A stretch of 64,000 nucleotides of DNA. Source: Rhodoblastus acidophilus. GTDB lineage: Bacteria > Pseudomonadota > Alphaproteobacteria > Rhizobiales > Beijerinckiaceae. The translations under genes were made by a program, and so were the position numbers. The stretch is taken from assembly GCF_900187365.1 (NCBI RefSeq), contig NZ_FYDG01000002.1, positions 186,001 through 250,000 of the forward strand, given 5' to 3'. Shown in pieces: positions 1 through 64,000 of this stretch; position 1 is the first letter of the stretch, and every line of letters begins with the position of its first letter. A model generated the notes under the pieces. The model made no database searches and was not told the DNA's origin. It saw only the letters and a list, made by a program, of their open reading frames with translations.

Positions 1-136
1 CGTTGGCGCGTTGCTGCAACTGGCCGATGGTCGCCTCCTGCTGGCTCGGGCTGGCCTGGACGAAACGGGGATCCATGATGACGATCACCATGTCCTGGCC
101 CTGCTCGGTCAGATGGGCGACGGGAATGGACGGCAT
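1..136 (-). CDS. Hypothetical protein, N-terminal part only (runs off the left edge)
   Basis: A leftward frame opens with ATG at 136, preceded by a good Shine-Dalgarno (AAGGAG about 6 nt upstream), and stays open for 45 codons to the window edge. The visible part begins MPSIPVAHLTEQGQD and has a hydrophobic MVIVIM stretch followed by a Gln-rich segment. I do not recognise the family. It lies about 50 bp downstream of the ypfJ-like gene on the same strand, so the two may be co-transcribed. Start and strand are well supported; function is unknown. Confidence 0.55.
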   Translation of the reverse strand, partial: MPSIPVAHLTEQGQDMVIVIMDPRFVQASPSQQEATIGQLQQRAN

Positions 137-187
137 GGGCGCTCCTTTGCGACGCCCAAGCACGATCCGCGCCAAAACGCCGTCCGT

Positions 188-1081
188 TCAGTTGAACGTG
201 TTGCAGCTCGAAATCTTGCCCGATTGCAGCCCGCGCTGCAGCCATTTCACCCGCTGCGCCGCGGAACCATGGGTGAAACTGTCCGGCACGACCCGGCCTT
301 GCGCGGCCTCCTGCAGCTTGTCGTCGCCGATCGCCTGCGCCGTGGCCACCGCCTTTTCGACGTCGCCCGGCTCGATCACCTGCCATTTCTGGTTGGCGTT
401 GGCGGCCCAGACGCCGGCCAGGCAATCGGCCTGCAATTCGATCCGCACCGATATGGCGTTGGCGTCCACCTTGCTGGAGTTCTGCTGCGCCGCCTGCCAT
501 TTCGACAGCGTGCCGAGCTGATCCTGGATGTGATGGCCCATTTCATGCGCGATCACATAGGCGTAGGCGAAATCGCCGCCGCCGCCGAACCGCTGCTTCA
601 TCTCGCGGAAGAACGAGGTGTCCAGATAAATCTTCTTGTCCTCGGGGCAATAGAACGGCCCCATCGCCGATTGCGCCCGGCCGCAGCCCGAACGGGTCTG
701 ACCGTTGAACAGCACCACGGGGGCGGGAACGAAGCGGACATTGGCCTGCTGCGGCAGCACATCCTTCCAGACATCCTCGTTTTCCGCGAGAATGGCGGCG
801 ACGAACTGGCCGATGCGGTCCTTGGGCGCGCCCATCTGCCCGCGCGGCGCGGCGCTTTGATGCTGCGCCCCGCCGGACGCCATTTGCGACGCCATTTCCG
901 CGCCGCCGATCAGCACGCGGGGATCAATGCCGAGGGCGTAGCCGATAATGCCGAGCACCACCATGGCGCCGAGGCCGAGATGGCCGGACGACCCGCCGAA
1001 ACCGCCGCCGCCGGATTCCGCATAGTCGGACCCACGGCGATCCTCGATATTTTCGGACTGACGGAAATCTTCCCATTTCAT
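188..1081 (-). CDS. ypfJ: Neutral zinc metallopeptidase, YpfJ/KPN_02809 family
   Basis: A 297-residue protein matching the YpfJ putative neutral zinc metallopeptidase family in length and layout. It has a charged N-terminus, a Gly-rich linker (residues 23-33) and one hydrophobic segment (about 36-52) that should anchor it in the inner membrane. A periplasmic-type domain follows, with the zinc-binding, catalytic HEMGHH motif at about 179-184. The conserved Cys pair context (GCGRAQ and FYCPEDKKIYLD) is also present. Substrate is unknown for the family. The ATG at 1081 is the only start that keeps the conserved MKWEDFRQSENIEDRRG N-terminus. Family assignment is firm; peptidase activity is inferred from the motif. 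Confidence 0.9.
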   Translation of the reverse strand: MKWEDFRQSENIEDRRGSDYAESGGGGFGGSSGHLGLGAMVVLGIIGYALGIDPRVLIGGAEMASQMASGGAQHQSAAPRGQMGAPKDRIGQFVAAILAENEDVWKDVLPQQANVRFVPAPVVLFNGQTRSGCGRAQSAMGPFYCPEDKKIYLDTSFFREMKQRFGGGGDFAYAYVIAHEMGHHIQDQLGTLSKWQAAQQNSSKVDANAISVRIELQADCLAGVWAANANQKWQVIEPGDVEKAVATAQAIGDDKLQEAAQGRVVPDSFTHGSAAQRVKWLQRGLQSGKISSCNTFN

Positions 1082-1146
1082 CGCGGCGCGCTCCGGTTAC
1101 GCTTTGAGGCGGTTTTAGCAGGGTGCGGCGCGTTTGGGAAAGATGG

Positions 1147-1416
1147 TCACTCGTAGGCGACCACAAGACCCATGCGCTCGAACGCCTCGTCGATCGCTTC
1201 GAGAATCCGCTGCAATTCGTGCATTTCGATCTCGGTCTCGTCGTCGGGCGGGTCCCAGCAGACGAGATCGTCGAGATCGACGAAAAAATCGGCGTCGTCG
1301 TCGGCGTCCGGCGGCTTGGCCGAGGGCATGATCGTGCGCACCCGGCCCTTCCAGCTCACGCGGATCGCGCCCTCCGTCAGGGCGACCTCAGGCTTGTCGC
1401 CGCGCTTCTTGGACAT
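1147..1416 (-). CDS. Small conserved acidic protein of unknown function
   Basis: An 89-residue protein starting at ATG 1416. It begins MSKKRGDKPEVALTEGAIRV, has a short basic N-terminus and then a very acidic second half (DDDADFFVDLDDL, then a helix rich in Glu). The frame is open much further upstream, but that extension is low-complexity Arg/Ala translation antisense to part of the adjacent mutY coding region, so the short form was chosen. The fold resembles small Imm74-like proteins only loosely, so I leave the family open. It sits between ypfJ and mutY on the same strand, about 30 bp from mutY, and is probably in the same transcript. Confidence 0.6.
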   Translation of the reverse strand: MSKKRGDKPEVALTEGAIRVSWKGRVRTIMPSAKPPDADDDADFFVDLDDLVCWDPPDDETEIEMHELQRILEAIDEAFERMGLVVAYE

Positions 1417-1448
1417 GAACGCTCCCCGGATTGCCGCGAAAGTCCGCA

Positions 1449-2573
1449 TCATGCCGGCTTTATCGGCTCTGGCAAGCCCCATGCTTTCAACGCGCAGGCC
1501 TCGACCTTGCGCATCAGGCTCGGAAAGGCGGCGGCGCGCAGCTCGTCCGCCGCGAGCCAGAACCCGCCGTCCGGCGCGAGGAAATCCGCCGGCGCGGCGC
1601 CGACGAACACCGTCAGCCGCAAAGCGAAATGGGTGAAGACATGGTCGATTTCGCCGGCCAGCCGCCAGTTCGCCCGTTCGCAGGGCGAACGCTCGCGCCC
1701 GCGTTTGTCCGCCCAATCGTCGGCGCGGCCCTCGCGCCAGTCCGAGCCGAAAAATTCGGTCATGCCGCCCAGCAATCCCCGCTCGGGCCGGCGCCGCGCC
1801 AGCAAGGCGCCATCGGCGCGGCGCAGCACGAACGCCGCGCCGCGCTTGAACGGCCGCGCCTTTTTCGGCGGCTTTTTCGGGAAATCCTGCGGGCTTGCCG
1901 TCCGCGCGCGACAAAAGGTCGCCAGCGGGCAGATCAGGCAGCTTGGCGCGCGCGGCGCGCAGACCGTCGCGCCCAAATCCATCATCGCCTGCGCGAAATC
2001 GCCGGGGCGGTCGCGCGGCAGCACGGCGGCGACGAAATCGAAAATCGCCCGCTTGGCCGCCGGCATGGGCGTCTCCAGCGCCAGCAGCCGCGCGACGACG
2101 CGTTCGACATTGCCATCCACCGCCGGGGTCGGCTGGTCGAAGGCGATGGCCGCGATCGCCCCGGCCGTATAAGGCCCCACCCCCGGCAGGCGGCGCAGCT
2201 CGCTCTCCTGCGCCGGAAAGGCGCCGCCATGCTCGGCGACGATTTTTTGCGCGCAGGCGTGAAGATTGCGCGCCCGGGAATAATAGCCAAGCCCGGCCCA
2301 GGCCTTGAGCACGTCGTCGAGCGGCGCGGCGGCGAGGTCGCGCACGCCCGGCCAGAGCGCGAGGAATTTTTCGTAATAGGTTTTGACCGCCGCCACCGTG
2401 GTCTGCTGCAGCATCACTTCCGACAGCCAGACGGCGTAGGGATCGGGCTTGGCGCCCGGCGGCGCGCGCCAGGGCAGGTCGCGCCGCGCGCGGTCGTACC
2501 AGTCGAGCAGGGACTTGGCTAAAGATTTGGCCAACGGGCTCTGGCCGAATTCGCTCTTGCTTTTGCGTGTCAC
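1449..2573 (-). CDS. mutY: A/G-specific adenine DNA glycosylase MutY
   Basis: A 374-residue base-excision-repair glycosylase that removes adenine mispaired with 8-oxoguanine. Visible hallmarks are the N-terminal helical domain with WLSEVMLQQTTVA (catalytic Glu in SEVMLQQT), the helix-hairpin-helix LPGVGPYTAGAIAA, the catalytic Asp in PAVDGNVERV, and the [4Fe-4S] loop with spacing C-x6-C-x2-C-x5-C (CAPRAPSC, then CPLATFC). A C-terminal NUDIX-like domain for 8-oxoG recognition follows. The start is GTG at 2573. The gene is divergent from the DUF721 gene with only 17 bp between start codons, so the promoters must overlap the coding ends or lie within them. Confidence 0.95.
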   Translation of the reverse strand: MTRKSKSEFGQSPLAKSLAKSLLDWYDRARRDLPWRAPPGAKPDPYAVWLSEVMLQQTTVAAVKTYYEKFLALWPGVRDLAAAPLDDVLKAWAGLGYYSRARNLHACAQKIVAEHGGAFPAQESELRRLPGVGPYTAGAIAAIAFDQPTPAVDGNVERVVARLLALETPMPAAKRAIFDFVAAVLPRDRPGDFAQAMMDLGATVCAPRAPSCLICPLATFCRARTASPQDFPKKPPKKARPFKRGAAFVLRRADGALLARRRPERGLLGGMTEFFGSDWREGRADDWADKRGRERSPCERANWRLAGEIDHVFTHFALRLTVFVGAAPADFLAPDGGFWLAADELRAAAFPSLMRKVEACALKAWGLPEPIKPA

Positions 2574-2590
2574 GGCCTCACAATGGCTGA

Positions 2591-3100
2591 GTGACCCCGC
2601 GAAGAAAAGCCTCCTTCCCCAAGCCGCTCGCCGATTTTGTCGGCGCAGCGGTCGATCCCGTGCTGGCCAAACAGGGTTTCGGGCAATCGAGCCTGATTCT
2701 GCATTGGGACGACATTGTCGGACAACGGCTGGCCGAATGTTGCGAGCCGATCAAGCTGCAATGGCCGCCGCGCGCCCGCGAGCGCGATCCCCGTGCGCCC
2801 ATCGAGCCGGCCACCCTGATCCTGCGCGTGATCGGGGCGATGGCGCTCGAAGTGCAGCATATGGCGCCGCAGATCGTGGAGCGCGTCAACGCCCATCTCG
2901 GCTGGCGCGCGGTGGGGCGGCTGGCGATTCGTCAGGGACCGCTGGAACGCGCCGCCGGGCCGCTGCGAATCGGCCCGCCCGACCCCGAGGCTTTGGAGGA
3001 GGCGGGCCGCGCCACCCTGGGCATCGAGGACGAAGGTCTGCGCCAGGCGCTGACGCTGCTGGGCGCGCGGGCGTTGCGCGGCCGGGCCGGAGGCGCCTAG
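2591..3100 (+). CDS. DUF721 / DciA-like protein
   Basis: A 169-residue protein of the DUF721 family, which includes DciA, the ancestral bacterial helicase-loading protein. The N-terminal half carries the family pattern: a short basic stretch, a helix (PLADFVGAAVDPVLAKQGFG), then W-x2-IVG at LHWDDIVGQRLAE, and a beta segment LILRVIGAMALEVQH. The C-terminal part is Ala/Gly-rich. The start is GTG at 2591. It is divergent from mutY, an arrangement commonly seen in Rhizobiales. A role in replicative helicase loading is inferred from family membership only. Confidence 0.8.
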   Translation: MTPRRKASFPKPLADFVGAAVDPVLAKQGFGQSSLILHWDDIVGQRLAECCEPIKLQWPPRARERDPRAPIEPATLILRVIGAMALEVQHMAPQIVERVNAHLGWRAVGRLAIRQGPLERAAGPLRIGPPDPEALEEAGRATLGIEDEGLRQALTLLGARALRGRAGGA

Positions 3101-3217
3101 CCGCCCCTTGATCGGAGCATTATCGCCATCTGGCCCGCCGATGCGACCGGTCCGGGCTTTCGCGGCGCAACGGCGGCGTTTATATAAGTGCGACGCTTTC
3201 ACCTGCAGGACTTGCCC

Positions 3218-3871
3218 ATGCCGCCTTTCGGCCTTAACCGCCGCGCCCTTCTCGCCGCCTTCGCCGCCCCCGCCGCAGCGACGCTTCTGAGCGCGCCCGC
3301 TCTCGCCGCGGAGGATGGCCCCGCGAAAATCCCCGTCGATCAACTGATGGCGGAGCAGGCCCTGCCCGATCTGTGGGTCGGCGACGCCAAGGCGCCGGTG
3401 ACGATCATCGAATACGCCTCGATGACCTGTTCGCATTGCGCGGTCTTCACCACCGAGACCCTTCCCAAGCTCAAGGCCGACTATATCGACAAGGGCAAGG
3501 TGCGCTACACGCTGCGCGAATTCCCGCTCGACCCGCTCGCCGCCGCCGCCGCCATGCTGGCGCGCTGCAACGGCGACAAGCGCGAGGCGGTGGTCGAACT
3601 GCTGTTCCGCAGCCAGCGCAACTGGGCCTTCGTCAACAATCCGCTCGAAGCCCTGACCACGACCATGAAACAGACCGGCATGAGCCAGAGCGCCTTCGAG
3701 GCCTGCCTCAACGACGAAGCCCTGTTCAAGAAGATCGACGCGATCCGGCAGATGGCCCAGACGAAGTTCGGCGTCACCGCCACCCCCACCTTCTATATCA
3801 ATGGCGACCGGCGCCCGGGCGAAATCCCCGCCTCCGAACTCGACGCCGTGCTCGCGCCCTATCTGAAATAA
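3218..3871 (+). CDS. DsbA-family thiol oxidoreductase, exported
   Basis: A 217-residue thioredoxin-fold protein. The N-terminus has Arg-Arg followed by a hydrophobic stretch ending ALA-AED (residues 8-31), a signal peptide with Tat-like character. The redox motif is CSHC at residues 71-74 (in [12 protein letters not shown]), and the cis-proline loop is at [10 protein letters not shown]. Mature DsbA-like proteins of this type introduce or rearrange disulfides in periplasmic proteins. ATG 3218 was preferred over an upstream in-frame GTG at 3188 because it gives a proper signal peptide. gcvPA follows 8 bp later on the same strand, probably as a read-through neighbour rather than a functional partner. 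Confidence 0.88.
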
Positions 3872-3879
3872 GGATCTTC

Positions 3880-5223
3880 ATGCGCTATCTGCCGCTCAGT
3901 CCGACCGAGCGCGAGGACATGCTCACCCGCATGGGTCTCGCCGAAATCGACGATCTGTTCGCGGACGCGGCCGACAAGCTGTTGAAAGCCCCGCTCGACC
4001 TGCCCCGCCACAAGAGCGAACTGGAGGTCGAGCGCGCGCTGGGCGCGCTCGCCGCGAAAAACCTCGCCGCAGGGGCCGTTCCCTTCTTTCTCGGCGCCGG
4101 CGCGTATAAGCACCATGTTCCCGCCAGCGTCGATCATCTGATCCAGCGTTCGGAATTCCTGACTTCCTACACGCCATACCAGCCGGAAATCTCGCAGGGC
4201 ACGCTGCAAGTGCTGTTCGAGTTCCAGACCCAGGTGGCGCGCCTGACCGGCATGGATGTCGCCAACGCCTCGATGTACGACGGCTCCACCGCCGCCGCCG
4301 AGGCGGTGCTGATGGCGCATCGCGTGACGCGGCGGCGCAACGCGCTGCTGTCCGGCGGCCTGCATCCGCATTACGCAGAGACCGCGCGCACCCTGTCGGA
4401 AATGGCCAATGACGATATCCGCATCCTGCCGCCCGACCCGCTGGCGCAGGAAGATCTGATCGCGCAACTCGACGACAGCCTGTCCTGCGTGGTCGTGCAA
4501 TCGCCCGACGTCTATGGCCATTTGCGCGACCTTCGGCCGCTGGCGGACGCCTGCCGCGCCAAGGGCGTGCTGCTGGTCGCAGTCGTGACCGAAATCCTGT
4601 CGCTCGGCCTGATCGAAAGCCCCGGCGCGCAAGGCGCCGACATTGTGGTGGCCGAGGGCCAGTCGATCGGCAACGGTCTGAATTTCGGCGGCCCCTATCT
4701 CGGCCTGTTCGCCACGCGCGAAAAATATGTGCGGCAAATGCCGGGCCGCCTGTGCGGCCAGACCCTCGACAGCCAGGGACGGCGCGGCTTCGTGCTGACG
4801 CTCTCCACGCGCGAGCAGCACATTCGCCGTGAGAAGGCCACGTCGAACATCTGCACCAATTCCGGCCTGTGCGCGCTGGCGTTTTCGATCCACCTGTCGC
4901 TGCTCGGCGAAAAGGGCCTGCGCGAATTGGCGCTGGTCAACCACGCCAACGCCGTGGCCTTGGCTGAGGCCATTGAGACGATTCCGGGCGTCAAACTGCT
5001 GAACCAAAGCTTCTTCAACGAATTCTGCGTCGAGCTGCCCGGCCCGGCGGCGGAATTCGTGGAGCGGGCGGCGGCGCGAAACCTGCTCGCCGGCGTGCCC
5101 GCGTCACGCCTGTCGCCGCGCGCGGGGCTGGACAATCTGCTGCTGGTCGCCAGCAGCGAACTCAACACCGACGCCGACCGCGCGACCCTTGTCGCCGCCT
5201 TGCGTGAGGAGGCCGCGCGATGA
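3880..5223 (+). CDS. gcvPA: Glycine dehydrogenase (decarboxylating) subunit 1
   Basis: A 447-residue N-terminal-half subunit of the split P-protein of the glycine cleavage system. With GcvPB it decarboxylates glycine and passes aminomethyl to lipoylated H-protein. The sequence begins [19 protein letters not shown] and has the family segments [31 protein letters not shown] and [14 protein letters not shown]. This subunit has the PLP-transferase fold but no Schiff-base lysine, as expected. It overlaps gcvPB by 4 nt (ATGA), so translation is coupled. The gcvT and gcvH genes that usually precede it are not in this window. Confidence 0.96.
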
Positions 5224-6767
5224 CCGAGCGCCCGCGTTTTTCCGAGACGAAACTGCCGCGCACGTTTTCCGGCCATCGCGGCCTCGCCCACGAGACCGGC
5301 CTGATCTTCGAGCATGGCCGCGAAGATTTTTCCGGCGTGGACATCGACCCGCCGCAAGACTTCAAGCCGCGCCTCGGCGGGCTGGAGCGCCAGTCGCCGT
5401 TGGGACTGCCCGGCCTGTCCGAACCGGAATGCCTGCGCCATTACGTGCGGCTGTCGAAGCAGAATTACGCCATCGACACAGGGCTTTACCCGCTCGGCTC
5501 CTGCACGATGAAGCACAATCCGCGCCTGAATGAGAAAATGGCGCGGCTGCCCGGCTTCGCCGACATTCACCCGTTGCAGCCGCTTTCCACCGTGCGGGGC
5601 GCGCTGGAGCTGATGGCGGACCTGTCGCATTGGCTGGTCACGCTGACCGGAACCGAGGCGGTTGCGCTGACGCCCAAGGCCGGCGCTCATGGCGAAATGT
5701 GCGGCATGATGGCGATCAAGGCCGCCATCGCCGCCCGGGGCGAGGCCGCGACGCGCAAAATCGTGCTGGCGCCGGAATCGGCCCATGGCACCAATCCCGC
5801 CACCGCCGCCTCGCTCGGCTTCACGGTCCGCTCGATCCCGGCGGGCGAGAACGGCCTCGTCCATCCCGAAACCGTCGCCGCCGCGCTCGGCCCGGACGTC
5901 GCCGCGATCATGCTCACCAATCCCAACACGTGTGGGCTGTTCGAGCGCGACATCGTGGAAATCGCGCGGCTCGTGCATGAGGCCGGCGCTTATTTCTACT
6001 GCGACGGCGCCAATTTCAACGCCATCGTGGGAAAAGTGCGGCCGGGCGATCTCGGCGTCGACGCCATGCACATCAACCTGCACAAGACGTTTTCGACCCC
6101 GCACGGCGGCGGCGGCCCCGGCGCCGGCCCGGTCGTGCTGTCGAGCCGCCTCGCCCCATTCGCCCCCATCCCCTTCCTGCGCCGCGACGGCGACAAGCTC
6201 ACGCTGGTCGAGGACAAGGAGGACACGCAAAGTTTTGGGCGCATGGCGGCGTTCCACGGCCAGATGGGCATGTTCGTCCGCGCCCTCAGCTATATTCTCT
6301 CACATGGCGGCGACGGCCTCGCCATGGCCTCGGAAAATGCGGTGCTTTCCGCCAATTACCTGCGCGTCTGCCTCAAGGACGTGATGTCCTCGCCCTTCGC
6401 CGAACGTCTGTGCATGCACGAAGTGCTGTTTGACGACGCCTGGATGAAGGACAGCGGCGTCACCGTGCTCGATTTCGCCAAGGCGATGATCGACGAGGGC
6501 ATCCACCCGATGACCGTCTATTTCCCGCTGGTCGTCCATGGCGCGATGCTGATCGAGCCGACGGAATCCGAATCCGCCGCGTTTTTGGACATGTTCGTGG
6601 CGACCCTGCGCGACCTCGCCTTCAGCGTGAAGAATGGGGAAGTCGAGCGCTTCACCGGCGCGCCCTATTACGCGCCGCGCACCCGGCTCGACGAGACGAC
6701 GGCGGCGCGCAAGCCGGTGCTGACGTATAAAGCGCCGGTTGGCGGGCGCGAGCCGAAGGAGGCGTGA
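5220..6767 (+). CDS. gcvPB: Glycine dehydrogenase (decarboxylating) subunit 2
   Basis: A 515-residue C-terminal-half subunit of the P-protein. It carries the pyridoxal-phosphate lysine in [16 protein letters not shown] and the conserved [13 protein letters not shown] and ESAHGTNPA segments. It works with GcvPA as an alpha2beta2 enzyme in the cytoplasm. The ATG at 5220 overlaps the gcvPA stop. Length is normal for the family. The C-terminus (EPKEA) runs directly into the next coding frame. Confidence 0.96.
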
Positions 6768-7942
6768 CGCCGGCGCCAGACGAGGCCTTGAGATTGCAAA
6801 CACGGATTTTTTCGCCCGCTCCGCTCATGCTCAGCGCGTTCACGGACGCGCGTCGAGCGCCGACACGACCGGTGTCCCTGCAAGATGCGGACTTTGAGGC
6901 GAAGTTCGACGAAGATACCTTGTTCTTTGATATTTTTCAGTCCGGCCGATCCATTGTCATGACCGGGCCGCCACTGCTGAACCTGGCGCCTCTGATGCAA
7001 GATCTGCGCGTATCTGTCTCGGGGGCGGCTTATCCTTCGATCACGATAGGTCTTGATAAGACCGTGCGTGTGCGCGCAGCAGTTTCAAACCGGACCGTGA
7101 GGCTGGTTTCCGGCCTTGGGACCGTGGATTGCGTCGTGTCGCCCTCGGGTGAAGATGTATTCGCCGGCCGACGCGTCCTGTTCACGCTCTCGAAAGACAA
7201 CAAACTACGCTGGATTCAGGATTGGATTCGCTATCATCGCGACAACCACGGGGCCGACGCCGTCCTGCTCTACGATAATGGTTCGACCGCGTATGACCTC
7301 AACGCGCTGGCGCAAGCCATCTCGGTCGTTGGCGGATTGAAGGCGTCGGCCGTCGTCGCCTGGCCATTCAAATACGGCCCCCTGGGCGGGGGGGACCGGC
7401 CTTGGGACTCCGATTTCTGTCAGTCCGGCATGCTGGAGCATGCGCGTTGGCGTTTCCTCACGAGAGCCCGCAGCGTCCTGAACTGCGACATCGACGAATT
7501 GATCGTGGGGCCAGGAAGCATTTTTTCAGCGGCGGAATCCTCGCTCCTGGGCGCTGTCACTTGTGCTGGCCGTTGGCTTTATGGTGTTCGCGGCGGCGAC
7601 TTCGACCCGCCGCCGCAGGAGTCCGCCCGTCATCGCGATTATTACATCGCGGAGAAGCCAAAGATGAGGTTCGGCCTCATTCCAAAACACCCCAGCGCCT
7701 GCCGGCGCAAGTGGGCCGTTGTGCCTGCGCGCTGTCCGGACCGGGCACAGTGGCGCACGCATCGTTTCTCGGGATGGTTTGCCCGCAACGCGCCATCGCC
7801 GTTCTATTCCTTGCGCCACCTTCACCCGATCAACACGAACTGGTGGTATGCGAGGAGTGGCGTGCAAAGTTTCGATCCGGACCGCCATTGCATCGACGCC
7901 AAATTCAAGGCCTGCCTGGACGCCGTCGCCTGGGATGCCTGA
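6764..7942 (+). CDS. Glycosyltransferase, family 92/2-like (GT-A fold)
   Basis: A protein of about 392 residues whose middle resembles glycosyltransferase family 92 (DUF23) proteins. It has LFTLSKDNKLRWIQDWIRYH followed by ADAVLLYDNGS, a pattern seen where the nucleotide-sugar site begins. The likely metal-binding DxD is in LNCDIDELIV. The acceptor is unknown. No signal peptide or membrane span is clear. The frame opens with GTG 6764 overlapping the gcvPB stop by 4 nt. ATG 6826 is an alternative start, but neither has a well-spaced Shine-Dalgarno. Base and codon use is less GC-biased than in gcvPB, which suggests a more recent arrival downstream of the glycine operon. Confidence 0.7.
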   Translation: MTPAPDEALRLQTRIFSPAPLMLSAFTDARRAPTRPVSLQDADFEAKFDEDTLFFDIFQSGRSIVMTGPPLLNLAPLMQDLRVSVSGAAYPSITIGLDKTVRVRAAVSNRTVRLVSGLGTVDCVVSPSGEDVFAGRRVLFTLSKDNKLRWIQDWIRYHRDNHGADAVLLYDNGSTAYDLNALAQAISVVGGLKASAVVAWPFKYGPLGGGDRPWDSDFCQSGMLEHARWRFLTRARSVLNCDIDELIVGPGSIFSAAESSLLGAVTCAGRWLYGVRGGDFDPPPQESARHRDYYIAEKPKMRFGLIPKHPSACRRKWAVVPARCPDRAQWRTHRFSGWFARNAPSPFYSLRHLHPINTNWWYARSGVQSFDPDRHCIDAKFKACLDAVAWDA

Positions 7943-7963
7943 GCCGGGCCGCCAAAGGCCGGT

Positions 7964-8467
7964 TCAGGTCCCCGCCAGATGCGCGAAATGCGCGCAGACC
8001 TTTACGTAAACATCCCGCTTGAACGGCACGATTAGCTCCGGCAACCGCTCCATCCGCTCCCAGCGCCAGGCGTCGAATTCGGCGCGGTGACGCCCGTTGT
8101 CCGGCGTGTCGATGTCGATTTCGGCCTCTTTGCCGGTGAAGCGCAGCGCGAACCATTTTTGCGTCTGGCCGCGAAACCGCCCGCGCCAGTTCTTGCGGCC
8201 GACGTCGGTCGGCAGGTCGTAGCTCAGCCAGTTCGGAACCTCGCCCAGCAGTTCGGCGCTGCGCACGTTGGTTTCCTCGCGCAATTCGCGCAGGGCCGCC
8301 TTATACGGCGTCTCGCCCTCGTCAATGCCGCCCTGCGGCATTTGCCATTCGTGCTCCAACGGGTGAACGTCCGGGCCGCGCTTCGACTTGCGACGTCCCA
8401 CGAAAACCAGGCCTTCCGCATTGAGCAGCATGATGCCGACGCAGGGCCGGTAAGTCAGCGCATCCAT
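7964..8467 (-). CDS. rppH: RNA pyrophosphohydrolase RppH
   Basis: A 167-residue Nudix hydrolase that removes pyrophosphate from 5'-triphosphate mRNA ends and so opens them to RNase E decay. The Nudix box is complete (GGIDEGETPYKAALRE, then LREETN). The family features PCVGIMLLN, HEWQMPQGG and WRWERMERLPELIVPFKR are all present. ATG 8467 lies just past the yibQ stop and has an AGAGG Shine-Dalgarno 5 nt upstream. A GTG at 8473 that overlaps the yibQ stop is the alternative. It is the last gene of the envC-ctpA-yibQ-rppH run. Confidence 0.94.
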   Translation of the reverse strand: MDALTYRPCVGIMLLNAEGLVFVGRRKSKRGPDVHPLEHEWQMPQGGIDEGETPYKAALRELREETNVRSAELLGEVPNWLSYDLPTDVGRKNWRGRFRGQTQKWFALRFTGKEAEIDIDTPDNGRHRAEFDAWRWERMERLPELIVPFKRDVYVKVCAHFAHLAGT

Positions 8468-8469
8468 TC

Positions 8470-9648
8470 TCACCTCTTGTCGCCGGCGCCGAAAGCCGCC
8501 GAGACGGGAACCAGAACCACACCGCTTCGCCCCGTATCGGAGAGATAGTTGGCGATGCGTTCGCTGGTCGTCGGCAGTCCCGAAGCGAATCCCACGGCGA
8601 CGCCGTTTTGCTTGGCCAGAGTTTCAAGCTTGACCAGCGCCGCGTCAATCGCTTCCGGCCTGCGTATTTCGTCAATTCTGACGTCAACCTTCAGAAAATT
8701 CACGCCCTGGTCCGCCGCCGCCGCGCCGGCGAGGCTTTGCGGCGCCGAGCCGTCGTCCACATAATTCAAGCCGCGCCGCGCCAATTCGGCCATCACGGTC
8801 GAGATCGAATCGCGATCGGCGGAGAGCTTGCCGCCGAGATAATTGATCACGCCGAAATAACCGACCATCCGCCCCATCTGCCAGCGCAACGCGTCCTCGG
8901 CGCGCGGCGCGTCGCCCGCCGGAACGACATGCGGCCCTGGCGCGTCGGCGGGATTGAACGGCTCCATCGGCGCCTGCAGCAGGATTTCATGGCCGGCCTC
9001 GCGCGCCGCATCGGCCAGTTGCTCGACGCGCCCGCCATAGGGCGCGAAAGCCAGCGTCACCTCCGCCGGCAGCCGGGAAATCACCGATTGGGTGGCGAGA
9101 TCGTTGAGCCCCATGCCGCCGATGATTAGCGCGATGCGCGGTTGCCCCGCCCGCGCCGCCGGCCGGGGCCGGGCGTAGACCTGAGCGGGGGTCGCGCCAT
9201 CCTTGCCGCGCTTGGGCAGCAGACCGAACCGGTTGCGTTCGACCAGGCGGGGATCGGGCGCGGGCGCGAGCGGCGCGTGGTCGGCGTTGTCCGGCACATG
9301 GATGATGGCCGGGCCGACCGCGGCGCCGCCACGCACCACGCGCACGCCGTTTTCGACCTCGACCTGTTGACCCTTCGGCGCGGCGTCCGGCGCCGCAGGC
9401 TGAACCTGAACCTGCGGGAGCGTCGCCGCCGGCGCCGGCGGCGCGGGCGGGAGCGGCTGGATCGGCGCGCGCGCCTCGGGCTCGCCGCCAGTCCCCCGCC
9501 CCGCGTCCTGTTGCGTCGTCAGCCAGGCTCCCCCGGCGATCACGGCCATGGCCGCAACGACGCCGGCCGCCCAAAGCGGCCTGCGCCCGCCCTCCGGCTT
9601 CGGCTCAGTTCGGTCAAGCCCGAGCGGGCGATCAAGGTCGTCCAGCAT
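8470..9648 (-). CDS. Divergent polysaccharide deacetylase family protein (YibQ-like)
   Basis: A 392-residue protein with one N-terminal membrane anchor (about residues 28-45), a long Pro/Ala-rich periplasmic linker (50-150) and a C-terminal divergent polysaccharide deacetylase domain. The domain has RIALIIGGMGLND, LAFAPYGGR, LLQAPMEPFNP, NYLGGKLSADR, YVDDGSA and GVAVGFASGLPTT. The first strand normally ends in a DDxG-type motif in this family but reads GGMG here. That change may affect metal binding, so activity is uncertain. Its fixed place between ctpA and rppH, next to the EnvC-like activator, suggests a role at the cell wall. Confidence 0.87.
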   Translation of the reverse strand: MLDDLDRPLGLDRTEPKPEGGRRPLWAAGVVAAMAVIAGGAWLTTQQDAGRGTGGEPEARAPIQPLPPAPPAPAATLPQVQVQPAAPDAAPKGQQVEVENGVRVVRGGAAVGPAIIHVPDNADHAPLAPAPDPRLVERNRFGLLPKRGKDGATPAQVYARPRPAARAGQPRIALIIGGMGLNDLATQSVISRLPAEVTLAFAPYGGRVEQLADAAREAGHEILLQAPMEPFNPADAPGPHVVPAGDAPRAEDALRWQMGRMVGYFGVINYLGGKLSADRDSISTVMAELARRGLNYVDDGSAPQSLAGAAAADQGVNFLKVDVRIDEIRRPEAIDAALVKLETLAKQNGVAVGFASGLPTTSERIANYLSDTGRSGVVLVPVSAAFGAGDKR

Positions 9649-9664
9649 GTCCTGTCAGAAACCG

Positions 9665-9689
9665 CCGGCCCGTCCGGAAGACGGGCCGG
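9665..9689 (-). other. Strong stem-loop between ctpA and yibQ
   Basis: A perfect 10-bp inverted repeat, CCGGCCCGTC at 9665-9674 and GACGGGCCGG at 9680-9689 with a 5-nt loop, lies in the 51-bp gap between the ctpA stop and the yibQ start. No T-run follows on the minus strand. It is therefore more likely an mRNA-stabilising or processing hairpin, or a partial attenuator, than a full terminator. Confidence 0.55.
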
Positions 9690-9699
9690 TAAGCGAAAA

Positions 9700-11220
9700 T
9701 CACTTTTCAGGAACAGGCGCCGGCGTCGGCCCCTGCTTCAGCACCGGCTCGCCATTCGGACCCACCGGCGGCGCGGCGGACGGCGCTTCGGTCGGGCGGC
9801 CCACGGCGGGCTTGTCGACGGCTTTCGCCTCGCCCGACTTGGCCTCGGATTTGGCCTCGCCGGATTTGGACTCGGGCTTGGCGGCGTCGGCCATGGCCTT
9901 GGCGCTTTCCGCCTTGAGCGCGTCGGCGGTCTTCACCCCGCGCAGCAGGTCGAGCGCGGCGTGCAGCGCCTTGTCCTTGGCGGCGTCCGGCGGCACATAG
10001 GCCTGCGAGCCGTGCTCCTCGTTCTCGCCGTTCTTGAGATGGCCCTTGAGCGAGGCCTCGCCCTCGGTCTTGTCCTTGCCCTTCAGCTCGTCCGGCACAT
10101 CCTCCAGCACCATCACGTCGGGCTCGATGCCCTTGGCCTGGATCGAACGGCCCGACGGCGTGTAATAGCGCGCCGTGGTCAGGCGCAGGGCGCCGTTGTT
10201 CAAGCCGAGCGGGATGATGGTCTGCACCGACCCCTTGCCGAACGAGCGCGTGCCGATCAGCGTGGCGCGCTTGTGGTCCTGCAACGCGCCGGCGACGATC
10301 TCGGACGCCGAGGCCGAGCCGCCATTGATCAGCACCACCACCGGCTTGCCCTTGGACAGGTCGATCGGGCGGGCGTTGTAGCGCTGGGTTTCGTCGGCGT
10401 TGCGGCCGCGGGTCGAAACGATCTCGCCATGGTCGATGAAGGCGTTGACCACCGCCACCGACTGGTCGAGCAGGCCGCCGGGATTGTTGCGCAGGTCGAT
10501 GATGTAACCCTTGAACTTGTCGGCCGGAATGTCCTTCTGGACCTTCTGCATCGCGTCCTTCAGACCTTCATAGGTCTGTTCGGTGAACTGGGTGATGCGG
10601 ATATAGCCGACGTCGGGCTGCTCGACGCGCGAACGCACCGACTTGATCTGAATGACGGCGCGGGTCAGCGTGACCTCGACCTTGTCCTTCTTGGGGCCGC
10701 GCGCCAGCGTCAGCTTGACGTTGGTGTTGACCTCGCCGCGCATCTTGTCGACCGCCTGGTTGAGGGTCATGCCCTGCACGGCCTCGCCGTCGATGGCGGT
10801 GATGAAATCGCCCGAGAGAATGCCGGCGCGCGCGGCCGGCGTGTCGTCGATCGGCGCGACCACCTTGACCAGCCCGTCTTCCTGCATCACCTCGATGCCC
10901 AGGCCGCCGAACTTGCCCTGGGTCTGAATCTGCATGTCCTGGAAGCTCTTGGCGTCCATGTAGGAGGAATGCGGGTCGAGCGAGGCCAACATGCCCGACA
11001 CCGCCGCCTCGACCATCTTCTTGTCGTCCGGCTTCTCGACATAATCGGCGCGCACCTTTTCGAACACGTCGCCGAACAGGTTGAGGCTGCGATAGACGTC
11101 GGAAGACGCGGCATGGGCGCCCGACGGCGCCCAGGGAGAGGAGAAGGGAACGCGCGCGCCGATCGAGGCGACGGATGCGCCCATGACCACGCCCAGCAGT
11201 ACCAGAGATGTCTTGCGCAT
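9700..11220 (-). CDS. ctpA: Carboxyl-terminal processing protease (S41 family)
   Basis: A 506-residue periplasmic serine protease. It has an N-terminal signal/anchor (residues 4-24), then the CTP N-terminal helical part, a PDZ domain (about 85-170, with GGLGIEVMQEDG and ARAGILSGD), and the S41 core. The catalytic Ser is in NGGSASASEI and the Lys in RSFGKGSVQT. The C-terminus (about 430-506) is a Lys/Glu/Ala/Pro repeat-like tail (SKSGEAKSEAKSGEAK), probably disordered. In proteobacteria such proteases trim murein endopeptidases and other envelope proteins. The start overlaps the last base of the envC-like stop, so the two genes are translationally linked. Confidence 0.94.
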   Translation of the reverse strand: MRKTSLVLLGVVMGASVASIGARVPFSSPWAPSGAHAASSDVYRSLNLFGDVFEKVRADYVEKPDDKKMVEAAVSGMLASLDPHSSYMDAKSFQDMQIQTQGKFGGLGIEVMQEDGLVKVVAPIDDTPAARAGILSGDFITAIDGEAVQGMTLNQAVDKMRGEVNTNVKLTLARGPKKDKVEVTLTRAVIQIKSVRSRVEQPDVGYIRITQFTEQTYEGLKDAMQKVQKDIPADKFKGYIIDLRNNPGGLLDQSVAVVNAFIDHGEIVSTRGRNADETQRYNARPIDLSKGKPVVVLINGGSASASEIVAGALQDHKRATLIGTRSFGKGSVQTIIPLGLNNGALRLTTARYYTPSGRSIQAKGIEPDVMVLEDVPDELKGKDKTEGEASLKGHLKNGENEEHGSQAYVPPDAAKDKALHAALDLLRGVKTADALKAESAKAMADAAKPESKSGEAKSEAKSGEAKAVDKPAVGRPTEAPSAAPPVGPNGEPVLKQGPTPAPVPEK

Positions 11221-12614
11221 TATCCGCGAACCCTCATATTTTCCGGGCTATTGGCGCCCCTGGCCCACCAGGGCCCCGGATCGATCGCCACCCCATCCTT
11301 GCGAAACTCGACATAAAGCACTGGCTGCCTCGCGGCAATGGCCACAGCGGCGGCGGTTTGCGCCGCGCCATCGCCCATCGACCCGACCGGCTCGCCCGCG
11401 AGAACGAATTGCCCAACCGAGACGTCGACTCGCGCCATGCCAGCCATCACGACATAGTAGCCGCCGCCTGCGTTGACGATCAAGAGTTGACCATAAGACC
11501 GCCAAGGTCCGCTGAAGGCGATATAGCCATCACATGGAGACGAAACAATGGCTTGTGGTTTCGTAGCGAGAGAAAGTCCTTTTTCTGCTCCGCCGAATTC
11601 GCTGGGCGCGCCGTAAGACTTGATCACAGCCCCGCTGGCGGGCGGCGACAGCAGGCCCTTGGCCTGGGAGAAAGCAATGGCCGGCGTCAGCCGCGCGGGG
11701 TCGCGTTTCTGCGCGTCGGCGAATTTCTGCCGGGCGTCCTCGGCCTCCTTGTCGCTCTGCCGGGCGCGGGCCTCCTCGGCCTGACGCGCCTTTTCCGCCG
11801 CCGCGCGGGCGCCGGCGACCTCCCCCTCCATCCGCCCGATCAGATCCTGAAGGCTCGCCGCCTGCCCGGCCAGAACCTCGGCGCGCTTGCGCTCAGCGGC
11901 GAGCGCCTCCTGCGCCTGGCCGACGGCTTTCTGCCGCGCCGCGACCAGCGCCTCCAGCCGGGACCGCTCGTCGCGCTGCGCCTGCGCCTCGGACGCCTGG
12001 CGGGCGCGCTCCCCGTCGATGGCGCGGCGCAGCGACACCAGATCCTGCAGATCGCTGGCCAGAGCCTCCGTCTCGGCGCGCAATTGCGGCAACACGGCGC
12101 CGAGCATCATCGAGGCGCGGATGGCGCGCAAAACGTCCTCGGGCTGGGTCAGCAGCGCGGGCGGCGGCTTGCGGCCCATGCGCTGCAACACCGCCAGCAC
12201 CGAGGCCAGCACGTCGCGGCGCCCGTCGAGCGACTTGCGGATCGCGCTCTCCGACCCCGCCAGCTTGTCGAGGCGGGCCTCGGTCGCCGCCGTCTGCGCC
12301 TCGGCCTCCTCGACCCGGCGCCGCGCGTCGATCGCCGCCGCCGTCAATTTGGCGCGGTCGTTCTGAATGGCCTCGATTTCGGCCTCGATTTTCTTGCGCT
12401 GCGCCTCCGATTGCGCCAGCGTGTCCTGAACGCCCTTGAATTCAGTCTTGCGCTTGTCGAGATCGCCGGCCTCGGGCGCGGAGGGCGGCGGCGCGGTTGG
12501 CGCTTGCGCCGCCGGCGCGCCAGCCCTGACCGAGCCGGACGGGAACGCGCCAAGCAGCAGCGCCGCCAGCGCGGCCTCGGCGAGCCATCCCCGTCCCAAT
12601 CGTTGTCGCGCCAT
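11220..12614 (-). CDS. EnvC-like murein hydrolase activator (coiled coil plus degenerate LytM)
   Basis: About 464 residues: a signal peptide (about 10-36), a long coiled coil (about 55-300, rich in Ala/Glu/Arg/Gln), and a C-terminal M23/LytM domain. Catalytic zinc ligands are absent. The HxxxD loop reads KGLSLAT, the usual YAHM reads MAGM, and the final HxHFE reads LYVEF. This loss is the signature of EnvC-type activators, which switch on amidases at the septum rather than cutting murein. ATG 12614 was chosen because AGGA lies 7 nt upstream and the signal peptide follows; an ATG at 12638 lacks a ribosome site. It is first in the run to ctpA-yibQ-rppH. Confidence 0.88.
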   Translation of the reverse strand: MARQRLGRGWLAEAALAALLLGAFPSGSVRAGAPAAQAPTAPPPSAPEAGDLDKRKTEFKGVQDTLAQSEAQRKKIEAEIEAIQNDRAKLTAAAIDARRRVEEAEAQTAATEARLDKLAGSESAIRKSLDGRRDVLASVLAVLQRMGRKPPPALLTQPEDVLRAIRASMMLGAVLPQLRAETEALASDLQDLVSLRRAIDGERARQASEAQAQRDERSRLEALVAARQKAVGQAQEALAAERKRAEVLAGQAASLQDLIGRMEGEVAGARAAAEKARQAEEARARQSDKEAEDARQKFADAQKRDPARLTPAIAFSQAKGLLSPPASGAVIKSYGAPSEFGGAEKGLSLATKPQAIVSSPCDGYIAFSGPWRSYGQLLIVNAGGGYYVVMAGMARVDVSVGQFVLAGEPVGSMGDGAAQTAAAVAIAARQPVLYVEFRKDGVAIDPGPWWARGANSPENMRVRG

Positions 12615-12700
12615 AGACCATCCTGCCGATTCGCCCATTTCAGATTAAAGGCGCGCCCCGCGACAGCAATGGGGCGCCAGCGCGGAGCGCGGCTTTTCTC

Positions 12701-12729
12701 TTGACAAAAGAGCTAATGTTCTTTATTTG
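12701..12729 (+). promoter_or_regulatory. Sigma70-like promoter
   Basis: A perfect -35 box TTGACA (12701-12706) is followed after 17 bp by TATTTG (12724-12729), in an AT-rich patch of otherwise GC-rich DNA. It points right, toward the small frame starting at 12766, which has its own Shine-Dalgarno. Confidence 0.5.
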
Positions 12730-12765
12730 TTCCTGCCAAGCGCCCGCGCAGGACGGAACGAGGCC

Positions 12766-12930
12766 ATGATCGTTGCGGCTGTCTGTTTTGCTCTCGTTTT
12801 CGCCCGCCTGCCGGCGATCGCCGCAGCGCAGGGCGAAATCCAGAGTCCACGCCATTTTCCCCGTCTGGCCGCGCCCGTCCGCGCGCCGCCGGCTGCGGCG
12901 GATTGCGCGGCTCGTCCGCCGGGCGCTTAG
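12766..12930 (+). CDS. Candidate small exported peptide
   Basis: A 54-residue frame starting at ATG 12766. It is preceded by a purine-rich Shine-Dalgarno (GGACGGAACGAGG) and by a good sigma70-type promoter 40 bp upstream. The product begins MIVAAVCFALVFARLPAIAA, which reads as a signal peptide, and ends in a Pro/Ala/Arg-rich tail with one Cys. The stop overlaps the stop of the convergent kinase gene by 4 bp. No family is recognised. The tail could simply be GC-rich chance coding, so it is listed as a candidate. Confidence 0.38.
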   Translation: MIVAAVCFALVFARLPAIAAAQGEIQSPRHFPRLAAPVRAPPAAADCAARPPGA

Positions 12931-14291
12931 TCGCCGCGGCCCATGGCGACTTGGGCCAGGGGCGCGCGCAGGCTGTAGCTCAGTCCATCCGGCAGGAAAT
13001 CCATCTGGCTTTCGCCCTGGATCGACTGCGGCGCCGTTCGCGTCAGAACAGAGAAGCCAAACCCCGTGCGCTCCGGCGCGTTGACCGAAGGGCCGCCGCG
13101 CTCCCGCCACGTCAGGCGGTAGACGCCCGTCTCTTCCTCGAGCGCGAACTCCAATTCGACGCGGCCCTCCGGCGTGGACCACGCGCCATATTTCACGGCA
13201 TTGGTCGCCAGCTCGTGCAGAGCCAGACCGTAACATTCGGCCGCGCGGGGGTTGATCTCGATCAGATCGCCCGCGACGGACAGCCGGGACTCGCCGGAGT
13301 CCACCAGCTCGCAACATTGAATCCGGGTGAGTTCGCTGATCGCCACGCCGCGCCAATCGCGGGACACCAGCATGTCATGGCTGGCGCCGATCGCCGCGAG
13401 GCGCGCCATGAAGCCGTCCGTGAACGCCTCCGGGCTCTCGGCGAAACGCGCCGTCTGGCGCGCGACCGCCTGCACCACCGCCAGCATGTTCTTGGAGCGA
13501 TGGTTCACTTCCCTCAGCAGGAATTCGATATGTTCGGCGGCGCGGGTCAGGGTGGTGACGTCGCGATAACTCGCGGAAATCGCCACCGTTTCCCCGGTGC
13601 GCTCATCCCGGATCGGCGCCAGCGACAGAGAGAAGTCCAACGACGCCCCGTCCTTGCGTTTGCGCCGAACCAGCTCGCCCTTGATCGGCTGCTGCGCCGC
13701 CCGCGCCAGCTTGTCGGCGAACTGCTGGCGAAATCCCTCGGGAACGATCAGATCGGCCAGTCGCGCGCCCATAACTTCGGCGCGCTCGAACTGGAAAATC
13801 TCGGTAAAGGCGGCGTTGGCGTTGAGAATTCGGCCGTTGCCGTCGACGCTGACGATGGCGTCGGACGAATGCGCCACAATGGCGGCCAATTGCTCGGCCG
13901 CGCTTTTGCCCCGGCGCAATTCGGCCTCATATTCCGTGCGGCGCCAGGCGCTGACGAAGCTGAGATGCACCGTTTCGCCGCCGCTCGGCCGACGGCGCAG
14001 CACGGCGTTCAAATAGACCGGAAGAATGGCGCCGTTGCTGCGCTGCAACAAGACGAACACTTCCTCGACCGGTTCATCCTGCCGCAGGCTTTCGACCAGC
14101 GACGCGAAAAACTCCTGCCCGTCGCCCGCCAGACAGCTTGCGAGATTGCCCCCCCTGGCGCCCGCGCAAAGCCCGACCCATGCTCGCAATTGACGATTCG
14201 CGCTCAGGAAGGCCCCGTTCGGCGCGACGACCGCCAGACCGCACGGCGCCAGTTCAAACAGGTCGGCTTCGATCGTTCCGGTGTGAATCAT
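12927..14291 (-). CDS. PAS-domain sensor histidine kinase, HWE/HisKA_2 type
   Basis: About 454 residues, soluble. PAS 1 is at about residues 8-110 (LFELAPCGLAVVAPNGAFL), PAS 2 at about 125-240 (IVAHSSDAIVSVDGNGRI), then a phosphoacceptor helix LLREVNHRSKNMLAVVQAVA and an HWE-type ATPase with ALHELATNAVKYGAWS. Such kinases in alphaproteobacteria sense light, oxygen or stress and often feed the general stress response. ATG 14291 was preferred to a TTG at 14345. There is no adjacent response regulator, so the partner is elsewhere. The gene sits between envC and rlmH, which are normally near each other in this order, so it looks inserted into the core string. Confidence 0.88.
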   Translation of the reverse strand: MIHTGTIEADLFELAPCGLAVVAPNGAFLSANRQLRAWVGLCAGARGGNLASCLAGDGQEFFASLVESLRQDEPVEEVFVLLQRSNGAILPVYLNAVLRRRPSGGETVHLSFVSAWRRTEYEAELRRGKSAAEQLAAIVAHSSDAIVSVDGNGRILNANAAFTEIFQFERAEVMGARLADLIVPEGFRQQFADKLARAAQQPIKGELVRRKRKDGASLDFSLSLAPIRDERTGETVAISASYRDVTTLTRAAEHIEFLLREVNHRSKNMLAVVQAVARQTARFAESPEAFTDGFMARLAAIGASHDMLVSRDWRGVAISELTRIQCCELVDSGESRLSVAGDLIEINPRAAECYGLALHELATNAVKYGAWSTPEGRVELEFALEEETGVYRLTWRERGGPSVNAPERTGFGFSVLTRTAPQSIQGESQMDFLPDGLSYSLRAPLAQVAMGRGD

Positions 14292-14497
14292 GCGGCTCTT
14301 GGTCTTCTTTCCGCTGCCCAGCGAAGCTTTGTCGCACGATTCCAAAGAAACGTTCAGACAACTTTTTGTGATCCATAACTTGGGGAAAACCGCCGCAAAT
14401 CATTTGGAGCTTTCGCCGCCGGATCACAGGTCGAATTCCGACGTATTTCGTGCGCCTTCCGCAAGGCGACCCTGAAATCGACTCGGGCCGGCGGCCT

Positions 14498-14980
14498 TCA
14501 GGCCCGATGATAGGGATGTCCCGCCAGGATCGTCATGGCGCGGAACAATTGCTCGGCCGCGAGCGCGCGGACCAATTGATGCGGCCACGTCATCGCGCCG
14601 AAGGCGAGAACGAGATCGGCGCGGGCGCGAAACGCCGCATCGAGACCGTCCGGCCCGCCGATCACCACGGCGCAAGCCGGGGCGCCGGCGTCGCGCCAAT
14701 CGCCGATGCGCGCCGCGAACGCCTCGCTGTCCATGGTTTTTCCGCGCTCGTCGAGGCAAACTAACCGGGCGCCGGCCGGCACAAGCGCGCGCAGCGCCTG
14801 CGCCTCCTCCGCCTTGCGGTCTTCCGGCCGCCGCGCCCGGGATTCGTCGATTTCGCGCAGATCGAAGGCGGTGAGGCCGATCTTGCGGCCGCCGGCGGCG
14901 CAACGCTCCACATAGCGGGAGACAAGTTCGCGCTCGGGGCCGCTCTTGAGGCGCCCGACGCCGGCCAGCAACAGTTTCAT
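14498..14980 (-). CDS. rlmH: 23S rRNA (pseudouridine1915-N3)-methyltransferase RlmH
   Basis: A 160-residue SPOUT methyltransferase that methylates pseudouridine 1915 in helix 69 of 23S rRNA, using S-adenosylmethionine. Family marks are [52 protein letters not shown] and the invariant C-terminal GHPYHR. Length is normal. It lies about 15 bp downstream of rsfS on the same strand. Confidence 0.96.
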
Positions 14981-14995
14981 CGGATCCGCTGAGGT

Positions 14996-15649
14996 TCAGC
15001 CCGGAGACCGGGCCTCGGTCGGCCGGTCCACGCCCCACATCTTCTCCAGATTGTAGAAGGCGCGGACCTCCGGCCGAAACAGATGCACGATCACGTCCCC
15101 GGCGTCGATCAGCACCCAGTCGCAGGCGGGAAGTCCTTCGACGCCGGGCGTCCGCGCGCCCATGTCCTTGAGCGCGCGCACCACCCTGTCGGCCAGGGCG
15201 CCGACCTGCGTGGTCGAGCGTCCCGAAGCGATCACCATCCAGTCCGCGACCGAAGTCTTGCCCTCCAGGTCGATCAGCGAGATGTCCTCGGCCTTCAAAT
15301 CCTCCAGCGCCGTGATCGCGGCCTGAAGCTCGGCCGGGTGAAGTTTCGGCTCGGCCGCGGCCTCGGGCCTGGGCTCCGCCGTCGTGGCGACCGTCGCAGG
15401 AATTTTGCGCGCGCGCGGCTTGGGCGCTTTCGCGACGGACGCCGTCTCGGGCGTGGGAATGACGGAGTGCGCGGCATCGGGCGCGACGGGTGTGGTAACG
15501 GGCTTACGGGTCAGTTTTCTATCCTCGGCGAGGCGGGCGTGCTCGCGCCTAAAATGACGGCGCCTGCGGAAATAATCAACATAAGAAGGGGCCGTGCGCA
15601 CAAGCCGCACAGCCGTGCCGCAACGTAAGTAACCACGAGACGTTCGCAC
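14996..15649 (-). CDS. rsfS: Ribosomal silencing factor RsfS
   Basis: The C-terminal 110 residues are a typical RsfS domain. It binds ribosomal protein L14, blocks subunit joining and damps translation in starved cells. It contains LEDLKAEDISLIDLEGKTS, DWMVIASGRSTTQVGALAD, GLPACDWVLIDAGDVIVHLF and FYNLEKMWG. The N-terminal half is Pro/Ala/Lys-rich and variable. No ATG exists before the domain, so the start must be non-ATG; the longest frame begins with GTG at 15649, and shorter GTG starts near 15600-15610 are possible. It is co-oriented with rlmH. Confidence 0.9.
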   Translation of the reverse strand: MRTSRGYLRCGTAVRLVRTAPSYVDYFRRRRHFRREHARLAEDRKLTRKPVTTPVAPDAAHSVIPTPETASVAKAPKPRARKIPATVATTAEPRPEAAAEPKLHPAELQAAITALEDLKAEDISLIDLEGKTSVADWMVIASGRSTTQVGALADRVVRALKDMGARTPGVEGLPACDWVLIDAGDVIVHLFRPEVRAFYNLEKMWGVDRPTEARSPG

Positions 15650-15739
15650 AGATTATCACAATGAAAATACAAATGTTTTCTTATTTTTAATGATGAGTCC
15701 CCACTATCGCGACGCTGTTTCATAAGGCGGGAGGCGCTC

Positions 15740-17974
15740 ATGCTAGGCCGTTTCAGGATTGGACATCAATTGATTGCCCTGGCGCTGGTTCCCGCGCTGG
15801 GTTTTATCGCGATTCTCGGCAATGTGGTCTGGACGGTACATGTTCAGAACGTTACCCAGGCCCGCGCGCATCTGGCGGCGCAAACCGCGCTGGAGGCGTC
15901 GCAGTTCGCCGGAACCATGTTGCAACTGCGCAGCGCCGAGAAGAATTTCGTGCTGCAGCGCGACGAAACCTATGTCGCCGAACATGAGACTCGCGCCCAA
16001 ATGGCGCGCGCGCAGATGAAAAGCCTTGCCGAAAAAGCCGCCCAACTGGACGACGCCGAGTTGAAGCGCGGCCTCGCCGCCGTGGAGCAGCCCATGGCCC
16101 TCTACTTCGCCTCGTTTGGCAAATTCGTGGAAGCGACGCGAATCCTCGGGCTCACGCCCGACAAGGGAATCGACGGCGAACTGCGCGTCGCCGCCAACGC
16201 ATTGCAGCAGGCCTTCACCAGCCTCGACCGGCCGATCCTCAACGTCAAGGCGCTCATGATGCGCATTCACGCGAAGGACTTCATGATTCTCCACAAGGAT
16301 CAGGATCGGGCCGCCACCATCGCAGCCAATGAGGAACTGAAACGCGCCGTCGCCGAGGATCCGGCGATCGAGGACGCGCGGAGCCGTCTGAGCGACCTCG
16401 TCGACCGCTACGCATCCGGCTTTTCGGCCTGGGCCCGGAAGGCGACCGAGGCCGCCGCGATCGAAAACGAGATCTCCCGCGGCTATAACGCGTTCGAGCC
16501 CGCCATCGCCGGCGTCGTCGCGCGCGCGCGGGTCATCAACGAGGAAAAATTCGCCGAAGTGGACTCCATGGACAAGCGGAGCCTTGCAACGGCGGTCGCC
16601 ACGATCGCGCTCGCGCTGATCGCCGCCTTCGCGCTGTCCGTGTCGGTTTGGCGTTACCTTGCGGGATCGCTCGGCCGCCTGAACGGCGCCATGGCCTCCA
16701 TCACCAAAGGCGACACCACGGCCGATCTCAACGACCTGAACACGGCCAACGAGATCGGGGACATGGCCCGCGCGGTCAACGTGTTCCGCGAGAACACCGC
16801 GGCGCGCGGCCGGCTTGAGAAGGAAGCGAAGGCCGAGCGCGAACGCGAGGCCGATCGCCAGCGCGTTCTCGAGGAAATCACCTCCCATTTCCGCGACAAT
16901 GTGCACTCCGTCGTATCCGCGCTGCGCGCGCGCACCGGCGAAATGGGCGAAACGGCGAAAAACCTCGGCGCAGTCGCCTCGCGCGCCAGCGGCGCCGCCG
17001 ACGACGCCAACCGCTCCGCCAACGATTCGTCCGGCAACATGCAGACGGTCTCCGCCGCCGCCGAGGAGCTGACCGCCTCCATCCAGGAGATTCTCCGCCA
17101 GATCGAAGGCATGCGCCACCGCGCCGACCAAACCAGCGCCTCCGCCCGCGACACCGACCGCCACGTCCGCGCCCTGGTGACTCTGGCGGAAAAGATCGGC
17201 GCCATCGTCGAGATCATTCGCAGCATCGCCCAGCAGACCAATATGCTGGCGCTCAACGCCACCATCGAGGCGGCGCGCGCCGGCGAGGCCGGCCGCGGCT
17301 TCGCCGTCGTCGCCTCCGAGGTCAAGACGCTCGCCGAACATACCGCGCGCGCCACGGACGAAATCGGCGCCCAGATCGCCGAAATCCAGGGCGCGACCCG
17401 CGAGGCGGAAAGCGCCATCGAGTCCATCGCCGTGGCCGCAAGCGACATGGATACGCTGACCGCCACCATCGCCTCCTCGGTCAGCCAGCAAAGCGAAGCC
17501 ACCGAGGAGATCGCCCGCGCGGTCGCGCGCGCGGCGACAAGCTCCAACGAGACCAGCGTCAGCGTCACCCACGCCGCCTCGGTCATCAGCGAGACCAATG
17601 TCGAGGCGGGACGCGTGACCTCGGTCACCGAGGCCCTCATCGCGGCGGGAACCACCCTCACCAAGACCGTCGAGACCTTCATGATCGATCTGGGGCGCGA
17701 CATCAAGGAACGGCGCAAGGCGCTGCGCCGCCGTTCGACCCAGGCGCTGGTGCTGTCGTCCGATGGCCGGAGCGAACAGGCGCATCTCGTCGACATTTCC
17801 GATTCCGGCGTCAAGTTCAGCTCGTCCGGGCGGCTGAAAGTCGGCGACACGCTCACCCTGCAATTCGAGGACGGCGCCAGGACCCAGGCCCGCGTGGCCC
17901 GCGTCGAGCCGGGGTTCGCGGCGGCGCAGTTCCTGGAGACGCTCGACGGCGCGCTCGACCGTTACGCGGCCTGA
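15740..17974 (+). CDS. Methyl-accepting chemotaxis protein with C-terminal PilZ domain
   Basis: A 744-residue transducer. Transmembrane helix 1 is at about residues 10-32. A long all-helical periplasmic sensor (33-280) resembles the HBM type, with [16 protein letters not shown]. Transmembrane helix 2 is at about 285-308, then HAMP (310-365), a cytoplasmic signalling domain (400-650) with the hairpin-tip sequence [20 protein letters not shown], and finally a PilZ domain (about 665-740) with [11 protein letters not shown] and DISDSGVKF. PilZ binds cyclic-di-GMP through its RxxxR and D/NxSxxG motifs; both are recognisable here (RRRST, DISDSG). The receptor could therefore be tuned by c-di-GMP. 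It stands against the flow of the core operon, between rsfS and nadD. Confidence 0.92.
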
Positions 17975-17981
17975 GGGGCGA

Positions 17982-18575
17982 TCACGGCGCGCGCTGGCGC
18001 AATTGCGTCGAAGACAGGGGCGAGCGCGGCCCATGCAGCAGCACCAGCGCAGGCGGTTTGCGGCGGAACAGCCCGGCCGCCTGCGCTTCCGGCAGACGCG
18101 CGCGCGAAAACCAGCCCGCCGCCCCGCCGAAAGCGGCGCGATGGGTGGAGCCCGGCCGGTCCACCACGAGAATCGGCAGGGTGTTGGCGATGTCGCGCCA
18201 GCGCCGCCAGCGGTGGAAGCCGGCGAGATTGTCGGCGCCCATCACCCAGACGAATTTGACCCCGCGTCCCCGCCGCGCCAGAAATTCGACGGTCTGCCAG
18301 GAATAGCGCACGCGCAGCGGCGCTTCGAACGCCGTGACTCTTATGCGCGGGTGGCGGAAAAATTTCTCCACATCGGCCAGACGCTGCGCAAACGGCGGCA
18401 ACTGGGCCGGGTCCTTCAGCGGATTGCCCGGCGTCACCATCACCCAGACCGCATCGAGCCCGGCGCGGCGCAAGGCCGTGAGCGCGACCAGACGATGGCC
18501 CTGATGCGGCGGATTGAACGAGCCGCCGAACAGGCCGATCCTCATCCCCGGCGCGTGTGGCGGCAGTTTGATCAC
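17982..18575 (-). CDS. nadD: Nicotinate-nucleotide adenylyltransferase
   Basis: A nucleotidyltransferase of NAD synthesis (nicotinate mononucleotide + ATP to deamido-NAD). Motifs are GLFGGSFNPPHQGH (the ATP-binding HxGH), VMVTPGNPLK, FVWVMGADNLAGFH and C-terminal SSTQLRQR. The start is ambiguous. GTG 18575 yields the VIKLPPHAPG lead-in often seen in Rhizobiales NadD; ATG 18545 would begin at MRIGLFGG, and an ATG at 18635 would overlap proA by 35 nt. None has a clear Shine-Dalgarno, which fits translation coupled to proA. Confidence 0.92.
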   Translation of the reverse strand: MIKLPPHAPGMRIGLFGGSFNPPHQGHRLVALTALRRAGLDAVWVMVTPGNPLKDPAQLPPFAQRLADVEKFFRHPRIRVTAFEAPLRVRYSWQTVEFLARRGRGVKFVWVMGADNLAGFHRWRRWRDIANTLPILVVDRPGSTHRAAFGGAAGWFSRARLPEAQAAGLFRRKPPALVLLHGPRSPLSSTQLRQRAP

Positions 18576-18600
18576 GCGGGTTTCGCCGTGCGGAGAAAGG

Positions 18601-19893
18601 TCACGCCCGGGTCTGTCCGTCGCCATGGACCACATATTTGAACGACGTCAACTGCGCCACCCCGACCGGCCCGCGCGCGTGCATCCGCCCGGTGGCGATG
18701 CCGATCTCGGCGCCGAAGCCGAATTCGCCACCGTCGGCGAACTGGGTCGAGGCGTTGTGAATCACGATGGCGGAATCGACCTCACGCTGGAATTTGTCGG
18801 CCTTGGCCTGATTTTCCGTCACAATGCCGTCGGTGTGATGCGAACCAAACGTCTCGATATGGTCGATGGCGCCCTGCACCCCGTCGACCAGTTTCACGGA
18901 AATAATGGCGTCGAGATATTCGGTGGACCAGTCCTGCGCGCTCGCCGGTTTTACCCGCGAATCGACCGCCAGCGCGGCGGCGTCGCCGCGCACCTCGCAA
19001 CCGGCGTCGAGCAGGGTTTTCACCAGAGGCGCCAGCAGGCGATCCGCCCCGGCGCGATCCACCAGCAGGGTTTCAGTCGCGCCGCAAATGCCGGTGCGCC
19101 GCAGTTTGGAATTGAGCAGGATCTTTTCCGCCTTGGCGAGATCGGCGTCCGAATCCACGTAGAGATGCACAATGCCTTCGAGATGCGCGAAAACCGGCAC
19201 GCGCGCCTCGCTCTGCACCCGCTCGACCAGGCTTTTGCCGCCGCGCGGCACGATCACGTCGATATTGCCGCCAAGGCCCGCCAACATCGCGCCCACCGCC
19301 GCGCGATCGCGGGTGGGGATCAACACGATGCAATCCTCGGGCAAACCCGCCGCCTTCAAACCCTCGACGAGGCAGGCGTGGATCAGCCGCGACGAGTGAA
19401 AACTTTCGGAGCCCGCGCGCAAAACGGCGCCGTTGCCGGCCTTGAGGCAAAGCGCGCCGGCGTCGGCGGTGACATTGGGGCGGCTCTCGAAGATGACGCC
19501 GATCACGCCGAGCGGCGTCGCCACCCGCTCGATTCTGAGGCCATTAGGCCGCTCGAAAACGTCCAGCACCCGCCCGACCGGATCGGGCAGAGCGGCGATA
19601 TCGATCAAACTCTGCGCCATAGAGGCGATGCGTTTTTCATCCAGCGCCAGCCGGTCGAGCATGGAGGGCGCGAGATTTTTCTCTTTCGCGCGCGCCATGT
19701 CCTGCGCGTTCGCCCCAATCAACTCGGCGGTTCGCGTGCGTAAAAATTCGGCGGCGGCGGTCAGCGCGCGGTTCTTCTGCTCCGGCGGCGCCAAAGCCAG
19801 CACGCGCGACGCGCGACGGGCGCGGCGGCCGAGATCGAGCAGAAGATTTTCCAGTTCGGCGGCGCCGCCGTCAACGAGGTGCAGGCTTTCCAT
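18601..19893 (-). CDS. proA: Glutamate-5-semialdehyde dehydrogenase (gamma-glutamyl phosphate reductase)
   Basis: A 430-residue NADPH-dependent enzyme, the second step of proline synthesis. It carries the catalytic Cys in [13 protein letters not shown], the cofactor segment [19 protein letters not shown], and [13 protein letters not shown]. Length is normal. It follows proB on the same strand by 63 bp and precedes nadD. Confidence 0.96.
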
Positions 19894-19956
19894 GCGACAG
19901 GTCCAACATCGGGTCAGTCATTTAACAGCAGTCGCCGCGCCGCGGCAAACGCTGGA

Positions 19957-21090
19957 TCATTCGGTAAGGTCGCCCGCGAGAACGAGATTGTCGCGGTGGA
20001 TCATCTCGAACCGGCCCTCGACGCCCAGCTCGTCGGCGATATGGCGGGAGTTGCGGCCGATCACCTTATGCGCCATGGCGACGTCATAGCCGACCAGCCC
20101 GCGCCCGACCTCGCCGCCATGGGCGTCGCGCACGATCACGCTGTCGCCGCGCGAGAAATCGCCCTCCACCGCCGTCACGCCGGCCGGCAGCAGGCTGGCG
20201 CCGGAGGCCAGCGCGCGGGCGGCGCCGTCGTCGATGGTCACCACGCCCTGCGGCGCCAGCGAGCCGGCGATCCATTTCTTGCGCGCGGTGACCGGCGTCG
20301 AGGGGGTGAGGAACCAGGTGCAGGGCTCCCCCCGCGCGATGCGGCCGACCGGATTGGGCTGGCGCCCGTCGGCGATCACCATATGGGCGCCGCCGGAGGT
20401 GGCGATTTTTCCCGCCTCGATCTTGGTCTGCATGCCGCCGCGCGACAGCTCCGACGCGGCGCCGCCCGCCATGGCCTCGATTTCGGCCGAGATGCGCGGC
20501 ACCATCGGAATCAGTTTCGCATCCGGGTTTTTCGCCGGCGGCGCGTCAAATAGCCCGGTGATGTCGGACAGCAGAATCAGCAGGTCGGCCGACGCCATGG
20601 TCGCCACCCGCGCCGCCAGGCGATCGTTGTCGCCATAGCGGATTTCCGCGGTCGCCACCGTGTCGTTCTCGTTGATGACCGGCGCCGCGCGCAGCGCCAG
20701 CAGCCGCGAAATGGTCTCGCGGGCGTTGAGATAGTGGCGCCGCTCCTCCGTATCCTGCCATGTCACCAGAATTTGCCCGGCGATAATGCCGCGTTGCGCG
20801 AAGGCTTCGGCCCAGATGCGCGACAAGGCGATTTGCCCGACCGAGGCCGCCGCCTGGCTGTCCTCGAGTTTGAGCGCGCCCTTCGGCAGGCCCAGCACGG
20901 AGCGCCCGAGCGCGATGGCGCCGGAGGAGACCACCAGAATGTCGGCGCCGCCGCGATGCAACTCCGCGAGATCGTCAACCAGCCCGTGCAGCCACTCGCG
21001 CCGCGCCGCGCCGCGCTTGCTGTCCACCAGCAGCGACGAGCCGACCTTGATGACGATGCGCTTGAAATCTTGCAGGTTGGGCAGGAACAT
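19957..21090 (-). CDS. proB: Glutamate 5-kinase with PUA domain
   Basis: A 377-residue enzyme, the first and feedback-inhibited step of proline synthesis. The amino-acid-kinase domain (1-260) begins with the phosphate-binding [12 protein letters not shown], followed by [10 protein letters not shown] and [19 protein letters not shown]-terminal PUA domain (about 285-370, [16 protein letters not shown]) is present as in most proteobacterial ProB. It is co-oriented with proA and, after a repeat-bearing gap, with obgE upstream. Confidence 0.96.
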
Positions 21091-21145
21091 TGCGGGACTC
21101 TGGCTATAAAACCCGGCGCCCGCCAGTTGCGCGAAACATCCGGAT

Positions 21146-21226
21146 CGTCATTGCGAGCGCAGCGAAGCAACCCAGAATCCAACCACCGCAAGAGTCCTGG
21201 ATGGATTCGCTTCGCTCGCAATGACG
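21146..21226. repeat. REP-like palindromic repeat between proB and obgE
   Basis: The 168-bp gap holds two long inverted arms, CGTCATTGCGAGCGCAGCGA starting at 21146 and its near-complement TTCGCTTCGCTCGCAATGAC ending near 21225, around a loop of about 25 nt. This is the dispersed palindrome seen many times in Rhizobiales genomes (translated it gives the familiar LRAQRSNP / FARNDG strings). It folds into a large hairpin on either strand and may act on transcript ends between obgE and proB. Confidence 0.7.
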
Positions 21227-21258
21227 GGATTAGACGGTGTCGCCTGTTACGGCAACAG

Positions 21259-22377
<1,119 letters not shown>

Positions 22378-22405
22378 TCAAGCGGCGCCCGCAAAATCCA
22401 GCGCC

Positions 22406-22966
22406 TCACGCGGCGCGCGCCCAGCTTTCGCGATCGAGCGCGAACATCAGGGCCTTGCCGCCGGCATGGCGGCCGGGCGCCGGCGCTTCGCCCGCAGGCT
22501 TGAACCCGACGCTGCGCAGCACCGCCTGCGATGCGACGTTCTCCGGCATGGAGGCGGCGGTCAGCGCCGACGCCTGGGTGACAAGGAAGCAGGCGTCGAT
22601 CAGTGCCGCCGCGGCCTCGGCGGCGAAGCCCTGCCCCCAATAGGCCCGGCCCAGCCAATAGCCGAGACTGGGCCCCTCCGGGCTCGGATGCACGCTGACC
22701 ATGCCGATAGGCGCCAGCGCTTCACTCTTCAGCGTCATCGCCAGCCGCATGTGGCGGCCAAGCCCATTGCCGATCCGGCTGTCCCTGATGAATTGCGCCG
22801 CATCCTCCAGCGTATAGGGATGCGGAATGTTGGCGGTGAGCCGCGCCACCTCCCAATCGCCGGCCAACGCGGCAAGCGCGCGAGCGTCGGAGGCTTGCGG
22901 CCAGCGCAGCCACAGCCGGCGCGTTTCGAGGCGGAAGACGTCGTCGCGGGCGAGATCCGGGAACAT
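22406..22966 (-). CDS. GNAT family N-acetyltransferase (RimJ/RimL type)
   Basis: A 186-residue acetyl-CoA-dependent N-acyltransferase. It begins with the typical ETRRLWLRWPQASDARALA and has LGYWLGRAYWGQGFAAEAAAAL, the acetyl-CoA loop, then NVASQAVLRSVGFKPAGE. The substrate is unknown. Its constant place between rpmA and obgE in this order suggests a protein or ribosomal target, but that is inference. ATG 22966 has GGAG 7 nt upstream and is preferred over a TTG at 22990. Confidence 0.9.
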   Translation of the reverse strand: MFPDLARDDVFRLETRRLWLRWPQASDARALAALAGDWEVARLTANIPHPYTLEDAAQFIRDSRIGNGLGRHMRLAMTLKSEALAPIGMVSVHPSPEGPSLGYWLGRAYWGQGFAAEAAAALIDACFLVTQASALTAASMPENVASQAVLRSVGFKPAGEAPAPGRHAGGKALMFALDRESWARAA

Positions 22967-23073
22967 GTCATCACTCCAGTTCACAAGCAAAAGGGGAACG
23001 CGCGCGTCCCCCTTGCAGCTTGGCGCTGGAGATTCCGTACCGGAAGATCTGGGCGGTCTTGGTTCGGAAACTT

Positions 23074-23110
23074 GGCCTTTGAAAGGCCTCCCGGGGACTT
23101 GCGCCGGGAG
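23074..23110 (-). terminator. Double stem-loop downstream of rpmA
   Basis: Two adjoining palindromes lie 20-55 bp past the rpmA stop. CTCCCGG/CCGGGAG (23088-23094 with 23104-23110) comes first on the minus strand, then GGCCTTT/AAAGGCC (23074-23088). They share bases and could act as alternative hairpins. There is no clear U-run, so termination would be partial at best and read-through to the GNAT gene is possible. Confidence 0.35.
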
Positions 23111-23128
23111 ACCAATCCATCTCCCGAA

Positions 23129-23398
23129 TTATTCTGCGGCCAGAGCCGGTGCGGGGGTTACGGTAATGACCGAACGGACCCCTTGGTGTTTAAAGAGCAC
23201 TTTGCCATCGACGAGAGCGAACAAGGTGTGATCCTTGCCAATGCCGACATTGGCGCCGGGGTGCCATTTGGTGCCGCGCTGACGCACGATGATGTTGCCG
23301 GCCACGACCGCTTCGCCGCCGAACTTTTTCACGCCGAGGCGACGACCGTCAGAGTCGCGCCCGTTGCGGGAAGAACCGCCTGCCTTTTTGTGAGCCAT
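23129..23398 (-). CDS. rpmA: 50S ribosomal protein L27
   Basis: An 89-residue ribosomal protein with the invariant start [18 protein letters not shown] and [21 protein letters not shown]27 reaches into the peptidyl transferase centre. The C-terminus (TPAPALAAE) is slightly longer than in E. coli. It is co-transcribed with rplU, 66 bp upstream. Confidence 0.98.
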
Positions 23399-23464
23399 TG
23401 TCCTGCTCCGAAATCCTTAACGCCGCGAACGCGGCCGAGTTCCAGTTTAATGAAGCCTACGCGC

Positions 23465-23779
23465 TCAGGCGGCGACGACTTCGAGAATGCGCACGAGGGT
23501 CAAATCCTGACGGTGACCGCGCTTGCGCTTGGAATTCTTGCGGCGGCGCTTCTTGAAGGAAACGACCTTGGGGCCGCGGGCCTGCTCGACGATCTCGGCG
23601 GTGACGGAGGCGCCCGCCACGAAAGGCGCGCCGATGGTGGCGGCGCCGTCCTTTTCGACGAGCAGAACGTCGGAGAAAGTGACCTTGTCGCCGGCATTGC
23701 CTTCGAGCGACATGACGGTGATCTGTTCATCGGCGGCGACGCGATACTGCTTGCCGCCGGTTTTAATGACTGCGAACAT
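23465..23779 (-). CDS. rplU: 50S ribosomal protein L21
   Basis: A 104-residue ribosomal protein with [20 protein letters not shown], then [20 protein letters not shown]-like basic C-terminal segments (here [18 protein letters not shown]) and the end [11 protein letters not shown]. It is first in the rplU-rpmA operon. A promoter (23949-23977) and an attenuator-like hairpin (23905-23935) lie in its leader of about 160 nt. Confidence 0.98.
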
Positions 23780-23902
23780 CGTTTTTCCTCGTGTTCTCTA
23801 CCGATCTCAAGCTTGCGCTCGGATCGGCTTCTTTGCAGCTGAACCAGCAGGGGTGGGTCTTGAGCGAAGCTCGAAAACCCGGCTTACGGATGTTTGGCGA
23901 GA

Positions 23903-23935
23903 CCAAAACAAAAAGTCGCGGCGGAAAGCCACGAC
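23903..23935 (-). terminator. Attenuator-like hairpin plus U-tract in the rplU leader
   Basis: Read on the minus strand, GTCGTGGC (23935-23928) pairs with GCCGCGAC (23922-23915) across a 5-nt loop with one G-U pair, and is followed at once by TTTTTGTTTTGG. This is a complete intrinsic-terminator layout. It lies between the likely promoter and rplU, about 135 nt before the start codon, so it should cut the transcript unless something relieves it. Confidence 0.6.
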
Positions 23936-23948
23936 AAACCGTTGGGTT

Positions 23949-23977
23949 TGATAACCGCAAGGCGAGGCGCAAGTCAA
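23949..23977 (-). promoter_or_regulatory. Promoter of the rplU-rpmA operon
   Basis: On the minus strand TTGACT (23977-23972) is followed after exactly 17 bp by TTATCA (23954-23949). The match to sigma70 consensus is good, and the position upstream of a terminator-like leader hairpin and rplU is sensible. The rest of the 350-bp gap up to the tRNA gene shows no coding sequence. Confidence 0.6.
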
Positions 23978-24131
23978 GAGCCGCGTGCGTCGCGCGCGCT
24001 GGCGGGACGCGAAAGGCGGCGGATAACGATTTTCGTTGTTTGCGTCGCTTGAGGCTCTTGCGTTGGCGCGCGAGACCATGTTATTGCGCCACCTCACCAC
24101 CGGCGAGCCCCGCTTGCCGAACACCTGGACT

Positions 24132-24221
24132 GGAGAGGTGGCTGAGTGGTTGAAAGCACCGCACTCGAAATGCGGCATACGGGCAACCGTATCGGGGGTT
24201 CAAATCCCTCCCTCTCCGCCA
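24132..24221 (+). tRNA. tRNA-Ser (anticodon CGA)
   Basis: A 90-nt gene with acceptor GGAGAGG (24132-24138) paired to CCTCTCC (24211-24217), discriminator G and encoded CCA (24219-24221). The anticodon stem CCGCA/TGCGG encloses the loop CTCGAAA with anticodon CGA at 24166-24168. The T-loop is GTTCAAATC, and a long variable arm, as in all serine tRNAs, lies between. It reads UCG codons. Phage integrase remnants start less than 100 bp downstream, marking it as an integration target. Confidence 0.96.
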
Positions 24222-24232
24222 TAACCATCAAA

Positions 24233-24254
24233 AATCTCAGCAAACCCTGAGATT
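24233..24254 (+). terminator. Hairpin after tRNA-Ser
   Basis: AATCTCAG (24233-24240) and CTGAGATT (24247-24254) form a perfect 8-bp stem with a 6-nt loop 11 bp past the tRNA CCA. No U-run follows, so it may be a weak terminator or processing hairpin. Confidence 0.4.
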
Positions 24255-24313
24255 CCACCGGGATTAAGGCTTTCGTCACGCGCCTTGGGGTACACATCCC
24301 GGGTACACAGGCG

Positions 24314-24945
24314 ATGGCGATACGCATGGCGACTCCCGTTCTGCTCCGCGGCATTTGGTGCTTCCGCAAACGCGTCCCCAAGAACGTGCTGGCGCTCGTC
24401 GGGGGCAGCCGATCATCAAGCGTTCGCTCAGCAAGAGAACGGACGCCGAGATCAAGGCTCGCTTCCTCTCCGTTGCGCTCGAATACGAACGATATTTCCA
24501 GAACGTCAGGACCAGCATCCGCTCCCTCAGACTCCTGCACGCGGTGAACGACGCCTCGATTCAGGCAGCGGAGGTCATCAAGCGGAACTCATGCGGGGAC
24601 CACTCGGAGGATCCCAGGGCGGTTAGGTTTCCCGACCCGAAGCAATGCGGCGTATCGGCGAGCGACGACACCGAGTTTGAGAAACTCTACGCCGGCTACT
24701 GCAAGGATCGGAAGCGGGACGAGTACAGGGCGAAATAGTACCGACATTACTTCGACCGCATGATTGCCCACTGCGGCACGGACGACATGGCGCAGGTCAC
24801 CGAGGACCACCTCCTGAAGTGGCGCGACATGCTCGATGCCAGGCGTGGGCGTGCCGGGAGCGGCGTTGATGCTCTACGGGCACGCCCCTTCCTCCATCGC
24901 GACCGCAAACACGAGTCACGCGGCCGGGGAAACCTCGTCGGGCCT
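24314..24945 (+). pseudogene. Decayed phage-type tyrosine integrase
   Basis: The first 30 codons (from ATG 24314) read like the N-terminus of site-specific integrases with a DUF6538-type start (LRGIWCFRKRVPKNVLALVG). The sequence then shifts frame in the G-run near 24397 and continues as PIIKRSLSKRTDAEIKARF. A TAG stop at 24736 breaks the frame. After it, RHYFDRMIAHCGTDDMAQVTE and LLKWRDMLDAR match the core-binding domain. Beyond about 24850 homology fades into several frames, and no catalytic domain remains. It lies just downstream of tRNA-Ser and must be non-functional. Confidence 0.7.
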
Positions 24946-25064
24946 GGCTCCGAGCGGGGGCGCCGCCATTCCCACCGCCGCGATCGATCCGCCCCACCGC
25001 GCGGCGTCTCCCGCGGTCCCCGCGCTTATCGGGTCCGGATCCCGATCAAGCCAAAACTCAACCG

Positions 25065-25979
25065 CTACGTTGCCTCGGATGGCAGCGTCGAGGTCATGTC
25101 GGCAATCGCCTGAAATTCGGTCATGAATTCCGGGCGATGCTGCATCAGGTAACGAACGATCCGCCCGTTCCCGAGAAGCCTTGCGAGGTAGCCTCTGACC
25201 ACGGTCAGCTGCAGGTGGTCCTTGCCATAGGAGTCCTGGATCGAGGTGATCGACTGCTGCAGGCGTCCCAGTTCGCGTTCCATGCGCTCCATCGCTTCGG
25301 GCGTCACGCCTTTTACCTGCTTCGGCTTGCCGGCATCGACGAGGTGCGACTGTGGCGTTCCCGCGAGGATCGCCGAGGCGTAGGCGACCGAGTAGTTGTT
25401 GGCGTTGATCAAAAGTTCGGCCGCCTCGATCTGGCGCAGGGTCTTCATTTTCCGCAAAATCTCGAAGACGGCCATTGGGCAGGGCTTGTCCTTGAGGAAT
25501 GCAATGGCCTCCTCGCAGATGCCTTCGAGCATCCGAATCTTGCGCTGAACGGTATGGACGTTGATGTCGAGCGCCTTGGCGATCTTATCCTCCGGCACGC
25601 CGCGCTCGATCGCGCGCAGGATCATCTTGTGTTCCTGCACGGCTGCGAGCCGGCTGATCCTCTTGTTGTATGTGAAGGCCTCGTCATCCATTGAAACGAG
25701 GCATTCGACCTCCGTCCGTCCCATGTCTTTCAGGATCTCGATCCTGAGATGACCGTCGAGGAGCAGAAACACGTCGGGCTGCGTCAGGTTCCGTGCGACG
25801 ACCGGTGGCTCGACCAGCCCGACTTCGCGCACCGAGGCGGCGATCTGTCGATATTTCTGGCTCGCTTTCACCGTCTTGCGCAGGGTCCGCACGGGCAAGA
25901 TTGCAGCGATGGGCAAGACGATGCAGTCGTTTTCGAAAGCAAGGGCGACGGTCTCGGGACGACACGGGGCAAGTTTCAT
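25065..25979 (-). CDS. ParB-like protein with RepB-family C-terminal domain
   Basis: About 304 residues. An N-terminal ParB/Srx fold (LPIAAILPVRTLRKTVKASQKYRQIAASVREVGLVEPPVVA, shown here only as positions 20-60, then LLDGHLRIEIL) is followed by an HTH segment (GVPEDKIAKALDINVHTVQRK). The C-terminal part is typical of the RepB partition family (EAAELLINANNYSVAYASAI). ATG 25979 overlaps the stop of the preceding ParB gene by 4 nt (ATGA). In plasmids such proteins bind centromere-like sites. Here there is no ParA, so a partition role is doubtful, and the protein probably serves the neighbouring serine recombinase. Confidence 0.82.
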   Translation of the reverse strand: MKLAPCRPETVALAFENDCIVLPIAAILPVRTLRKTVKASQKYRQIAASVREVGLVEPPVVARNLTQPDVFLLLDGHLRIEILKDMGRTEVECLVSMDDEAFTYNKRISRLAAVQEHKMILRAIERGVPEDKIAKALDINVHTVQRKIRMLEGICEEAIAFLKDKPCPMAVFEILRKMKTLRQIEAAELLINANNYSVAYASAILAGTPQSHLVDAGKPKQVKGVTPEAMERMERELGRLQQSITSIQDSYGKDHLQLTVVRGYLARLLGNGRIVRYLMQHRPEFMTEFQAIADMTSTLPSEAT

Positions 25980-26887
25980 TGGCCTGGCCTCGCTTCGAGG
26001 CATTGTTCGAGATAGGCGGGCATCGAATCCAGCCCTTCAGCGCGCAGAAGAGTGACGAAATTTTCGTCAGCGCGCAGTGCGCGGATCGCCTCGACGACGA
26101 ACAGCAGCCGGCTTTGCGTGACCTCCGCCTTCTTGATCAAGAGCTTCTGGCGATCGGCCTCCTGGCGGTACGCGCGAACGAGCGCGTCGCTCGTGAGAGG
26201 TCGATGCGAGGAATCTCGCCGGCCGAACGAACTTTCTATCATGTGTGGTCCGCGGCGCTGTCGTTGCTGGAGAAGCCGCCGAACCGCCGCGAACTTTTTG
26301 CCCCGCAGCTTTTTCTCCGTGTAGGCTTGGGTCAAAGCGCGCTGAGCGCATTCGTCGTCGGCGCGCGCGATCTCGATGGCGAGGCTCAACGGCATCAGCC
26401 CGGTCTCGACAGCGGAAACGAGCCTCTCTTCGCCTCGTTCCAGAAGGCCGGCGATCATCTTGACGTAATCGGAACTGACGCCGATCTTGTCCGCGATCTG
26501 CCGGTCATTGTAGCCGCGCTTTCGCAGCGCGCCGACCTCCTGCATGAGGTCGATCGCGCGATGCTGCCGGCGGGCGCAGTTCTCGACGAGACTCATCACC
26601 AAGCATTCGCTTTCGTTGGCCTCAACCACGATGGCCGGAATCGCCGGCTGCTTGAGTTGAATGAAGGCTTCGAGGCGACCCTGACCGCAGACGAGATCGT
26701 ACTCCGCGGGCTCGGTGGCGGGACGCCTGCTCACCGTGATCGGCCGCTTCAGCCCGATCCTGGCGATATTGTCGACAATATCGTCGAAGTTGCGGCGGTT
26801 GCGGACACGCGGGTTCAGGATCCGGATGCGGTCTGTCGGGATCAGTGTAACCCGTTTGCGCTTATCGAGGGGAATGCCGTCTGTCAT
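25976..26887 (-). CDS. ParB N-terminal domain protein
   Basis: A 303-residue ParB-like DNA-binding protein. The ParB/Srx domain (about 10-110) has IPTDRIRILNPRVRN, DIVDNIARIGLKRPITV, LVCGQGRLEAF and LVMSLVENCARRQHR. A KorB-like HTH follows (GYNDRQIADKIGVSSDYVK), then a basic linker and a C-terminal helical domain. Its ATG overlaps the last base of the recombinase stop (TGATG), and its own stop overlaps the RepB-like start. The three genes therefore form one tightly coupled operon. Confidence 0.85.
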   Translation of the reverse strand: MTDGIPLDKRKRVTLIPTDRIRILNPRVRNRRNFDDIVDNIARIGLKRPITVSRRPATEPAEYDLVCGQGRLEAFIQLKQPAIPAIVVEANESECLVMSLVENCARRQHRAIDLMQEVGALRKRGYNDRQIADKIGVSSDYVKMIAGLLERGEERLVSAVETGLMPLSLAIEIARADDECAQRALTQAYTEKKLRGKKFAAVRRLLQQRQRRGPHMIESSFGRRDSSHRPLTSDALVRAYRQEADRQKLLIKKAEVTQSRLLFVVEAIRALRADENFVTLLRAEGLDSMPAYLEQCLEARPGQ

Positions 26888-28440
26888 CAGGCTGCCTCCG
26901 CAAATCTGACTCTGCCGGCGAGAGCGAAAAAGAAATCGAGACTTTCAAAACGGTAGGCGTCGAGGGACAGCCCATTCTGCTCGGCGAGCTTCAAGCGCGG
27001 CGTGTTCATGTCGATGCTCGGCAGGACATAATAGTCGAGGGGGGCCACATTGCGCTCGTCCAAGCGGATGGCGATCGTCATATCCGGGACGAGGCCGACG
27101 TCGAGGCGAACGCGCCAGCGCAGCGCTCCGCTCGACGTCTTGAAAGAACGCGCAATCACCACCGAGGCGGTGAACTCGCCATTGATCGACAGGAGTTCGC
27201 TCACCGGATCCTGGGCGGCGGCTCCGCCTGCCCGCTGCACGCCAGCAACGATGTCGGCGACGATCTGCGGATGAGCGCGACGGAGCGCACGGTTGATTTC
27301 GATATAGCGATAATCGCGATCGGGGTCATAACCGATCAACTCATACGCGCGCAGCAGGCTTCCGAAGCGATGACGGTAAATGCTGGAGGACGGCATATCT
27401 TCCCGCTCGTCGATCACCATCCCCGAGAGCATGCCCTGCTGGTCCAGCAAAGTCTGAAGCAGCGACAGGAGATCTTCATCCGAGTAATGCCGGGCTCGCA
27501 CATCGACGATGGCGCGCGCCCGCTCGAAGAGCGCCAAATCAATGATTGAGGGATACGCGCGTTCCGCGCGGATCCACATTTCGCGCGGGTTCGCGACACG
27601 CCGCTGCTTCAGCTTGAACGAGACCTTGTTGTAGACATTGTTGCCGATGTACTTCTCATTGGTGAGAATCTGGTGGACCGAAGCGCGCGTCCACCAGCGA
27701 CCGCAATCGGTTGCTATCCCTTCCATGTTGAGCGTAGCGGCGATTTCGCGTTCGGACCGGCCGTCTTCGACAAACATCCGATACATGCGTCGAACGAGTT
27801 CGACCTCGTGCGGGGGCCCAGGCGCCAGCACGACCCGGTCGGTCTGCAGGCTCTTGCGATCGCCGCGACCGAGCTGTCCTTTCACATTGCGGCGCTCGTC
27901 GATCAGAACCCGCCGCAGGCCGTAGCCCGGCGCGCCGCCTTGGCGAAAGCCGAGTTCGACGAGCCGGCACTGACCAGCAAACACCTTGACCGACAGCTCG
28001 CGGCTGTATTCGCCGGCCATCACGCGCTTGACGGTCTTCAAGAGATTGGAGCCGATGCTGCCATCGTTCTCGAACTGCTCGCCGCAATAATGAACGCGAA
28101 TGCCGGCGCGGGAGCAGACATGCTCATGGTAGGCGCCTTCGTCGGCATCCTGAAACCGGCCCCAACGGCTGACGTCGTAAACCAGGATGGCGGTGAAGTC
28201 GGCCGTCCCGGATCGAACCTCGGCGATCAGAGCCTGGATAGCCTCGCGGCCGTCGATCCGCAGGCCGCTTCGGCCGGAGTCTTCGTAAACGCGCAGGATC
28301 CGCAAACCCCTTGCGGTCGCATAACGGCGAATAACGTCAAGCTGATTCTCGGTCGAGTACTTTTGATGGTCGGTCGACATGCGGACGTAAGCAACCGCCG
28401 GCGTCGCTGCGCTCGCATCGTCATCGCCCGATTGGGGCAT
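26887..28440 (-). CDS. Serine recombinase (large resolvase/invertase type)
   Basis: A 517-residue site-specific recombinase. The catalytic resolvase domain (about 12-155) has AYVRMSTDHQKYSTENQ with the nucleophilic Ser, then DSGRSGLRIDGREA and VYDVSRWGRFQDADE. A Recombinase domain follows (GGAPGYGLRRVLIDE to the NEKYIGNNVYNK segment). The C-terminal region is long and without clear zinc ribbon cysteines. The start at ATG 28440 gives the MPQSGDDD N-terminus; the frame further upstream overlaps the divergent gene and was discarded. It heads the operon with two ParB-like genes. Confidence 0.88.
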   Translation of the reverse strand: MPQSGDDDASAATPAVAYVRMSTDHQKYSTENQLDVIRRYATARGLRILRVYEDSGRSGLRIDGREAIQALIAEVRSGTADFTAILVYDVSRWGRFQDADEGAYHEHVCSRAGIRVHYCGEQFENDGSIGSNLLKTVKRVMAGEYSRELSVKVFAGQCRLVELGFRQGGAPGYGLRRVLIDERRNVKGQLGRGDRKSLQTDRVVLAPGPPHEVELVRRMYRMFVEDGRSEREIAATLNMEGIATDCGRWWTRASVHQILTNEKYIGNNVYNKVSFKLKQRRVANPREMWIRAERAYPSIIDLALFERARAIVDVRARHYSDEDLLSLLQTLLDQQGMLSGMVIDEREDMPSSSIYRHRFGSLLRAYELIGYDPDRDYRYIEINRALRRAHPQIVADIVAGVQRAGGAAAQDPVSELLSINGEFTASVVIARSFKTSSGALRWRVRLDVGLVPDMTIAIRLDERNVAPLDYYVLPSIDMNTPRLKLAEQNGLSLDAYRFESLDFFFALAGRVRFAEAA

Positions 28441-28555
28441 ATTTGAGGGTCGCCTCCTCACCAGCAAATCCTCGCGCAGGTTCGAGCGCAATGCGCCATT
28501 CTGGCGATTGTCGTGGCTCACTTCTCCTCGAATTTCTAACGCCGAGGAGGGGGGA

Positions 28556-28936
28556 ATGTCGTTTCCGAAAAAGGGCAAGTTCTTTCCGGACCGAAACGGA
28601 TGTCCTATTGACGAGCCTTTGGCGCAGGGGAGCTTTGCGAGCGAGATCGCCGCGGCGCTGCACCGGGCGCTTGGCTCGACGCATGCAGCCGTTAAGACGG
28701 CTGCGGGCTGGACCGGCGCCAACGAGAGGACGGTGAAGAACTGGTTTTCCGGCCGCTATGGGCCGAGCGGCGAGCACCTCGTCGCTCTTGCCCACCATTC
28801 CGATGAAATCATGCATACATTCTTGAAGATGGCGGGACGCCAGGACCTGATCGTGGCCGTCAAGCTGGCGGTCGCCGAAGACGCCATAGCGGACTTGCTG
28901 CTGGCCGTCCGGAGTATGAACGGCGGCAGGACATGA
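28556..28936 (+). CDS. Conserved small HTH-like protein of unknown function
   Basis: A 126-residue protein starting at ATG 28556 behind a very strong Shine-Dalgarno (GAGGAGGGG). The middle (ALGSTHAAVKTAAGWTGANE, then RTVKNWFSGRYGPSGEHLVAL) looks like a helix-turn-helix, in which cells choose a target and a 'not yet' state, typical of small regulators. It is divergent from the recombinase operon with 115 bp between starts, so it is a candidate regulator of that operon. No enzyme motif is seen. Confidence 0.7.
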   Translation: MSFPKKGKFFPDRNGCPIDEPLAQGSFASEIAAALHRALGSTHAAVKTAAGWTGANERTVKNWFSGRYGPSGEHLVALAHHSDEIMHTFLKMAGRQDLIVAVKLAVAEDAIADLLLAVRSMNGGRT

Positions 28937-29006
28937 GCCGCCAACCGCCGGTGGAGGTCGAACCGCCTGACTTTTGCCGGGCGGCGCCGCGGATTGCTCC
29001 AGCATC

Positions 29007-29034
29007 TTGCTCTGTAGTCATTTTTGGTTATATT
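29007..29034 (+). promoter_or_regulatory. Promoter of parDE
   Basis: TTGCTC (29007-29012), then 16 bp, then TATATT (29029-29034), about 30 bp before the parD start codon. An AGGAG Shine-Dalgarno is at 29052-29056. The AT-rich patch stands out from its surroundings. Autoregulation by ParD at this site would be usual for the family. Confidence 0.5.
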
Positions 29035-29065
29035 GAATACAGGCTGGTCGCTAGGAGATGCTACA

Positions 29066-29320
29066 ATGGCTCGCACCACAACAATGACGGTCAGGGTCAG
29101 CGGGGCGCTCAGCGACTTCGTCGCCGCCAACGTCGGCGAGACCGGCTCCTACGAAAACGTCAGCGAGTACATCCGTGACCTCATCCGCCGCGACAAGGAG
29201 CGGGCGGAGAAGGAAGCCTTCGACCTGCTGAAGGCGGAATTGACGCGCGCCTTCGCTGCTCCAGAGCAGTCTTACCAGCCGCTTACAGCAGCGGACGTCA
29301 TTGCGCGCAACAAGGTCTAG
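29066..29320 (+). CDS. parD: ParD-family antitoxin (type II)
   Basis: An 84-residue ribbon-helix-helix antitoxin. The beta strand TTTMTVRVSGALSDFV and helices around GSYENVSEYIRDLIRRDKER are the ParD/CC2985 signature. The C-terminal part (LTRAFAAPEQSYQPLTAADV) would wrap the toxin. It precedes parE by 6 bp. The start at ATG 29066 follows AGGAG. Confidence 0.9.
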   Translation: MARTTTMTVRVSGALSDFVAANVGETGSYENVSEYIRDLIRRDKERAEKEAFDLLKAELTRAFAAPEQSYQPLTAADVIARNKV

Positions 29321-29326
29321 CGCCCG

Positions 29327-29641
29327 ATGGCCTCTGTTCGCGTCCAGGAGGCGGCATCCCACCGCCTGGATGACATTTACCGCACCACACGCGACCGATG
29401 GGGCGTCGACCAAGCCGACTGCTACATCAACGGCCTGTTCGAAGCCTTCGGCAAGATCGAGACGCGTGAGGCGGCGTCACGCCCGGTCCCTGCCGAGTTC
29501 GGCGTCGAGGGCTATGTTTTCCGGTACGAAAGGCATTTCGTATATTGGCGTAGGCTCGGCAATGGCGACATTGGCGTCGTGACGATCCTGCATGAGCGCA
29601 TGCACCAGATCGACCGTTTTCGCGATGATTTCGCAGTGTGA
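29327..29641 (+). CDS. parE: RelE/ParE-family toxin
   Basis: A 104-residue ParE-like toxin. It has the small alpha-beta fold with EAASHRLDDIYRTTRDRWG, a central helix, then VEGYVFRYERHFVYWRRL and VTILHERMHQIDRFRDDF. ParE toxins usually poison DNA gyrase. The pair sits at the right end of the tRNA-Ser island and may stabilise it. Confidence 0.9.
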   Translation: MASVRVQEAASHRLDDIYRTTRDRWGVDQADCYINGLFEAFGKIETREAASRPVPAEFGVEGYVFRYERHFVYWRRLGNGDIGVVTILHERMHQIDRFRDDFAV

Positions 29642-29923
29642 CGCGACGGGTCGGTGAAAATCTGCCAAATATCTGTTTTTGGCTCGCTTTATAGTTTAAG
29701 CGCCCACCAGCCAGAGCCTCCGCCCGGAGAACGTTGGATTTTCGTCCCTTGCCCTCCGCCACCTGACCATTCCCCGCGAAAATAGCCCGGCCGCCCTGGA
29801 TCGCCCGTTACAGCGGCATGTCCTCGGGGCCGCCGATCTCACGCCTCCGCCCGGTTGATGTCGACCTAAGCGTCCCGCGCGCCGCGCCGGCCTTGTCACC
29901 GCGCGCGGGTGGCGGGAGCGGCT
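29642..29923. other. Intergenic stretch after parE
   Basis: No gene was accepted in these 280 bp. Short open frames exist in several phases but lack ribosome sites and family resemblance. The base composition returns to the high-GC flank pattern near 29880. Confidence 0.4.
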
Positions 29924-30994
29924 TCAGGCCGACAGCTCGCCGAAGAACCGCATCATCTCACGGCTGGCGTCGGGGCCGCGCGGATCGGTGAACGAGCCGC
30001 GCGGGCTGCCGCCCGACCACGCATGGCCGGCCCCGTGAAGACGCCAATGCTCATGCGCCGGCCGTCCTGACCGATCCGTATAGATCGTGCGGGTGTAGCG
30101 CATGCCGCCCGGCGAGATCCCGCGCTCCGATCGCGCCCGCAATTCCGCGCCGGCCGTCGATTGCGCAATGACATGATCGCCGTTGACCGGATGCACCGTC
30201 TTGTCGTCCTCGCCATGAAACACAATGGTCGGAACCCGGGCGCCGGAGATCGGGGCCGCCGCGCCGTTCTTCATGGCTGAGAAGGCCGAGGGCATGTCGC
30301 GCGCCGCCCCGCAGGCGAGGCCGGAATGGACGCCAATGGCTCTGAACAGCTCGGGATAGGCCGCCCCGAGCACCGCCGCCGCCGCGCCGCCGGCCGAAAG
30401 GCCCGCGACATAGACGCGCGCGGGATCGACTCGAAACGCCGCGATGACGTCGCGCGCGATCCCCGCGATCAGCGACGGCTCGCCGCGCCCGCGCTTCTGA
30501 TCGGCCTCGTTGAACCAATTCCAGCATTTCGACATGTTGGCGGATCGGGTCTGCGCCGGATAGGCCACCAGAAACGTCTGCTCCTCCGCCAGTTCGTTCA
30601 TGCGCGCGCCGACGGCGAAATCGTCCGGCGACTGGCTGCAGCCGTGCAGCATCACCAGCAGCGGGACCGCCTGGCCGCGATATCCGCTGGGAATGTACAG
30701 CTTGTAGGTCCGGCTCCCCGCCGCGCTTTCGTGGACGCGCGCCTCGTATCGGGCGTTCGGCGGCGTGAACACCGCCGGCCCCTGCGGCCCGGCCAAGCCC
30801 TCAAGTCCGCCCAGTTTGTCCGCCAAGCCGCGCAGCAAATCCTTGGCGGCGCCGCGCAAATCCGGCGCGGCGCTGTCCGGCGCGCCGCCCGGCAGCACGC
30901 GCTTCAGCAGCGTCATGGCTTCGTCGAGCCGCCCGGCGCGGGTGAGGCGCGACGCCTCCTGCAAGTCGATCTTCGGAAACCTCGCCATACGCAT
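29924..30994 (-). CDS. Alpha/beta-hydrolase, PHB depolymerase family esterase
   Basis: A 356-residue member of the PHB-depolymerase/feruloyl-esterase family (TIGR01840 type). It has an oxyanion region VPLLVMLHGCSQSPDDFA, a nucleophile elbow GLSAGG in RVYVAGLSAGGAAA, the Asp region VFHGEDDKTVHP and a C-terminal His in HGAGHAWSGG. There is no signal peptide, so it may act on intracellular polyester or on small esters. An AAGGA Shine-Dalgarno 7 nt upstream supports ATG 30994. Confidence 0.87.
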   Translation of the reverse strand: MRMARFPKIDLQEASRLTRAGRLDEAMTLLKRVLPGGAPDSAAPDLRGAAKDLLRGLADKLGGLEGLAGPQGPAVFTPPNARYEARVHESAAGSRTYKLYIPSGYRGQAVPLLVMLHGCSQSPDDFAVGARMNELAEEQTFLVAYPAQTRSANMSKCWNWFNEADQKRGRGEPSLIAGIARDVIAAFRVDPARVYVAGLSAGGAAAAVLGAAYPELFRAIGVHSGLACGAARDMPSAFSAMKNGAAAPISGARVPTIVFHGEDDKTVHPVNGDHVIAQSTAGAELRARSERGISPGGMRYTRTIYTDRSGRPAHEHWRLHGAGHAWSGGSPRGSFTDPRGPDASREMMRFFGELSA

Positions 30995-31019
30995 GCGTCC
31001 TTGTTCGAACGAGAAAAAT

Positions 31020-31436
31020 TCAGGACAGGCGGTCGCGAAGAGCGACCTTCACCTCGGGGCTGGCCTGCAGCGCGCCGAGCACGTGCAGGGCGCCGATGGC
31101 CGCCCGCGCCAGTTCGGGCGTGACGTCCGGCTCGATGACGGCGAGGCCGAGCACCTGGATGTGCAGCATCTCGCCGGCGTCGCGCGCCGCTTCGAGCTCC
31201 CGCCGGCCATAGCGGCGCAGGCCGAGATCGAGTTGGCGCCGCGCGACCGACTGCTTGACGGCGTCATTGTGACGGTCAAGCTGGTTGCGAATGGCGGTGC
31301 GGATGAAATCCGTGCGGTTGGAATAGAAGCCTTCCTGCACCAGAAGGTCGATCTGGCCGAGGTCGACATAGCCGAGATTGATGGTGATCTTCTCGCTATC
31401 CGCCCGCGGCCGAAACTCCTCGACCCTGCCCGCCAT
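31020..31436 (-). CDS. CopG-type ribbon-helix-helix regulator
   Basis: About 138 residues with an N-terminal ribbon-helix-helix (EKITINLGYVDLGQIDLLVQ, then FYSNRTDFIRTAIRNQL) and a helical C-terminal half of unknown role. ATG 31436 is preceded at 7 nt by GGAGG and preferred over ATG 31442. It lies 25 bp upstream of the esterase on the same strand and may be co-transcribed with it and control it. Confidence 0.75.
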   Translation of the reverse strand: MAGRVEEFRPRADSEKITINLGYVDLGQIDLLVQEGFYSNRTDFIRTAIRNQLDRHNDAVKQSVARRQLDLGLRRYGRRELEAARDAGEMLHIQVLGLAVIEPDVTPELARAAIGALHVLGALQASPEVKVALRDRLS

Positions 31437-31752
31437 AACCATCCCTCCACCATCCCAGTGGATGGCAAATGGTGCGGCGAAAAGGCGAGTGCAAGGCCCT
31501 GGCGCTGTTTTTCACGATTTCGGCCCCGCCGCATTGGCCCGATCCGCTCCATGACAACTCCACGGTCCCACAACAAAACGGCCTCCTCAAAGCCTTGTTT
31601 CTGCGTGACTTATCCGCCGCCCGGCTTGCAAACGCGCCAGGCGGCCAACCGCTCACGGGTCCCCTCCGGGATCTGCCACCCCTCACGCCAAACCCGAATG
31701 CCCAAAGAGGTCAGAGCCACGCGCAAGTGGTGAACGCTATAGGAGCAACAGT
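31437..31752. other. Intergenic stretch with possible coding remnant
   Basis: No intact gene. On the minus strand around 31620-31740 an interrupted frame reads HHLRVALTSLGIRVWREGW and continues EGTRERLAAW before a stop. This looks like the end of a degraded gene, but I cannot name it. A clear Shine-Dalgarno for the next rightward gene begins at 31741. Confidence 0.35.
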
Positions 31753-32175
31753 TTGAAATTTTTGACGATCCTCGTCGCGCTCGCCGCGACGCCGACCGCC
31801 GCGACGGCTTCCGAAACCGATGTCGCCAACCCGGACGCCGTTCGTTCCATGATTTCCGCCAAGGTCTCGTCGGAGATCGGCGCGCAATGGGTTCCGACCG
31901 CGCTCAAGATCGCGCAGATCGAATCCCGGATGCAGTGCAACCCTCACGGCAACACGCGACATCACGGCATATTCCAGGTCGGCGATCCCGCACGCTTCGG
32001 CATCTCTCCCTCCGCCGCGCACACCTGCTCCGGCGGCATCGCCGCCGGCGTCGCGCACATGGCCTCCTGCATCAGAATGGGGGCGAATAACGCGCGCCGG
32101 ATGATGATCTGCCACAACGCCGGCAACCCCTTCGCCCGGAGGGTCGAAAGGGCCTACCGCATCGCGCTGCGCTGA
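31753..32175 (+). CDS. Small secreted lytic-transglycosylase-like protein
   Basis: A 140-residue protein opening with TTG 31753, 7 nt after AGGAG. It has a signal peptide (1-20, FLTILVALAATPTAATAS) and a small SLT-like domain. LKIAQIESRMQCNPHG carries the likely catalytic Glu, then HGIFQVGD and CSGGIAAGVAHMASCI. Cys residues could form disulfides in the periplasm. Cleavage of peptidoglycan glycan strands is inferred from the Glu-Ser/GIFQ pattern; the domain is shorter than in typical lytic transglycosylases. Confidence 0.65.
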   Translation: MKFLTILVALAATPTAATASETDVANPDAVRSMISAKVSSEIGAQWVPTALKIAQIESRMQCNPHGNTRHHGIFQVGDPARFGISPSAAHTCSGGIAAGVAHMASCIRMGANNARRMMICHNAGNPFARRVERAYRIALR

Positions 32176-32690
32176 TGGCTCGCGGTCGCCGCGCGGTTGT
32201 CATGAGCGCGCGGCGGCGTGGCCTATAGCCTGTTGCGCCAGTCTGGCGAAGGCCAGGGTTTGGCGTTGTTGGCCGGGCTTTTGCTCAGCCTGCTGGTCAG
32301 CTTGATCGTGGTCGAGGTCATGGAACCGTGGGTGCGCGGCCGAATGTTGGCTGTCATCCACCCCATGCTGGCCCGTCTGACTGAGCCAGGGCGCAAAACC
32401 ACCTGACCAGGTCGCCCGAACGGCCAGCTTCGGATGTTGGACGCATTCTCCCCCACCGCCCACAGCCAGTTGGCGTCCATGTTCCGTTCTGCCGGGATCT
32501 CGCCTCCCTCGCCAGCGAACGCGTCGCATCAAGCCCAAAAAGACCTTTGGACAGATTCGCCGACCGACTTCCAAAGCCTTTAATTTTTTAGATTTACATG
32601 TTTCAACGCCATATCAGACCGCATATTTTCGGCGACATACCCTGTCATTCACATACAAACATCCTCTGAACCGCAGGACTCAGCTTACCT
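32176..32690. other. Long gap with one weak membrane-peptide frame
   Basis: Within this 500-bp stretch one rightward frame (GTG 32218 to 32406) would encode 62 residues with a hydrophobic segment (LALLAGLLLSLLVSLIVVEV). It has no good ribosome site and is kept only as a possibility. From about 32580 the sequence becomes AT-rich, unlike all surrounding DNA, and probably holds the promoter of the hydrogenase operon, but no consensus boxes could be assigned with confidence. Confidence 0.35.
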
Positions 32691-32700
32691 AAGGAGATAT

Positions 32701-32776
32701 ATGCTTACTCTCATCGAACGCTAACATGACGACGCTAGAACAAATACTTAAGTCAATTGCAACGATTGCGCTTTAA
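32701..32776 (+). promoter_or_regulatory. Candidate leader peptides before the sensory hydrogenase operon
   Basis: A textbook Shine-Dalgarno (AAGGAG, 32691-32696) precedes ATG 32701, which encodes only MLTLIER and stops at 32724. Two bases later ATG 32726 encodes MTTLEQILKSIATIAL and stops at 32776, leaving TAAGAATG to start the small subunit at 32779. The small-subunit start has no ribosome site of its own, so its translation probably depends on these tiny frames. Confidence 0.45.
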
Positions 32777-32778
32777 GA

Positions 32779-33753
32779 ATGACACTCTTGCGCAGGTCGA
32801 TGAGGCGTCTGGTGAAAACATTGTTTTGGATACAGACGGGCGCATGCGGCGGCGAGTCCCTGGCGATCCTCTCGGCGGAAGCGCCAAGCCTCGAGGCTTT
32901 GCTGACCTCCCATGACCTGGAAATGCTGTGGCATCCGTCGCTGTCTTGCGCGCCGATGAAGCGTTTCGACGAATTGGTCGCGGCCATCGCATCGGGGACG
33001 CAACGCCTCGACATTCTGTGCGTCGAGGGCAGCCTGATCACCGCGCCGCGCGGCTCCGGCCTGTTCGATTCCTACAACGGCCGCGCCCGCATCGACATCG
33101 TCCGCGCGCTGGCGGCGCAAGCCGGGCATGTGGTCGCCATGGGAACCTGCGCCAGTTTCGGAGGCGTCCACGCCGCGAGCCCAAACCCCTCGGATTGCCT
33201 GGGCCTGCAATTCGACAAGGACAAGCCCGGCGGCCTGCTGCCCGCGGATTGGCGCTCCGGCGCCAGCCTGCCGGTCATCAACGTGTCCGGTTGCCCCGCG
33301 CATCCCCACGCCATGACCCAGACGCTGGCCGCGCTGGCGAGCGGCATGAGCCTGCCGCTCGATGCGTTGAACCGGCCCCAAGCCTTTTTCAGCACGCTGG
33401 TGCATCAAGGCTGCTCCCGCAACGAATACCACGAATACAATATCGAGGACGCCCACCTCGGCGGGCCGGCGTGCATGTTCTTCAACCTCGGCTGCCAGGG
33501 GCCGACGACCCAGGCCGTATGCAACGACGACCTCTGGAACGGGGTGAGCAGCAAGACCCGGGCCGGCGTCCCGTGCTTCGGCTGCACCGCGCCGAATTTT
33601 CCGCGCGAGGCCGATCTGTTCGCCACCGCCAAGGTGGGCGACATTCCGCTGCGCCTGCCGGCCGGCGTCGAGCGCGCCCGCTATATGGCTTATAAAAACC
33701 TGGCGCGCGCCGCCGCCCCGCCCCGCCTCAAGACCAGGAAAACGGACGTCTGA
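32779..33753 (+). CDS. [NiFe] hydrogenase small subunit, group 2 (sensory/uptake type)
   Basis: A 324-residue iron-sulfur subunit. It lacks a Tat signal peptide, so the enzyme stays in the cytoplasm as in group 2 hydrogenases. WIQTGACGGESLAILSAEAP aligns with the group 2 start WLQGGACSGNT-type, where only one of the usual two proximal-cluster cysteines is kept (C23; position 26 is Glu). Further ligands are seen in GTCASFGG, SGCPAHP, VHQGCSRNEYHEYN, FFNLGCQGPTTQAVCN and VPCFGCTAP. An alternative start is ATG 32800. It is 1 bp upstream of the large-subunit gene. Confidence 0.9.
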   Translation: MTLLRRSMRRLVKTLFWIQTGACGGESLAILSAEAPSLEALLTSHDLEMLWHPSLSCAPMKRFDELVAAIASGTQRLDILCVEGSLITAPRGSGLFDSYNGRARIDIVRALAAQAGHVVAMGTCASFGGVHAASPNPSDCLGLQFDKDKPGGLLPADWRSGASLPVINVSGCPAHPHAMTQTLAALASGMSLPLDALNRPQAFFSTLVHQGCSRNEYHEYNIEDAHLGGPACMFFNLGCQGPTTQAVCNDDLWNGVSSKTRAGVPCFGCTAPNFPREADLFATAKVGDIPLRLPAGVERARYMAYKNLARAAAPPRLKTRKTDV

Positions 33754-33754
33754 C

Positions 33755-35260
33755 ATGGCGAGGGTCCAGCTCAATCTCAATCTCAACCGCGTCGAGGGCG
33801 ACCTCGAAATCGGCGTGACGCTCGAAGACGGCGTCGTGGTCGAGGCCCGGACGGTCGGGACCATGTATCGCGGCTTCGAGCAGATCATGATCGGCCGCGC
33901 CGCGCGCGACGGGCTGGTGATCACCCCGCGCGTCTGCGGCATTTGCGGCACGGCCCACCTCTACGCCGCGACGCTGGCGCTGGAGCACGCCTGGGGCGTG
34001 ACGCCGCCGCCCCATGCGGTGCGCATCCGCAATCTCTGCCTGCTGGCGGAGGGGCTGCAGAACGATCTCCGCCAGACCCTGCTGTTCTTCGCCCCGGATT
34101 TCTGCAACCCGCGTTATCAGAACGAGCCGTGGTTCGACGAAGCCTTGGCCGGTTTCGAGCCGTTTCGCGGCGCCTTCTATCTGGAAACGCTCGCCGCCAC
34201 GCGCGAGGCGGTGAAGATCATCGCCCATTTCGGCGGCCAATGGCCACATTCCTCCTATATGGCGCCAGGGGGCGTCACCCTGCCGGCGGATATGCGGAAA
34301 CTGATCGCCTGCCGCGCCCTGCTCGACGGTTTTCAACGCTTTTACGAGACGCGGGTGATCGGCGCGCCGCTCGACGCCTGGCTGGCGCTCGACACGGCCC
34401 AGGACTATTTCGCCTTGCTGGAAACGCCCGCCCATGCGCGCAGCGCGCTCGGCCTGCTGTCGCGCGCGGCGCGGGCGCTGGATCTGCACAAGACCGCCGC
34501 GGGCGTCGGCGCCCTGCTGAGCTTCGGCGCCTGGCGCGATCCCGAAAACCCCGACGCCCCGCTGTTGGCCGCCGGATTTTACGACGGCGCGGCGACGGCG
34601 CCGCTCGACCAGGGCCGGATCAACGAGCATGTGCGTCATTCCTGGTTCCGCCCTTACGAGGGGGGGCGGCATCCGTGGAAGGGCGAAACCATCCCCAATT
34701 ACGCCCCCGACGGCGACCGCTACAGCTGGGCCAAGGCGCCGCGCTACGGCGACGCCGTGGTGCAGACCGGGCCGCTCGCCGAACTGCTGATCGGCGGCGA
34801 CGCGCTGGTCGCCTCGCTCTACGCCGAGGAGGGCGGCGGCGCGTGGTTGCGCCAGTTCGCCCGCGTGCGCCGGGTCGCCCACGAACTTCGTTTCGCGCGG
34901 CAAATGCTGGATCAGCTCGCGGGTGATCTGTCCGGGCCGCATTTCCTGCCGCCGGCGCACGAAGGCGACGGCGAGGGCCATGGCCTGACCATGGCCGCGC
35001 GCGGCGCGCTCGGCCACTGGATTCGCGTCAAGGACGGCGTCATCGAGAAATACCAGATCATCACGCCCACCGCCTGGAACGCCTCGCCCCGCGACAGCGC
35101 CGGCCAGCCCGGCCATTGGGAGCAGAGCCTGGTGGGCGTGCGCGTCAAAGATCCCGACGATCCCATCGAGATCGGCCATGTCATCCGCTCGCACGATCCG
35201 TGTCTGGTCTGCACCGTCCACATGCTGGACAGCGGCCGCAAGCTGCATTTTGGCGTTTGA
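33755..35260 (+). CDS. [NiFe] hydrogenase large subunit, group 2
   Basis: A 501-residue catalytic subunit. Nickel-iron ligands are in the N-terminal RVCGICGTAH (C61, C64) and the C-terminal DPCLVCTVH (C483, C486). A further 12 residues follow the final His, so the protein has a removable C-terminal peptide, in contrast to classical regulatory HupV/HoxC subunits that lack it. Segments NRVEGDLEI and GGQWPHSSYMAPGGV are typical. With the small subunit it would split or sense H2 in the cytoplasm. No electron-transfer, membrane or other hyp genes are adjacent. Confidence 0.92.
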   Translation: MARVQLNLNLNRVEGDLEIGVTLEDGVVVEARTVGTMYRGFEQIMIGRAARDGLVITPRVCGICGTAHLYAATLALEHAWGVTPPPHAVRIRNLCLLAEGLQNDLRQTLLFFAPDFCNPRYQNEPWFDEALAGFEPFRGAFYLETLAATREAVKIIAHFGGQWPHSSYMAPGGVTLPADMRKLIACRALLDGFQRFYETRVIGAPLDAWLALDTAQDYFALLETPAHARSALGLLSRAARALDLHKTAAGVGALLSFGAWRDPENPDAPLLAAGFYDGAATAPLDQGRINEHVRHSWFRPYEGGRHPWKGETIPNYAPDGDRYSWAKAPRYGDAVVQTGPLAELLIGGDALVASLYAEEGGGAWLRQFARVRRVAHELRFARQMLDQLAGDLSGPHFLPPAHEGDGEGHGLTMAARGALGHWIRVKDGVIEKYQIITPTAWNASPRDSAGQPGHWEQSLVGVRVKDPDDPIEIGHVIRSHDPCLVCTVHMLDSGRKLHFGV

Positions 35261-35267
35261 GGCGGCC

Positions 35268-35726
35268 ATGATCCGCCGCCGCATCCTGTGTTTCGGCAAT
35301 CCGCTGCACGGCGACGACGGGGTCGGCGCGGCGGTTTTCGCGGCGCTTTCGGCGCGCAAACCGCCGGAAGGGCTGGAGGTGATCGAGGCCGGAACGCCCG
35401 GCCCCGCCGCGCTCGCGCTGTTCGAGGACTGCGACGAGGCTATCGTCGTCGACGCGCTCGCGCCCGCGGGCTCGCCCGGCCGCATCGCGCAACTGGCGCC
35501 GGAAGGGATCGACGCCGAAACCACGCCGGCGCCGCACGGCATGGGGCTAGGCTATATCTTGCGGGCGCTAAACGCCCTGCCCGGCCCCCGCCCCGAGATC
35601 CGCATCATCGGGATCGAGGCGGCGAGCCACAGGCCGTTCCAGCCGGGCCTTTCCCCGGCCGTGGCGGCGGCCGCCGGCGAGGTCGCGCGCCTGCTCGGCC
35701 CTTGTTTCGAGGACGGTCATGGCTGA
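35268..35726 (+). CDS. Hydrogenase maturation endopeptidase (HupD/HoxW type)
   Basis: A 152-residue member of the HycI/HupD peptidase family, which trims the C-terminal extension of the large subunit after nickel insertion. The start ILCFGNPLHGDDGVG carries the first metal-binding Asp. EAGTPGPAALALFEDCDEAIVVDA has the middle acidic residue region, and APHGMGLGYILRAL the conserved His. It begins 7 bp after the large-subunit stop and overlaps the next gene by 8 bp, so it clearly serves this hydrogenase. Confidence 0.9.
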   Translation: MIRRRILCFGNPLHGDDGVGAAVFAALSARKPPEGLEVIEAGTPGPAALALFEDCDEAIVVDALAPAGSPGRIAQLAPEGIDAETTPAPHGMGLGYILRALNALPGPRPEIRIIGIEAASHRPFQPGLSPAVAAAAGEVARLLGPCFEDGHG

Positions 35727-38430
35727 CCCCGCCCTGCACGAAGAACTGGAGCGGCTGCGCGTCGAGGTCGAGGCGCTGCGGCTCGCCAATGCGGCGATCC
35801 AGGATCAGATGAGCGCCGGCGCGGCGGGCGCCGACGCCCTGTTGCGCGCCGTGGAGCGACAGGCGGAAGACTTGCGCGCCGCCAACCTGCGCCAGAGCGG
35901 CCAGGCCGCCTTCACCCGGCGGGTGATGGACACCTCGGGAGCGCTGATGATCGTGCTCGACGCCGAGGGCCGCATCCTCCAGGTCAACCGGCGGTTCCAC
36001 GACGAACTCGCCGCCGCCGAAGGCGAGGTCGCCGGGCGCGCGCTCGACGACTGGCTGCCGCCGGACGAGCGCGCCGCGCTGGAGCGACGCCTGATCAAGC
36101 CGCCCTGGACGGTCTATTCGCACCTGTTCGAGCTGATGCGCGTCGCCGGCGCCTATGAGGCGGAGCATCATTTGCTCGGCGCGGACGGCGCCTATCGCGA
36201 TTATTGGATCGAGGCCAGCCCGCAGACCGATCCCCAGGGCAAGGAGGAAGGCGCCGTGGTCTGCGCCACCGACATCACCGCCCTGAACCTGCAGCGCGAC
36301 GCCCTGGAGGTGCGCGAGCGGCACCTGCGCGAGGCGCAGCGCATCGCGCAAATCGGCCGATGGGAGCTTGACCTCGCCACCAATCGGATCCTGGACTGGT
36401 CCGACGAATTGCGCAAAACCTGCGAGCTGTCGCACCCGCTGGCCTCGGGGCGGGATTTTGTGGCGCTGGCGCATCCCGACGACCGCGACGAACTGGTTCG
36501 CGCGTTTCGCGCCGCCGTCAAGGCGCGGGCTCCGTTCGCCCACGCCTGCCGGCTGCGTTTCGGCGACGGCCGCATCAAATGGATCGACTTGCGCGGCGTG
36601 ATGCACGCGCACGCCGGGCGCGTGCTCCGCGTCTCCGGCACCATGCAGGACATCACCGCGCGGCGGCAGGCCGACGAGGAGATCAGCCTCGCCGCGCGCG
36701 TGTTCGACAACAGCCTCAACGGCGTCGTCATCACCGACGCCAAAACCCGGATTCTCAGGATCAACCGCGCCTTCACCCGCATCCTCGGCTACCAGCACGA
36801 AGAACTCGTCGGCAAGACGACCGCCGTGCTGAAATCCGACCGCCATGACGCCACCTTCTACCGGGCCCTGTGGCGCGAGCTGAAAAACGCCGGAGAATGG
36901 CAGGGCGAAATCTGGGACCGCCGCAAGGACGGCGGGGTCACGCCGCTGTGGCAGAGCATTTCCGCCGTGCGCGATTCCCGCGGGGACGTCATCAATTACA
37001 TCGGCGTGTTCTACGACCTGAGCGACCAGAAGCGCGCCGCCGCCCACATCCACCATCTCGCCTATTACGACGCCTTGACCGACCTGCCCAACCGCCAGTC
37101 CTTCAATGACAGCTGCGAACAGGCGCTCAAGCTGGCGCGGCGCGACCGGACCAATCTGGCGGTGCTGTTCCTCGATCTCGACCGCTTCAAATATGTCAAC
37201 GACACTTTGGGCCATCCGGTCGGCGATGAACTGTTGCGCGGCGTGGCGCGGCGGATCAAGCGCGCCCTGCGCCAAAGCGACATTATCGCGCGGCTGGGCG
37301 GCGATGAATTCATCGTGCTGGCGCAAGGCGTGGCGCACCCGGACGCCGCCGCCCGGATCGCCGAAAAAATCATTCACACGCTGGCAAAACCTTTCAGCAT
37401 CGACGGCCACCGGCTTGAAATCCGCGTGTCCGTTGGCATCAGCTGCTTCCCGCACGACGGCGCCGATGCGGCGACGCTGATCAAGAACGCCGATCTGGCC
37501 CTCTACAAGGCCAAGGAGGAAGGGCGCGACCAGTTCCGCTTCTTCGAGGCCAGCCTAATGGCGAAGGCGCGTGAAAAACTGTTTCTGGAGGCGGAATTGC
37601 GCGCGGCGTTGGAGCGCGGCGAGCTTTTTCTGCACTATCAGCCGCAGTTCTCGCTCGCCGACGGGCGCCTGGTGGGGTCCGAAGCGCTGGCGCGCTGGCG
37701 GCATGCCGAACGCGGGATGATTCCGCCGGACAAGTTCATCGCCATCGCCGAGGAATGCGGCCTGATCGTGCCGCTCGGGGAATGGGCCTTGCGCGCGGCC
37801 TGCCGCCAGGGCGAGGAATGGCGTCGGGCGGGCCTGGGACCGCATCGCATCGCCGTCAACATGTCCGGGCTTCAACTCGAGCGCGCCGATTTTGTCGCCA
37901 CGGTGGCGCGCATCCTCGCCGAGACCGGCCTGCCGCCGGACTGGCTGGAGCTTGAGGTCACCGAAACCTACGTCATGCGCCAGCCCGAAAAGAGCGCCCG
38001 CGCGCTCGAAGGTCTTCGCGCCCTCGGGATCGCCTTGTCGATCGACGATTTCGGCGCGGGACAGTCGTCGCTCGCTTATCTCAAACGCCTGCCTGTGCAG
38101 TCGCTGAAGATCGATCGCTCCTTCATCACCGATTTGCCGTTCGGCGAGAACGAAGCCGCCATCACCCGCGCCATCATCGCGCTCGGCCACAGCCTGCATC
38201 TGAAAGTGCTGGCCGAAGGCGTCGAAACGCCCGCCCAGGCCGATTTCCTGCGAGGGCTCGGTTGCGATCAGGCCCAGGGCTACTTTTACAGCCGTCCGGT
38301 CGACGTCGAAAACATGCAGAAGATCTTGCGCCATATGGACGCCGCGCCGGGCGCCGGATCGGACCAGACGGAGCCGAGCCGAGGGAACGATGACCGTCGC
38401 CGCGCGCCAAGGTCGAGCGCCCCCTGCTAG
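35719..38430 (+). CDS. PAS-PAS-PAS-GGDEF-EAL cyclic-di-GMP enzyme
   Basis: A 903-residue soluble protein. It has an N-terminal coiled coil (1-60), PAS 1 (65-190), PAS 2 of PAS_3 type (205-315), PAS 3 (325-440), GGDEF (450-605) and EAL (620-870). The cyclase motif GGDEF (527-531) is intact and has an inhibitory-site RQSD at 518-521. The phosphodiesterase has EAL (655-657), NMSGLQL, EVTET, DDFGAG (776 onward), LKIDRSF and AEGVETPAQ, so both activities look possible. It overlaps the hydrogenase protease by 8 bp and ends the hydrogenase operon. That suggests a hydrogen signal is turned into a c-di-GMP change. Confidence 0.95.
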   Translation: MADPALHEELERLRVEVEALRLANAAIQDQMSAGAAGADALLRAVERQAEDLRAANLRQSGQAAFTRRVMDTSGALMIVLDAEGRILQVNRRFHDELAAAEGEVAGRALDDWLPPDERAALERRLIKPPWTVYSHLFELMRVAGAYEAEHHLLGADGAYRDYWIEASPQTDPQGKEEGAVVCATDITALNLQRDALEVRERHLREAQRIAQIGRWELDLATNRILDWSDELRKTCELSHPLASGRDFVALAHPDDRDELVRAFRAAVKARAPFAHACRLRFGDGRIKWIDLRGVMHAHAGRVLRVSGTMQDITARRQADEEISLAARVFDNSLNGVVITDAKTRILRINRAFTRILGYQHEELVGKTTAVLKSDRHDATFYRALWRELKNAGEWQGEIWDRRKDGGVTPLWQSISAVRDSRGDVINYIGVFYDLSDQKRAAAHIHHLAYYDALTDLPNRQSFNDSCEQALKLARRDRTNLAVLFLDLDRFKYVNDTLGHPVGDELLRGVARRIKRALRQSDIIARLGGDEFIVLAQGVAHPDAAARIAEKIIHTLAKPFSIDGHRLEIRVSVGISCFPHDGADAATLIKNADLALYKAKEEGRDQFRFFEASLMAKAREKLFLEAELRAALERGELFLHYQPQFSLADGRLVGSEALARWRHAERGMIPPDKFIAIAEECGLIVPLGEWALRAACRQGEEWRRAGLGPHRIAVNMSGLQLERADFVATVARILAETGLPPDWLELEVTETYVMRQPEKSARALEGLRALGIALSIDDFGAGQSSLAYLKRLPVQSLKIDRSFITDLPFGENEAAITRAIIALGHSLHLKVLAEGVETPAQADFLRGLGCDQAQGYFYSRPVDVENMQKILRHMDAAPGAGSDQTEPSRGNDDRRRAPRSSAPC

Positions 38431-38624
38431 AACCGGTCAGCGTCGACGAACGCCTGCGCGAAAGCTTGCAGGGATTCCTGCGGCGGATTGTGACCAACGC
38501 CGCCCTTGACGATCCGGCGCTGGCATTTCCCCGCAAACATTTTGGCGCAGGCGCCGGCCTCCGGGTGGGGCGCGCCATTGGCGTCGCCCATGGAAACGCT
38601 CCGTTTCCGTTGGCTCGCCCTGAA

Positions 38625-39986
38625 TCAGCCGGGCCTCATGCCGAGGACGACGGTCGGCCACAATTCCGAGACCGTCGGATGGATGGGAACCGCCCAGCGC
38701 AGCTGATCGAAAGCGGCGCCCGCGTTCATCATGTCGAGCACGCCATGGATCGCCTCGTCGCCGCCCGCGCCGAGGATGGCGGCGCCCAGAATCTCGCGCG
38801 TGTCGGCGTCGGCGATGAATTTCATCAAGCCCTGGGTTTCGCCCTTTTCGACGGCGCGGCCGACCCGGTCCATCGGCAGCCAGCCGACCAGGATTTTTCG
38901 GCCGGCTTTGCGCGCTTCCGTCTCGGTCATGCCGACGCGCCCCAGCGGCGGATCGATATAAAGCGCGTAGCCCGGCACGCGATCGGAGACGCAGCGGTCC
39001 GCCCCGTCGAAAAGATTCGCCGCGACGATCTCGAAATCGTTGTAGGCGGTGTGGGTGAAGGCGCCCTTGCCATTGCAGTCGCCGAGCGCCCAGACGCCCG
39101 CGACATTGGTCGCGAGGCGGTCGTCGACCTTGATATAGCCGCGCGCATCGGTCTCGACGCCGGCCCTGTCGAGGCCGAGATCGTCAGTGTTCGGGCGGCG
39201 GCCGACGGCGAGCAGCACGTCGGAGCCGACGATGTCCACGCCGTTGACATGAACCGCGACGCCGCGCGCATGTTTGCTGAAGCTGAGACGATCGGCGCCT
39301 GTCAGCACTTTGACGCCCTCGGCTTCGAGGACGGCGCGGATCGCCTCGGAAATCTCCTGATCCTCGCGGCCGACGAGATGCGGCCCCTTCTCGATCACCG
39401 TCACCTCGGCGCCGAAACGGCGGTGCATCTGGGCGAATTCCAGCCCGATATAGCTGCCGCCGATGACGATCAGATGGTCCGGCGCCCGGTCGAGCCTGAC
39501 CATGTCGCTGTTGGTCAGGAAAGGAATTTCTTTGAGGCCGGGGAAATCCGGGATCGCGGCGCGCGCGCCGACATTGAGAAATATCCGCGGCGCGGTCAGG
39601 ACGTCTTCGCCGACGCGGATCGTGTTGCCGTCCTCGAACCGGGCGTGGCCTCGGATCAGCGTGCAATTCTTCATGCCCTCCAGCCACTTTTCATTGCCGT
39701 GGCGGCTGTCGAGCGTCACCTGATGGGCGCGGCGCATCACCCTGGGCATGTCGATCTTCACGGGCGCATCGAGCACCACGCCATATTCGGCGCCGCGACG
39801 TGCGAGATGGGCGGCGTAGGCGCTGGCGACCAGGGTCTTGGTCGGCTTGCAGCCGGTGTTCACGCACGTGCCGCCGACATGCTTGCGCTCGATGATCGCG
39901 ACCGTTTCGCCCGCGTCGTTGAAGCGGCTCGCGAGCGAGGGGCCGGCCTGTCCCGCGCCAATGATGATCGCGTCGAACGTTCTCAT
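38625..39986 (-). CDS. FAD-dependent disulfide oxidoreductase (mercuric reductase-like)
   Basis: A 453-residue class I pyridine nucleotide-disulfide oxidoreductase. It has an FAD fold IIIGAGQAGPSLA, the redox pair GGTCVNTGCKPTK, an NAD(P)H fold VIGGSYIGLEFAQ, FAD contact GVWALGDCNGKGAFTH, and C-terminal dimerisation domain with PIHPTVSELWP. It lacks an N-terminal metal-binding domain and the C-terminal Cys pair of MerA, so mercury reduction is unlikely and the substrate is open. It overlaps the DUF4126 gene by 4 nt, so the two are co-translated. Confidence 0.88.
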   Translation of the reverse strand: MRTFDAIIIGAGQAGPSLASRFNDAGETVAIIERKHVGGTCVNTGCKPTKTLVASAYAAHLARRGAEYGVVLDAPVKIDMPRVMRRAHQVTLDSRHGNEKWLEGMKNCTLIRGHARFEDGNTIRVGEDVLTAPRIFLNVGARAAIPDFPGLKEIPFLTNSDMVRLDRAPDHLIVIGGSYIGLEFAQMHRRFGAEVTVIEKGPHLVGREDQEISEAIRAVLEAEGVKVLTGADRLSFSKHARGVAVHVNGVDIVGSDVLLAVGRRPNTDDLGLDRAGVETDARGYIKVDDRLATNVAGVWALGDCNGKGAFTHTAYNDFEIVAANLFDGADRCVSDRVPGYALYIDPPLGRVGMTETEARKAGRKILVGWLPMDRVGRAVEKGETQGLMKFIADADTREILGAAILGAGGDEAIHGVLDMMNAGAAFDQLRWAVPIHPTVSELWPTVVLGMRPG

Positions 39987-40432
39987 GCCGCGGCCGCGAT
40001 GACGAGACCGGCCGCGAGGATCGCGACGGCGTCCTCAACGAACGCCGCCGGCCGATCCTTGCCGAAACCTTCCGCGAGTCGGGCGCGGACGGCGGCTCCG
40101 CCATAGGCTCCAGCCCCCGCGCCGATCACGCCGGCGAGTCCGCCGCCATGGGGCGCGCCGATAGCGAAGCCGCACAGCGCCCCCATGATCAGGCGCGCGG
40201 CCAAGGGCGGCGGCGCGGTCCGGCTCGGCGTTGAGGGAAGCTGGTCGACAATGAGTTCGCCAACCGCCAGAATCGTGAACAGGCCAACCGCCCAGGTCGC
40301 GCCCATGAAGGCCAACCACGAGCCGGACAGGTTGAGCCACCCGAGCCAGGCGGCCCAAGCGATGGCCGCCGGCGCGGTCATGGAGCGAAGTCCGGCGATG
40401 ACGCCGATGAGGAAAGCAAGAAGGATCAACAT
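39983..40432 (-). CDS. DUF4126 family membrane protein
   Basis: A 149-residue protein with four likely membrane helices. It starts LILLAFLIGVIAGLRSMTAP, then WLAFMGATWAVGLFTILAVG, a Gly/Ala-rich pair around GALCGFAIGAPHGGG, and VEDAVAILAAGLVIAA. This matches DUF4126, whose role is unknown. It is paired with the oxidoreductase downstream by an ATGA-type overlap, an association also seen in other alphaproteobacteria, which may point to a shared redox or transport task. Confidence 0.8.
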   Translation of the reverse strand: MLILLAFLIGVIAGLRSMTAPAAIAWAAWLGWLNLSGSWLAFMGATWAVGLFTILAVGELIVDQLPSTPSRTAPPPLAARLIMGALCGFAIGAPHGGGLAGVIGAGAGAYGGAAVRARLAEGFGKDRPAAFVEDAVAILAAGLVIAAAA

Positions 40433-40644
40433 TTTTTCTCACTTGCTTGCAGCCGCACGCGTCGGGGCGACGATCTTTCGGTCCTGCGCGCGAACCGGCG
40501 CAGCCGCGCGCCCCGCATGGCGAAAACGGCGGATCGCGGTCGAAGGTTCCTGGGCCGGGAATGTCGCCGTCTCCGCAAAAGCGACGGTTCGGGCGTGAAG
40601 ACAAGCGCGACGCGCGGGTCCGCGATCAGGGCGCCCGCCCGCCG

Positions 40645-43600
40645 CTATCGTTCCGCTTCCGACAGCGGCGCGACGATGCAGCAGACCAGGCCTTCCGGCC
40701 GGAACTCCATTTCGACGCGCGCCTCGCTGATGCTCCGTTCGATCAGGCGCAGGCCCGAACCGCGGCGGCTGGGCTCTCGCACAGGCGGACCGCCCTGTTC
40801 CTTCCAGGTGAGTTCGAGCATGCGCAAGCCGTCGCTCAGGTCGCTGGCGCGCCAGCTCAGCAGCACGCGTCCTTCGGGCGCGCTGAGCGCGCCATGCTTG
40901 GCGGCGTTGGTGCCGAGCTCGTGGATGGCGAGGCCGAGCGGCGTCGCCAGCGCCGGCGACAGGATGACCGGCGGCCCCGACAACTGCACCGCCGCGCGGC
41001 CGCCGCCGAGATAGGGCTGCAACTGGTCGCGCGCCACATTGTCGAGACTGGCGCCGCGCCATTCGCTCTCGACCAGCAGCGCATGGGTGCGGCCCAGCGC
41101 CGACAGGCGTTCGTCGAGCGCGGCGAGCGCGGCGGGATTGGCGCCGCTGTCGCGCAAGGTCTGCCGGACGATCGCCTGCGCCACCGCCAGGGTGTTTTTC
41201 ACGCGATGCGCCAGCTCGTCGAGCAACAGGCGATGACGCGCCGTCCAGGCCTCCTCGGACTCGAGCCGATCCGTGACGTCGACGAAGGTGGCGACCACGC
41301 CCTCGATCTTGTCGTCCAGCGTGCGATAGGGCCGCAGCCGGATCATGAACCAGCGCCCCCCCGTGGTGCGGACGGTACGTTCGAGCGGAATCAGATCGGC
41401 CAGCACCCGCTGCGCGTCGGCGACAAGGTCCGGGTATTCGAGCCGATGGGTGAAATCCGTGACGGGCCGGCCCTCGTCGCCGGCGACGATGTTGAACAGC
41501 TCCGCCATGCGCGGCGTGAACCGCTGGATGCGCAGGGTCGAGTCCAGAAACATCGTGCTGACGTCGGTCGCGCTCATCAGGTTCTGCAAGTCGTTGTGCG
41601 CGCGCGACACCAGTTCGAGCTTGAGTTTCAGCTCGGTGTTGAGCGTCTGAAATTCCTCGTTGATCGACTGCAGCTCCTCCTTGCTGGTTTCCAGCTCCTC
41701 GGCGGTGGAGCGATATTCCTCGTTGATCGACTGCAATTCCTCGTTGGCGGCGCGCAGCTCCTCGGTCGCCGCCTCATATTGCTCGCGCGTGGCGCGCAGC
41801 GCGGTGCGGGTCGCGTGCAATTCCTCGCGCAATTGCGCGACCACGGCCGACTGTTCGGAGGACAGGCCGGCGTCGGACGCCGCCGGCTCGACCTCGCCGC
41901 CTTCGAGAAAGATCGCCATGGCACCGCGGGCGCCGTCGTCGCGGCGGGCCGGGCGGACGTTGAGCACAACCGCCCGGGGCTTGGCGTCGAACTGCACGGG
42001 GATGGGCGGGGTGACCGTGGATTGGTTCGACTCGAAGGCGCGCCGCAGCGCCGCGCGCAGTTCGAGCCGCAATTCCGGCCGCACGATCTCCGCCGCATCC
42101 GCGGTCATCGGGCCGCTCGGATGCAGCACGAACTTGCCGCAGGTCTCCGACAGATTGACGATGCAATGGGTCTCGTCCACCAGCATGCTCGGCGGCGCGA
42201 TGTCTTCCAGCGCCTGCCGGTGCATCGAGGAATTCACCGTGGGCGTCGCGGGCGGCAGGCGCGCCACATTGGGCGTTTCCGGGCCGCGCGCGGGGGTGAA
42301 CAGGCGCGGCGGCGACAGCATCTTGTCGCGGGGGCGGTCGAGCGCCTGGAAGATGCGCGATTCCCGGTCGATCGAGGTGAACAGGCCGGAGGGACTGTCG
42401 GCGCTTTCCGACGCGCCCAGGAACAGGAAGCCGTTAGGCAGCAGAGCGTAATGCAGCACGGAGCAGACCTGTTTCTGCAGGTCGCGGTCGAGATAGATCA
42501 GCAGGTTGCGGCAGGAAATCAGGTTGATGCGCGAGAACGGCGGGTCTTTCAACAGGCTGTGCGCGGCGAAGACGACGAGGTCGCGCACCTCGCGGCGGAT
42601 GCGGTATTGATCGCCCTCGCGCATGAAGAACCGGCGCAGCCTGTCCTCGGACACGTCGGTGGCGATGGCCGTGGGGTAGCGCCCCTCGCGGGCGACGGCG
42701 AGGGCCTGCTCGTCGAGGTCGGTGGCGAAAATCTGAATGTCCGGCCGCGCCTCGCGCCGCGCCGCCTCCTCCAGCAGCAGAATGGCGAGACTATACGCCT
42801 CCTCGCCGGTGGCGCAGGCGGGCGCCCAGATCCGGATCGCCTGGTCGCGGCCGGGCGCATCGAACACCAGCGGGATCACCTCGCTGGCGAGCGCGGCGAA
42901 GGCGGCGGGGTCGCGGAAAAAGCTGGTGACGGAAATCAGCAGATCGTTGAACAGCGCGCCGATTTCGTCCGGCCGGTCGCTCAGATAGGCGAGATAATCC
43001 TCCATGCGCGCGGTCTGCGCCACTTGCATCCGCCGGGCGATGCGGCGCAGCAGAGTGGCGCGCTTGTAGCCCGAGAAATCCTGACCCAGCCGCGCGCGCA
43101 ACTGCGCGAGGATGCGGCGCAAAGCGGCTTCGTCGGCCATCTCGCATTGCCGCGCCGCCCGCGGCCTCGACCGCGCCAGTTCGGCGAGGCAGCGCGCGAG
43201 GCCGGAAATCGGCGCCACGAAATCGACGCCGCTGGCGATGGCCGCGCGCGGCATGGAGCCGAATTCCGCCTCGTTGGGGTCCTGCGCCAGCGCGATCCCG
43301 CCATTTTCCCGGATGGCGCGCACGCCCAGCGCGCCGTCCGAACCGCCGCCGCTCAGCACGATGGCGAAACCATCGCCGTGCTGGTCGGCCAGCGACCGGA
43401 AGAATTCGTCGACCGGCGACCTCTGGCCGCGCGGCTCGATGAAGGCGGCCGGCGCGATTTCCTGGTCGGTGATCAGCAGCCGGCGGTCGGGGGGGAGGAC
43501 GTAGATGCAATTGGCGGTGATCGGCTTGGGTTCGTTGACCGGGGCGACAGGCATGGCGGTGCGCCGCGCCAGGATCGCCGACAGTTCGCCGCCATGGCCG

Positions 43601-43752
43601 GGATCGAGATCAACCAGAACGATATAGGCGAGGTCGAGATCGGCGGGAAGCGCCTCGAACAGGCGTTGCAAGGCTTCGGCCCCGCCCGCCGAGGCGCCGA
43701 CGCCGACGACGGGGATGCGTGGAAGCGAGCGGCTTTCACCATTCTGGGCCAT
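40645..43752 (-). CDS. CheB-CheR-PAS-HWE histidine kinase fusion
   Basis: About 1035 residues. The CheB methylesterase domain (15-195) has VGVGASAGGAEAL, DPGHGGELSAI and LSGGGSDGALG. The CheR domain (about 210-460) has RRIARRMQ, SVTSFFRDP, WAPACATGEEAYSLAI and ISCRNLLIY. A long coiled coil (about 625-720, EELRAANEELQSINEE) leads to a PAS_10 domain (about 725-830). An HWE kinase core follows, with DELAHRVKNTLAVAQAIVRQ and AIHELGTNAAKHGALS. It starts at ATG 43752, after rejecting 31 extra upstream codons. Such fusions link receptor-like methylation chemistry to a kinase output. It is divergent from the CheB gene at 43917. Confidence 0.93.
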   Translation of the reverse strand: MAQNGESRSLPRIPVVGVGASAGGAEALQRLFEALPADLDLAYIVLVDLDPGHGGELSAILARRTAMPVAPVNEPKPITANCIYVLPPDRRLLITDQEIAPAAFIEPRGQRSPVDEFFRSLADQHGDGFAIVLSGGGSDGALGVRAIRENGGIALAQDPNEAEFGSMPRAAIASGVDFVAPISGLARCLAELARSRPRAARQCEMADEAALRRILAQLRARLGQDFSGYKRATLLRRIARRMQVAQTARMEDYLAYLSDRPDEIGALFNDLLISVTSFFRDPAAFAALASEVIPLVFDAPGRDQAIRIWAPACATGEEAYSLAILLLEEAARREARPDIQIFATDLDEQALAVAREGRYPTAIATDVSEDRLRRFFMREGDQYRIRREVRDLVVFAAHSLLKDPPFSRINLISCRNLLIYLDRDLQKQVCSVLHYALLPNGFLFLGASESADSPSGLFTSIDRESRIFQALDRPRDKMLSPPRLFTPARGPETPNVARLPPATPTVNSSMHRQALEDIAPPSMLVDETHCIVNLSETCGKFVLHPSGPMTADAAEIVRPELRLELRAALRRAFESNQSTVTPPIPVQFDAKPRAVVLNVRPARRDDGARGAMAIFLEGGEVEPAASDAGLSSEQSAVVAQLREELHATRTALRATREQYEAATEELRAANEELQSINEEYRSTAEELETSKEELQSINEEFQTLNTELKLKLELVSRAHNDLQNLMSATDVSTMFLDSTLRIQRFTPRMAELFNIVAGDEGRPVTDFTHRLEYPDLVADAQRVLADLIPLERTVRTTGGRWFMIRLRPYRTLDDKIEGVVATFVDVTDRLESEEAWTARHRLLLDELAHRVKNTLAVAQAIVRQTLRDSGANPAALAALDERLSALGRTHALLVESEWRGASLDNVARDQLQPYLGGGRAAVQLSGPPVILSPALATPLGLAIHELGTNAAKHGALSAPEGRVLLSWRASDLSDGLRMLELTWKEQGGPPVREPSRRGSGLRLIERSISEARVEMEFRPEGLVCCIVAPLSEAER

Positions 43753-43916
43753 GACCTGGCCTCCTTGACGAGTCGAATTCTGGATGGATCTCTTTCCGCC
43801 CAATGTCGCGCAATTTTGTGCAGTTTGACCATAGCGCAAGTACAACCGTTTGAAATAAAAGCCGAACGGCGCCCCATTTCGCCCTGTCGCGCGTTGGGAG
43901 ACGAGGGAGCGCCGTC

Positions 43917-44918
43917 ATGCCCGAATCGAAAGTCATCGCGATCGGAGCTTCGGCGGGGGGGATCGAGGCCTTGCGGGTCGTGCTCGCCGCGCTGCCCCGG
44001 GCCTTGCCGGCGGCCGTGCTGATCGTCCAGCACCTGTCGCCGCAAAGCCCCGGGTTCCTGCCGAAGATTCTCGAACGGGGATCGACCATGCCCGTCGCGT
44101 CGCCTGTCGATGGCGAGAAAATGCGTCCCGGCCGCGTCTATGTCGCGCCGCCGGACCGGCATCTTCTGGTCGAGGACGGCGGCGTGGCGCGGCTAAGCTC
44201 AGGACCTCGGGAGAACCGGTTCCGTCCGGCGGTCGATCCGCTGTTCCGCTCGGCGGCGCTGGCGTTCGGGCCGCGCGTGATCGGGGTCGTCCTGACCGGC
44301 TTTCTCGATGACGGCGCCGCCGGCCTGCAGGCGATCAAATTGTGCGGGGGGCTGGCCGTGGTTCAGGATCCCAGCGAGGCCTGGGCCGCTTCGATGCCGG
44401 CGAGCGCGCTGGCGCATGTCGATGTCGATGTTTGCCTGCCGTTGCGCGAGATCGGGCCGCGCCTGATCGAGCTGGCGCAGCAGCCGGCGGGGGCGGCGCC
44501 CGGCGGGGAACGCTCGGCGCTGATCGCCGAGGCCGCGTTCGCGGGCGGACATCCGCCGCCGCTTGAGGAGGCCCTGGCGCTGGGCGAACCGACCCTACTG
44601 ACCTGTCCCGAGTGCGGCGGCGGGCTGATGCGCCTGCGCGGCGCCGCGCCGACGCGCTATCGCTGTCATACGGGCCACGCCTTCACCGAACGGGCCTTGT
44701 TCGCCAACCTTGCGGAAAATACGGAAAGCGCTGTCTGGTCCGCGATCCGGGCGTTGCGGGAGCAGGCCATGCTGGCGCGGCGCCCGGCGCGGGAAGCCGC
44801 CGCGCGCGGCGATCGCGAAGGAGCTGACCATCTTGAGAAAAAAGCCGCTGACTGCCGGGCGCTCGCCGATCGCATGCGCGCGACGCAATGCAACCTGGCG
44901 GTTGACGGCTCCGCTTAG
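43917..44918 (+). CDS. Stand-alone CheB methylesterase domain protein
   Basis: A 333-residue protein. The CheB catalytic domain (1-190) has the Ser in IGASAGGIEALRVVL, His in LIVQHLSPQ and Asp in TGFLDDGAAG. There is no receiver domain in front. The C-terminal part (220-333) carries a two-Cys motif (LTCPECGGGLMRLRG and RYRCHTGHAFTE) that looks like a small zinc-binding element, followed by a helical tail. It lies 165 bp from the divergent CheB-CheR kinase and 73 bp before the hybrid kinase, so the three are likely one signalling unit. Confidence 0.9.
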   Translation: MPESKVIAIGASAGGIEALRVVLAALPRALPAAVLIVQHLSPQSPGFLPKILERGSTMPVASPVDGEKMRPGRVYVAPPDRHLLVEDGGVARLSSGPRENRFRPAVDPLFRSAALAFGPRVIGVVLTGFLDDGAAGLQAIKLCGGLAVVQDPSEAWAASMPASALAHVDVDVCLPLREIGPRLIELAQQPAGAAPGGERSALIAEAAFAGGHPPPLEEALALGEPTLLTCPECGGGLMRLRGAAPTRYRCHTGHAFTERALFANLAENTESAVWSAIRALREQAMLARRPAREAAARGDREGADHLEKKAADCRALADRMRATQCNLAVDGSA

Positions 44919-44991
44919 GCGGCTATACGGAGAGACGGTTCTCCTAAGTTACCGTTAGGGGATCCACCGTGTTTGCTGAAGGTCAAGCCGC

Positions 44992-47814
44992 ATGAGAAAG
45001 CGGTCGATCCTCAAGAAGCGGATTCTGGAAAAGTCGCCGGGCGACTGGCGACGGATCGAGAAAGTGCGGTTCATGCCTGGTTGCGCCGCCGGTCTTTTCG
45101 CCGAGGCCGAATCCTGGCGTCGTTTGGACGCATCCATCCTCGCGCCCATGGCGGCTGCGGGGAACGCGCCGATCCGGGTCTGGTCCGCCGCGTGCGGCGG
45201 CGGCGCGGACGCCTGCGGCCTCGCCATCCTGCTGCAGGAAAACATCGCGCGCGCCAACAGCCGCGCTTCGTTCCAGATTTTCGCCACCGATGTCTCGCCG
45301 GCGCTGGAGCGCGCCCGCCGCGCCCAGTTTTCCGAAGCGGACATGGCCGGCGTCTCGCCCGAGCGCAGACGCAAATGGTTCGACGCGGTGAACGGCGGCT
45401 GGCGGCTCAAGCACGAATTGCGCAGCCATTGCGTGTTCGCCCAGCAGGATCTGCTCGCCGATTGGGGCTTTCGCCAAATGGATTTGGCGGTGTGCCGCGA
45501 TCTCGCGACCTTGACGCGGGAGAACCAATCGCGCGCCCTGCATCGCTTGCACGAAGCTTTGCGCCCGGGCGGCGTGCTGTTCCTCGGCCGGCCGGCCCGG
45601 GGCGTCGGCGCGTCGCGCGCGGCCGGATTTGAGACGCTGGACGCCGAGGCGGGCCTGTTTCGCAAGAGCGCCGAGACGGCTCCCTTCCGCAGCCTTCCGG
45701 CGGGGCCGTCCGACGGGACGAACCAAATCGCGCGGCTCAGGCTGTCCCTCGAGGATCTTCAGGCGACGCAGGAGGAGCTTTTCGCGCTCAACCGCGAGCT
45801 TCACGACGTCAACACCCGTCTCAGCGCCGTTAACGCCAGCCGCGCGGCCAAAATCCGCCAGCTGGAAGCCCAGCGCGCCATGCTGGCGGGCGGCGCGCTG
45901 ATCGCGCTGTTCCTCGACCAGGATTTGCGGCTGCAATGGTTCACGCCGGCGGCGATGGAGCTGTTCCCGATCAGCGAGCGCGATCTTAACCGCCGGCTGA
46001 CCGATTTCGTCCCCCGCATCCACGATCCCGATCTCGTCCCGGCTGTTCGCGAGGCGCTCTCGACGGGCCGCACGCACGAGGCGGAAGCGCGAACCGTCGA
46101 CGGGCGCTGGTTCGCGCGCCGAATTCGCAGCTATGACCCGGGCGAGGCCGGAGCGGGCGTGGCGCTGACGTTCGTCGAGATCACCGAGCGCAAGCAGGCG
46201 GAGGATGCTTTGCGCGAAAACGCCGAGCGGCTGCGGCTGGCGTTGGCGGTCGGCGAACTCGCGACCTGGGACTGGAATCTCCGCACCGGCGCCGTGGTCT
46301 GGTCGGACGGGCATTTCAAGATGCAGGGCTATGCGCTGGGCGAGATCGCGCCCAGCTACGAGGCGTGGATCGCCCGGGTGCATCCGGAGGACCGCGCCGG
46401 CGCCGAAGCGGCCTTGCAGGCGGCGCGCGACGCGCGCACGGTCTACAACCATGATTTTCGCGCCGTTCATCCCGACGGTTCGATCCATTGGCTGTCGGCG
46501 CAGGGCAGCTATTTTTATGATGACGACGGTCCCTGGCGCATGATCGGCGTGATGCGCGACGTCACCGCGCAGAAGTGCGGGCAGGACGCCTTGCTGCGGC
46601 TCAACGCCGAGCTGGAGCAGCGGGTGAGGGAGGAGGTCGGCATCCGCGAGCAGACGATGACGCGGCTGGCGCAGGCGGAAAAGCTCGCGGCGCTGGGCGA
46701 ACTGGCGGGCGGCGTCGCGCATGACTTCAACAATATTCTGCAAGGCGTCGCGGCCAGCGCCGACGTCATGACCCGGAGCGCCGAAAACGCCCGGCTGGTC
46801 CGGCGCGCGACGGACTTGCAAATCAAGGCGACGCAGCGCGGCGCGGCCGTGGTGCGCCGCCTGCTCGCCTTCGCCCGGCGCGCCGACCTTCATGCGCAAA
46901 GAATCGACGTCGCCGCCCTGCTGGCGGACTCCCGCGACTTGCTCGGCGCGGCCTCCGGCGCCGGCGTCGCGCTCGCGCTCGACGTGGCGGACGGCCTGCC
47001 GCCGGTGTCGGCCGACCGCAGCCAGCTTGAAACCGTGCTGGTCAATCTCGCCAACAACGCCTTCGACGCGATGCCGGGCGGCGGCGGCCTGACCCTGCGG
47101 GCGCGACGCGAAACGCGCCAGGGAGAGGACGGACTCGTCGCCGGCGAATATGTGCGGCTCGACGTCGCGGATTCCGGGTCGGGGATGGACGCGGCCACGC
47201 TGGCGCGCGCCTGCGAGCCGTTCTTCACCACCAAGCCGTTCGGAAAAGGCACGGGGTTCGGCCTGTCGATGGCGCGCGGCTTCGCCGAGCAATCCGGCGG
47301 CGCCCTGACGCTCGCCAGCGCGCCGGGCGCGGGAACCACGGTGACGTTGTGGCTTCCCGTCGCCCCGGCGGAGGAGGACGCCCGGCCGCCGCGCCGGCCC
47401 CCCGCGTCCGCCCCCGTTGTGGCCGCCCGCGTGCTGCTGGTCGACGACGACGCCACCATCGCGGAATTTCTGACGGACTATCTGAGAGGGCGCGGGCTTG
47501 ACGTCATCATGTCCACGACGGGCGCCGGCGCCCTGGCGAAGATAAGATCGGACGAGACCTTCGACCTGCTCGTGTCCGACTTGTCGATGCCCGAGGTGAA
47601 CGGCCTCGACCTCGCGCGCGCCGCCCATGACCGCAGTCCCGACTTTCCCGTCATCATCCTGACGGGCTATGCGGGCGACGCCGATCCGCTCAAGACGGAG
47701 TTGAGGGCGGGCGGCGCGATCCAACTCTTGCGCAAGCCCATCGCCGGCGAAGACCTGCTGGCGGCGATCGTCCCGATGGTTCGCAACGAGCGCGCCACGG
47801 AGTCAAGCTCATGA
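44992..47814 (+). CDS. Hybrid histidine kinase with degenerate CheR domain
   Basis: A 940-residue protein. An N-terminal CheR-like methyltransferase domain (about 20-235) lacks the CheR all-helical lobe and has altered motifs: SAACGGGADACGLAIL in place of the STGEEPYS type, and VCRDLATL in place of SCRNLLIY. Methylation is therefore doubtful. PAS_10 (about 290-400) and PAS_3 (about 405-530) follow, then HisKA with LGELAGGVAHDFNNIL, a HATPase with NLANNAFDAMPGGG and FGLSMARGFAEQSGG, and a C-terminal receiver with phospho-Asp in LVSDLSMPEVNG and LRKPI. It is co-oriented with the CheB gene upstream. Confidence 0.92.
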   Translation: MRKRSILKKRILEKSPGDWRRIEKVRFMPGCAAGLFAEAESWRRLDASILAPMAAAGNAPIRVWSAACGGGADACGLAILLQENIARANSRASFQIFATDVSPALERARRAQFSEADMAGVSPERRRKWFDAVNGGWRLKHELRSHCVFAQQDLLADWGFRQMDLAVCRDLATLTRENQSRALHRLHEALRPGGVLFLGRPARGVGASRAAGFETLDAEAGLFRKSAETAPFRSLPAGPSDGTNQIARLRLSLEDLQATQEELFALNRELHDVNTRLSAVNASRAAKIRQLEAQRAMLAGGALIALFLDQDLRLQWFTPAAMELFPISERDLNRRLTDFVPRIHDPDLVPAVREALSTGRTHEAEARTVDGRWFARRIRSYDPGEAGAGVALTFVEITERKQAEDALRENAERLRLALAVGELATWDWNLRTGAVVWSDGHFKMQGYALGEIAPSYEAWIARVHPEDRAGAEAALQAARDARTVYNHDFRAVHPDGSIHWLSAQGSYFYDDDGPWRMIGVMRDVTAQKCGQDALLRLNAELEQRVREEVGIREQTMTRLAQAEKLAALGELAGGVAHDFNNILQGVAASADVMTRSAENARLVRRATDLQIKATQRGAAVVRRLLAFARRADLHAQRIDVAALLADSRDLLGAASGAGVALALDVADGLPPVSADRSQLETVLVNLANNAFDAMPGGGGLTLRARRETRQGEDGLVAGEYVRLDVADSGSGMDAATLARACEPFFTTKPFGKGTGFGLSMARGFAEQSGGALTLASAPGAGTTVTLWLPVAPAEEDARPPRRPPASAPVVAARVLLVDDDATIAEFLTDYLRGRGLDVIMSTTGAGALAKIRSDETFDLLVSDLSMPEVNGLDLARAAHDRSPDFPVIILTGYAGDADPLKTELRAGGAIQLLRKPIAGEDLLAAIVPMVRNERATESSS

Positions 47815-47855
47815 CGGATCCGACGGGCGCGGCGCGGCAATGCCGCCGCGGTTGA

Positions 47856-48239
47856 TCAGCGCAAGATGTCGTCGAGGTTGGCGTCGCTCAGATCAACGTT
47901 CAGAAACAGCTTGTAAAATCTTTTCGTCTCGGCGCGGAGGTCCAAGGGGAACAGCTCGGGATAAAGCAGATTGGCCAGCCATTGCACGCCAATCGCCCGC
48001 ATGAAGCTGGGCGGGCGATCGCCCCAGTTGAACGGCAGACGCGGCGCGAAAGCGATGGCGTGCGCGGAGATCGCGGGAACATTGCGCCACACGGGCTGCT
48101 CCAACGCCGAGGCGACGAATTGACGGTCCTGCGCCAGGATGAAGTCCGGCTTGTACGCGATCACTTGTTCAAGGCTGCCCGCCTCGCCGCCGCCGTGGTT
48201 GGACTGCTGGCAATGGTGGACGTTTTCGCCGCCCGCCAA
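47856..48239 (-). pseudogene. Remnant of an iron/cobalamin-type ABC substrate-binding protein
   Basis: The frame holds only the C-terminal half of a TroA/FecB-like periplasmic binding protein. It contains LEQVIAYKPDFILAQDRQF, VWRNVPAISAHAIAFAPRLP, NWGDRPPSFMRAIGVQWLAN and LYPELFPLDLRAETKRFY. There is no ATG; a TGA lies just upstream in frame, and no signal peptide or N-terminal lobe is found in any phase of the preceding 200 bp. No permease or ATPase gene is near. It is convergent with the hybrid kinase. Confidence 0.75.
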
Positions 48240-48752
48240 GCGCGCCTGGCGACGCCCCGGTCATCGGTGTTGGGCGTTGAGCGATCGCGGCGCCTGGGAT
48301 TTCAAGCGCAACGTGGCATGAGCACATAACGCCTTGTCGATAAACGGACGCGGCGGAAAACGAAAAGGTCGCGAAAGAGCGGACGCGAGGGCGGATCGAC
48401 GGGGCCGCCGCCATGGCTATCGGCCGCATCCTGGCGACCGACGAAGGGCCTTGCGTTTATAAGACGGACGAAAGGCCAGACGGCTTTCTGTGGGGGTGAA
48501 ATCTCAAACTTGGCGGCAACCCGGCGATTGCATTCAACTGTAGAGGTAAAATTCGCTCTTTGTAGAGACAGGAAGCCCTAAACCATCTGATTCGACAAGA
48601 GAATAACGCCCGTTAACCAGTACATAAGGAAAGATTTCAAAAGATGCCGTTTTCCATTTAAGGTTGTATTAATGACGATTGTTCAGCAATCGTTAACTTA
48701 GCGAACGTTCGAGAGCGCTGGAGCGACCTCGATAAAGCAAGGCTAGAGTCCA
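48240..48752. other. Gap between transporter remnant and XRE gene
   Basis: No gene was supported. The left part (to about 48460) is high-GC and probably derives from the lost half of the transporter gene. The right part (48500-48750) turns AT-rich with many short T/A runs and should contain the promoter of the XRE regulator, but boxes are not distinct. Confidence 0.4.
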
Positions 48753-49022
48753 ATGGAAAATCGCATCGACAAACTTGTTGGCGCACGCATCGCCTTCAGG
48801 CGAAAGCAACTCGGATTATCGCTGAGCGATGCAGCGAGTTCTATCGATATCGACCCTTTCACCTTCAAACGGTTCGAAGCCGGAACCAAGCGAATTAACG
48901 CACGACAACTGCTGACGATCTGCGAAATCTTCGAAGCACCGCCGTCATATTTCATCCTCTGCGACACGGACGCCGAGACATTCCGAGCAATTCGTATTTC
49001 CGGAGGCAAAAGCTCAGACTAA
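48753..49022 (+). CDS. XRE-family HTH regulator
   Basis: An 89-residue protein that is almost all one Cro/C1-type HTH domain: VGARIAFRRKQLGLSLSDAA, then DPFTFKRFEAGTKRINARQL and FEAPPSYFIL. Codon use is less GC-rich than average. It stands alone just outside the tRNA-Arg attachment site, so it may be a leftover of an earlier insertion or a regulator linked to the neighbouring element. Confidence 0.85.
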   Translation: MENRIDKLVGARIAFRRKQLGLSLSDAASSIDIDPFTFKRFEAGTKRINARQLLTICEIFEAPPSYFILCDTDAETFRAIRISGGKSSD

Positions 49023-49195
49023 CCCCCACCGCGCACGCCGGACGGTGCGAACCCGCAGCGTCCGGGCGAATCAAAGGAGGCTAGGGATTAGGTTTTGGCG
49101 ATATGGCGGAGCTTGAGCATTGCGCCTGACGGTGACCATTTGGCGACCCGCGCTTAGGCCAAGCGTTCTTAAATCTGCAAAGATATTGATTTTAT

Positions 49196-49240
49196 TGGCG
49201 CACCCGACAGGATTCGAACCTGTGGCCTCTGCCTTCGGAG
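49196..49240 (-). repeat. Attachment site: 3' part of tRNA-Arg (CCG)
   Basis: Read on the minus strand, this segment gives the anticodon loop region (CTCCGAAGG), variable loop, T-arm (CAGG-TTCGAAT-CCTG) and the acceptor end with CCA, but no D-arm or 5' acceptor strand follows at the right. It is therefore a tRNA fragment, the usual trace of integration into the 3' half of a tRNA gene. An intact tRNA-Arg is expected at the other end of the element. Confidence 0.8.
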
Positions 49241-49413
49241 GATTTTGGTTAGCTGTTTTCTAGGGTTTTCTACTCTTTTCTAGGCCTTTCCAAAGCACTG
49301 AAAAACATGGGTGTTCATACTTCGTTTCCATCACCGGAATATTCCAGCCTATTCCCCCGTTTCCGAAAATGTGTTGACTATTTGTTGACTCGTTTTCGGA
49401 AGGCAGTGGCCGC

Positions 49414-50706
49414 ATGGCAAAACTCATGTCGAAGCTCACCAAGCGAATTGTTGACGACGCGGAGGTGCGGCCGAAGGAATATTTCATTTGGTGCGGGGAA
49501 TTGAAGGGCTTTTGCGTCCGCATTCTGCCGACGGGAAAAAAGACGTATTACGTCGATTATCGGAACAAGGACCGCAAACAGAAACGCATCACAATCGGCC
49601 AGCACGGCAAGATAACAACCGAAGAGGCGCGCAAGCTGGCGCTCCAAAACCTGGGCGGCGTCACCAAAGGCGAAGACCCGGCAACTGAGCGCGCGACGCA
49701 GCGAACCTCACTCACGGTCAAAGACCTTTGCGCGCAATATCTCGACGCGACCGAAAAGGGCTTCATCATGGGCAAGAAGGGCCAGCCCAAGAAGGCTTCG
49801 ACCCTCGCCATAGATCGCGGCCGGATTGATCGACACATAATCCCGCTGCTCGGCAAGAAGCTGGTGAAAGACCTCGCACCTGCTGACGTGGCGAAATTCA
49901 TCCGCGACGTGACCGGCGGCAAGACGGCGACGGTTGAGAAGACCGACAAACTGCGCGGCAAAGCCGTTGTAGAAGGCGGCAAGGGAACGGCGGCGCGAAC
50001 CGCTGGCCTGCTGGGCGGAATACTCTCGTTCGCCGTCTCTGAGGGCGTCATTCCCTTCAATCCAGCGCACGGCGTGAAGAGGCCAGCGGACAACAAGCGG
50101 ACTCGCCGGTTGACGCCTGACGAGTACCGGGCCTTTGGGCAAGCTATCCAACAGGCCGAAGAGGCTTGCGAGACATGGCAGGGAACGGCGGGCGCTCGCC
50201 TATTGGCCCTGACCGGCTGCCGGTTGCAGGAGGTTGTTCAACTTAACTGGAAAGAGGTTGACGAGGCCGGCGGCTGTTTCCGCCTGGAGGATTCGAAGGA
50301 AGGCGCCAGCACGCGGCCAGTTGGTCGCGCAGCCTTCGACGTGCTGAACAGCCTGACGCGCGAGGCTGAAGCAAAATTCGTCCTGCCGGCGGCGCGGCGC
50401 GATGATGGCGCATTCGGCGGCCTCGACGGCGCCATTGAACGGCTGGCGAAGCGGGCGGGCCTGGAGGGCGTCACCGCTCACACGCTGCGCCATTCCTTTG
50501 GCTCTGTCGCTGGCGATCTTGGCTATTCAGAACCGACCATCGCGGCCATGCTCGGCCACGCCGCCGGAACCGTGACAGGTCGCTATGTCCACCATCTCGA
50601 CGCCGTGCTGATCGCCGCCGCCGACAAGGTTTCGCGCGCCATTGACAGCTACATGACCGGGAAGGCTGAGGGGAAGGTGGTGAAGCTGCCGCGTGCGAGG
50701 GGATAA
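49414..50706 (+). CDS. int: Tyrosine-type integrase
   Basis: A 430-residue phage integrase with an N-terminal arm-binding DUF4102-like domain (1-95, EYFIWCGELKGFCVRILPTG), a core-binding domain (100-225) and a catalytic domain (230-420). Catalytic residues are visible: the first Arg in LTGCRLQEVVQL, HTLRHSFGSVA, and the final LGHAAGTVTGRYVHH with the Tyr nucleophile. It lies next to the tRNA-Arg fragment, as expected for the left end of the element. ATG 49426 is an alternative start. Confidence 0.95.
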   Translation: MAKLMSKLTKRIVDDAEVRPKEYFIWCGELKGFCVRILPTGKKTYYVDYRNKDRKQKRITIGQHGKITTEEARKLALQNLGGVTKGEDPATERATQRTSLTVKDLCAQYLDATEKGFIMGKKGQPKKASTLAIDRGRIDRHIIPLLGKKLVKDLAPADVAKFIRDVTGGKTATVEKTDKLRGKAVVEGGKGTAARTAGLLGGILSFAVSEGVIPFNPAHGVKRPADNKRTRRLTPDEYRAFGQAIQQAEEACETWQGTAGARLLALTGCRLQEVVQLNWKEVDEAGGCFRLEDSKEGASTRPVGRAAFDVLNSLTREAEAKFVLPAARRDDGAFGGLDGAIERLAKRAGLEGVTAHTLRHSFGSVAGDLGYSEPTIAAMLGHAAGTVTGRYVHHLDAVLIAAADKVSRAIDSYMTGKAEGKVVKLPRARG

Positions 50707-50993
50707 TGGGCTTGCGGCAAAGGGTGCGCAATCTGCGCCACCCAAGCTCCTGCGTGCGGAGGGGGGTGACCACGGTAAAAAAATCGGACACTCACCCCTG
50801 CTGCAGTTGCTGCAGTTGCTGCACTTCGCCCTGGTTTTCACCGAATTCGGCGAAAACTCCGGCGCTGCGACCCGACGATGACGACCTAAGCCAAACTTAG
50901 GCCGCCGATTATGGTGGCGTCATCCGTTGAGACATTGCAACACTTCGCGGGCCGCCTCCCAAATCGGGGAGCAAAAAAAATCGCAAATGCGCC

Positions 50994-51030
50994 AGAACGC
51001 GAACTGACAAAACTGACAAAACCTCCCGCC
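50994..51030 (-). repeat. Iteron-like repeat, inverted copy
   Basis: Thirty-six bases from 50994 match, in reverse complement and without mismatch, the segment 58078-58113. Both contain two GTCAGTT units in the form GTCAGTTTTGTCAGTT. Such an exact match 7 kb apart, in non-coding and coding settings, suggests a protein-binding or origin-type role, or a recent duplication. Confidence 0.7.
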
Positions 51031-51062
51031 ACGGCGCGCTGAAATTTTCAGAAACGCTCGGA

Positions 51063-51095
51063 CCCAATACCCCCAAAACCCCCAAAACCTCCCCC
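51063..51095 (-). other. Possible G-quadruplex motif
   Basis: On the minus strand four G-runs, with the repeating unit GGGGGTTTT, occur within 33 bases and are separated by short T-rich loops. This fits the G3+N1-7 rule for four-stranded DNA. It lies in the non-coding stretch between int and the ParB-like fragments. Confidence 0.4.
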
Positions 51096-51259
51096 GCCAT
51101 GAAACCGTGAGCGCCGAGATGCGCGCGCTCGGCGTCCGCTTCGCCGTGGTGCCGGATAAGGCCTCGGCCTGATCGCGGGATAGCCGAGCTTGCGGAGATA
51201 GATGAAAACCTTGTGCGGGCGAACCTCACGCCCGCACAGGAGGCGCTGGCGATCTCGCG

Positions 51260-51522
51260 TCGGAGAGATCTACGAACTGCTGCACCCGGAGACGAAGGCG
51301 GGAACTGCTGGGGCGAATGCGCGATGGAATGATGCGAGCGACAATTTGTCGTTTGCATCCGCTACGTCCGAAGCTACCGGCAAGGACAAGCGCACGGTCG
51401 AGCGCGCCGCCGCGCGCGGCGAGGCCCTTGGCGACGATCTAAAGGCCGTAGAAGGCACGTCACTAGACAAGGGCGTGGAACTGGACGCGCTAGCAAAAAA
51501 AGCCCGCCCCACCGTTGGATGA
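51260..51522 (+). pseudogene. ParB-like nuclease-domain fragment, copy 1
   Basis: The frame reads EIYELLHPETKAGTAGANAR, then TGKDKRTVERAAARGEALGD and GTSLDKGVELDALAKK. This is the tail part of phage or plasmid ParB-like proteins (HPETKxGG, RGEALGDDL, GTSLDKGVELDAL). The N-terminal Srx-like half is missing and no start fits. Copy 2 lies 640 bp to the right. Non-functional. Confidence 0.6.
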
Positions 51523-51784
51523 TGATGGCGCGGGCCAGCGAGTACGATAACGCCTGACGCCATCGCTATCCTTCAGCTAAGAGCGCTGAGGCAGGAGCGC
51601 AAGCGCTATTCAGAAACGAGCTTAACTAAACGTAAAAGCTTGGAGCGCCTCGCCAGTCAGATTTCGCGAACGACCGCGACCGGCGATAAGGGTGACGCGA
51701 AAAACGCAGGTTAGGGGCAAGTTTCAGGTTGTATGCCGATCTGGTCGAGGGTTTCCCCCCGATCCTCCTCGACGCGTAACAGCG
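51523..51784. other. Gap between the ParB-like fragments
   Basis: No gene was recognised; all phases are broken by stops. It ends in the strong terminator at 51785-51817. Confidence 0.4.
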
Positions 51785-51817
51785 AACGCCCGTCAGTCCA
51801 TCCCTGGCGGGCGTTTT
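51785..51817 (+). terminator. Intrinsic terminator
   Basis: AACGCCCGTCAG (51785-51796) pairs with CTGGCGGGCGTT (51804-51815) over a 7-nt loop, and the last T's run on as TTTT. It is the best-formed terminator in the element and probably ends the int-side transcript. It lies between the two ParB-like fragments. Confidence 0.75.
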
Positions 51818-51899
51818 CCGTCTCGGATTCGCATAATGATTGTTGTGTTCAGTCGGTGCGGACGAACCTGACGCCATCGCAGGATGCGCAATCTGCGCA

Positions 51900-52145
51900 A
51901 CCTCCTGGCGGAAAGAGATCTACGAACTGCTGCACCCGGAGACGAAGCACGGGGGCGACCGCAAGAGTGATCAAGTGGAAAAAAATTCCACTTGTTCTTT
52001 CGCTGACGCGACTGCTGGTGCGACTGGGAAAACAGCGCGATCAGTCCGCATGGTCGCCGCGCGTGGCGAAGCTCTTGGCGATGATCTAACATTGTTACCG
52101 CCTAGGCCAGCCGTCAACGTCCGGTTTCCCCGTGAGAAACGCTGA
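51900..52145 (+). pseudogene. ParB-like nuclease-domain fragment, copy 2
   Basis: The frame reads RKEIYELLHPETKHGGDRKS and TGKTARSVRMVAARGEALGD, then loses similarity and stops at 52145. It repeats copy 1: about 30 bases around GAGATCTACGAACTGCTGCA are identical in both. HGGDRKS, lost from copy 1, is kept here. It overlaps the 3' end of the leftward small gene at 52095, which supports decay. Confidence 0.6.
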
Positions 52146-52340
52146 ATGTATCGCACTTATCACACGACCAAAGGACATTCCTGGAGATAACGCCTTCAAT
52201 TGTTCTGCTGCTGCTTTTTGTTCTTTTGTCTCGGCAAGCTTATCTATTTCTATTGCGACACAGCGAACCGTGTCCCAATCAACTTCATTGGAAGCCTGCG
52301 CCTTCCATAACTCGTCAATTAGAGAATCAATGTAAGTCAT
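52095..52340 (-). CDS. Small phage-element protein, unknown function
   Basis: An 81-residue acidic helical protein (from ATG 52340, MTYIDSLIDELWKAQASNEV). An in-frame ATG at 52355 that overlaps the preceding gene is the alternative start. No family is recognised. It is the last of three leftward genes beginning with the ribbon-helix-helix regulator at 53075. Confidence 0.5.
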   Translation of the reverse strand: MTYIDSLIDELWKAQASNEVDWDTVRCVAIEIDKLAETKEQKAAAEQLKALSPGMSFGRVISAIHSAFLTGKPDVDGWPRR

Positions 52341-52351
52341 TTCTGAACCCG

Positions 52352-52582
52352 TCAATTGCGCCAGTTCTGTCCAAGCTCATCATCAAACCAGCGTTCTGCG
52401 TCTGCGTCAGGACCGCATAGTGATTTGAACCGCAAATAATGACCATACCCTTTTGAATTAAGCCATTCCTTGAAAGCAAGAAAACTTGGCATCTCACCTG
52501 AAGAAACGGAAAACCCCGTTTCCTGCGCCCAATCATGGCAAAGTCTACGAATCGCAGGTTCAGCTTCTTTTTTCGTCATCAT
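52352..52582 (-). CDS. Small phage-element protein, unknown function
   Basis: A 76-residue protein (MMTKKEAEPAIRRLCHDWAQ) with conserved-looking LCHDWAQETGF and FKEWLNSKGYGHYLRF segments. The family is not recognised. It overlaps or abuts the next small gene and follows the regulator gene by about 80 bp, forming a short leftward operon. Confidence 0.55.
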   Translation of the reverse strand: MMTKKEAEPAIRRLCHDWAQETGFSVSSGEMPSFLAFKEWLNSKGYGHYLRFKSLCGPDADAERWFDDELGQNWRN

Positions 52583-52664
52583 TCACCCTTAGCCTAACTC
52601 CTGTGCCGCCGCCGTTCGGTTCGATGAACTCGACGCCTGCGGCTTCGATGGCGTTGCCGATCCA

Positions 52665-53075
52665 TCAAACGCGCTCTGATGTCGCTTTTTTTGGCTTCGC
52701 CTTGCCAGATTTTTCCTGCAATTGCGCGACACGCCTCACCAATTGCCTGACAGTCATAGTCAACGCGGTTTCGATTTCACCGTCTGAAAGATTCGCCATC
52801 GCTTTGGCAATTCGAGCCGCAATATCCAAATCAATCCCATCTTTGAAATCGTCTGTCAGCGTCGCTGCGACAAATTCTCGAAATTTGGCGAGCAATAATT
52901 GCCGGTCGGATGATTCGGTTGGAGAAAGCGTTAAGCTGGCCTCGACACCGAAATTAACCAAACGACGAACAGCCTCGGCACGAGGGGGTAAATCAGGCTG
53001 AAGCCGCCGCCATCCATCGATGATCGACAGAAATTCGTCCGACACGCGCATTTGGAATTGTTTGTCGTTAGGCAT
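52665..53075 (-). CDS. Ribbon-helix-helix-like regulator
   Basis: A 136-residue protein with an N-terminal KQFQMRVSDEFLSIIDGWRR and PPRAEAVRRLVNFGVEA pattern, as in Arc/MetJ-type DNA-binding proteins. A helical C-terminal half (about 60-120) and a basic tail KSGKAKPKKATS follow. ATG 53075 (MPNDKQFQ) is preferred to an upstream ATG inside the operator. It is divergent from the gene at 53159, and a palindrome lies between the two starts, so it is the likely repressor of one or both directions. Confidence 0.7.
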   Translation of the reverse strand: MPNDKQFQMRVSDEFLSIIDGWRRLQPDLPPRAEAVRRLVNFGVEASLTLSPTESSDRQLLLAKFREFVAATLTDDFKDGIDLDIAARIAKAMANLSDGEIETALTMTVRQLVRRVAQLQEKSGKAKPKKATSERV

Positions 53076-53085
53076 CACGGCACCA

Positions 53086-53118
53086 GCATGTATTGACATG
53101 CATATTCCATGCATGTAT
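53086..53118. promoter_or_regulatory. Palindromic operator between divergent genes
   Basis: ACATGCAT (53096-53103) and ATGCATGT (53109-53116) form a perfect 8-bp inverted repeat with a 5-nt spacer. In addition GCATGTAT occurs directly at 53086-53093 and 53111-53118. The 83-bp gap separates the leftward RHH regulator and the rightward gene at 53159, so this is a likely binding site of that regulator. Confidence 0.6.
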
Positions 53119-53158
53119 GTACATAACGTACCACGGAACGCTCATAGGAGCAACAGCA

Positions 53159-53557
53159 ATGCCCGAATCCACCGTTTCGGCAGACGCCACCGCTTTGCCT
53201 TCTCGCCGCCTTTTCCTCTCTGCTGGCCCCGCTGCCGCCGTCTTTGCCGCGCTGGGCGCCGCTGCCGCTGCCAGCCCTGCGAACCCCGACCAGCGAATTT
53301 TCGACCTCATCATGGAGATGCGCGCTTGGACGAGCAAAGCGAACTCTCCGGCTTCCGACGAGGACACAACCGCATTTTGCTGCGACCAGCAGGCGGCGCT
53401 TTTCCGCCTACTGCTGCAAGAAAAGCCGCAGACCATGCACGGCGTGCGGGCCTTGCTGGCTTATCTTATCGAGGAAATCAGCGACTACCTGTACGACGGC
53501 GCGACAATTTCTGTGATGCTGAAATCCGTTCTCGCCAGCCCCGCAATGATGGCGTGA
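53159..53557 (+). CDS. Small protein with Tat-like N-terminus, unknown function
   Basis: A 132-residue protein behind AGGAG (spacing 9). Residues 15-40 hold RRLFLSAGPAAAVFAALGAA, which looks like an export or anchor signal. The rest is helical and acidic (IFDLIMEMRAWTSKANSPAS; GVRALLAYLIEEISDYLYDG). The family is not recognised. It is first of a rightward run of small element genes. Confidence 0.55.
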   Translation: MPESTVSADATALPSRRLFLSAGPAAAVFAALGAAAAASPANPDQRIFDLIMEMRAWTSKANSPASDEDTTAFCCDQQAALFRLLLQEKPQTMHGVRALLAYLIEEISDYLYDGATISVMLKSVLASPAMMA

Positions 53558-53565
53558 GGACGGCC

Positions 53566-53838
53566 ATGAGCTCAAAACACGATCCTTACGATCTGCTGCA
53601 CTCAAGTGCGCGGAAAGAGCATCTGGTTGACCAGGACGAGCACATGTTCACCGCATGCTATTTGTCGCGTGCGCTGTGGCTGCTGCTGTTCCGCGAAGGC
53701 GACGACGCAATCGACATGGAGGATGAGCGCAACCGCATGGCTGTGAGTGAACTCGCCAGCATAGTCGCCTTTCATGCGAGCGCCGCCGTCACCGTCATGC
53801 GTGTTGAGGATGAGGCCGCCCGCCATGCGCGATCCTGA
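53566..53838 (+). CDS. Small element protein, unknown function
   Basis: A 90-residue soluble helical protein (MSSKHDPYDLLHSSARKEHL; LSRALWLLLFREGDDAIDME). No family is recognised. It starts 8 bp after the previous stop and overlaps the next gene by 14 bp, so it is part of a packed early operon. Confidence 0.55.
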   Translation: MSSKHDPYDLLHSSARKEHLVDQDEHMFTACYLSRALWLLLFREGDDAIDMEDERNRMAVSELASIVAFHASAAVTVMRVEDEAARHARS

Positions 53839-54088
53839 CGACTTCACGCAGATCACCGAATTCACGCCGGCCATGCGGGCGCGGATTGCCAATGCCGTCG
53901 AGGCGCTGATCTCGCTACTGGACGAGTTCGACGGAGACGACGAAGACGAAGACAACGGCGACCAAGAGGCCTTGTCCGAAGAGGTTCTTGGCGAATTCGA
54001 CGAGGCCGAGATGATCGATGATGATTGGGAATGCCAGAAAGAAGCCTGGATTCAGCCGCTCCACCTGCCCGGCGGCAATGGCGACTGA
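53825..54088 (+). CDS. Small acidic element protein, unknown function
   Basis: An 87-residue protein with a strongly acidic middle (LLDEFDGDDEDEDNGDQEAL) and an estimated pI well below 5. Such acidic small proteins in phages can be DNA mimics, but nothing specific is seen. It overlaps the upstream gene. Confidence 0.5.
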   Translation: MRDPDDFTQITEFTPAMRARIANAVEALISLLDEFDGDDEDEDNGDQEALSEEVLGEFDEAEMIDDDWECQKEAWIQPLHLPGGNGD

Positions 54089-54103
54089 GCCAGGGAGAAC
54101 AAC

Positions 54104-54244
54104 ATGCGTATCTCAAGAGATTGGTTTGTGCTGGTTGCCGACCTTTTCGAACACTTAGGGCTTCTGATCCGCGTCAAATGGCTGCGGTGGAGGCTGGCAA
54201 GGGCCGTAGCGAGGGCAAAAAGGAGGAAAGGCGACAACGAGTGA
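54104..54244 (+). CDS. Very small basic membrane-active or DNA-binding peptide
   Basis: A 46-codon frame starting at ATG 54104 after AGGGAG. The product begins MRISRDWFVLVADLFEHLGL and ends with a strongly basic tail (RARAVARAKRRKG-like, here RLARAVARAKRRKGDNE). It lies 15 bp after the previous stop in the same operon and directly before a terminator, which supports it as real. Function is unknown. Confidence 0.45.
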   Translation: MRISRDWFVLVADLFEHLGLLIRVKWLRWRLARAVARAKRRKGDNE

Positions 54245-54259
54245 CAATCGCCGCCATAG

Positions 54260-54286
54260 CCCCGCACGGTCGCCGCGCGGGGTTTT
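54260..54286 (+). terminator. Intrinsic terminator of the small-gene operon
   Basis: CCCCGC (54260-54265) pairs with GCGGGG (54277-54282) and is followed by TTTT. It lies 16 bp past the stop of the last small gene. Confidence 0.6.
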
Positions 54287-54317
54287 CCACCGGAGAAGCA
54301 AAAAATATCGTAAGAAC

Positions 54318-54375
54318 TTCATATGTGGTTCACGCAAACCATTGACGGTCTAAGCCAACCATGTTCATATGTGGT
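54318..54375. repeat. Direct repeats TTCATATGTGGT before the MerR-like gene
   Basis: Two copies at 54318-54329 and 54364-54375 are 46 bp apart. Each is followed six bases later by AAACC. A third partial copy (TCATATGTGGT) is at 56272-56282 at the start of the DUF3987 gene. They flank the likely promoter region of the gene at 54403, so they look like sites for an element regulator. Confidence 0.6.
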
Positions 54376-54402
54376 CTGCTCAAACCTACTGAAAGCGGAA
54401 CC

Positions 54403-54942
54403 ATGAAACACAATCCTGATTCGCCGGAATTCTCGACCGCCGAAGTTGCAGGCGCTGCCGGCCTTCCGGTTGAGACGCTTCGCACCTGGATCAAGCGCGG
54501 CGATATCGCGCTCGTTCACGACACCCCGGACCGGTTCACCCCCGGCACTGGTGGCCGCCGCCTCTTCACGTTTCGTCGAAGCTTGAACATCTGCTTGGCG
54601 GCGGAACTCGTTCGCAATTCGATCAGCGTCAAAGAGGCTTCGAAAATCGCGCTCGAGTTCACCGACATGGGCGGGAATGCCGGAGGCTACCGCGAAGGCG
54701 AGCTTGTCGATGAACTGAAGAACGTCCGCCTTCCCGGCGATCTGTTCCCGGACGACACTACTATCTTGGTTGTGCGCTTTCCGAGCGACGGCGGCGAGCC
54801 GGACGCGAAGGTTGAGCGGCTGAAGGACGCGAAGGACGCGCTGTTTCACATTGCCGGTAAGAACTGCCGTTCGGTCCTACTGATCGACATTGACGACATC
54901 TACGCGCGCGCGACCGCGAAGCTGCAGCACTACCGCAACTAG
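54403..54942 (+). CDS. MerR-like HTH regulator of the element
   Basis: A 179-residue protein with an N-terminal MerR-type winged HTH (FSTAEVAGAAGLPVETLRTW; GRRLFTFRRSLNICLAAELV). A C-terminal domain follows with the strand-like TTILVVRFPSDGG and SVLLIDIDDIYARA. The start was set at ATG 54403, just past the second direct repeat; an upstream ATG at 54361 would place coding sequence over the repeat. It probably controls the rightward genes and may bind the direct repeats. Confidence 0.75.
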   Translation: MKHNPDSPEFSTAEVAGAAGLPVETLRTWIKRGDIALVHDTPDRFTPGTGGRRLFTFRRSLNICLAAELVRNSISVKEASKIALEFTDMGGNAGGYREGELVDELKNVRLPGDLFPDDTTILVVRFPSDGGEPDAKVERLKDAKDALFHIAGKNCRSVLLIDIDDIYARATAKLQHYRN

Positions 54943-55010
54943 GCCGTCCCTCGTTTCATCGTGGGCCACCCGCAGTTTGATCGGGTGGCCCGAGCCAAGG
55001 AAATCAACGA

Positions 55011-55301
55011 ATGACTGAGCATTCCCAACCTTCCCTTGTGGAGGGAACGCATTCGGCTTGCCTGCCGTCGCGCCTGCGCAAGCCCCGCCTCCGGCGTGAT
55101 GAGGCCGCCGAGTATTTGGGCCTCGTCCACGGCATTCCCATTGCCGTCGCCACTCTGGCGAAGAAAGCCAGCGTCGGCGGCGGCCCCGCCTTCCAGAAGG
55201 TCAGCCGAATGGCGCTCTATCCGGTCATCGAGCTTGACCGCTGGGCCAAGGAAAGCCTGGGCGGCCTCCGCACGTCTTCGGCTGACGAGGGGGAGGAATA
55301 A
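55011..55301 (+). CDS. AlpA/excisionase-like DNA-binding protein
   Basis: A 96-residue protein with the winged-helix pattern of AlpA/MerR-like excisionases: RLRRDEAAEYLGLVHGIPIA, then KVSRMALYPVIELDRWAKES (the wing and second helix that read as 'choose site, then hold'). AlpA-type proteins drive excision in many phage satellites. It is directly upstream of the gene at 55304 (2 bp gap). Confidence 0.7.
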   Translation: MTEHSQPSLVEGTHSACLPSRLRKPRLRRDEAAEYLGLVHGIPIAVATLAKKASVGGGPAFQKVSRMALYPVIELDRWAKESLGGLRTSSADEGEE

Positions 55302-55303
55302 CA

Positions 55304-56008
55304 ATGACCGCGACCAGCCTCGGCAAGCCGCTCGGCTTCATCCCGTCGCCCTATGGCACTTCGATTGCGGTCTACGGCGACCGCGACGACGAAAATTCGT
55401 GGGTCCATGACATTGAAGGCTGCATGGACATGGCCGGCGTTTATGGCGCCGCCAATCGCGCGGCCTGCCGCGCTGCGTTCAAGGCGCGCGCCGGTAACAG
55501 CATCACCTTCGACATCTTCACCGACCACGGCGGCCGTAAGGTTCCTAAAGTTGCCCTGCCGCGTCCGCGCCAGCCGGTCTATCCGACCTTGCCGCGCGGC
55601 TGCGACATGGACATTCCGATTGAAAACTGGATCACACTCGCGCTGGAGTGCTCGAACTGGACGACGCGCGCCGACGCGCTGATTGACATCTGCCATTCGA
55701 ATCTTACGCACGCGGACGGCTTCACTCTGCCGCCGGAAATCCACGCCATCGCCCTCCAGATATTGCTGACCGCAACCGTCGAGCACATGCCCGACGAGGA
55801 AATCGACTGCATTGAGGCGGCGGCGATCTACGCCTTTACCAATCACGCCGAATGGTCCCGCGCGGGCGTCAAGTGGCTCGCGCCGTTCAACAAGACGTGG
55901 TTCCGCGATTGGGTTGCGAAGCGTCCGAAGTATCGGACCTTTGCCGCTGCCGTGCGGCTGGTTGATCCCGACTTGCCGGCTTGGATCGACGGGGGCGGCA
56001 ATGCTTAG
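55304..56008 (+). CDS. Element protein of unknown function
   Basis: A 234-residue protein. It begins MTATSLGKPLGFIPSPYGTS, and the second half has CSNWTTRADALIDICHSNLT and NHAEWSRAGVKWLAPFNKTW. No enzymatic motif or family is recognised. It overlaps the next small gene by 8 bp and belongs to the rightward replication operon. Confidence 0.55.
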   Translation: MTATSLGKPLGFIPSPYGTSIAVYGDRDDENSWVHDIEGCMDMAGVYGAANRAACRAAFKARAGNSITFDIFTDHGGRKVPKVALPRPRQPVYPTLPRGCDMDIPIENWITLALECSNWTTRADALIDICHSNLTHADGFTLPPEIHAIALQILLTATVEHMPDEEIDCIEAAAIYAFTNHAEWSRAGVKWLAPFNKTWFRDWVAKRPKYRTFAAAVRLVDPDLPAWIDGGGNA

Positions 56009-56255
56009 CGCCGCCCCGACCCTTCAAAGCGCCAGCGCGCCCCGCGTCGCCTCCGATCTTATCTGGCTCAAGCGCGACGCGCTGGCGGAAAACGCCGCTT
56101 TGCTCGCCTCGTTCGCTCTCTCACTGGAGCAATCTGCAATGCGCGGGCATGACTATGAAAGCGAAATTCACGCGCGCCAGCTTCGCGCCGTGCTGCTTCA
56201 AATCATCGAGCTTGTGAAAGAACTGCGGGCCAGCGGCCAAGGTGGTGAGAAATGA
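56001..56255 (+). CDS. Small element protein, unknown function
   Basis: An 84-residue helical protein (MLSAAPTLQSASAPRVASDL; ENAALLASFALSLEQSAMRG). It overlaps both neighbours by a few bases (8 bp left, 4 bp right), the sign of translational coupling with the DUF3987 gene. Confidence 0.5.
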   Translation: MLSAAPTLQSASAPRVASDLIWLKRDALAENAALLASFALSLEQSAMRGHDYESEIHARQLRAVLLQIIELVKELRASGQGGEK

Positions 56256-57904
56256 ATTACCCGCCGGGATATCATATGTGGTCGCGAGATAAACAAGACG
56301 CCTATTACGCCATGAGGATCGAAGAGGATCGTCAGCGCGCTGCGCCTGCCGCGACGCCGCTCTCTGTCGTTCCGCTGCCGGGCGTCCGCGCCGATGGCCG
56401 CCCTTCTCTGCCGTACGCGCCGGCAACGGGGAGCGCGCCGTCCTGGCCCGAGCCGAAGCCGATTGAAGCGACCCTGCCGGCGGTGGCGCCGTTCGATCCC
56501 GAGCTTCTGCCGCCTGTCTTGCGGGACTACGTGTTTGACGTTGCCGAACGCCAGCAATCGCCGGCTGATTTCGTCGCCGTCGCGGCCTTGTGCGGCCTGT
56601 CGGCTGTGGTCGGAAACAAGGTCAGGATTCGACCGAAGCAACACGACGATTGGGAGATTGTGCCGAACCTGTGGGGCGCTCTCATTGGCGCGCCAAGCAT
56701 GATGAAGACGCCGGCCGCGAAATCCGCTCTCTGCTCGATCTACGCCATTGAGGCGGGCTTGCGGAAGGAATGGGAGTCGGCGCAGCGCGAAGCCGATATG
56801 GAAGATACGCTTTCCAGCCTGGACGCCAAGGAAGCCAAGAAACGTGCGGAAAAGGCTTTGAAAGCTGGCGACCGCGACGAGGCGAAGCGGCTGCTCAACG
56901 AGGCCTCCGGCGGCGGCGACCGCAATGAGGTTCCGTGTCCGCGTCTTGTCGTGAATGACGCCACGGTCGAGAAGCTGGGCGAGTTGCTGAACGAAAACCC
57001 GCGCGGCCTGCTGCTCGTCCGCGACGAATTGCCGGGCTTCCTTGCGAAACTCGAATCCGAAGAATTCCAAAGTGACCGCGCCTTCTATCTTGAAGCCTTC
57101 AACGGCGACGGACAATTCACCTATGACCGCATCGGGCGCGGAACCGTTCATATTGAAAATGCCACGCTGTCTATCATCGGCGGCGTTCAGCCGTCACGCA
57201 TCGCCCCGCTCGTTCGCGGCGCCATGTCGGGCAGGAGTGATGATGGATTGATCCAACGACTTCAGCTTTCCGTCTGGCCCGACCCCGTTTCAGAATGGAA
57301 ATACACAGACCGCCGCCCAAGCGCCGAGGCGCGCGAGAAATACGAAGAGGCGTTTCGCCGGCTGCATGACTTTTCCAGCAAGATCGAAGAGCCGGCTGTA
57401 TTCGGCTTCTCTGCCGTCGCTCAGGACATGTTCAAGACGTGGATGACAGAAATTCAGACCGAGGCGCGTTCGGGCAAGCTGCCGACCGTCATGGAAAGTC
57501 ACCTTCTGAAAATGCCCAAGACCATTTGCTCTATCGCGCTTATCTTCCACCTTCTCGACGGCGGCGAAGGGCCTGTGACCGCCGAGGCGGCGGCGCGTGC
57601 GTTCGATTGGGCTGATTACCTCCGCACTCATGCCAACCGGCTTTATTCTGCCGGGAGCACGATGGCGGAAAGCGGCGCTAAGTTGATCTTGGAGCGGCGG
57701 GCGCAATTGCCGGAAAAATTCACGGCGCGCGACATTCAGCGCAAAGCGTGGGCTGGCATTGCGGACCGTGACGCCGTGGCCGACGCAATTGATATGCTCG
57801 TCTCCCATGGCTATTGCCGCGAAGAATTGTCTGCCGCGTCGCCTGCTGGTGGGCGTCCTACCGTCTCCTATATCTGGAATCCGCGCATCAAGTCTGAGGG
57901 CTGA
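56252..57904 (+). CDS. DUF3987-domain replication protein
   Basis: A 550-residue protein of the DUF3987 family common in phages and plasmids, thought to act in replication initiation or primase/helicase activity. Segments are AALCGLSAVVGNKVRIRPK, a Walker A-like NLWGALIGAPSMMKTPAAKS, VPCPRLVVNDATVEKLGELL, LLVRDELPGFL (Walker B-like) and ATLSIIGGVQPSRIAPLVRG with GLIQRLQLSVWPD. It sits between the regulatory genes and the iteron repeats at 57975, an arrangement that fits an origin nearby. Confidence 0.85.
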   Translation: MNYPPGYHMWSRDKQDAYYAMRIEEDRQRAAPAATPLSVVPLPGVRADGRPSLPYAPATGSAPSWPEPKPIEATLPAVAPFDPELLPPVLRDYVFDVAERQQSPADFVAVAALCGLSAVVGNKVRIRPKQHDDWEIVPNLWGALIGAPSMMKTPAAKSALCSIYAIEAGLRKEWESAQREADMEDTLSSLDAKEAKKRAEKALKAGDRDEAKRLLNEASGGGDRNEVPCPRLVVNDATVEKLGELLNENPRGLLLVRDELPGFLAKLESEEFQSDRAFYLEAFNGDGQFTYDRIGRGTVHIENATLSIIGGVQPSRIAPLVRGAMSGRSDDGLIQRLQLSVWPDPVSEWKYTDRRPSAEAREKYEEAFRRLHDFSSKIEEPAVFGFSAVAQDMFKTWMTEIQTEARSGKLPTVMESHLLKMPKTICSIALIFHLLDGGEGPVTAEAAARAFDWADYLRTHANRLYSAGSTMAESGAKLILERRAQLPEKFTARDIQRKAWAGIADRDAVADAIDMLVSHGYCREELSAASPAGGRPTVSYIWNPRIKSEG

Positions 57905-57906
57905 AC

Positions 57907-58497
57907 ATGGGACGCTGGCTTACTTCCGTCCGCGCTGCTGACGAGGAAAAAAATTCAGAAACGCGCCAAACCGGAACTGACGAAACTGACAAACCCCCGT
58001 TTGAGCCGGTTTCGTCAGTTTTGTCAGTTCGCAACCGGAGCGAATTTGAAAAATTTTCCGACCAGCCCAAAGCCGGCGCGGGAGGTTTTGTCAGTTTTGT
58101 CAGTTCGCGTTCTGAGCATTTTCGAAAATTTTCGCCCCTCGCCACTGACCACGCCGAACGCGCCGCGCTGTGCTGCGATGATATCCCGCCGGCATACGTC
58201 AACGCCTGGACACGCCTTTGCACGCGCCCGCCAGATGGAACCGCGACCGACGAATGGAACATGGCGATTAGCGACGGCGCACGGTTCTTCGCCGCATGGG
58301 GAGAATGGGCCGCGCGCTGGAATTGGACAGAGGCGGAACTGTTTGACCTGCCGCACGACGGCGCGCTCGGCGGCCTGCTTTGGTTTATCCAGGGCCGCAA
58401 GGTCGAAGCGTTCGGGCCTGACCATTGCCGCCTTGAGGATGAGGCGATATTTGATCGCGGCACAGTTGGAGGCGAAAGGATAATATTCAAGCAATAG
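57907..58497 (+). CDS. Element protein with in-gene iteron repeats, unknown function
   Basis: A 196-residue protein. The N-terminal third is low-complexity and is encoded by iteron-like repeats (it reads SSVLSVRNRSEF and FVSFVSSRSEHF). The C-terminal part (PPAYVNAWTRLCTRPPDGTA; WNWTEAELFDLPHDGALGGL) is compact and looks like a real domain, often seen beside DUF3987 proteins. The repeats suggest the front part evolves or functions as DNA rather than as protein. Confidence 0.6.
   Translation: MGRWLTSVRAADEEKNSETRQTGTDETDKPPFEPVSSVLSVRNRSEFEKFSDQPKAGAGGFVSFVSSRSEHFRKFSPLATDHAERAALCCDDIPPAYVNAWTRLCTRPPDGTATDEWNMAISDGARFFAAWGEWAARWNWTEAELFDLPHDGALGGLLWFIQGRKVEAFGPDHCRLEDEAIFDRGTVGGERIIFKQ
57975..58105. 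repeat. Iteron-like palindrome and third copy
   Basis: The arms AACTGACGAAACTGACAAAC (from 57975) and GGTTTCGTCAGTTTTGTCAG (from 58008) form a near-perfect stem of about 21 bp. A third unit of the same repeat lies at 58084-58105, and an inverted exact copy at 51002-51023. Each unit contains two GTCAGTT heptamers. Position just after the replication gene makes this a candidate origin. Confidence 0.6.
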
Positions 58498-58539
58498 CTA
58501 GAATATTACAGCGCGCTTAAATTGCCTTATCTTGCTGTT

Positions 58540-58568
58540 TTGTGTTTTTATTGCTTGATTTTTATATG
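58540..58568 (+). promoter_or_regulatory. Candidate promoter of the head/packaging operon
   Basis: TTGTGT (58540-58545), a 17-bp spacer, and TATATG (58563-58568) lie in the only AT-rich gap of the late region. Transcription from here would begin near 58575, which agrees with translation of the portal gene from ATG 58596 rather than ATG 58566. Confidence 0.4.
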
Positions 58569-58595
58569 ATAATTGCCGCCGACCTTAAGGCGGAC

Positions 58596-59924
58596 ATGCT
58601 CGAAAAGCTTAAATCATTCTTTGCCAGCGAGACGAAAGCGGTATCTGCGCCGCTGTCGTCTCCCGCTGTTCTGGAAATCTTCAACGCGCCCCCTGCGGCC
58701 TCTGGCGTTCCCGTTGACGCCTGGGCTGTGCTGCGCTGTCCGGCTGCTCAGAATGGCGTCCGCATCATCGGGGATGCAATCGGCACGCTCGACGCCCGGC
58801 TTGTTAAATGCGACGGCAAGGACAAGGGGCCGGTCACGGATCACCCCGTCGCGCGCCTGCTGAAGCAGCCGAACGGCTGGACGGGCGAAACCGAGTTCAA
58901 GCGGCAGCTTATTCAGGACGTTCTGATCTGGGGAAACGGGCTTGCGCTCGTCTCCCGCGTTCGCGGCGAACCCCGCGAGCTTCATCGCATTGACCCGCGC
59001 GCCTGCTCGATCACGCTCGATCTGGACACGACGGAGCCGCGATACAGCGTCGCCATGCAGAACGGCGGTTCTCGCGAGTACAGCTATGGGGATATCGTCC
59101 ATGTTCGCAATCTCACCCTGGACGGCGCGCGCGGCCTGGGCCTCGTCAATCTCGCGGCTGAAGCTATCGGCGTCGCTTCGGTTCTTGAACGCCATGCCGC
59201 CGGATTATTCTCTCGCGGCGCTCGTCCTGCTGGCTTGCTCGAATATGCGGGCAAGCTAGCCGCTGAGGCGAAAGCGCGACTTGCTGCAAGTTTCCAGTCT
59301 GGTTTCGGCGCCGCCATCAATGCCGGGCGCACGCTGGTTCTTGAAGACGGAATGAAATTCGTTCCGCTGCAACTCGCCAGCACCGACGCTCAGTTCTTGG
59401 AGAACCGCAAATTTCAGGTTCTCGAAATCGCCCGCTGTCTCAATGTGCCGGCGGTCCTGCTGAACGACCTCGAACAGGCGACTCTCAACAATGCGGAATC
59501 GCTCGCGCAGCAACTGCTTGATCGCACCATCGTCCCCTTGCTCGAACTTTTCGAAGACGCCTTGGAGCGTGCGCTGCTGACGCAGGAAGAATGCGACGCC
59601 GGATATGAAATCGAATTCGACACCAGCAACTTTACGCGCGCCGACACGGAGAAGCGTTTCGCCGCGTACAAGTCCGGCATTGAAAGCGGCGTCCTCGTCC
59701 TGAACGAGGCCCGCGAGCGTGAAGGGCTGCCGCCGGTTGCTGGCGGTGATGAACCGATGCGCAGCGTCCAGACGATCCCGCTGAATTCGACCGCCCCAAA
59801 TTTAGGGGTGTCGCCTGAACCGACACCCTCCACCCCGCAGGTTTCGTTTCAGACTGAAACAAAACCCCCGGCCGATCCCGCGCCTGTCGCGCCCAAGCGC
59901 CGAACCTCCAAGGCCAGCAAATGA
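58596..59924 (+). CDS. Phage portal protein (HK97 type)
   Basis: About 442 residues, the dodecameric channel through which DNA enters the head. It has AQNGVRIIGDAIGTLDARLV, LLKQPNGWTGETEFKRQLIQ, LIWGNGLALVSRVRGEPREL, IVHVRNLTLDGARGLGLV and FEDALERALLTQEE, all typical of HK97-family portals. ATG 58596 has an AAGG ribosome site and fits the promoter. The C-terminus ends in a Pro/Thr-rich tail. It overlaps the next gene by 4 bp. Confidence 0.92.
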   Translation: MLEKLKSFFASETKAVSAPLSSPAVLEIFNAPPAASGVPVDAWAVLRCPAAQNGVRIIGDAIGTLDARLVKCDGKDKGPVTDHPVARLLKQPNGWTGETEFKRQLIQDVLIWGNGLALVSRVRGEPRELHRIDPRACSITLDLDTTEPRYSVAMQNGGSREYSYGDIVHVRNLTLDGARGLGLVNLAAEAIGVASVLERHAAGLFSRGARPAGLLEYAGKLAAEAKARLAASFQSGFGAAINAGRTLVLEDGMKFVPLQLASTDAQFLENRKFQVLEIARCLNVPAVLLNDLEQATLNNAESLAQQLLDRTIVPLLELFEDALERALLTQEECDAGYEIEFDTSNFTRADTEKRFAAYKSGIESGVLVLNEAREREGLPPVAGGDEPMRSVQTIPLNSTAPNLGVSPEPTPSTPQVSFQTETKPPADPAPVAPKRRTSKASK

Positions 59925-61552
59925 CAGACGAGACGAAGACACTTGCGCTTGAATTGAAGTGGTCCGCCGACGCGGAAACCTCTGGCGCGTTCGAAGGGCT
60001 TGCGGCCGGCTACGGCAATGTTGACCACGGCGGCGACGTGTTCGCGCCTGGCGCTTTTGCTGACAGTTTGAACGAACACAAGTCCGCCGGAACCCGCCCC
60101 GCGCTGCTGTGGCAGCATGACCCGGCTGAACCCATTGGCGTTATCGACGCGCTGACGGAAACCGCCGCCGGCCTGTCGATCAAGGGCAGACTTGCAATCG
60201 ACACGCAGAAAGGCCGCGAGGCCTATTCGCTCGCCAAGATGGGCGCCGTTTCCGGCTTGTCAGTTGGCTACCGCACCAAGCGCGCCAGCCGCAGCGCGAA
60301 GGGCGTCCGCGAAATCAAATCCGCCCACCTGGGCGAAGTCTCTCTTGTCACTGTGCCGATGAATGACCGCGCCCGGCTGACGAGTGTGAAAACCGCCGCG
60401 ACGGCGAAAGGAAAGAGCATGACCGATATCGATACCGACGCGACGGAACTCGCGGAACTCAAGAGCAAGATTGCGGACCTGGAGGCCAAGGGCGCGAAGG
60501 TCGACAACATCGAGGCCGAACTGAAAAAGGCGCTGGACCGCGCCGACGCGCTCGAACTCAAGATGAACCGCCCCGGCGCGGCGCGCGTGAGCAAGGACGA
60601 GCTGGCCGACCTGCAGAAGAAATCCTTCAACGCCTTCCTTCGCGGCGGCGTCGGCGCCCTTGGCGACAATGAGCGCAAGTCGCTGGGCCTGGAAGGAAAG
60701 AGCATGACGGTTGGCGATCCGAATGCGAGCGTGTTTGCGCCGCCGGAATTCGCCAGCGAGATCATTCGCAACCTCGTCCAGTTCTCTCCTGTTCGCACTG
60801 CCGCCCGCGTTATGTCCATCGGCGCGGCCGAAGTGAAGATTCCGCGTCGCACCGGCAATTTGACCGCCGCGTGGGTGACCGAAACCGGCGCTCGTTCCGG
60901 CTCGGACGCGACCTATGACAACGTGACCGTCGCGCCGGGCGAACTGGCTTGCTACGTCGATGTTTCGAACCAGCTTCTTGAAGATTCGGCCTACGATATC
61001 GCCTCCGAAGTCTCCTATGACCTGGGCGAAGAATTCGGCCGCGCTGAGGGCGCCGCCTTCGTCTCCGGCGACGGCGTGAACAAGCCCAAGGGCATTCTCA
61101 CTGACACCAACATCGCGAAGGTGAAAGCGGGTTCGACCACGGCGATTACCGCTGACGCTCTCGTGTCGTTCTTCTACAAGCTGCCGTCGCCCTATGCGAA
61201 CAACGCCGTGTGGATGATGAACCGCAACACCATCGGCGTGATCCGCAACTTCAAGGACACGACCGGCCGCTTTCTGTGGGTTGACAGCCTCCAGGTCGGC
61301 GCGCCGCCGCAGCTTCTCGGACGCCCGGTCATCGAGGCCCCCGATATGCCCGACATTGCCGCCAGCGCCCTGCCGATTGTCCTGGGTGATTTCTTCCAAG
61401 GCTATCGGATTGTTGACCGCGTTTCGCTGGCGCTGCTCCGCGATCCCTTCACGCAGGCGACCAGCGGCCTGACCCGCTTCCATGCGCGTCGCCGCGTCGG
61501 TGGACAGGTTGTGAAGCCGGAAGCGTTCCGCACTTTGCAGATGGCCACCTGA
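59921..61552 (+). CDS. Prohead protease-major capsid fusion (HK97 type)
   Basis: A 543-residue protein. Residues 1-165 are a HK97 prohead protease (S78): FEGLAAGYGNVDHGGDVFAP, catalytic His in LLWQHDPAEPIG and Ser in GAVSGLSVGYRT. A coiled-coil scaffold-like linker follows (170-230, LAELKSKIADLEAKGAKVDN). The HK97 capsid fold (240-543) has FAPPEFASEIIRNLVQFSPV and AWVTETGARSGSDATYDN, and ends RRVGGQVVKPEAFRTLQMAT. No stop or start separates protease and capsid, so both come from one polypeptide that must cut itself. Confidence 0.92.
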   Translation: MTDETKTLALELKWSADAETSGAFEGLAAGYGNVDHGGDVFAPGAFADSLNEHKSAGTRPALLWQHDPAEPIGVIDALTETAAGLSIKGRLAIDTQKGREAYSLAKMGAVSGLSVGYRTKRASRSAKGVREIKSAHLGEVSLVTVPMNDRARLTSVKTAATAKGKSMTDIDTDATELAELKSKIADLEAKGAKVDNIEAELKKALDRADALELKMNRPGAARVSKDELADLQKKSFNAFLRGGVGALGDNERKSLGLEGKSMTVGDPNASVFAPPEFASEIIRNLVQFSPVRTAARVMSIGAAEVKIPRRTGNLTAAWVTETGARSGSDATYDNVTVAPGELACYVDVSNQLLEDSAYDIASEVSYDLGEEFGRAEGAAFVSGDGVNKPKGILTDTNIAKVKAGSTTAITADALVSFFYKLPSPYANNAVWMMNRNTIGVIRNFKDTTGRFLWVDSLQVGAPPQLLGRPVIEAPDMPDIAASALPIVLGDFFQGYRIVDRVSLALLRDPFTQATSGLTRFHARRRVGGQVVKPEAFRTLQMAT

Positions 61553-61694
61553 CAACAATTCGAGGGCGATGGATGACGGCGACACGGCCAGCCGAACAAC
61601 GAAAAGCAACCTGCCCGCCCTCAACGGTTCAGACATGCCGTGTTCCAGGGTTCAAGGTTGCAAGGCCACTCTTATCCTCACTTTGAGGAACACC

Positions 61695-62276
61695 ATGATT
61701 ACCGTGATTGAAAAAGCTTCAGGACAAAACCTCACGACGCTGGCGACCGTGCTTGATGAACTCGACGCCAGCATGGACGATAGCGCCCGCCTTGATCGTC
61801 TGATCGCGTCGGTTAGCTCCACCATCGCGCGTTTCTGCAATCGCACGTTCGCCTTGGAGCGCGTCGTGGAAACCTTCGACCTCAGTTTGAGGACGGACAA
61901 GCTCGTCTTGTCGCGCTGGCCTGTCACTGAAGTTGTCTCTGTCATGATCAACGGCGACACGCTGGCCCCGTCCGCTTGGAAGCTGGGTGTTGATGGCGTC
62001 GTCTATCTCGCGTTGCCCTATTTGGGTGTGGTCGAGGTGGATTACCGCGCCGGCTATGTGCTGCCGGATTCGACTGATCGGACGCTGCCCGCTGATATCG
62101 AGCAAGCGGCGCTCAAACTGATCAATCTCGAATGGTCTTCGCGTGGCCGTGACCCGCTGCTGCGCTCCGAGATTGTCGAAGGCATTGGCCGCACCGATTA
62201 CCAAGTCGGCGGCGTCGCCATGCCTGCCGATGTCGCTTCACTGCTTGCGCCCTATGTCCTGCCTGGGGTGGCCTGA
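61695..62276 (+). CDS. Head-tail connector (gp6-like)
   Basis: A 193-residue protein of the phage gp6/head-tail connector type. MITVIEKASGQNLTTLATVL, then SSTIARFCNRTFALERVVET, RWPVTEVVSVMINGD and LPADIEQAALKLINLEWSSR give the usual helical start, beta core and helical end. ATG 61695 (with GAGGA upstream) was chosen over a longer frame whose first 42 codons look random. It follows the capsid by about 140 bp. Confidence 0.82.
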   Translation: MITVIEKASGQNLTTLATVLDELDASMDDSARLDRLIASVSSTIARFCNRTFALERVVETFDLSLRTDKLVLSRWPVTEVVSVMINGDTLAPSAWKLGVDGVVYLALPYLGVVEVDYRAGYVLPDSTDRTLPADIEQAALKLINLEWSSRGRDPLLRSEIVEGIGRTDYQVGGVAMPADVASLLAPYVLPGVA

Positions 62277-62277
62277 C

Positions 62278-62718
62278 ATGCCCTATGCCGCCCCTCGCCA
62301 TTGTCCGCGTGGTCACCCTGCCTTCACTGGCCCTCGCTGTCCTGTCTGTGCCGCTGAAGTTAAGGCAAGGGCAGAAGCGAACCGACCGTCAGCACGCCAG
62401 CGTGGCTATGACACCAAATGGCAGAAGGAGAGCAAGACTTTCCTCGCCCTGCCTGAGAACCGCTATTGCGCCTGTGGCTGTGGCCGCCTCGCTGACATGG
62501 TTGACCACATCAAAGCCCATAAGGGCGACCAGCGGCTGTTCTGGTCCCGCTCGAACTGGCAACCGATGCACCATGGCTGCAACACCCGGAAGGCGATCCG
62601 AGAGGAAGGCGCCTTCGGAAATAGACCGGGGGGTGGGTCGAACATACGAGCGGAGGGGGCGAACCGGCCTATAGGACTTGCGCGCAATATTACGGAAAAC
62701 AGGGGTTTTGAGAAATGA
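62278..62718 (+). CDS. HNH endonuclease
   Basis: A 146-residue phage HNH nuclease. It has zinc-binding CPRGHPAF and GPRCPVCAAE at the front, then the HNH core: DMVDHIKAHKGDQRLFWSR, then NWQPMHHGCNTRKAI. In HK97-type phages an HNH protein helps terminase cut at cos sites, so its place directly before terS is meaningful. It overlaps the terS start by 4 bp. Confidence 0.88.
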   Translation: MPYAAPRHCPRGHPAFTGPRCPVCAAEVKARAEANRPSARQRGYDTKWQKESKTFLALPENRYCACGCGRLADMVDHIKAHKGDQRLFWSRSNWQPMHHGCNTRKAIREEGAFGNRPGGGSNIRAEGANRPIGLARNITENRGFEK

Positions 62719-63128
62719 GAGGCCGGAAGCCGAACCTTGCCGTCATTGAAGGCGGCCTAAATCCGGGCCGTTGCCCTGGCGCTCCGTCCTGGTTGTCGTC
62801 TCAGGCGAAGGCGGAATGGAAGCGCGCCGCTCCGGACCTGAACGCGCGCGGGCTGCTCAAGGTCGAGATGATGGCCACGCTGGAGGCCTACTGTGTCGCC
62901 GCCGGACAGGTGCGCGAATACGAAGAAATCATGCTCCGCGATGGGCGCCTGGTGACTGGCGTTAACGGCGAAAGCAAGACGCATCCTGTCTTCAAGATGC
63001 AATCCGCCGCCATGCGTGAAGCGCGCTTGCTCGCCGCCGAACTTGGCCTGACGCCGCATCGCCGCATGACTGGCAAGCAGGACGAGAAAGACAAGGGTGA
63101 TGGCTGGGACTCCGATCTTCTCGCCTGA
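62715..63128 (+). CDS. terS: Terminase small subunit (P27 family)
   Basis: A 137-residue P27-type small terminase. It begins MRGRKPNLAVIEGG, followed by APSWLSSQAKAEWKRAAPDL, LKVEMMATLEAYCVAAGQVR and a tail RLLAAELGLTPHRR. It recognises DNA for packaging and hands it to TerL. It overlaps the terL start by 29 bp. Confidence 0.92.
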   Translation: MRGRKPNLAVIEGGLNPGRCPGAPSWLSSQAKAEWKRAAPDLNARGLLKVEMMATLEAYCVAAGQVREYEEIMLRDGRLVTGVNGESKTHPVFKMQSAAMREARLLAAELGLTPHRRMTGKQDEKDKGDGWDSDLLA

Positions 63129-64000
63129 TCCTGGGCTTTATCCTGATCCTGATGGCCGCGCCGAACGCATTTGCCGTTTCGTGCGCCGCCTGCGGCTATG
63201 GGAAGGACGATTTGCAGGCGAGCCGTTTAAGCTTTCGCCATTTCAAGAGGCGATCATTCGGCGGATCTATGGCCCGAGCGCGCCAGACGGCGGCCGGCTT
63301 GTGCGGACGGCTTGCATCTGGATACCGCGCGGCAACGCCAAGACGACGCTCGCCAGCGCGCTTGCCCTGGCGCATTTCATGGGACCGGAGGCCGAAGCCG
63401 GCGGGCAGGTTGTGCAGGCCGCCGCCGACCGTGAGAACGCCGGCATCGCCTTCAAGCATTCATGGGAGATGGTGAAGCAGGACCGGGCGCTGTCGGCGCG
63501 CGTCTCGCCTGTTGAAAGCCGCAAGCTGCTGAACCATCCAAAGACCTCCAGCGTGTTGAAGGCCATTTCGTCCGAGGCCTACAGCAAGCACGGCATGAAC
63601 GTCTCTTTCTTCCTGGCGGATGAAGTCCACGCATGGGCGCCAGCGGAGGCGCGCAAGCTGTTTAAGACCGTTCAGGACTCCATGGTGAAGCGGGAACACC
63701 CCTTATCCGTCATCATCTCGACGGCCGGCGAAGGGACCGGCGGGCTTGCCTGGGACCTGTGGGATTACTCGCATAAGGTCGCGAGCGGCGAGATTGAAGA
63801 CCCGAGCTTCGCACCGATCATTTTCGCAGCGCCGGCGGAAGCCGATTGGCGCGACGAAGCCGCATGGCACGCCGCCAACCCGGCGATTGAGGCCGGCTTT
63901 TGCTCGCTGGAAGAATTGCGAATCAAGGCGCGACGGATCGAACATTTTCCTTCCGAGATTGCCGACTTCCGCCGGTTCCACCTCAACCAATGGCAGGAAG
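63100..64000 (+). CDS. terL: Terminase large subunit (3'-truncated by the window)
   Basis: The first 300 codons of a phage terminase ATPase. From ATG 63100 it reads MAGTPIFSPDPGLYPDPDGR. The ATPase A-motif PRGNAKTT is at 76-83 and the B-motif is in VSFFLADEVHAWAPA. LFKTVQDSMVKREHPLSVII and STAGEGTGGLAWDLW follow. The nuclease half lies past the window. The GTG at 63097 is an alternative start. Confidence 0.92.
   Translation, partial: MAGTPIFSPDPGLYPDPDGRAERICRFVRRLRLWEGRFAGEPFKLSPFQEAIIRRIYGPSAPDGGRLVRTACIWIPRGNAKTTLASALALAHFMGPEAEAGGQVVQAAADRENAGIAFKHSWEMVKQDRALSARVSPVESRKLLNHPKTSSVLKAISSEAYSKHGMNVSFFLADEVHAWAPAEARKLFKTVQDSMVKREHPLSVIISTAGEGTGGLAWDLWDYSHKVASGEIEDPSFAPIIFAAPAEADWRDEAAWHAANPAIEAGFCSLEELRIKARRIEHFPSEIADFRRFHLNQWQE

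Follow-up and report, generated by a model that had tools for sequence, protein, structure and literature searches.

In a 64,000-nucleotide stretch of Rhodoblastus acidophilus DNA (the window), four genes on one strand encode a [NiFe] hydrogenase, its protease and a large PAS-containing signalling protein (Table 1). As claimed in an earlier note on this DNA, the intergenic spacings of 1, 7 and -8 bp are reproduced from the coordinates, the identities of all four products are matched by Pfam or NCBIfam models, and the large subunit possesses both metal motifs (RVCGIC and DPCLVCTVH). In the fourth protein the GGDEF motif and RxxD site are intact, as are the catalytic motifs of EAL; based on these motifs in both domains, it is predicted to be a bifunctional GGDEF-EAL enzyme. 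Likewise in line with that note, inspection by eye found no Tat signal on the small subunit, as for a cytosolic protein, and no respiratory partner genes adjoin the operon. The start of the small subunit is more likely the GTG at 32812 than the ATG at 32779, because a GAGG lies just 5' of it and the homologues can be aligned from that point on. A sigma-70 promoter search returned no candidates, a terminator search returned 4 against 5.2 in shuffles, and the -24/-12 promoter pattern has 8 matches in the window, about the chance frequency, with none at the operon.

Table 1. Genes and sequence features of the hydrogenase operon, in window positions.
Feature	Positions	Strand	Basis
Small subunit (hupS-like)	32812..33753	+	Pfam Oxidored_q6 and NiFe_hyd_SSU_C; listed ORF from 32779
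Glu codon, fourth proximal-cluster ligand place (CGGE)	32854..32856	+	Alignment of 28 2c and 44 2b small subunits
Large subunit, group 2c type	33755..35260	+	Pfam NiFeSe_Hases, alignment, tree
L2 cysteines (CLVC) to end of C-terminal tail after CTVH	35201..35257	+	Alignment
Hydrogenase maturation endopeptidase	35268..35726	+	Pfam HycI, TIGR00072
PAS-PAS-PAS-GGDEF-EAL protein, 903 aa	35719..38430	+	Pfam, motifs
N-module (66-residue helix and first PAS)	35734..36318	+	Alignment, structure model, HMM searches
GGDEF domain with RxxD site	37060..37533	+	Pfam, motifs
EAL domain	37591..38298	+	Pfam, motifs

Phylogenetically, the large subunit falls inside a 30-row clade (support 98/96) separate from group 2a (100/99), group 2b (100/100) and group 1; the tree placement that had been proposed as a check thus puts it in a supported separate clade and not with the uptake enzymes of the same genome. 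Its C-terminus carries a 12-residue tail, expected to be cut by the operon's protease, and a tail after CTVH is present in all 28 readable 2c rows of the alignment and in none of the 49 2b rows, which end at the L2 His. The L2 motif of the window reads SHDPCLVCTVH, where the group 2c motif is SFDxCLVCTVH, and the same F-to-H change has been reported in Thiomargarita, whose enzyme was judged in that study to match 2c best. Methylobacter, which falls within the clade of the window, has been reported to carry 2c in its genomes; on the basis of Methylobacter and the motif, the clade appears to fit HydDB group 2c, in a tree that holds no references typed as 2c by HydDB. The part of the HydDB (2016) description consulted names group 2c 'diguanylate cyclase-linked (putative)' and, as expected for such an enzyme, a diguanylate cyclase/phosphodiesterase gene is linked to the window hydrogenase. 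The idea of a hydrogenase acting on c-di-GMP is therefore not new, since HydDB already lists it there, and no test of the group 2c link was found in the portions of the literature consulted.

Group 2b sensors (HoxBC/HupUV with HoxJ/HupT) share with the window a helix-PAS input module and the lack of adjoining respiratory genes, while their output is a kinase rather than GGDEF-EAL. Both enzymes have Ile and Phe at the same two positions, which we take to be the gas-channel bottlenecks. The group 2b enzymes stop at the last His and have Cys at the fourth proximal and medial places of the small subunit (44 of 44 rows), whereas the window enzyme has the tail, a Glu at the former (Asp or Glu in 28 of 28 2c rows) and a Lys at the latter. 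From solved [NiFe] enzymes, the Glu of CGGE presumably occupies a ligand place of the proximal cluster. The medial Lys for Cys in 2c suggests a relay of higher potential than that of the regulatory hydrogenase (RH), for which three [4Fe-4S] clusters are reported in the part of the source consulted. The nearest solved structures are those of the group 2a enzyme Huc; the 2a loci examined have a C-terminal tail and a protease gene, and Huc a medial Lys, as in the window, but Huc differs in its proximal place, which holds Asn, and its distal place, which holds Gln. Huc works with a Rieske-type protein, HucE, and reduces menaquinone. HucE has a NifU-like domain, which sets it apart, and no HucE-type gene (NifU-like plus Rieske) adjoins the window operon, the nearest Rieske match on the contig lying ~43 kb away.

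For the fourth protein, NCBIfam domain models score above their cut-offs; among the matches listed (25 of 42 families) there is no full-length equivalog above cut-off, and the best score is to the phosphodiesterase DibA, under its cut-off. Because this top score is to DibA, our guess is that a phosphodiesterase output may be slightly likelier than a cyclase output. The first ~200 residues, a long helix followed by a PAS domain, form a module (structure model with the expected helices and strands; mean pLDDT 85.6, pTM 0.60) that resembles the N-terminal region of HoxJ/HupT, the kinases of the group 2b sensors, and is proposed to be the part that reads the hydrogenase. The module aligns to a HoxJ/HupT profile over 158 columns including the helix (98.6% probability, score 104) and to the third PAS of its own protein, the single control alignment, over 117 columns (97.8% probability, score 80), so that the HoxJ match is partly generic PAS likeness. 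As the profile comparison separates HoxJ from generic PAS only weakly, weight is placed on genome-wide ranking. In the window genome, the second-best match to the module is a 450-aa kinase ~15 kb from other hup genes, with 46.6 bits versus 24.3 for the next PAS protein. Across 297 genomes of the order, with up to 10 first-look candidates scored per genome, a [NiFe] small-subunit gene is present within 25 kb of 33 of the 39 matches of at least 40 bits (31 of 37 if the two 2c loci are excluded) and of 0 of the 35 matches below 40 bits, a line set after the matches were seen. A search of 49 group 2b loci placed the module in 39, in 32 of which it starts 52–258 nt past hupV, and returned no match in the other 10.

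The same four-gene order, which the earlier note had suggested looking for elsewhere, recurs in many Pseudomonadota and one SAR324 genome and is therefore not a chance array; its occurrences include named genomes from several classes and a plasmid whose record is complete and circular. The system is rare: two genomes among the 297 of the order carry it, two among 398 of the phylum (the window genome in both), and one among 48 of the class to which genome G308 belongs. Among 34 loci, three are cut by contig ends and 31 could be scored, with the module gene in broken frames in two (L025 and L042). The module follows the hydrogenase in 29 of the 31 loci in which this position is visible; one locus (L035) has no module gene and another (L039) a kinase without PAS. 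The module gene lies 3' of the protease, except in the SAR324 locus (L023), where it is 3' of a small Rieske gene instead. The output that comes after the module is of GGDEF-EAL type in 14 loci and of histidine kinase type in 12 (13 with L039), so that of the expected conservation the partner gene stood and the GGDEF-EAL output did not. The fewest output changes on the tree number three, or two without L039, with L019 (gene cut by a contig end) and L025 (broken frame) left unlabelled, and the well-supported branches of the module's own tree force only two. Module and hydrogenase distances are correlated (Mantel r 0.90, 22 rows; 0 of 2000 permutations as high), which common descent alone could explain. 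In 8 of the 31 loci, from three lineages, a fused or adjacent Rieske [2Fe-2S] domain scores above the Pfam cut-off, which suggests that electron transfer may be the signal there; a structure model of a Rieske fusion is weak (pLDDT 74.9, pTM 0.42), with the expected helices and strands. Within the stretches examined, no plausible gene of the window, alpha, beta or Vibrionaceae loci contains a Rieske motif. Compared with HydDB group 2c, the clade likewise has a group 2 enzyme whose L2 closes with CLVCTVH and to which a GGDEF-EAL gene is linked, and additionally includes histidine kinase-linked and Rieske-bearing loci, which the part of that description consulted does not mention for 2c.

The operon probably specifies an H2 sensor that is cytosolic and belongs to [NiFe] group 2c. 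Once matured by the operon's protease, the heterodimer would oxidise H2, the helix-PAS module at the N-terminus of the fourth protein would read its state, and the signal would pass to the GGDEF-EAL domains and change c-di-GMP; we infer the physical contact between hydrogenase and module, the dependence on H2 and which activity dominates. Electrons passing through the Rieske domain are probably the signal in some relatives; for the window, without Rieske, the coupling may be either direct redox or conformational. The H2 sensor wired to c-di-GMP of the earlier note is partly supported: the clade is separate and the partner gene is conserved, but its output is not. A wider reading, put forward tentatively and at slightly under an even call, is that the module is a portable hydrogenase reader passing H2 oxidation to any attached output, electrically in several lineages with Rieske in between.

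A hydrogenase that is instead a catalytic uptake enzyme, beside a GGDEF-EAL protein answering some other PAS signal (O2 or redox) without contact, would suit the tail, protease and medial Lys shared with catalytic Huc, as well as the many ligands that PAS domains bind; this is unlikely, given an operon without an adjoining respiratory partner, the distance of the nearest Rieske match on its contig, and a module that changes in step with the hydrogenase, whichever output it carries, and recurs beside 2b sensors. Since the large subunit branches apart from the genome's own uptake enzymes, no respiratory partner adjoins and the partner gene is conserved, neither of the observations that the earlier note had set against its own proposal was made in full. 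Within the preferred sensor reading, it is possible but doubtful that the partner protein is an electron acceptor whose output reports electron flow and not H2 binding: the Rieske domains of three lineages and the higher-potential relay suggested by the medial Lys argue for this, and the loci devoid of a Rieske motif and a module PAS with no known cofactor argue against it. The sparse and patchy distribution would suit a chance neighbourhood or genome artefact, an explanation of negligible probability that is already refuted by the order repeated in several classes and on the plasmid.

Signal transfer by the regulatory hydrogenase is an unsettled question, and a 2015 spectroscopy paper, in the part consulted, refers to a 'yet unknown cytoplasmic electron acceptor'. 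The conserved module, exchangeable outputs and natural Rieske fusions offer routes to test electron transfer versus conformational coupling. While the class is already published, what appears to be new from these sequences is the conservation of the module, its likeness to HoxJ/HupT, the exchange of outputs, the Rieske domains, and the tail and ligand differences from 2b, with related bacteria retaining the input part and attaching different signalling outputs. Attachment and motility are commonly controlled by c-di-GMP, and, if the sensor reading is true, H2, for instance from nitrogenase, would set c-di-GMP and with it such behaviours; the window genome possesses NifH-family genes and photosynthetic reaction-centre genes.

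The four-gene array described in the earlier note was recovered as claimed: four forward-strand genes, spaced by 1, 7 and -8 bp, encode a small subunit, a large subunit, a protease and, last, a PAS-PAS-PAS-GGDEF-EAL protein of 903 residues. Pfam/NCBIfam profiles confirmed the protein families of all four, and the small subunit, which most likely starts at GTG 32812, lacks a Tat signal as judged by eye. The flanking genes identified in a Pfam scan are unrelated to the operon, and three flanking ORFs returned no Pfam match. Besides this pair, the genome encodes two group 1 hydrogenases and one group 2b pair, as well as photosynthetic reaction-centre genes (two matches) and seven matches above the cut-off to the NifH family, which includes NifH relatives too.

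Features of the window and of compared loci (L handles), with coordinates where available
Feature	Location	Strand	Remark
[NiFe] hydrogenase and PAS-GGDEF-EAL operon	window 32779-38430	+	
Small ORF (no Pfam match), then ParE-family toxin gene	window 29024-29641		likely type II toxin-antitoxin pair; toxin gene in operon flank by Pfam
PHB-depolymerase-like esterase	flank of operon		Pfam
RHH regulator	flank of operon		Pfam
Pyridine nucleotide-disulphide oxidoreductase	flank of operon		Pfam
CheB-CheR-PAS-HWE kinase fusion	window 40648-43845	-	Pfam
GGDEF-EAL-like gene	L124 4434-6521		adjoins group 1 hydrogenase
Second group 1 uptake hydrogenase	L124 6534-9523 (G000:C47, ~6.5-9.5 kb past window end)	large subunit -, small subunit +	divergent; unusual arrangement, genuine or assembly fault
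hypD, AIR-synthase-type (hypE-like) gene, hupE and hypF upstream of 2c genes	L022 1710-7007		Grimontia celer
Partner kinase	L039 7923-9455		Planctomycetota
Identical four-gene order	L125 6035-11736		Ideonella dechloratans, 709-kb plasmid

The best 80 of 276 relatives from a scan with one genome per species split without overlap into 31 at 47–83% identity and 49 at 36–41%. All 49 of the more distant set terminate at the L2 histidine (DPCMVCTVH), as does group 2b, while each of the 28 readable C-termini among the 31 closer relatives carries a tail after CLVCTVH, in agreement with the protease gene in the operon. A tree built from 52 large subunits joined the window clade (30 rows; support 98/96) weakly (82/63) to group 2a (100/99) and supported group 2b at 100/100; its long branches were those of L035, L039 and this genome's own 2b row. 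Methylobacter rows fall inside the window clade and group 2c is reported from Methylobacter genomes (PMC12810054); the 2c label used here derives from these rows and the L2 motif, in a tree with no reference typed 2c by HydDB. The HydDB name for group 2c is 'Diguanylate cyclase-linked (putative)', and that source gives H2 sensing and process control via cyclic di-GMP production as a possible role (PMC5037454). The earlier note's reading of an H2 sensor linked to c-di-GMP describes a real finding and is the best available interpretation, but its main idea was already in print as a proposal for the class. The literature searched, mostly outside subscription papers and the original class survey so that absence weighs little, held no experimental test of the 2c proposal and no mention, in the parts accessible, of the input module, output exchange or Rieske fusions. 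These three features, a common input module, exchanged outputs and Rieske fusions, are what the present analysis adds, and they make the question of coupling open to testing.

The module, comprising the first ~200 residues of the fourth protein, is predicted to form a single helix of 66 residues leading into a PAS-like fold (pLDDT 85.6, pTM 0.60). The 34 loci compared were the window, 31 named loci, L121 (genome G308) and L125 (the Ideonella dechloratans plasmid), of which 31 were readable after the protease, contigs ending too early in L013, L015 and L018. The module was present in the gene behind the protease in 29 of these 31 (in L023, behind a small Rieske gene), scoring 158–260 bits in whole frames and lying in two broken frames in L025 and L042. 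No module was found in the 2.9 kb beyond the protease of L035, and the L039 kinase has a similar-looking N-terminal helix without a PAS domain, which may be a minimal contact element. The hyp and hupE genes ahead of the 2c genes in L022, the one locus scanned, suggest that the sensor may be passed on together with genes for its maturation.

Behind the module, every readable output was Pfam-confirmed (unreadable in L019, L025 and L042), with GGDEF-EAL in 14 loci (window, L014, L016, L017, L021, L027, L031, L032, L033, L036, L037, L038, L121, L125) and a histidine kinase in 12 (L020, L022, L023, L024, L026, L028, L029, L030, L034, L040, L041, L064), all with a receiver domain except L022 and L041; L039 is a further kinase locus. 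The large-subunit tree (25 labelled rows) requires at least three output changes, or two without L039, and well-supported branches of the module tree force two. In the module tree, kinases from Roseateles and Paucibacter group with alpha/beta GGDEF-EAL rows (95/95), apart from the Vibrionaceae kinases, so there the output was swapped behind a kept module. Module and large-subunit distances correlate (r 0.90, 22 rows, 0/2000 permutations as high), a figure that common descent alone could suffice to raise.

Both domains of the window protein are complete, with an RxxD site, and its top full-length NCBIfam score was to phosphodiesterase DibA, below the cut-off. Across the 13 GGDEF-EAL proteins checked (all except L121), GGDEF was present in 13 and RxxD in 10 (missing from L014, L036 and L038). 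EVL replaces EAL in L021; L017, L021 and L037 read LEISE at LExTE and gave no match to the second-loop Asn pattern, and neither pattern matched in L125; judging from these altered motifs, some relatives may have lost one catalytic activity.

Trained on 2c partners only, the module HMM also matched a gene in the vicinity of the hydrogenase genes at 39 of the 49 group 2b loci, the match starting 52–258 nt after hupV in 32 of them and lying 0.5–6.5 kb distant in the remainder. Among the 18 matches listed for the own genome, the window protein ranked first (237 bits), followed by a 450-aa kinase (46.6 bits) that lies ~15 kb away from the other hup genes, with the remaining PAS proteins at 24.3 bits and less. 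Across 297 genomes of the order, with a maximum of 10 first-look candidates scored per genome and a 40-bit line set after the hit list was known, 33 of 39 hits of at least 40 bits had a [NiFe] small-subunit match no more than 25 kb away (31 of 37 excluding the two 2c loci), compared to 0 of 35 hits of 32–40 bits. Of the other six hits of at least 40 bits, five came from genomes whose small-subunit match lay on a different contig, and one from a genome where no such match was found. Profile comparison matched the module to HoxJ/HupT-type N-termini with 98.6% probability over 158 columns, among them those of the helix; a control against the third PAS domain reached 97.8% over 117 columns, so PAS likeness alone makes up a large share of the match.

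At the aligned small-subunit places that we take, from solved enzymes, to bind clusters, 2c proteins (n = 28) have Asp (24) or Glu (4) at the fourth proximal place and Lys at the medial place in all 28, while all 44 group 2b proteins have Cys at both. The closest enzyme with a solved structure, Huc, carries Asn proximal, Gln distal and the medial Lys shared with 2c. Huc has three [3Fe-4S] clusters (PMC10017518) and the regulatory hydrogenase (RH) of group 2b three [4Fe-4S] clusters (PMC5665086); compared with these ligands and clusters, the residues indicate that 2c probably has its own type of electron relay. Rieske domains, all above the Pfam cut-off, occur in 8 of 31 loci, fused ahead of the module in four Methylobacter, two Neptuniibacter and L121 and as a separate gene in L023 (SAR324), with none near the window operon among flanking genes or in a contig search. 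By analogy to Huc (group 2a), which is partnered by the Rieske-type protein HucE (PMC6883350), an electron acceptor may have become part of the 2c sensor.

Most likely, the matured hydrogenase dimer would oxidise H2 and alter the module, through a presumed contact and in a presumably H2-dependent manner, and the altered module would shift the GGDEF-EAL balance, the direction of this effect likewise being presumed. In the window's hydrogenase, Ile63 and Phe111 occupy what are presumably the gas-channel bottleneck positions of RH; at position 111, the 30 2c rows divide into 16 with Phe and 14 with Met, and all 15 group 2b rows have Phe.
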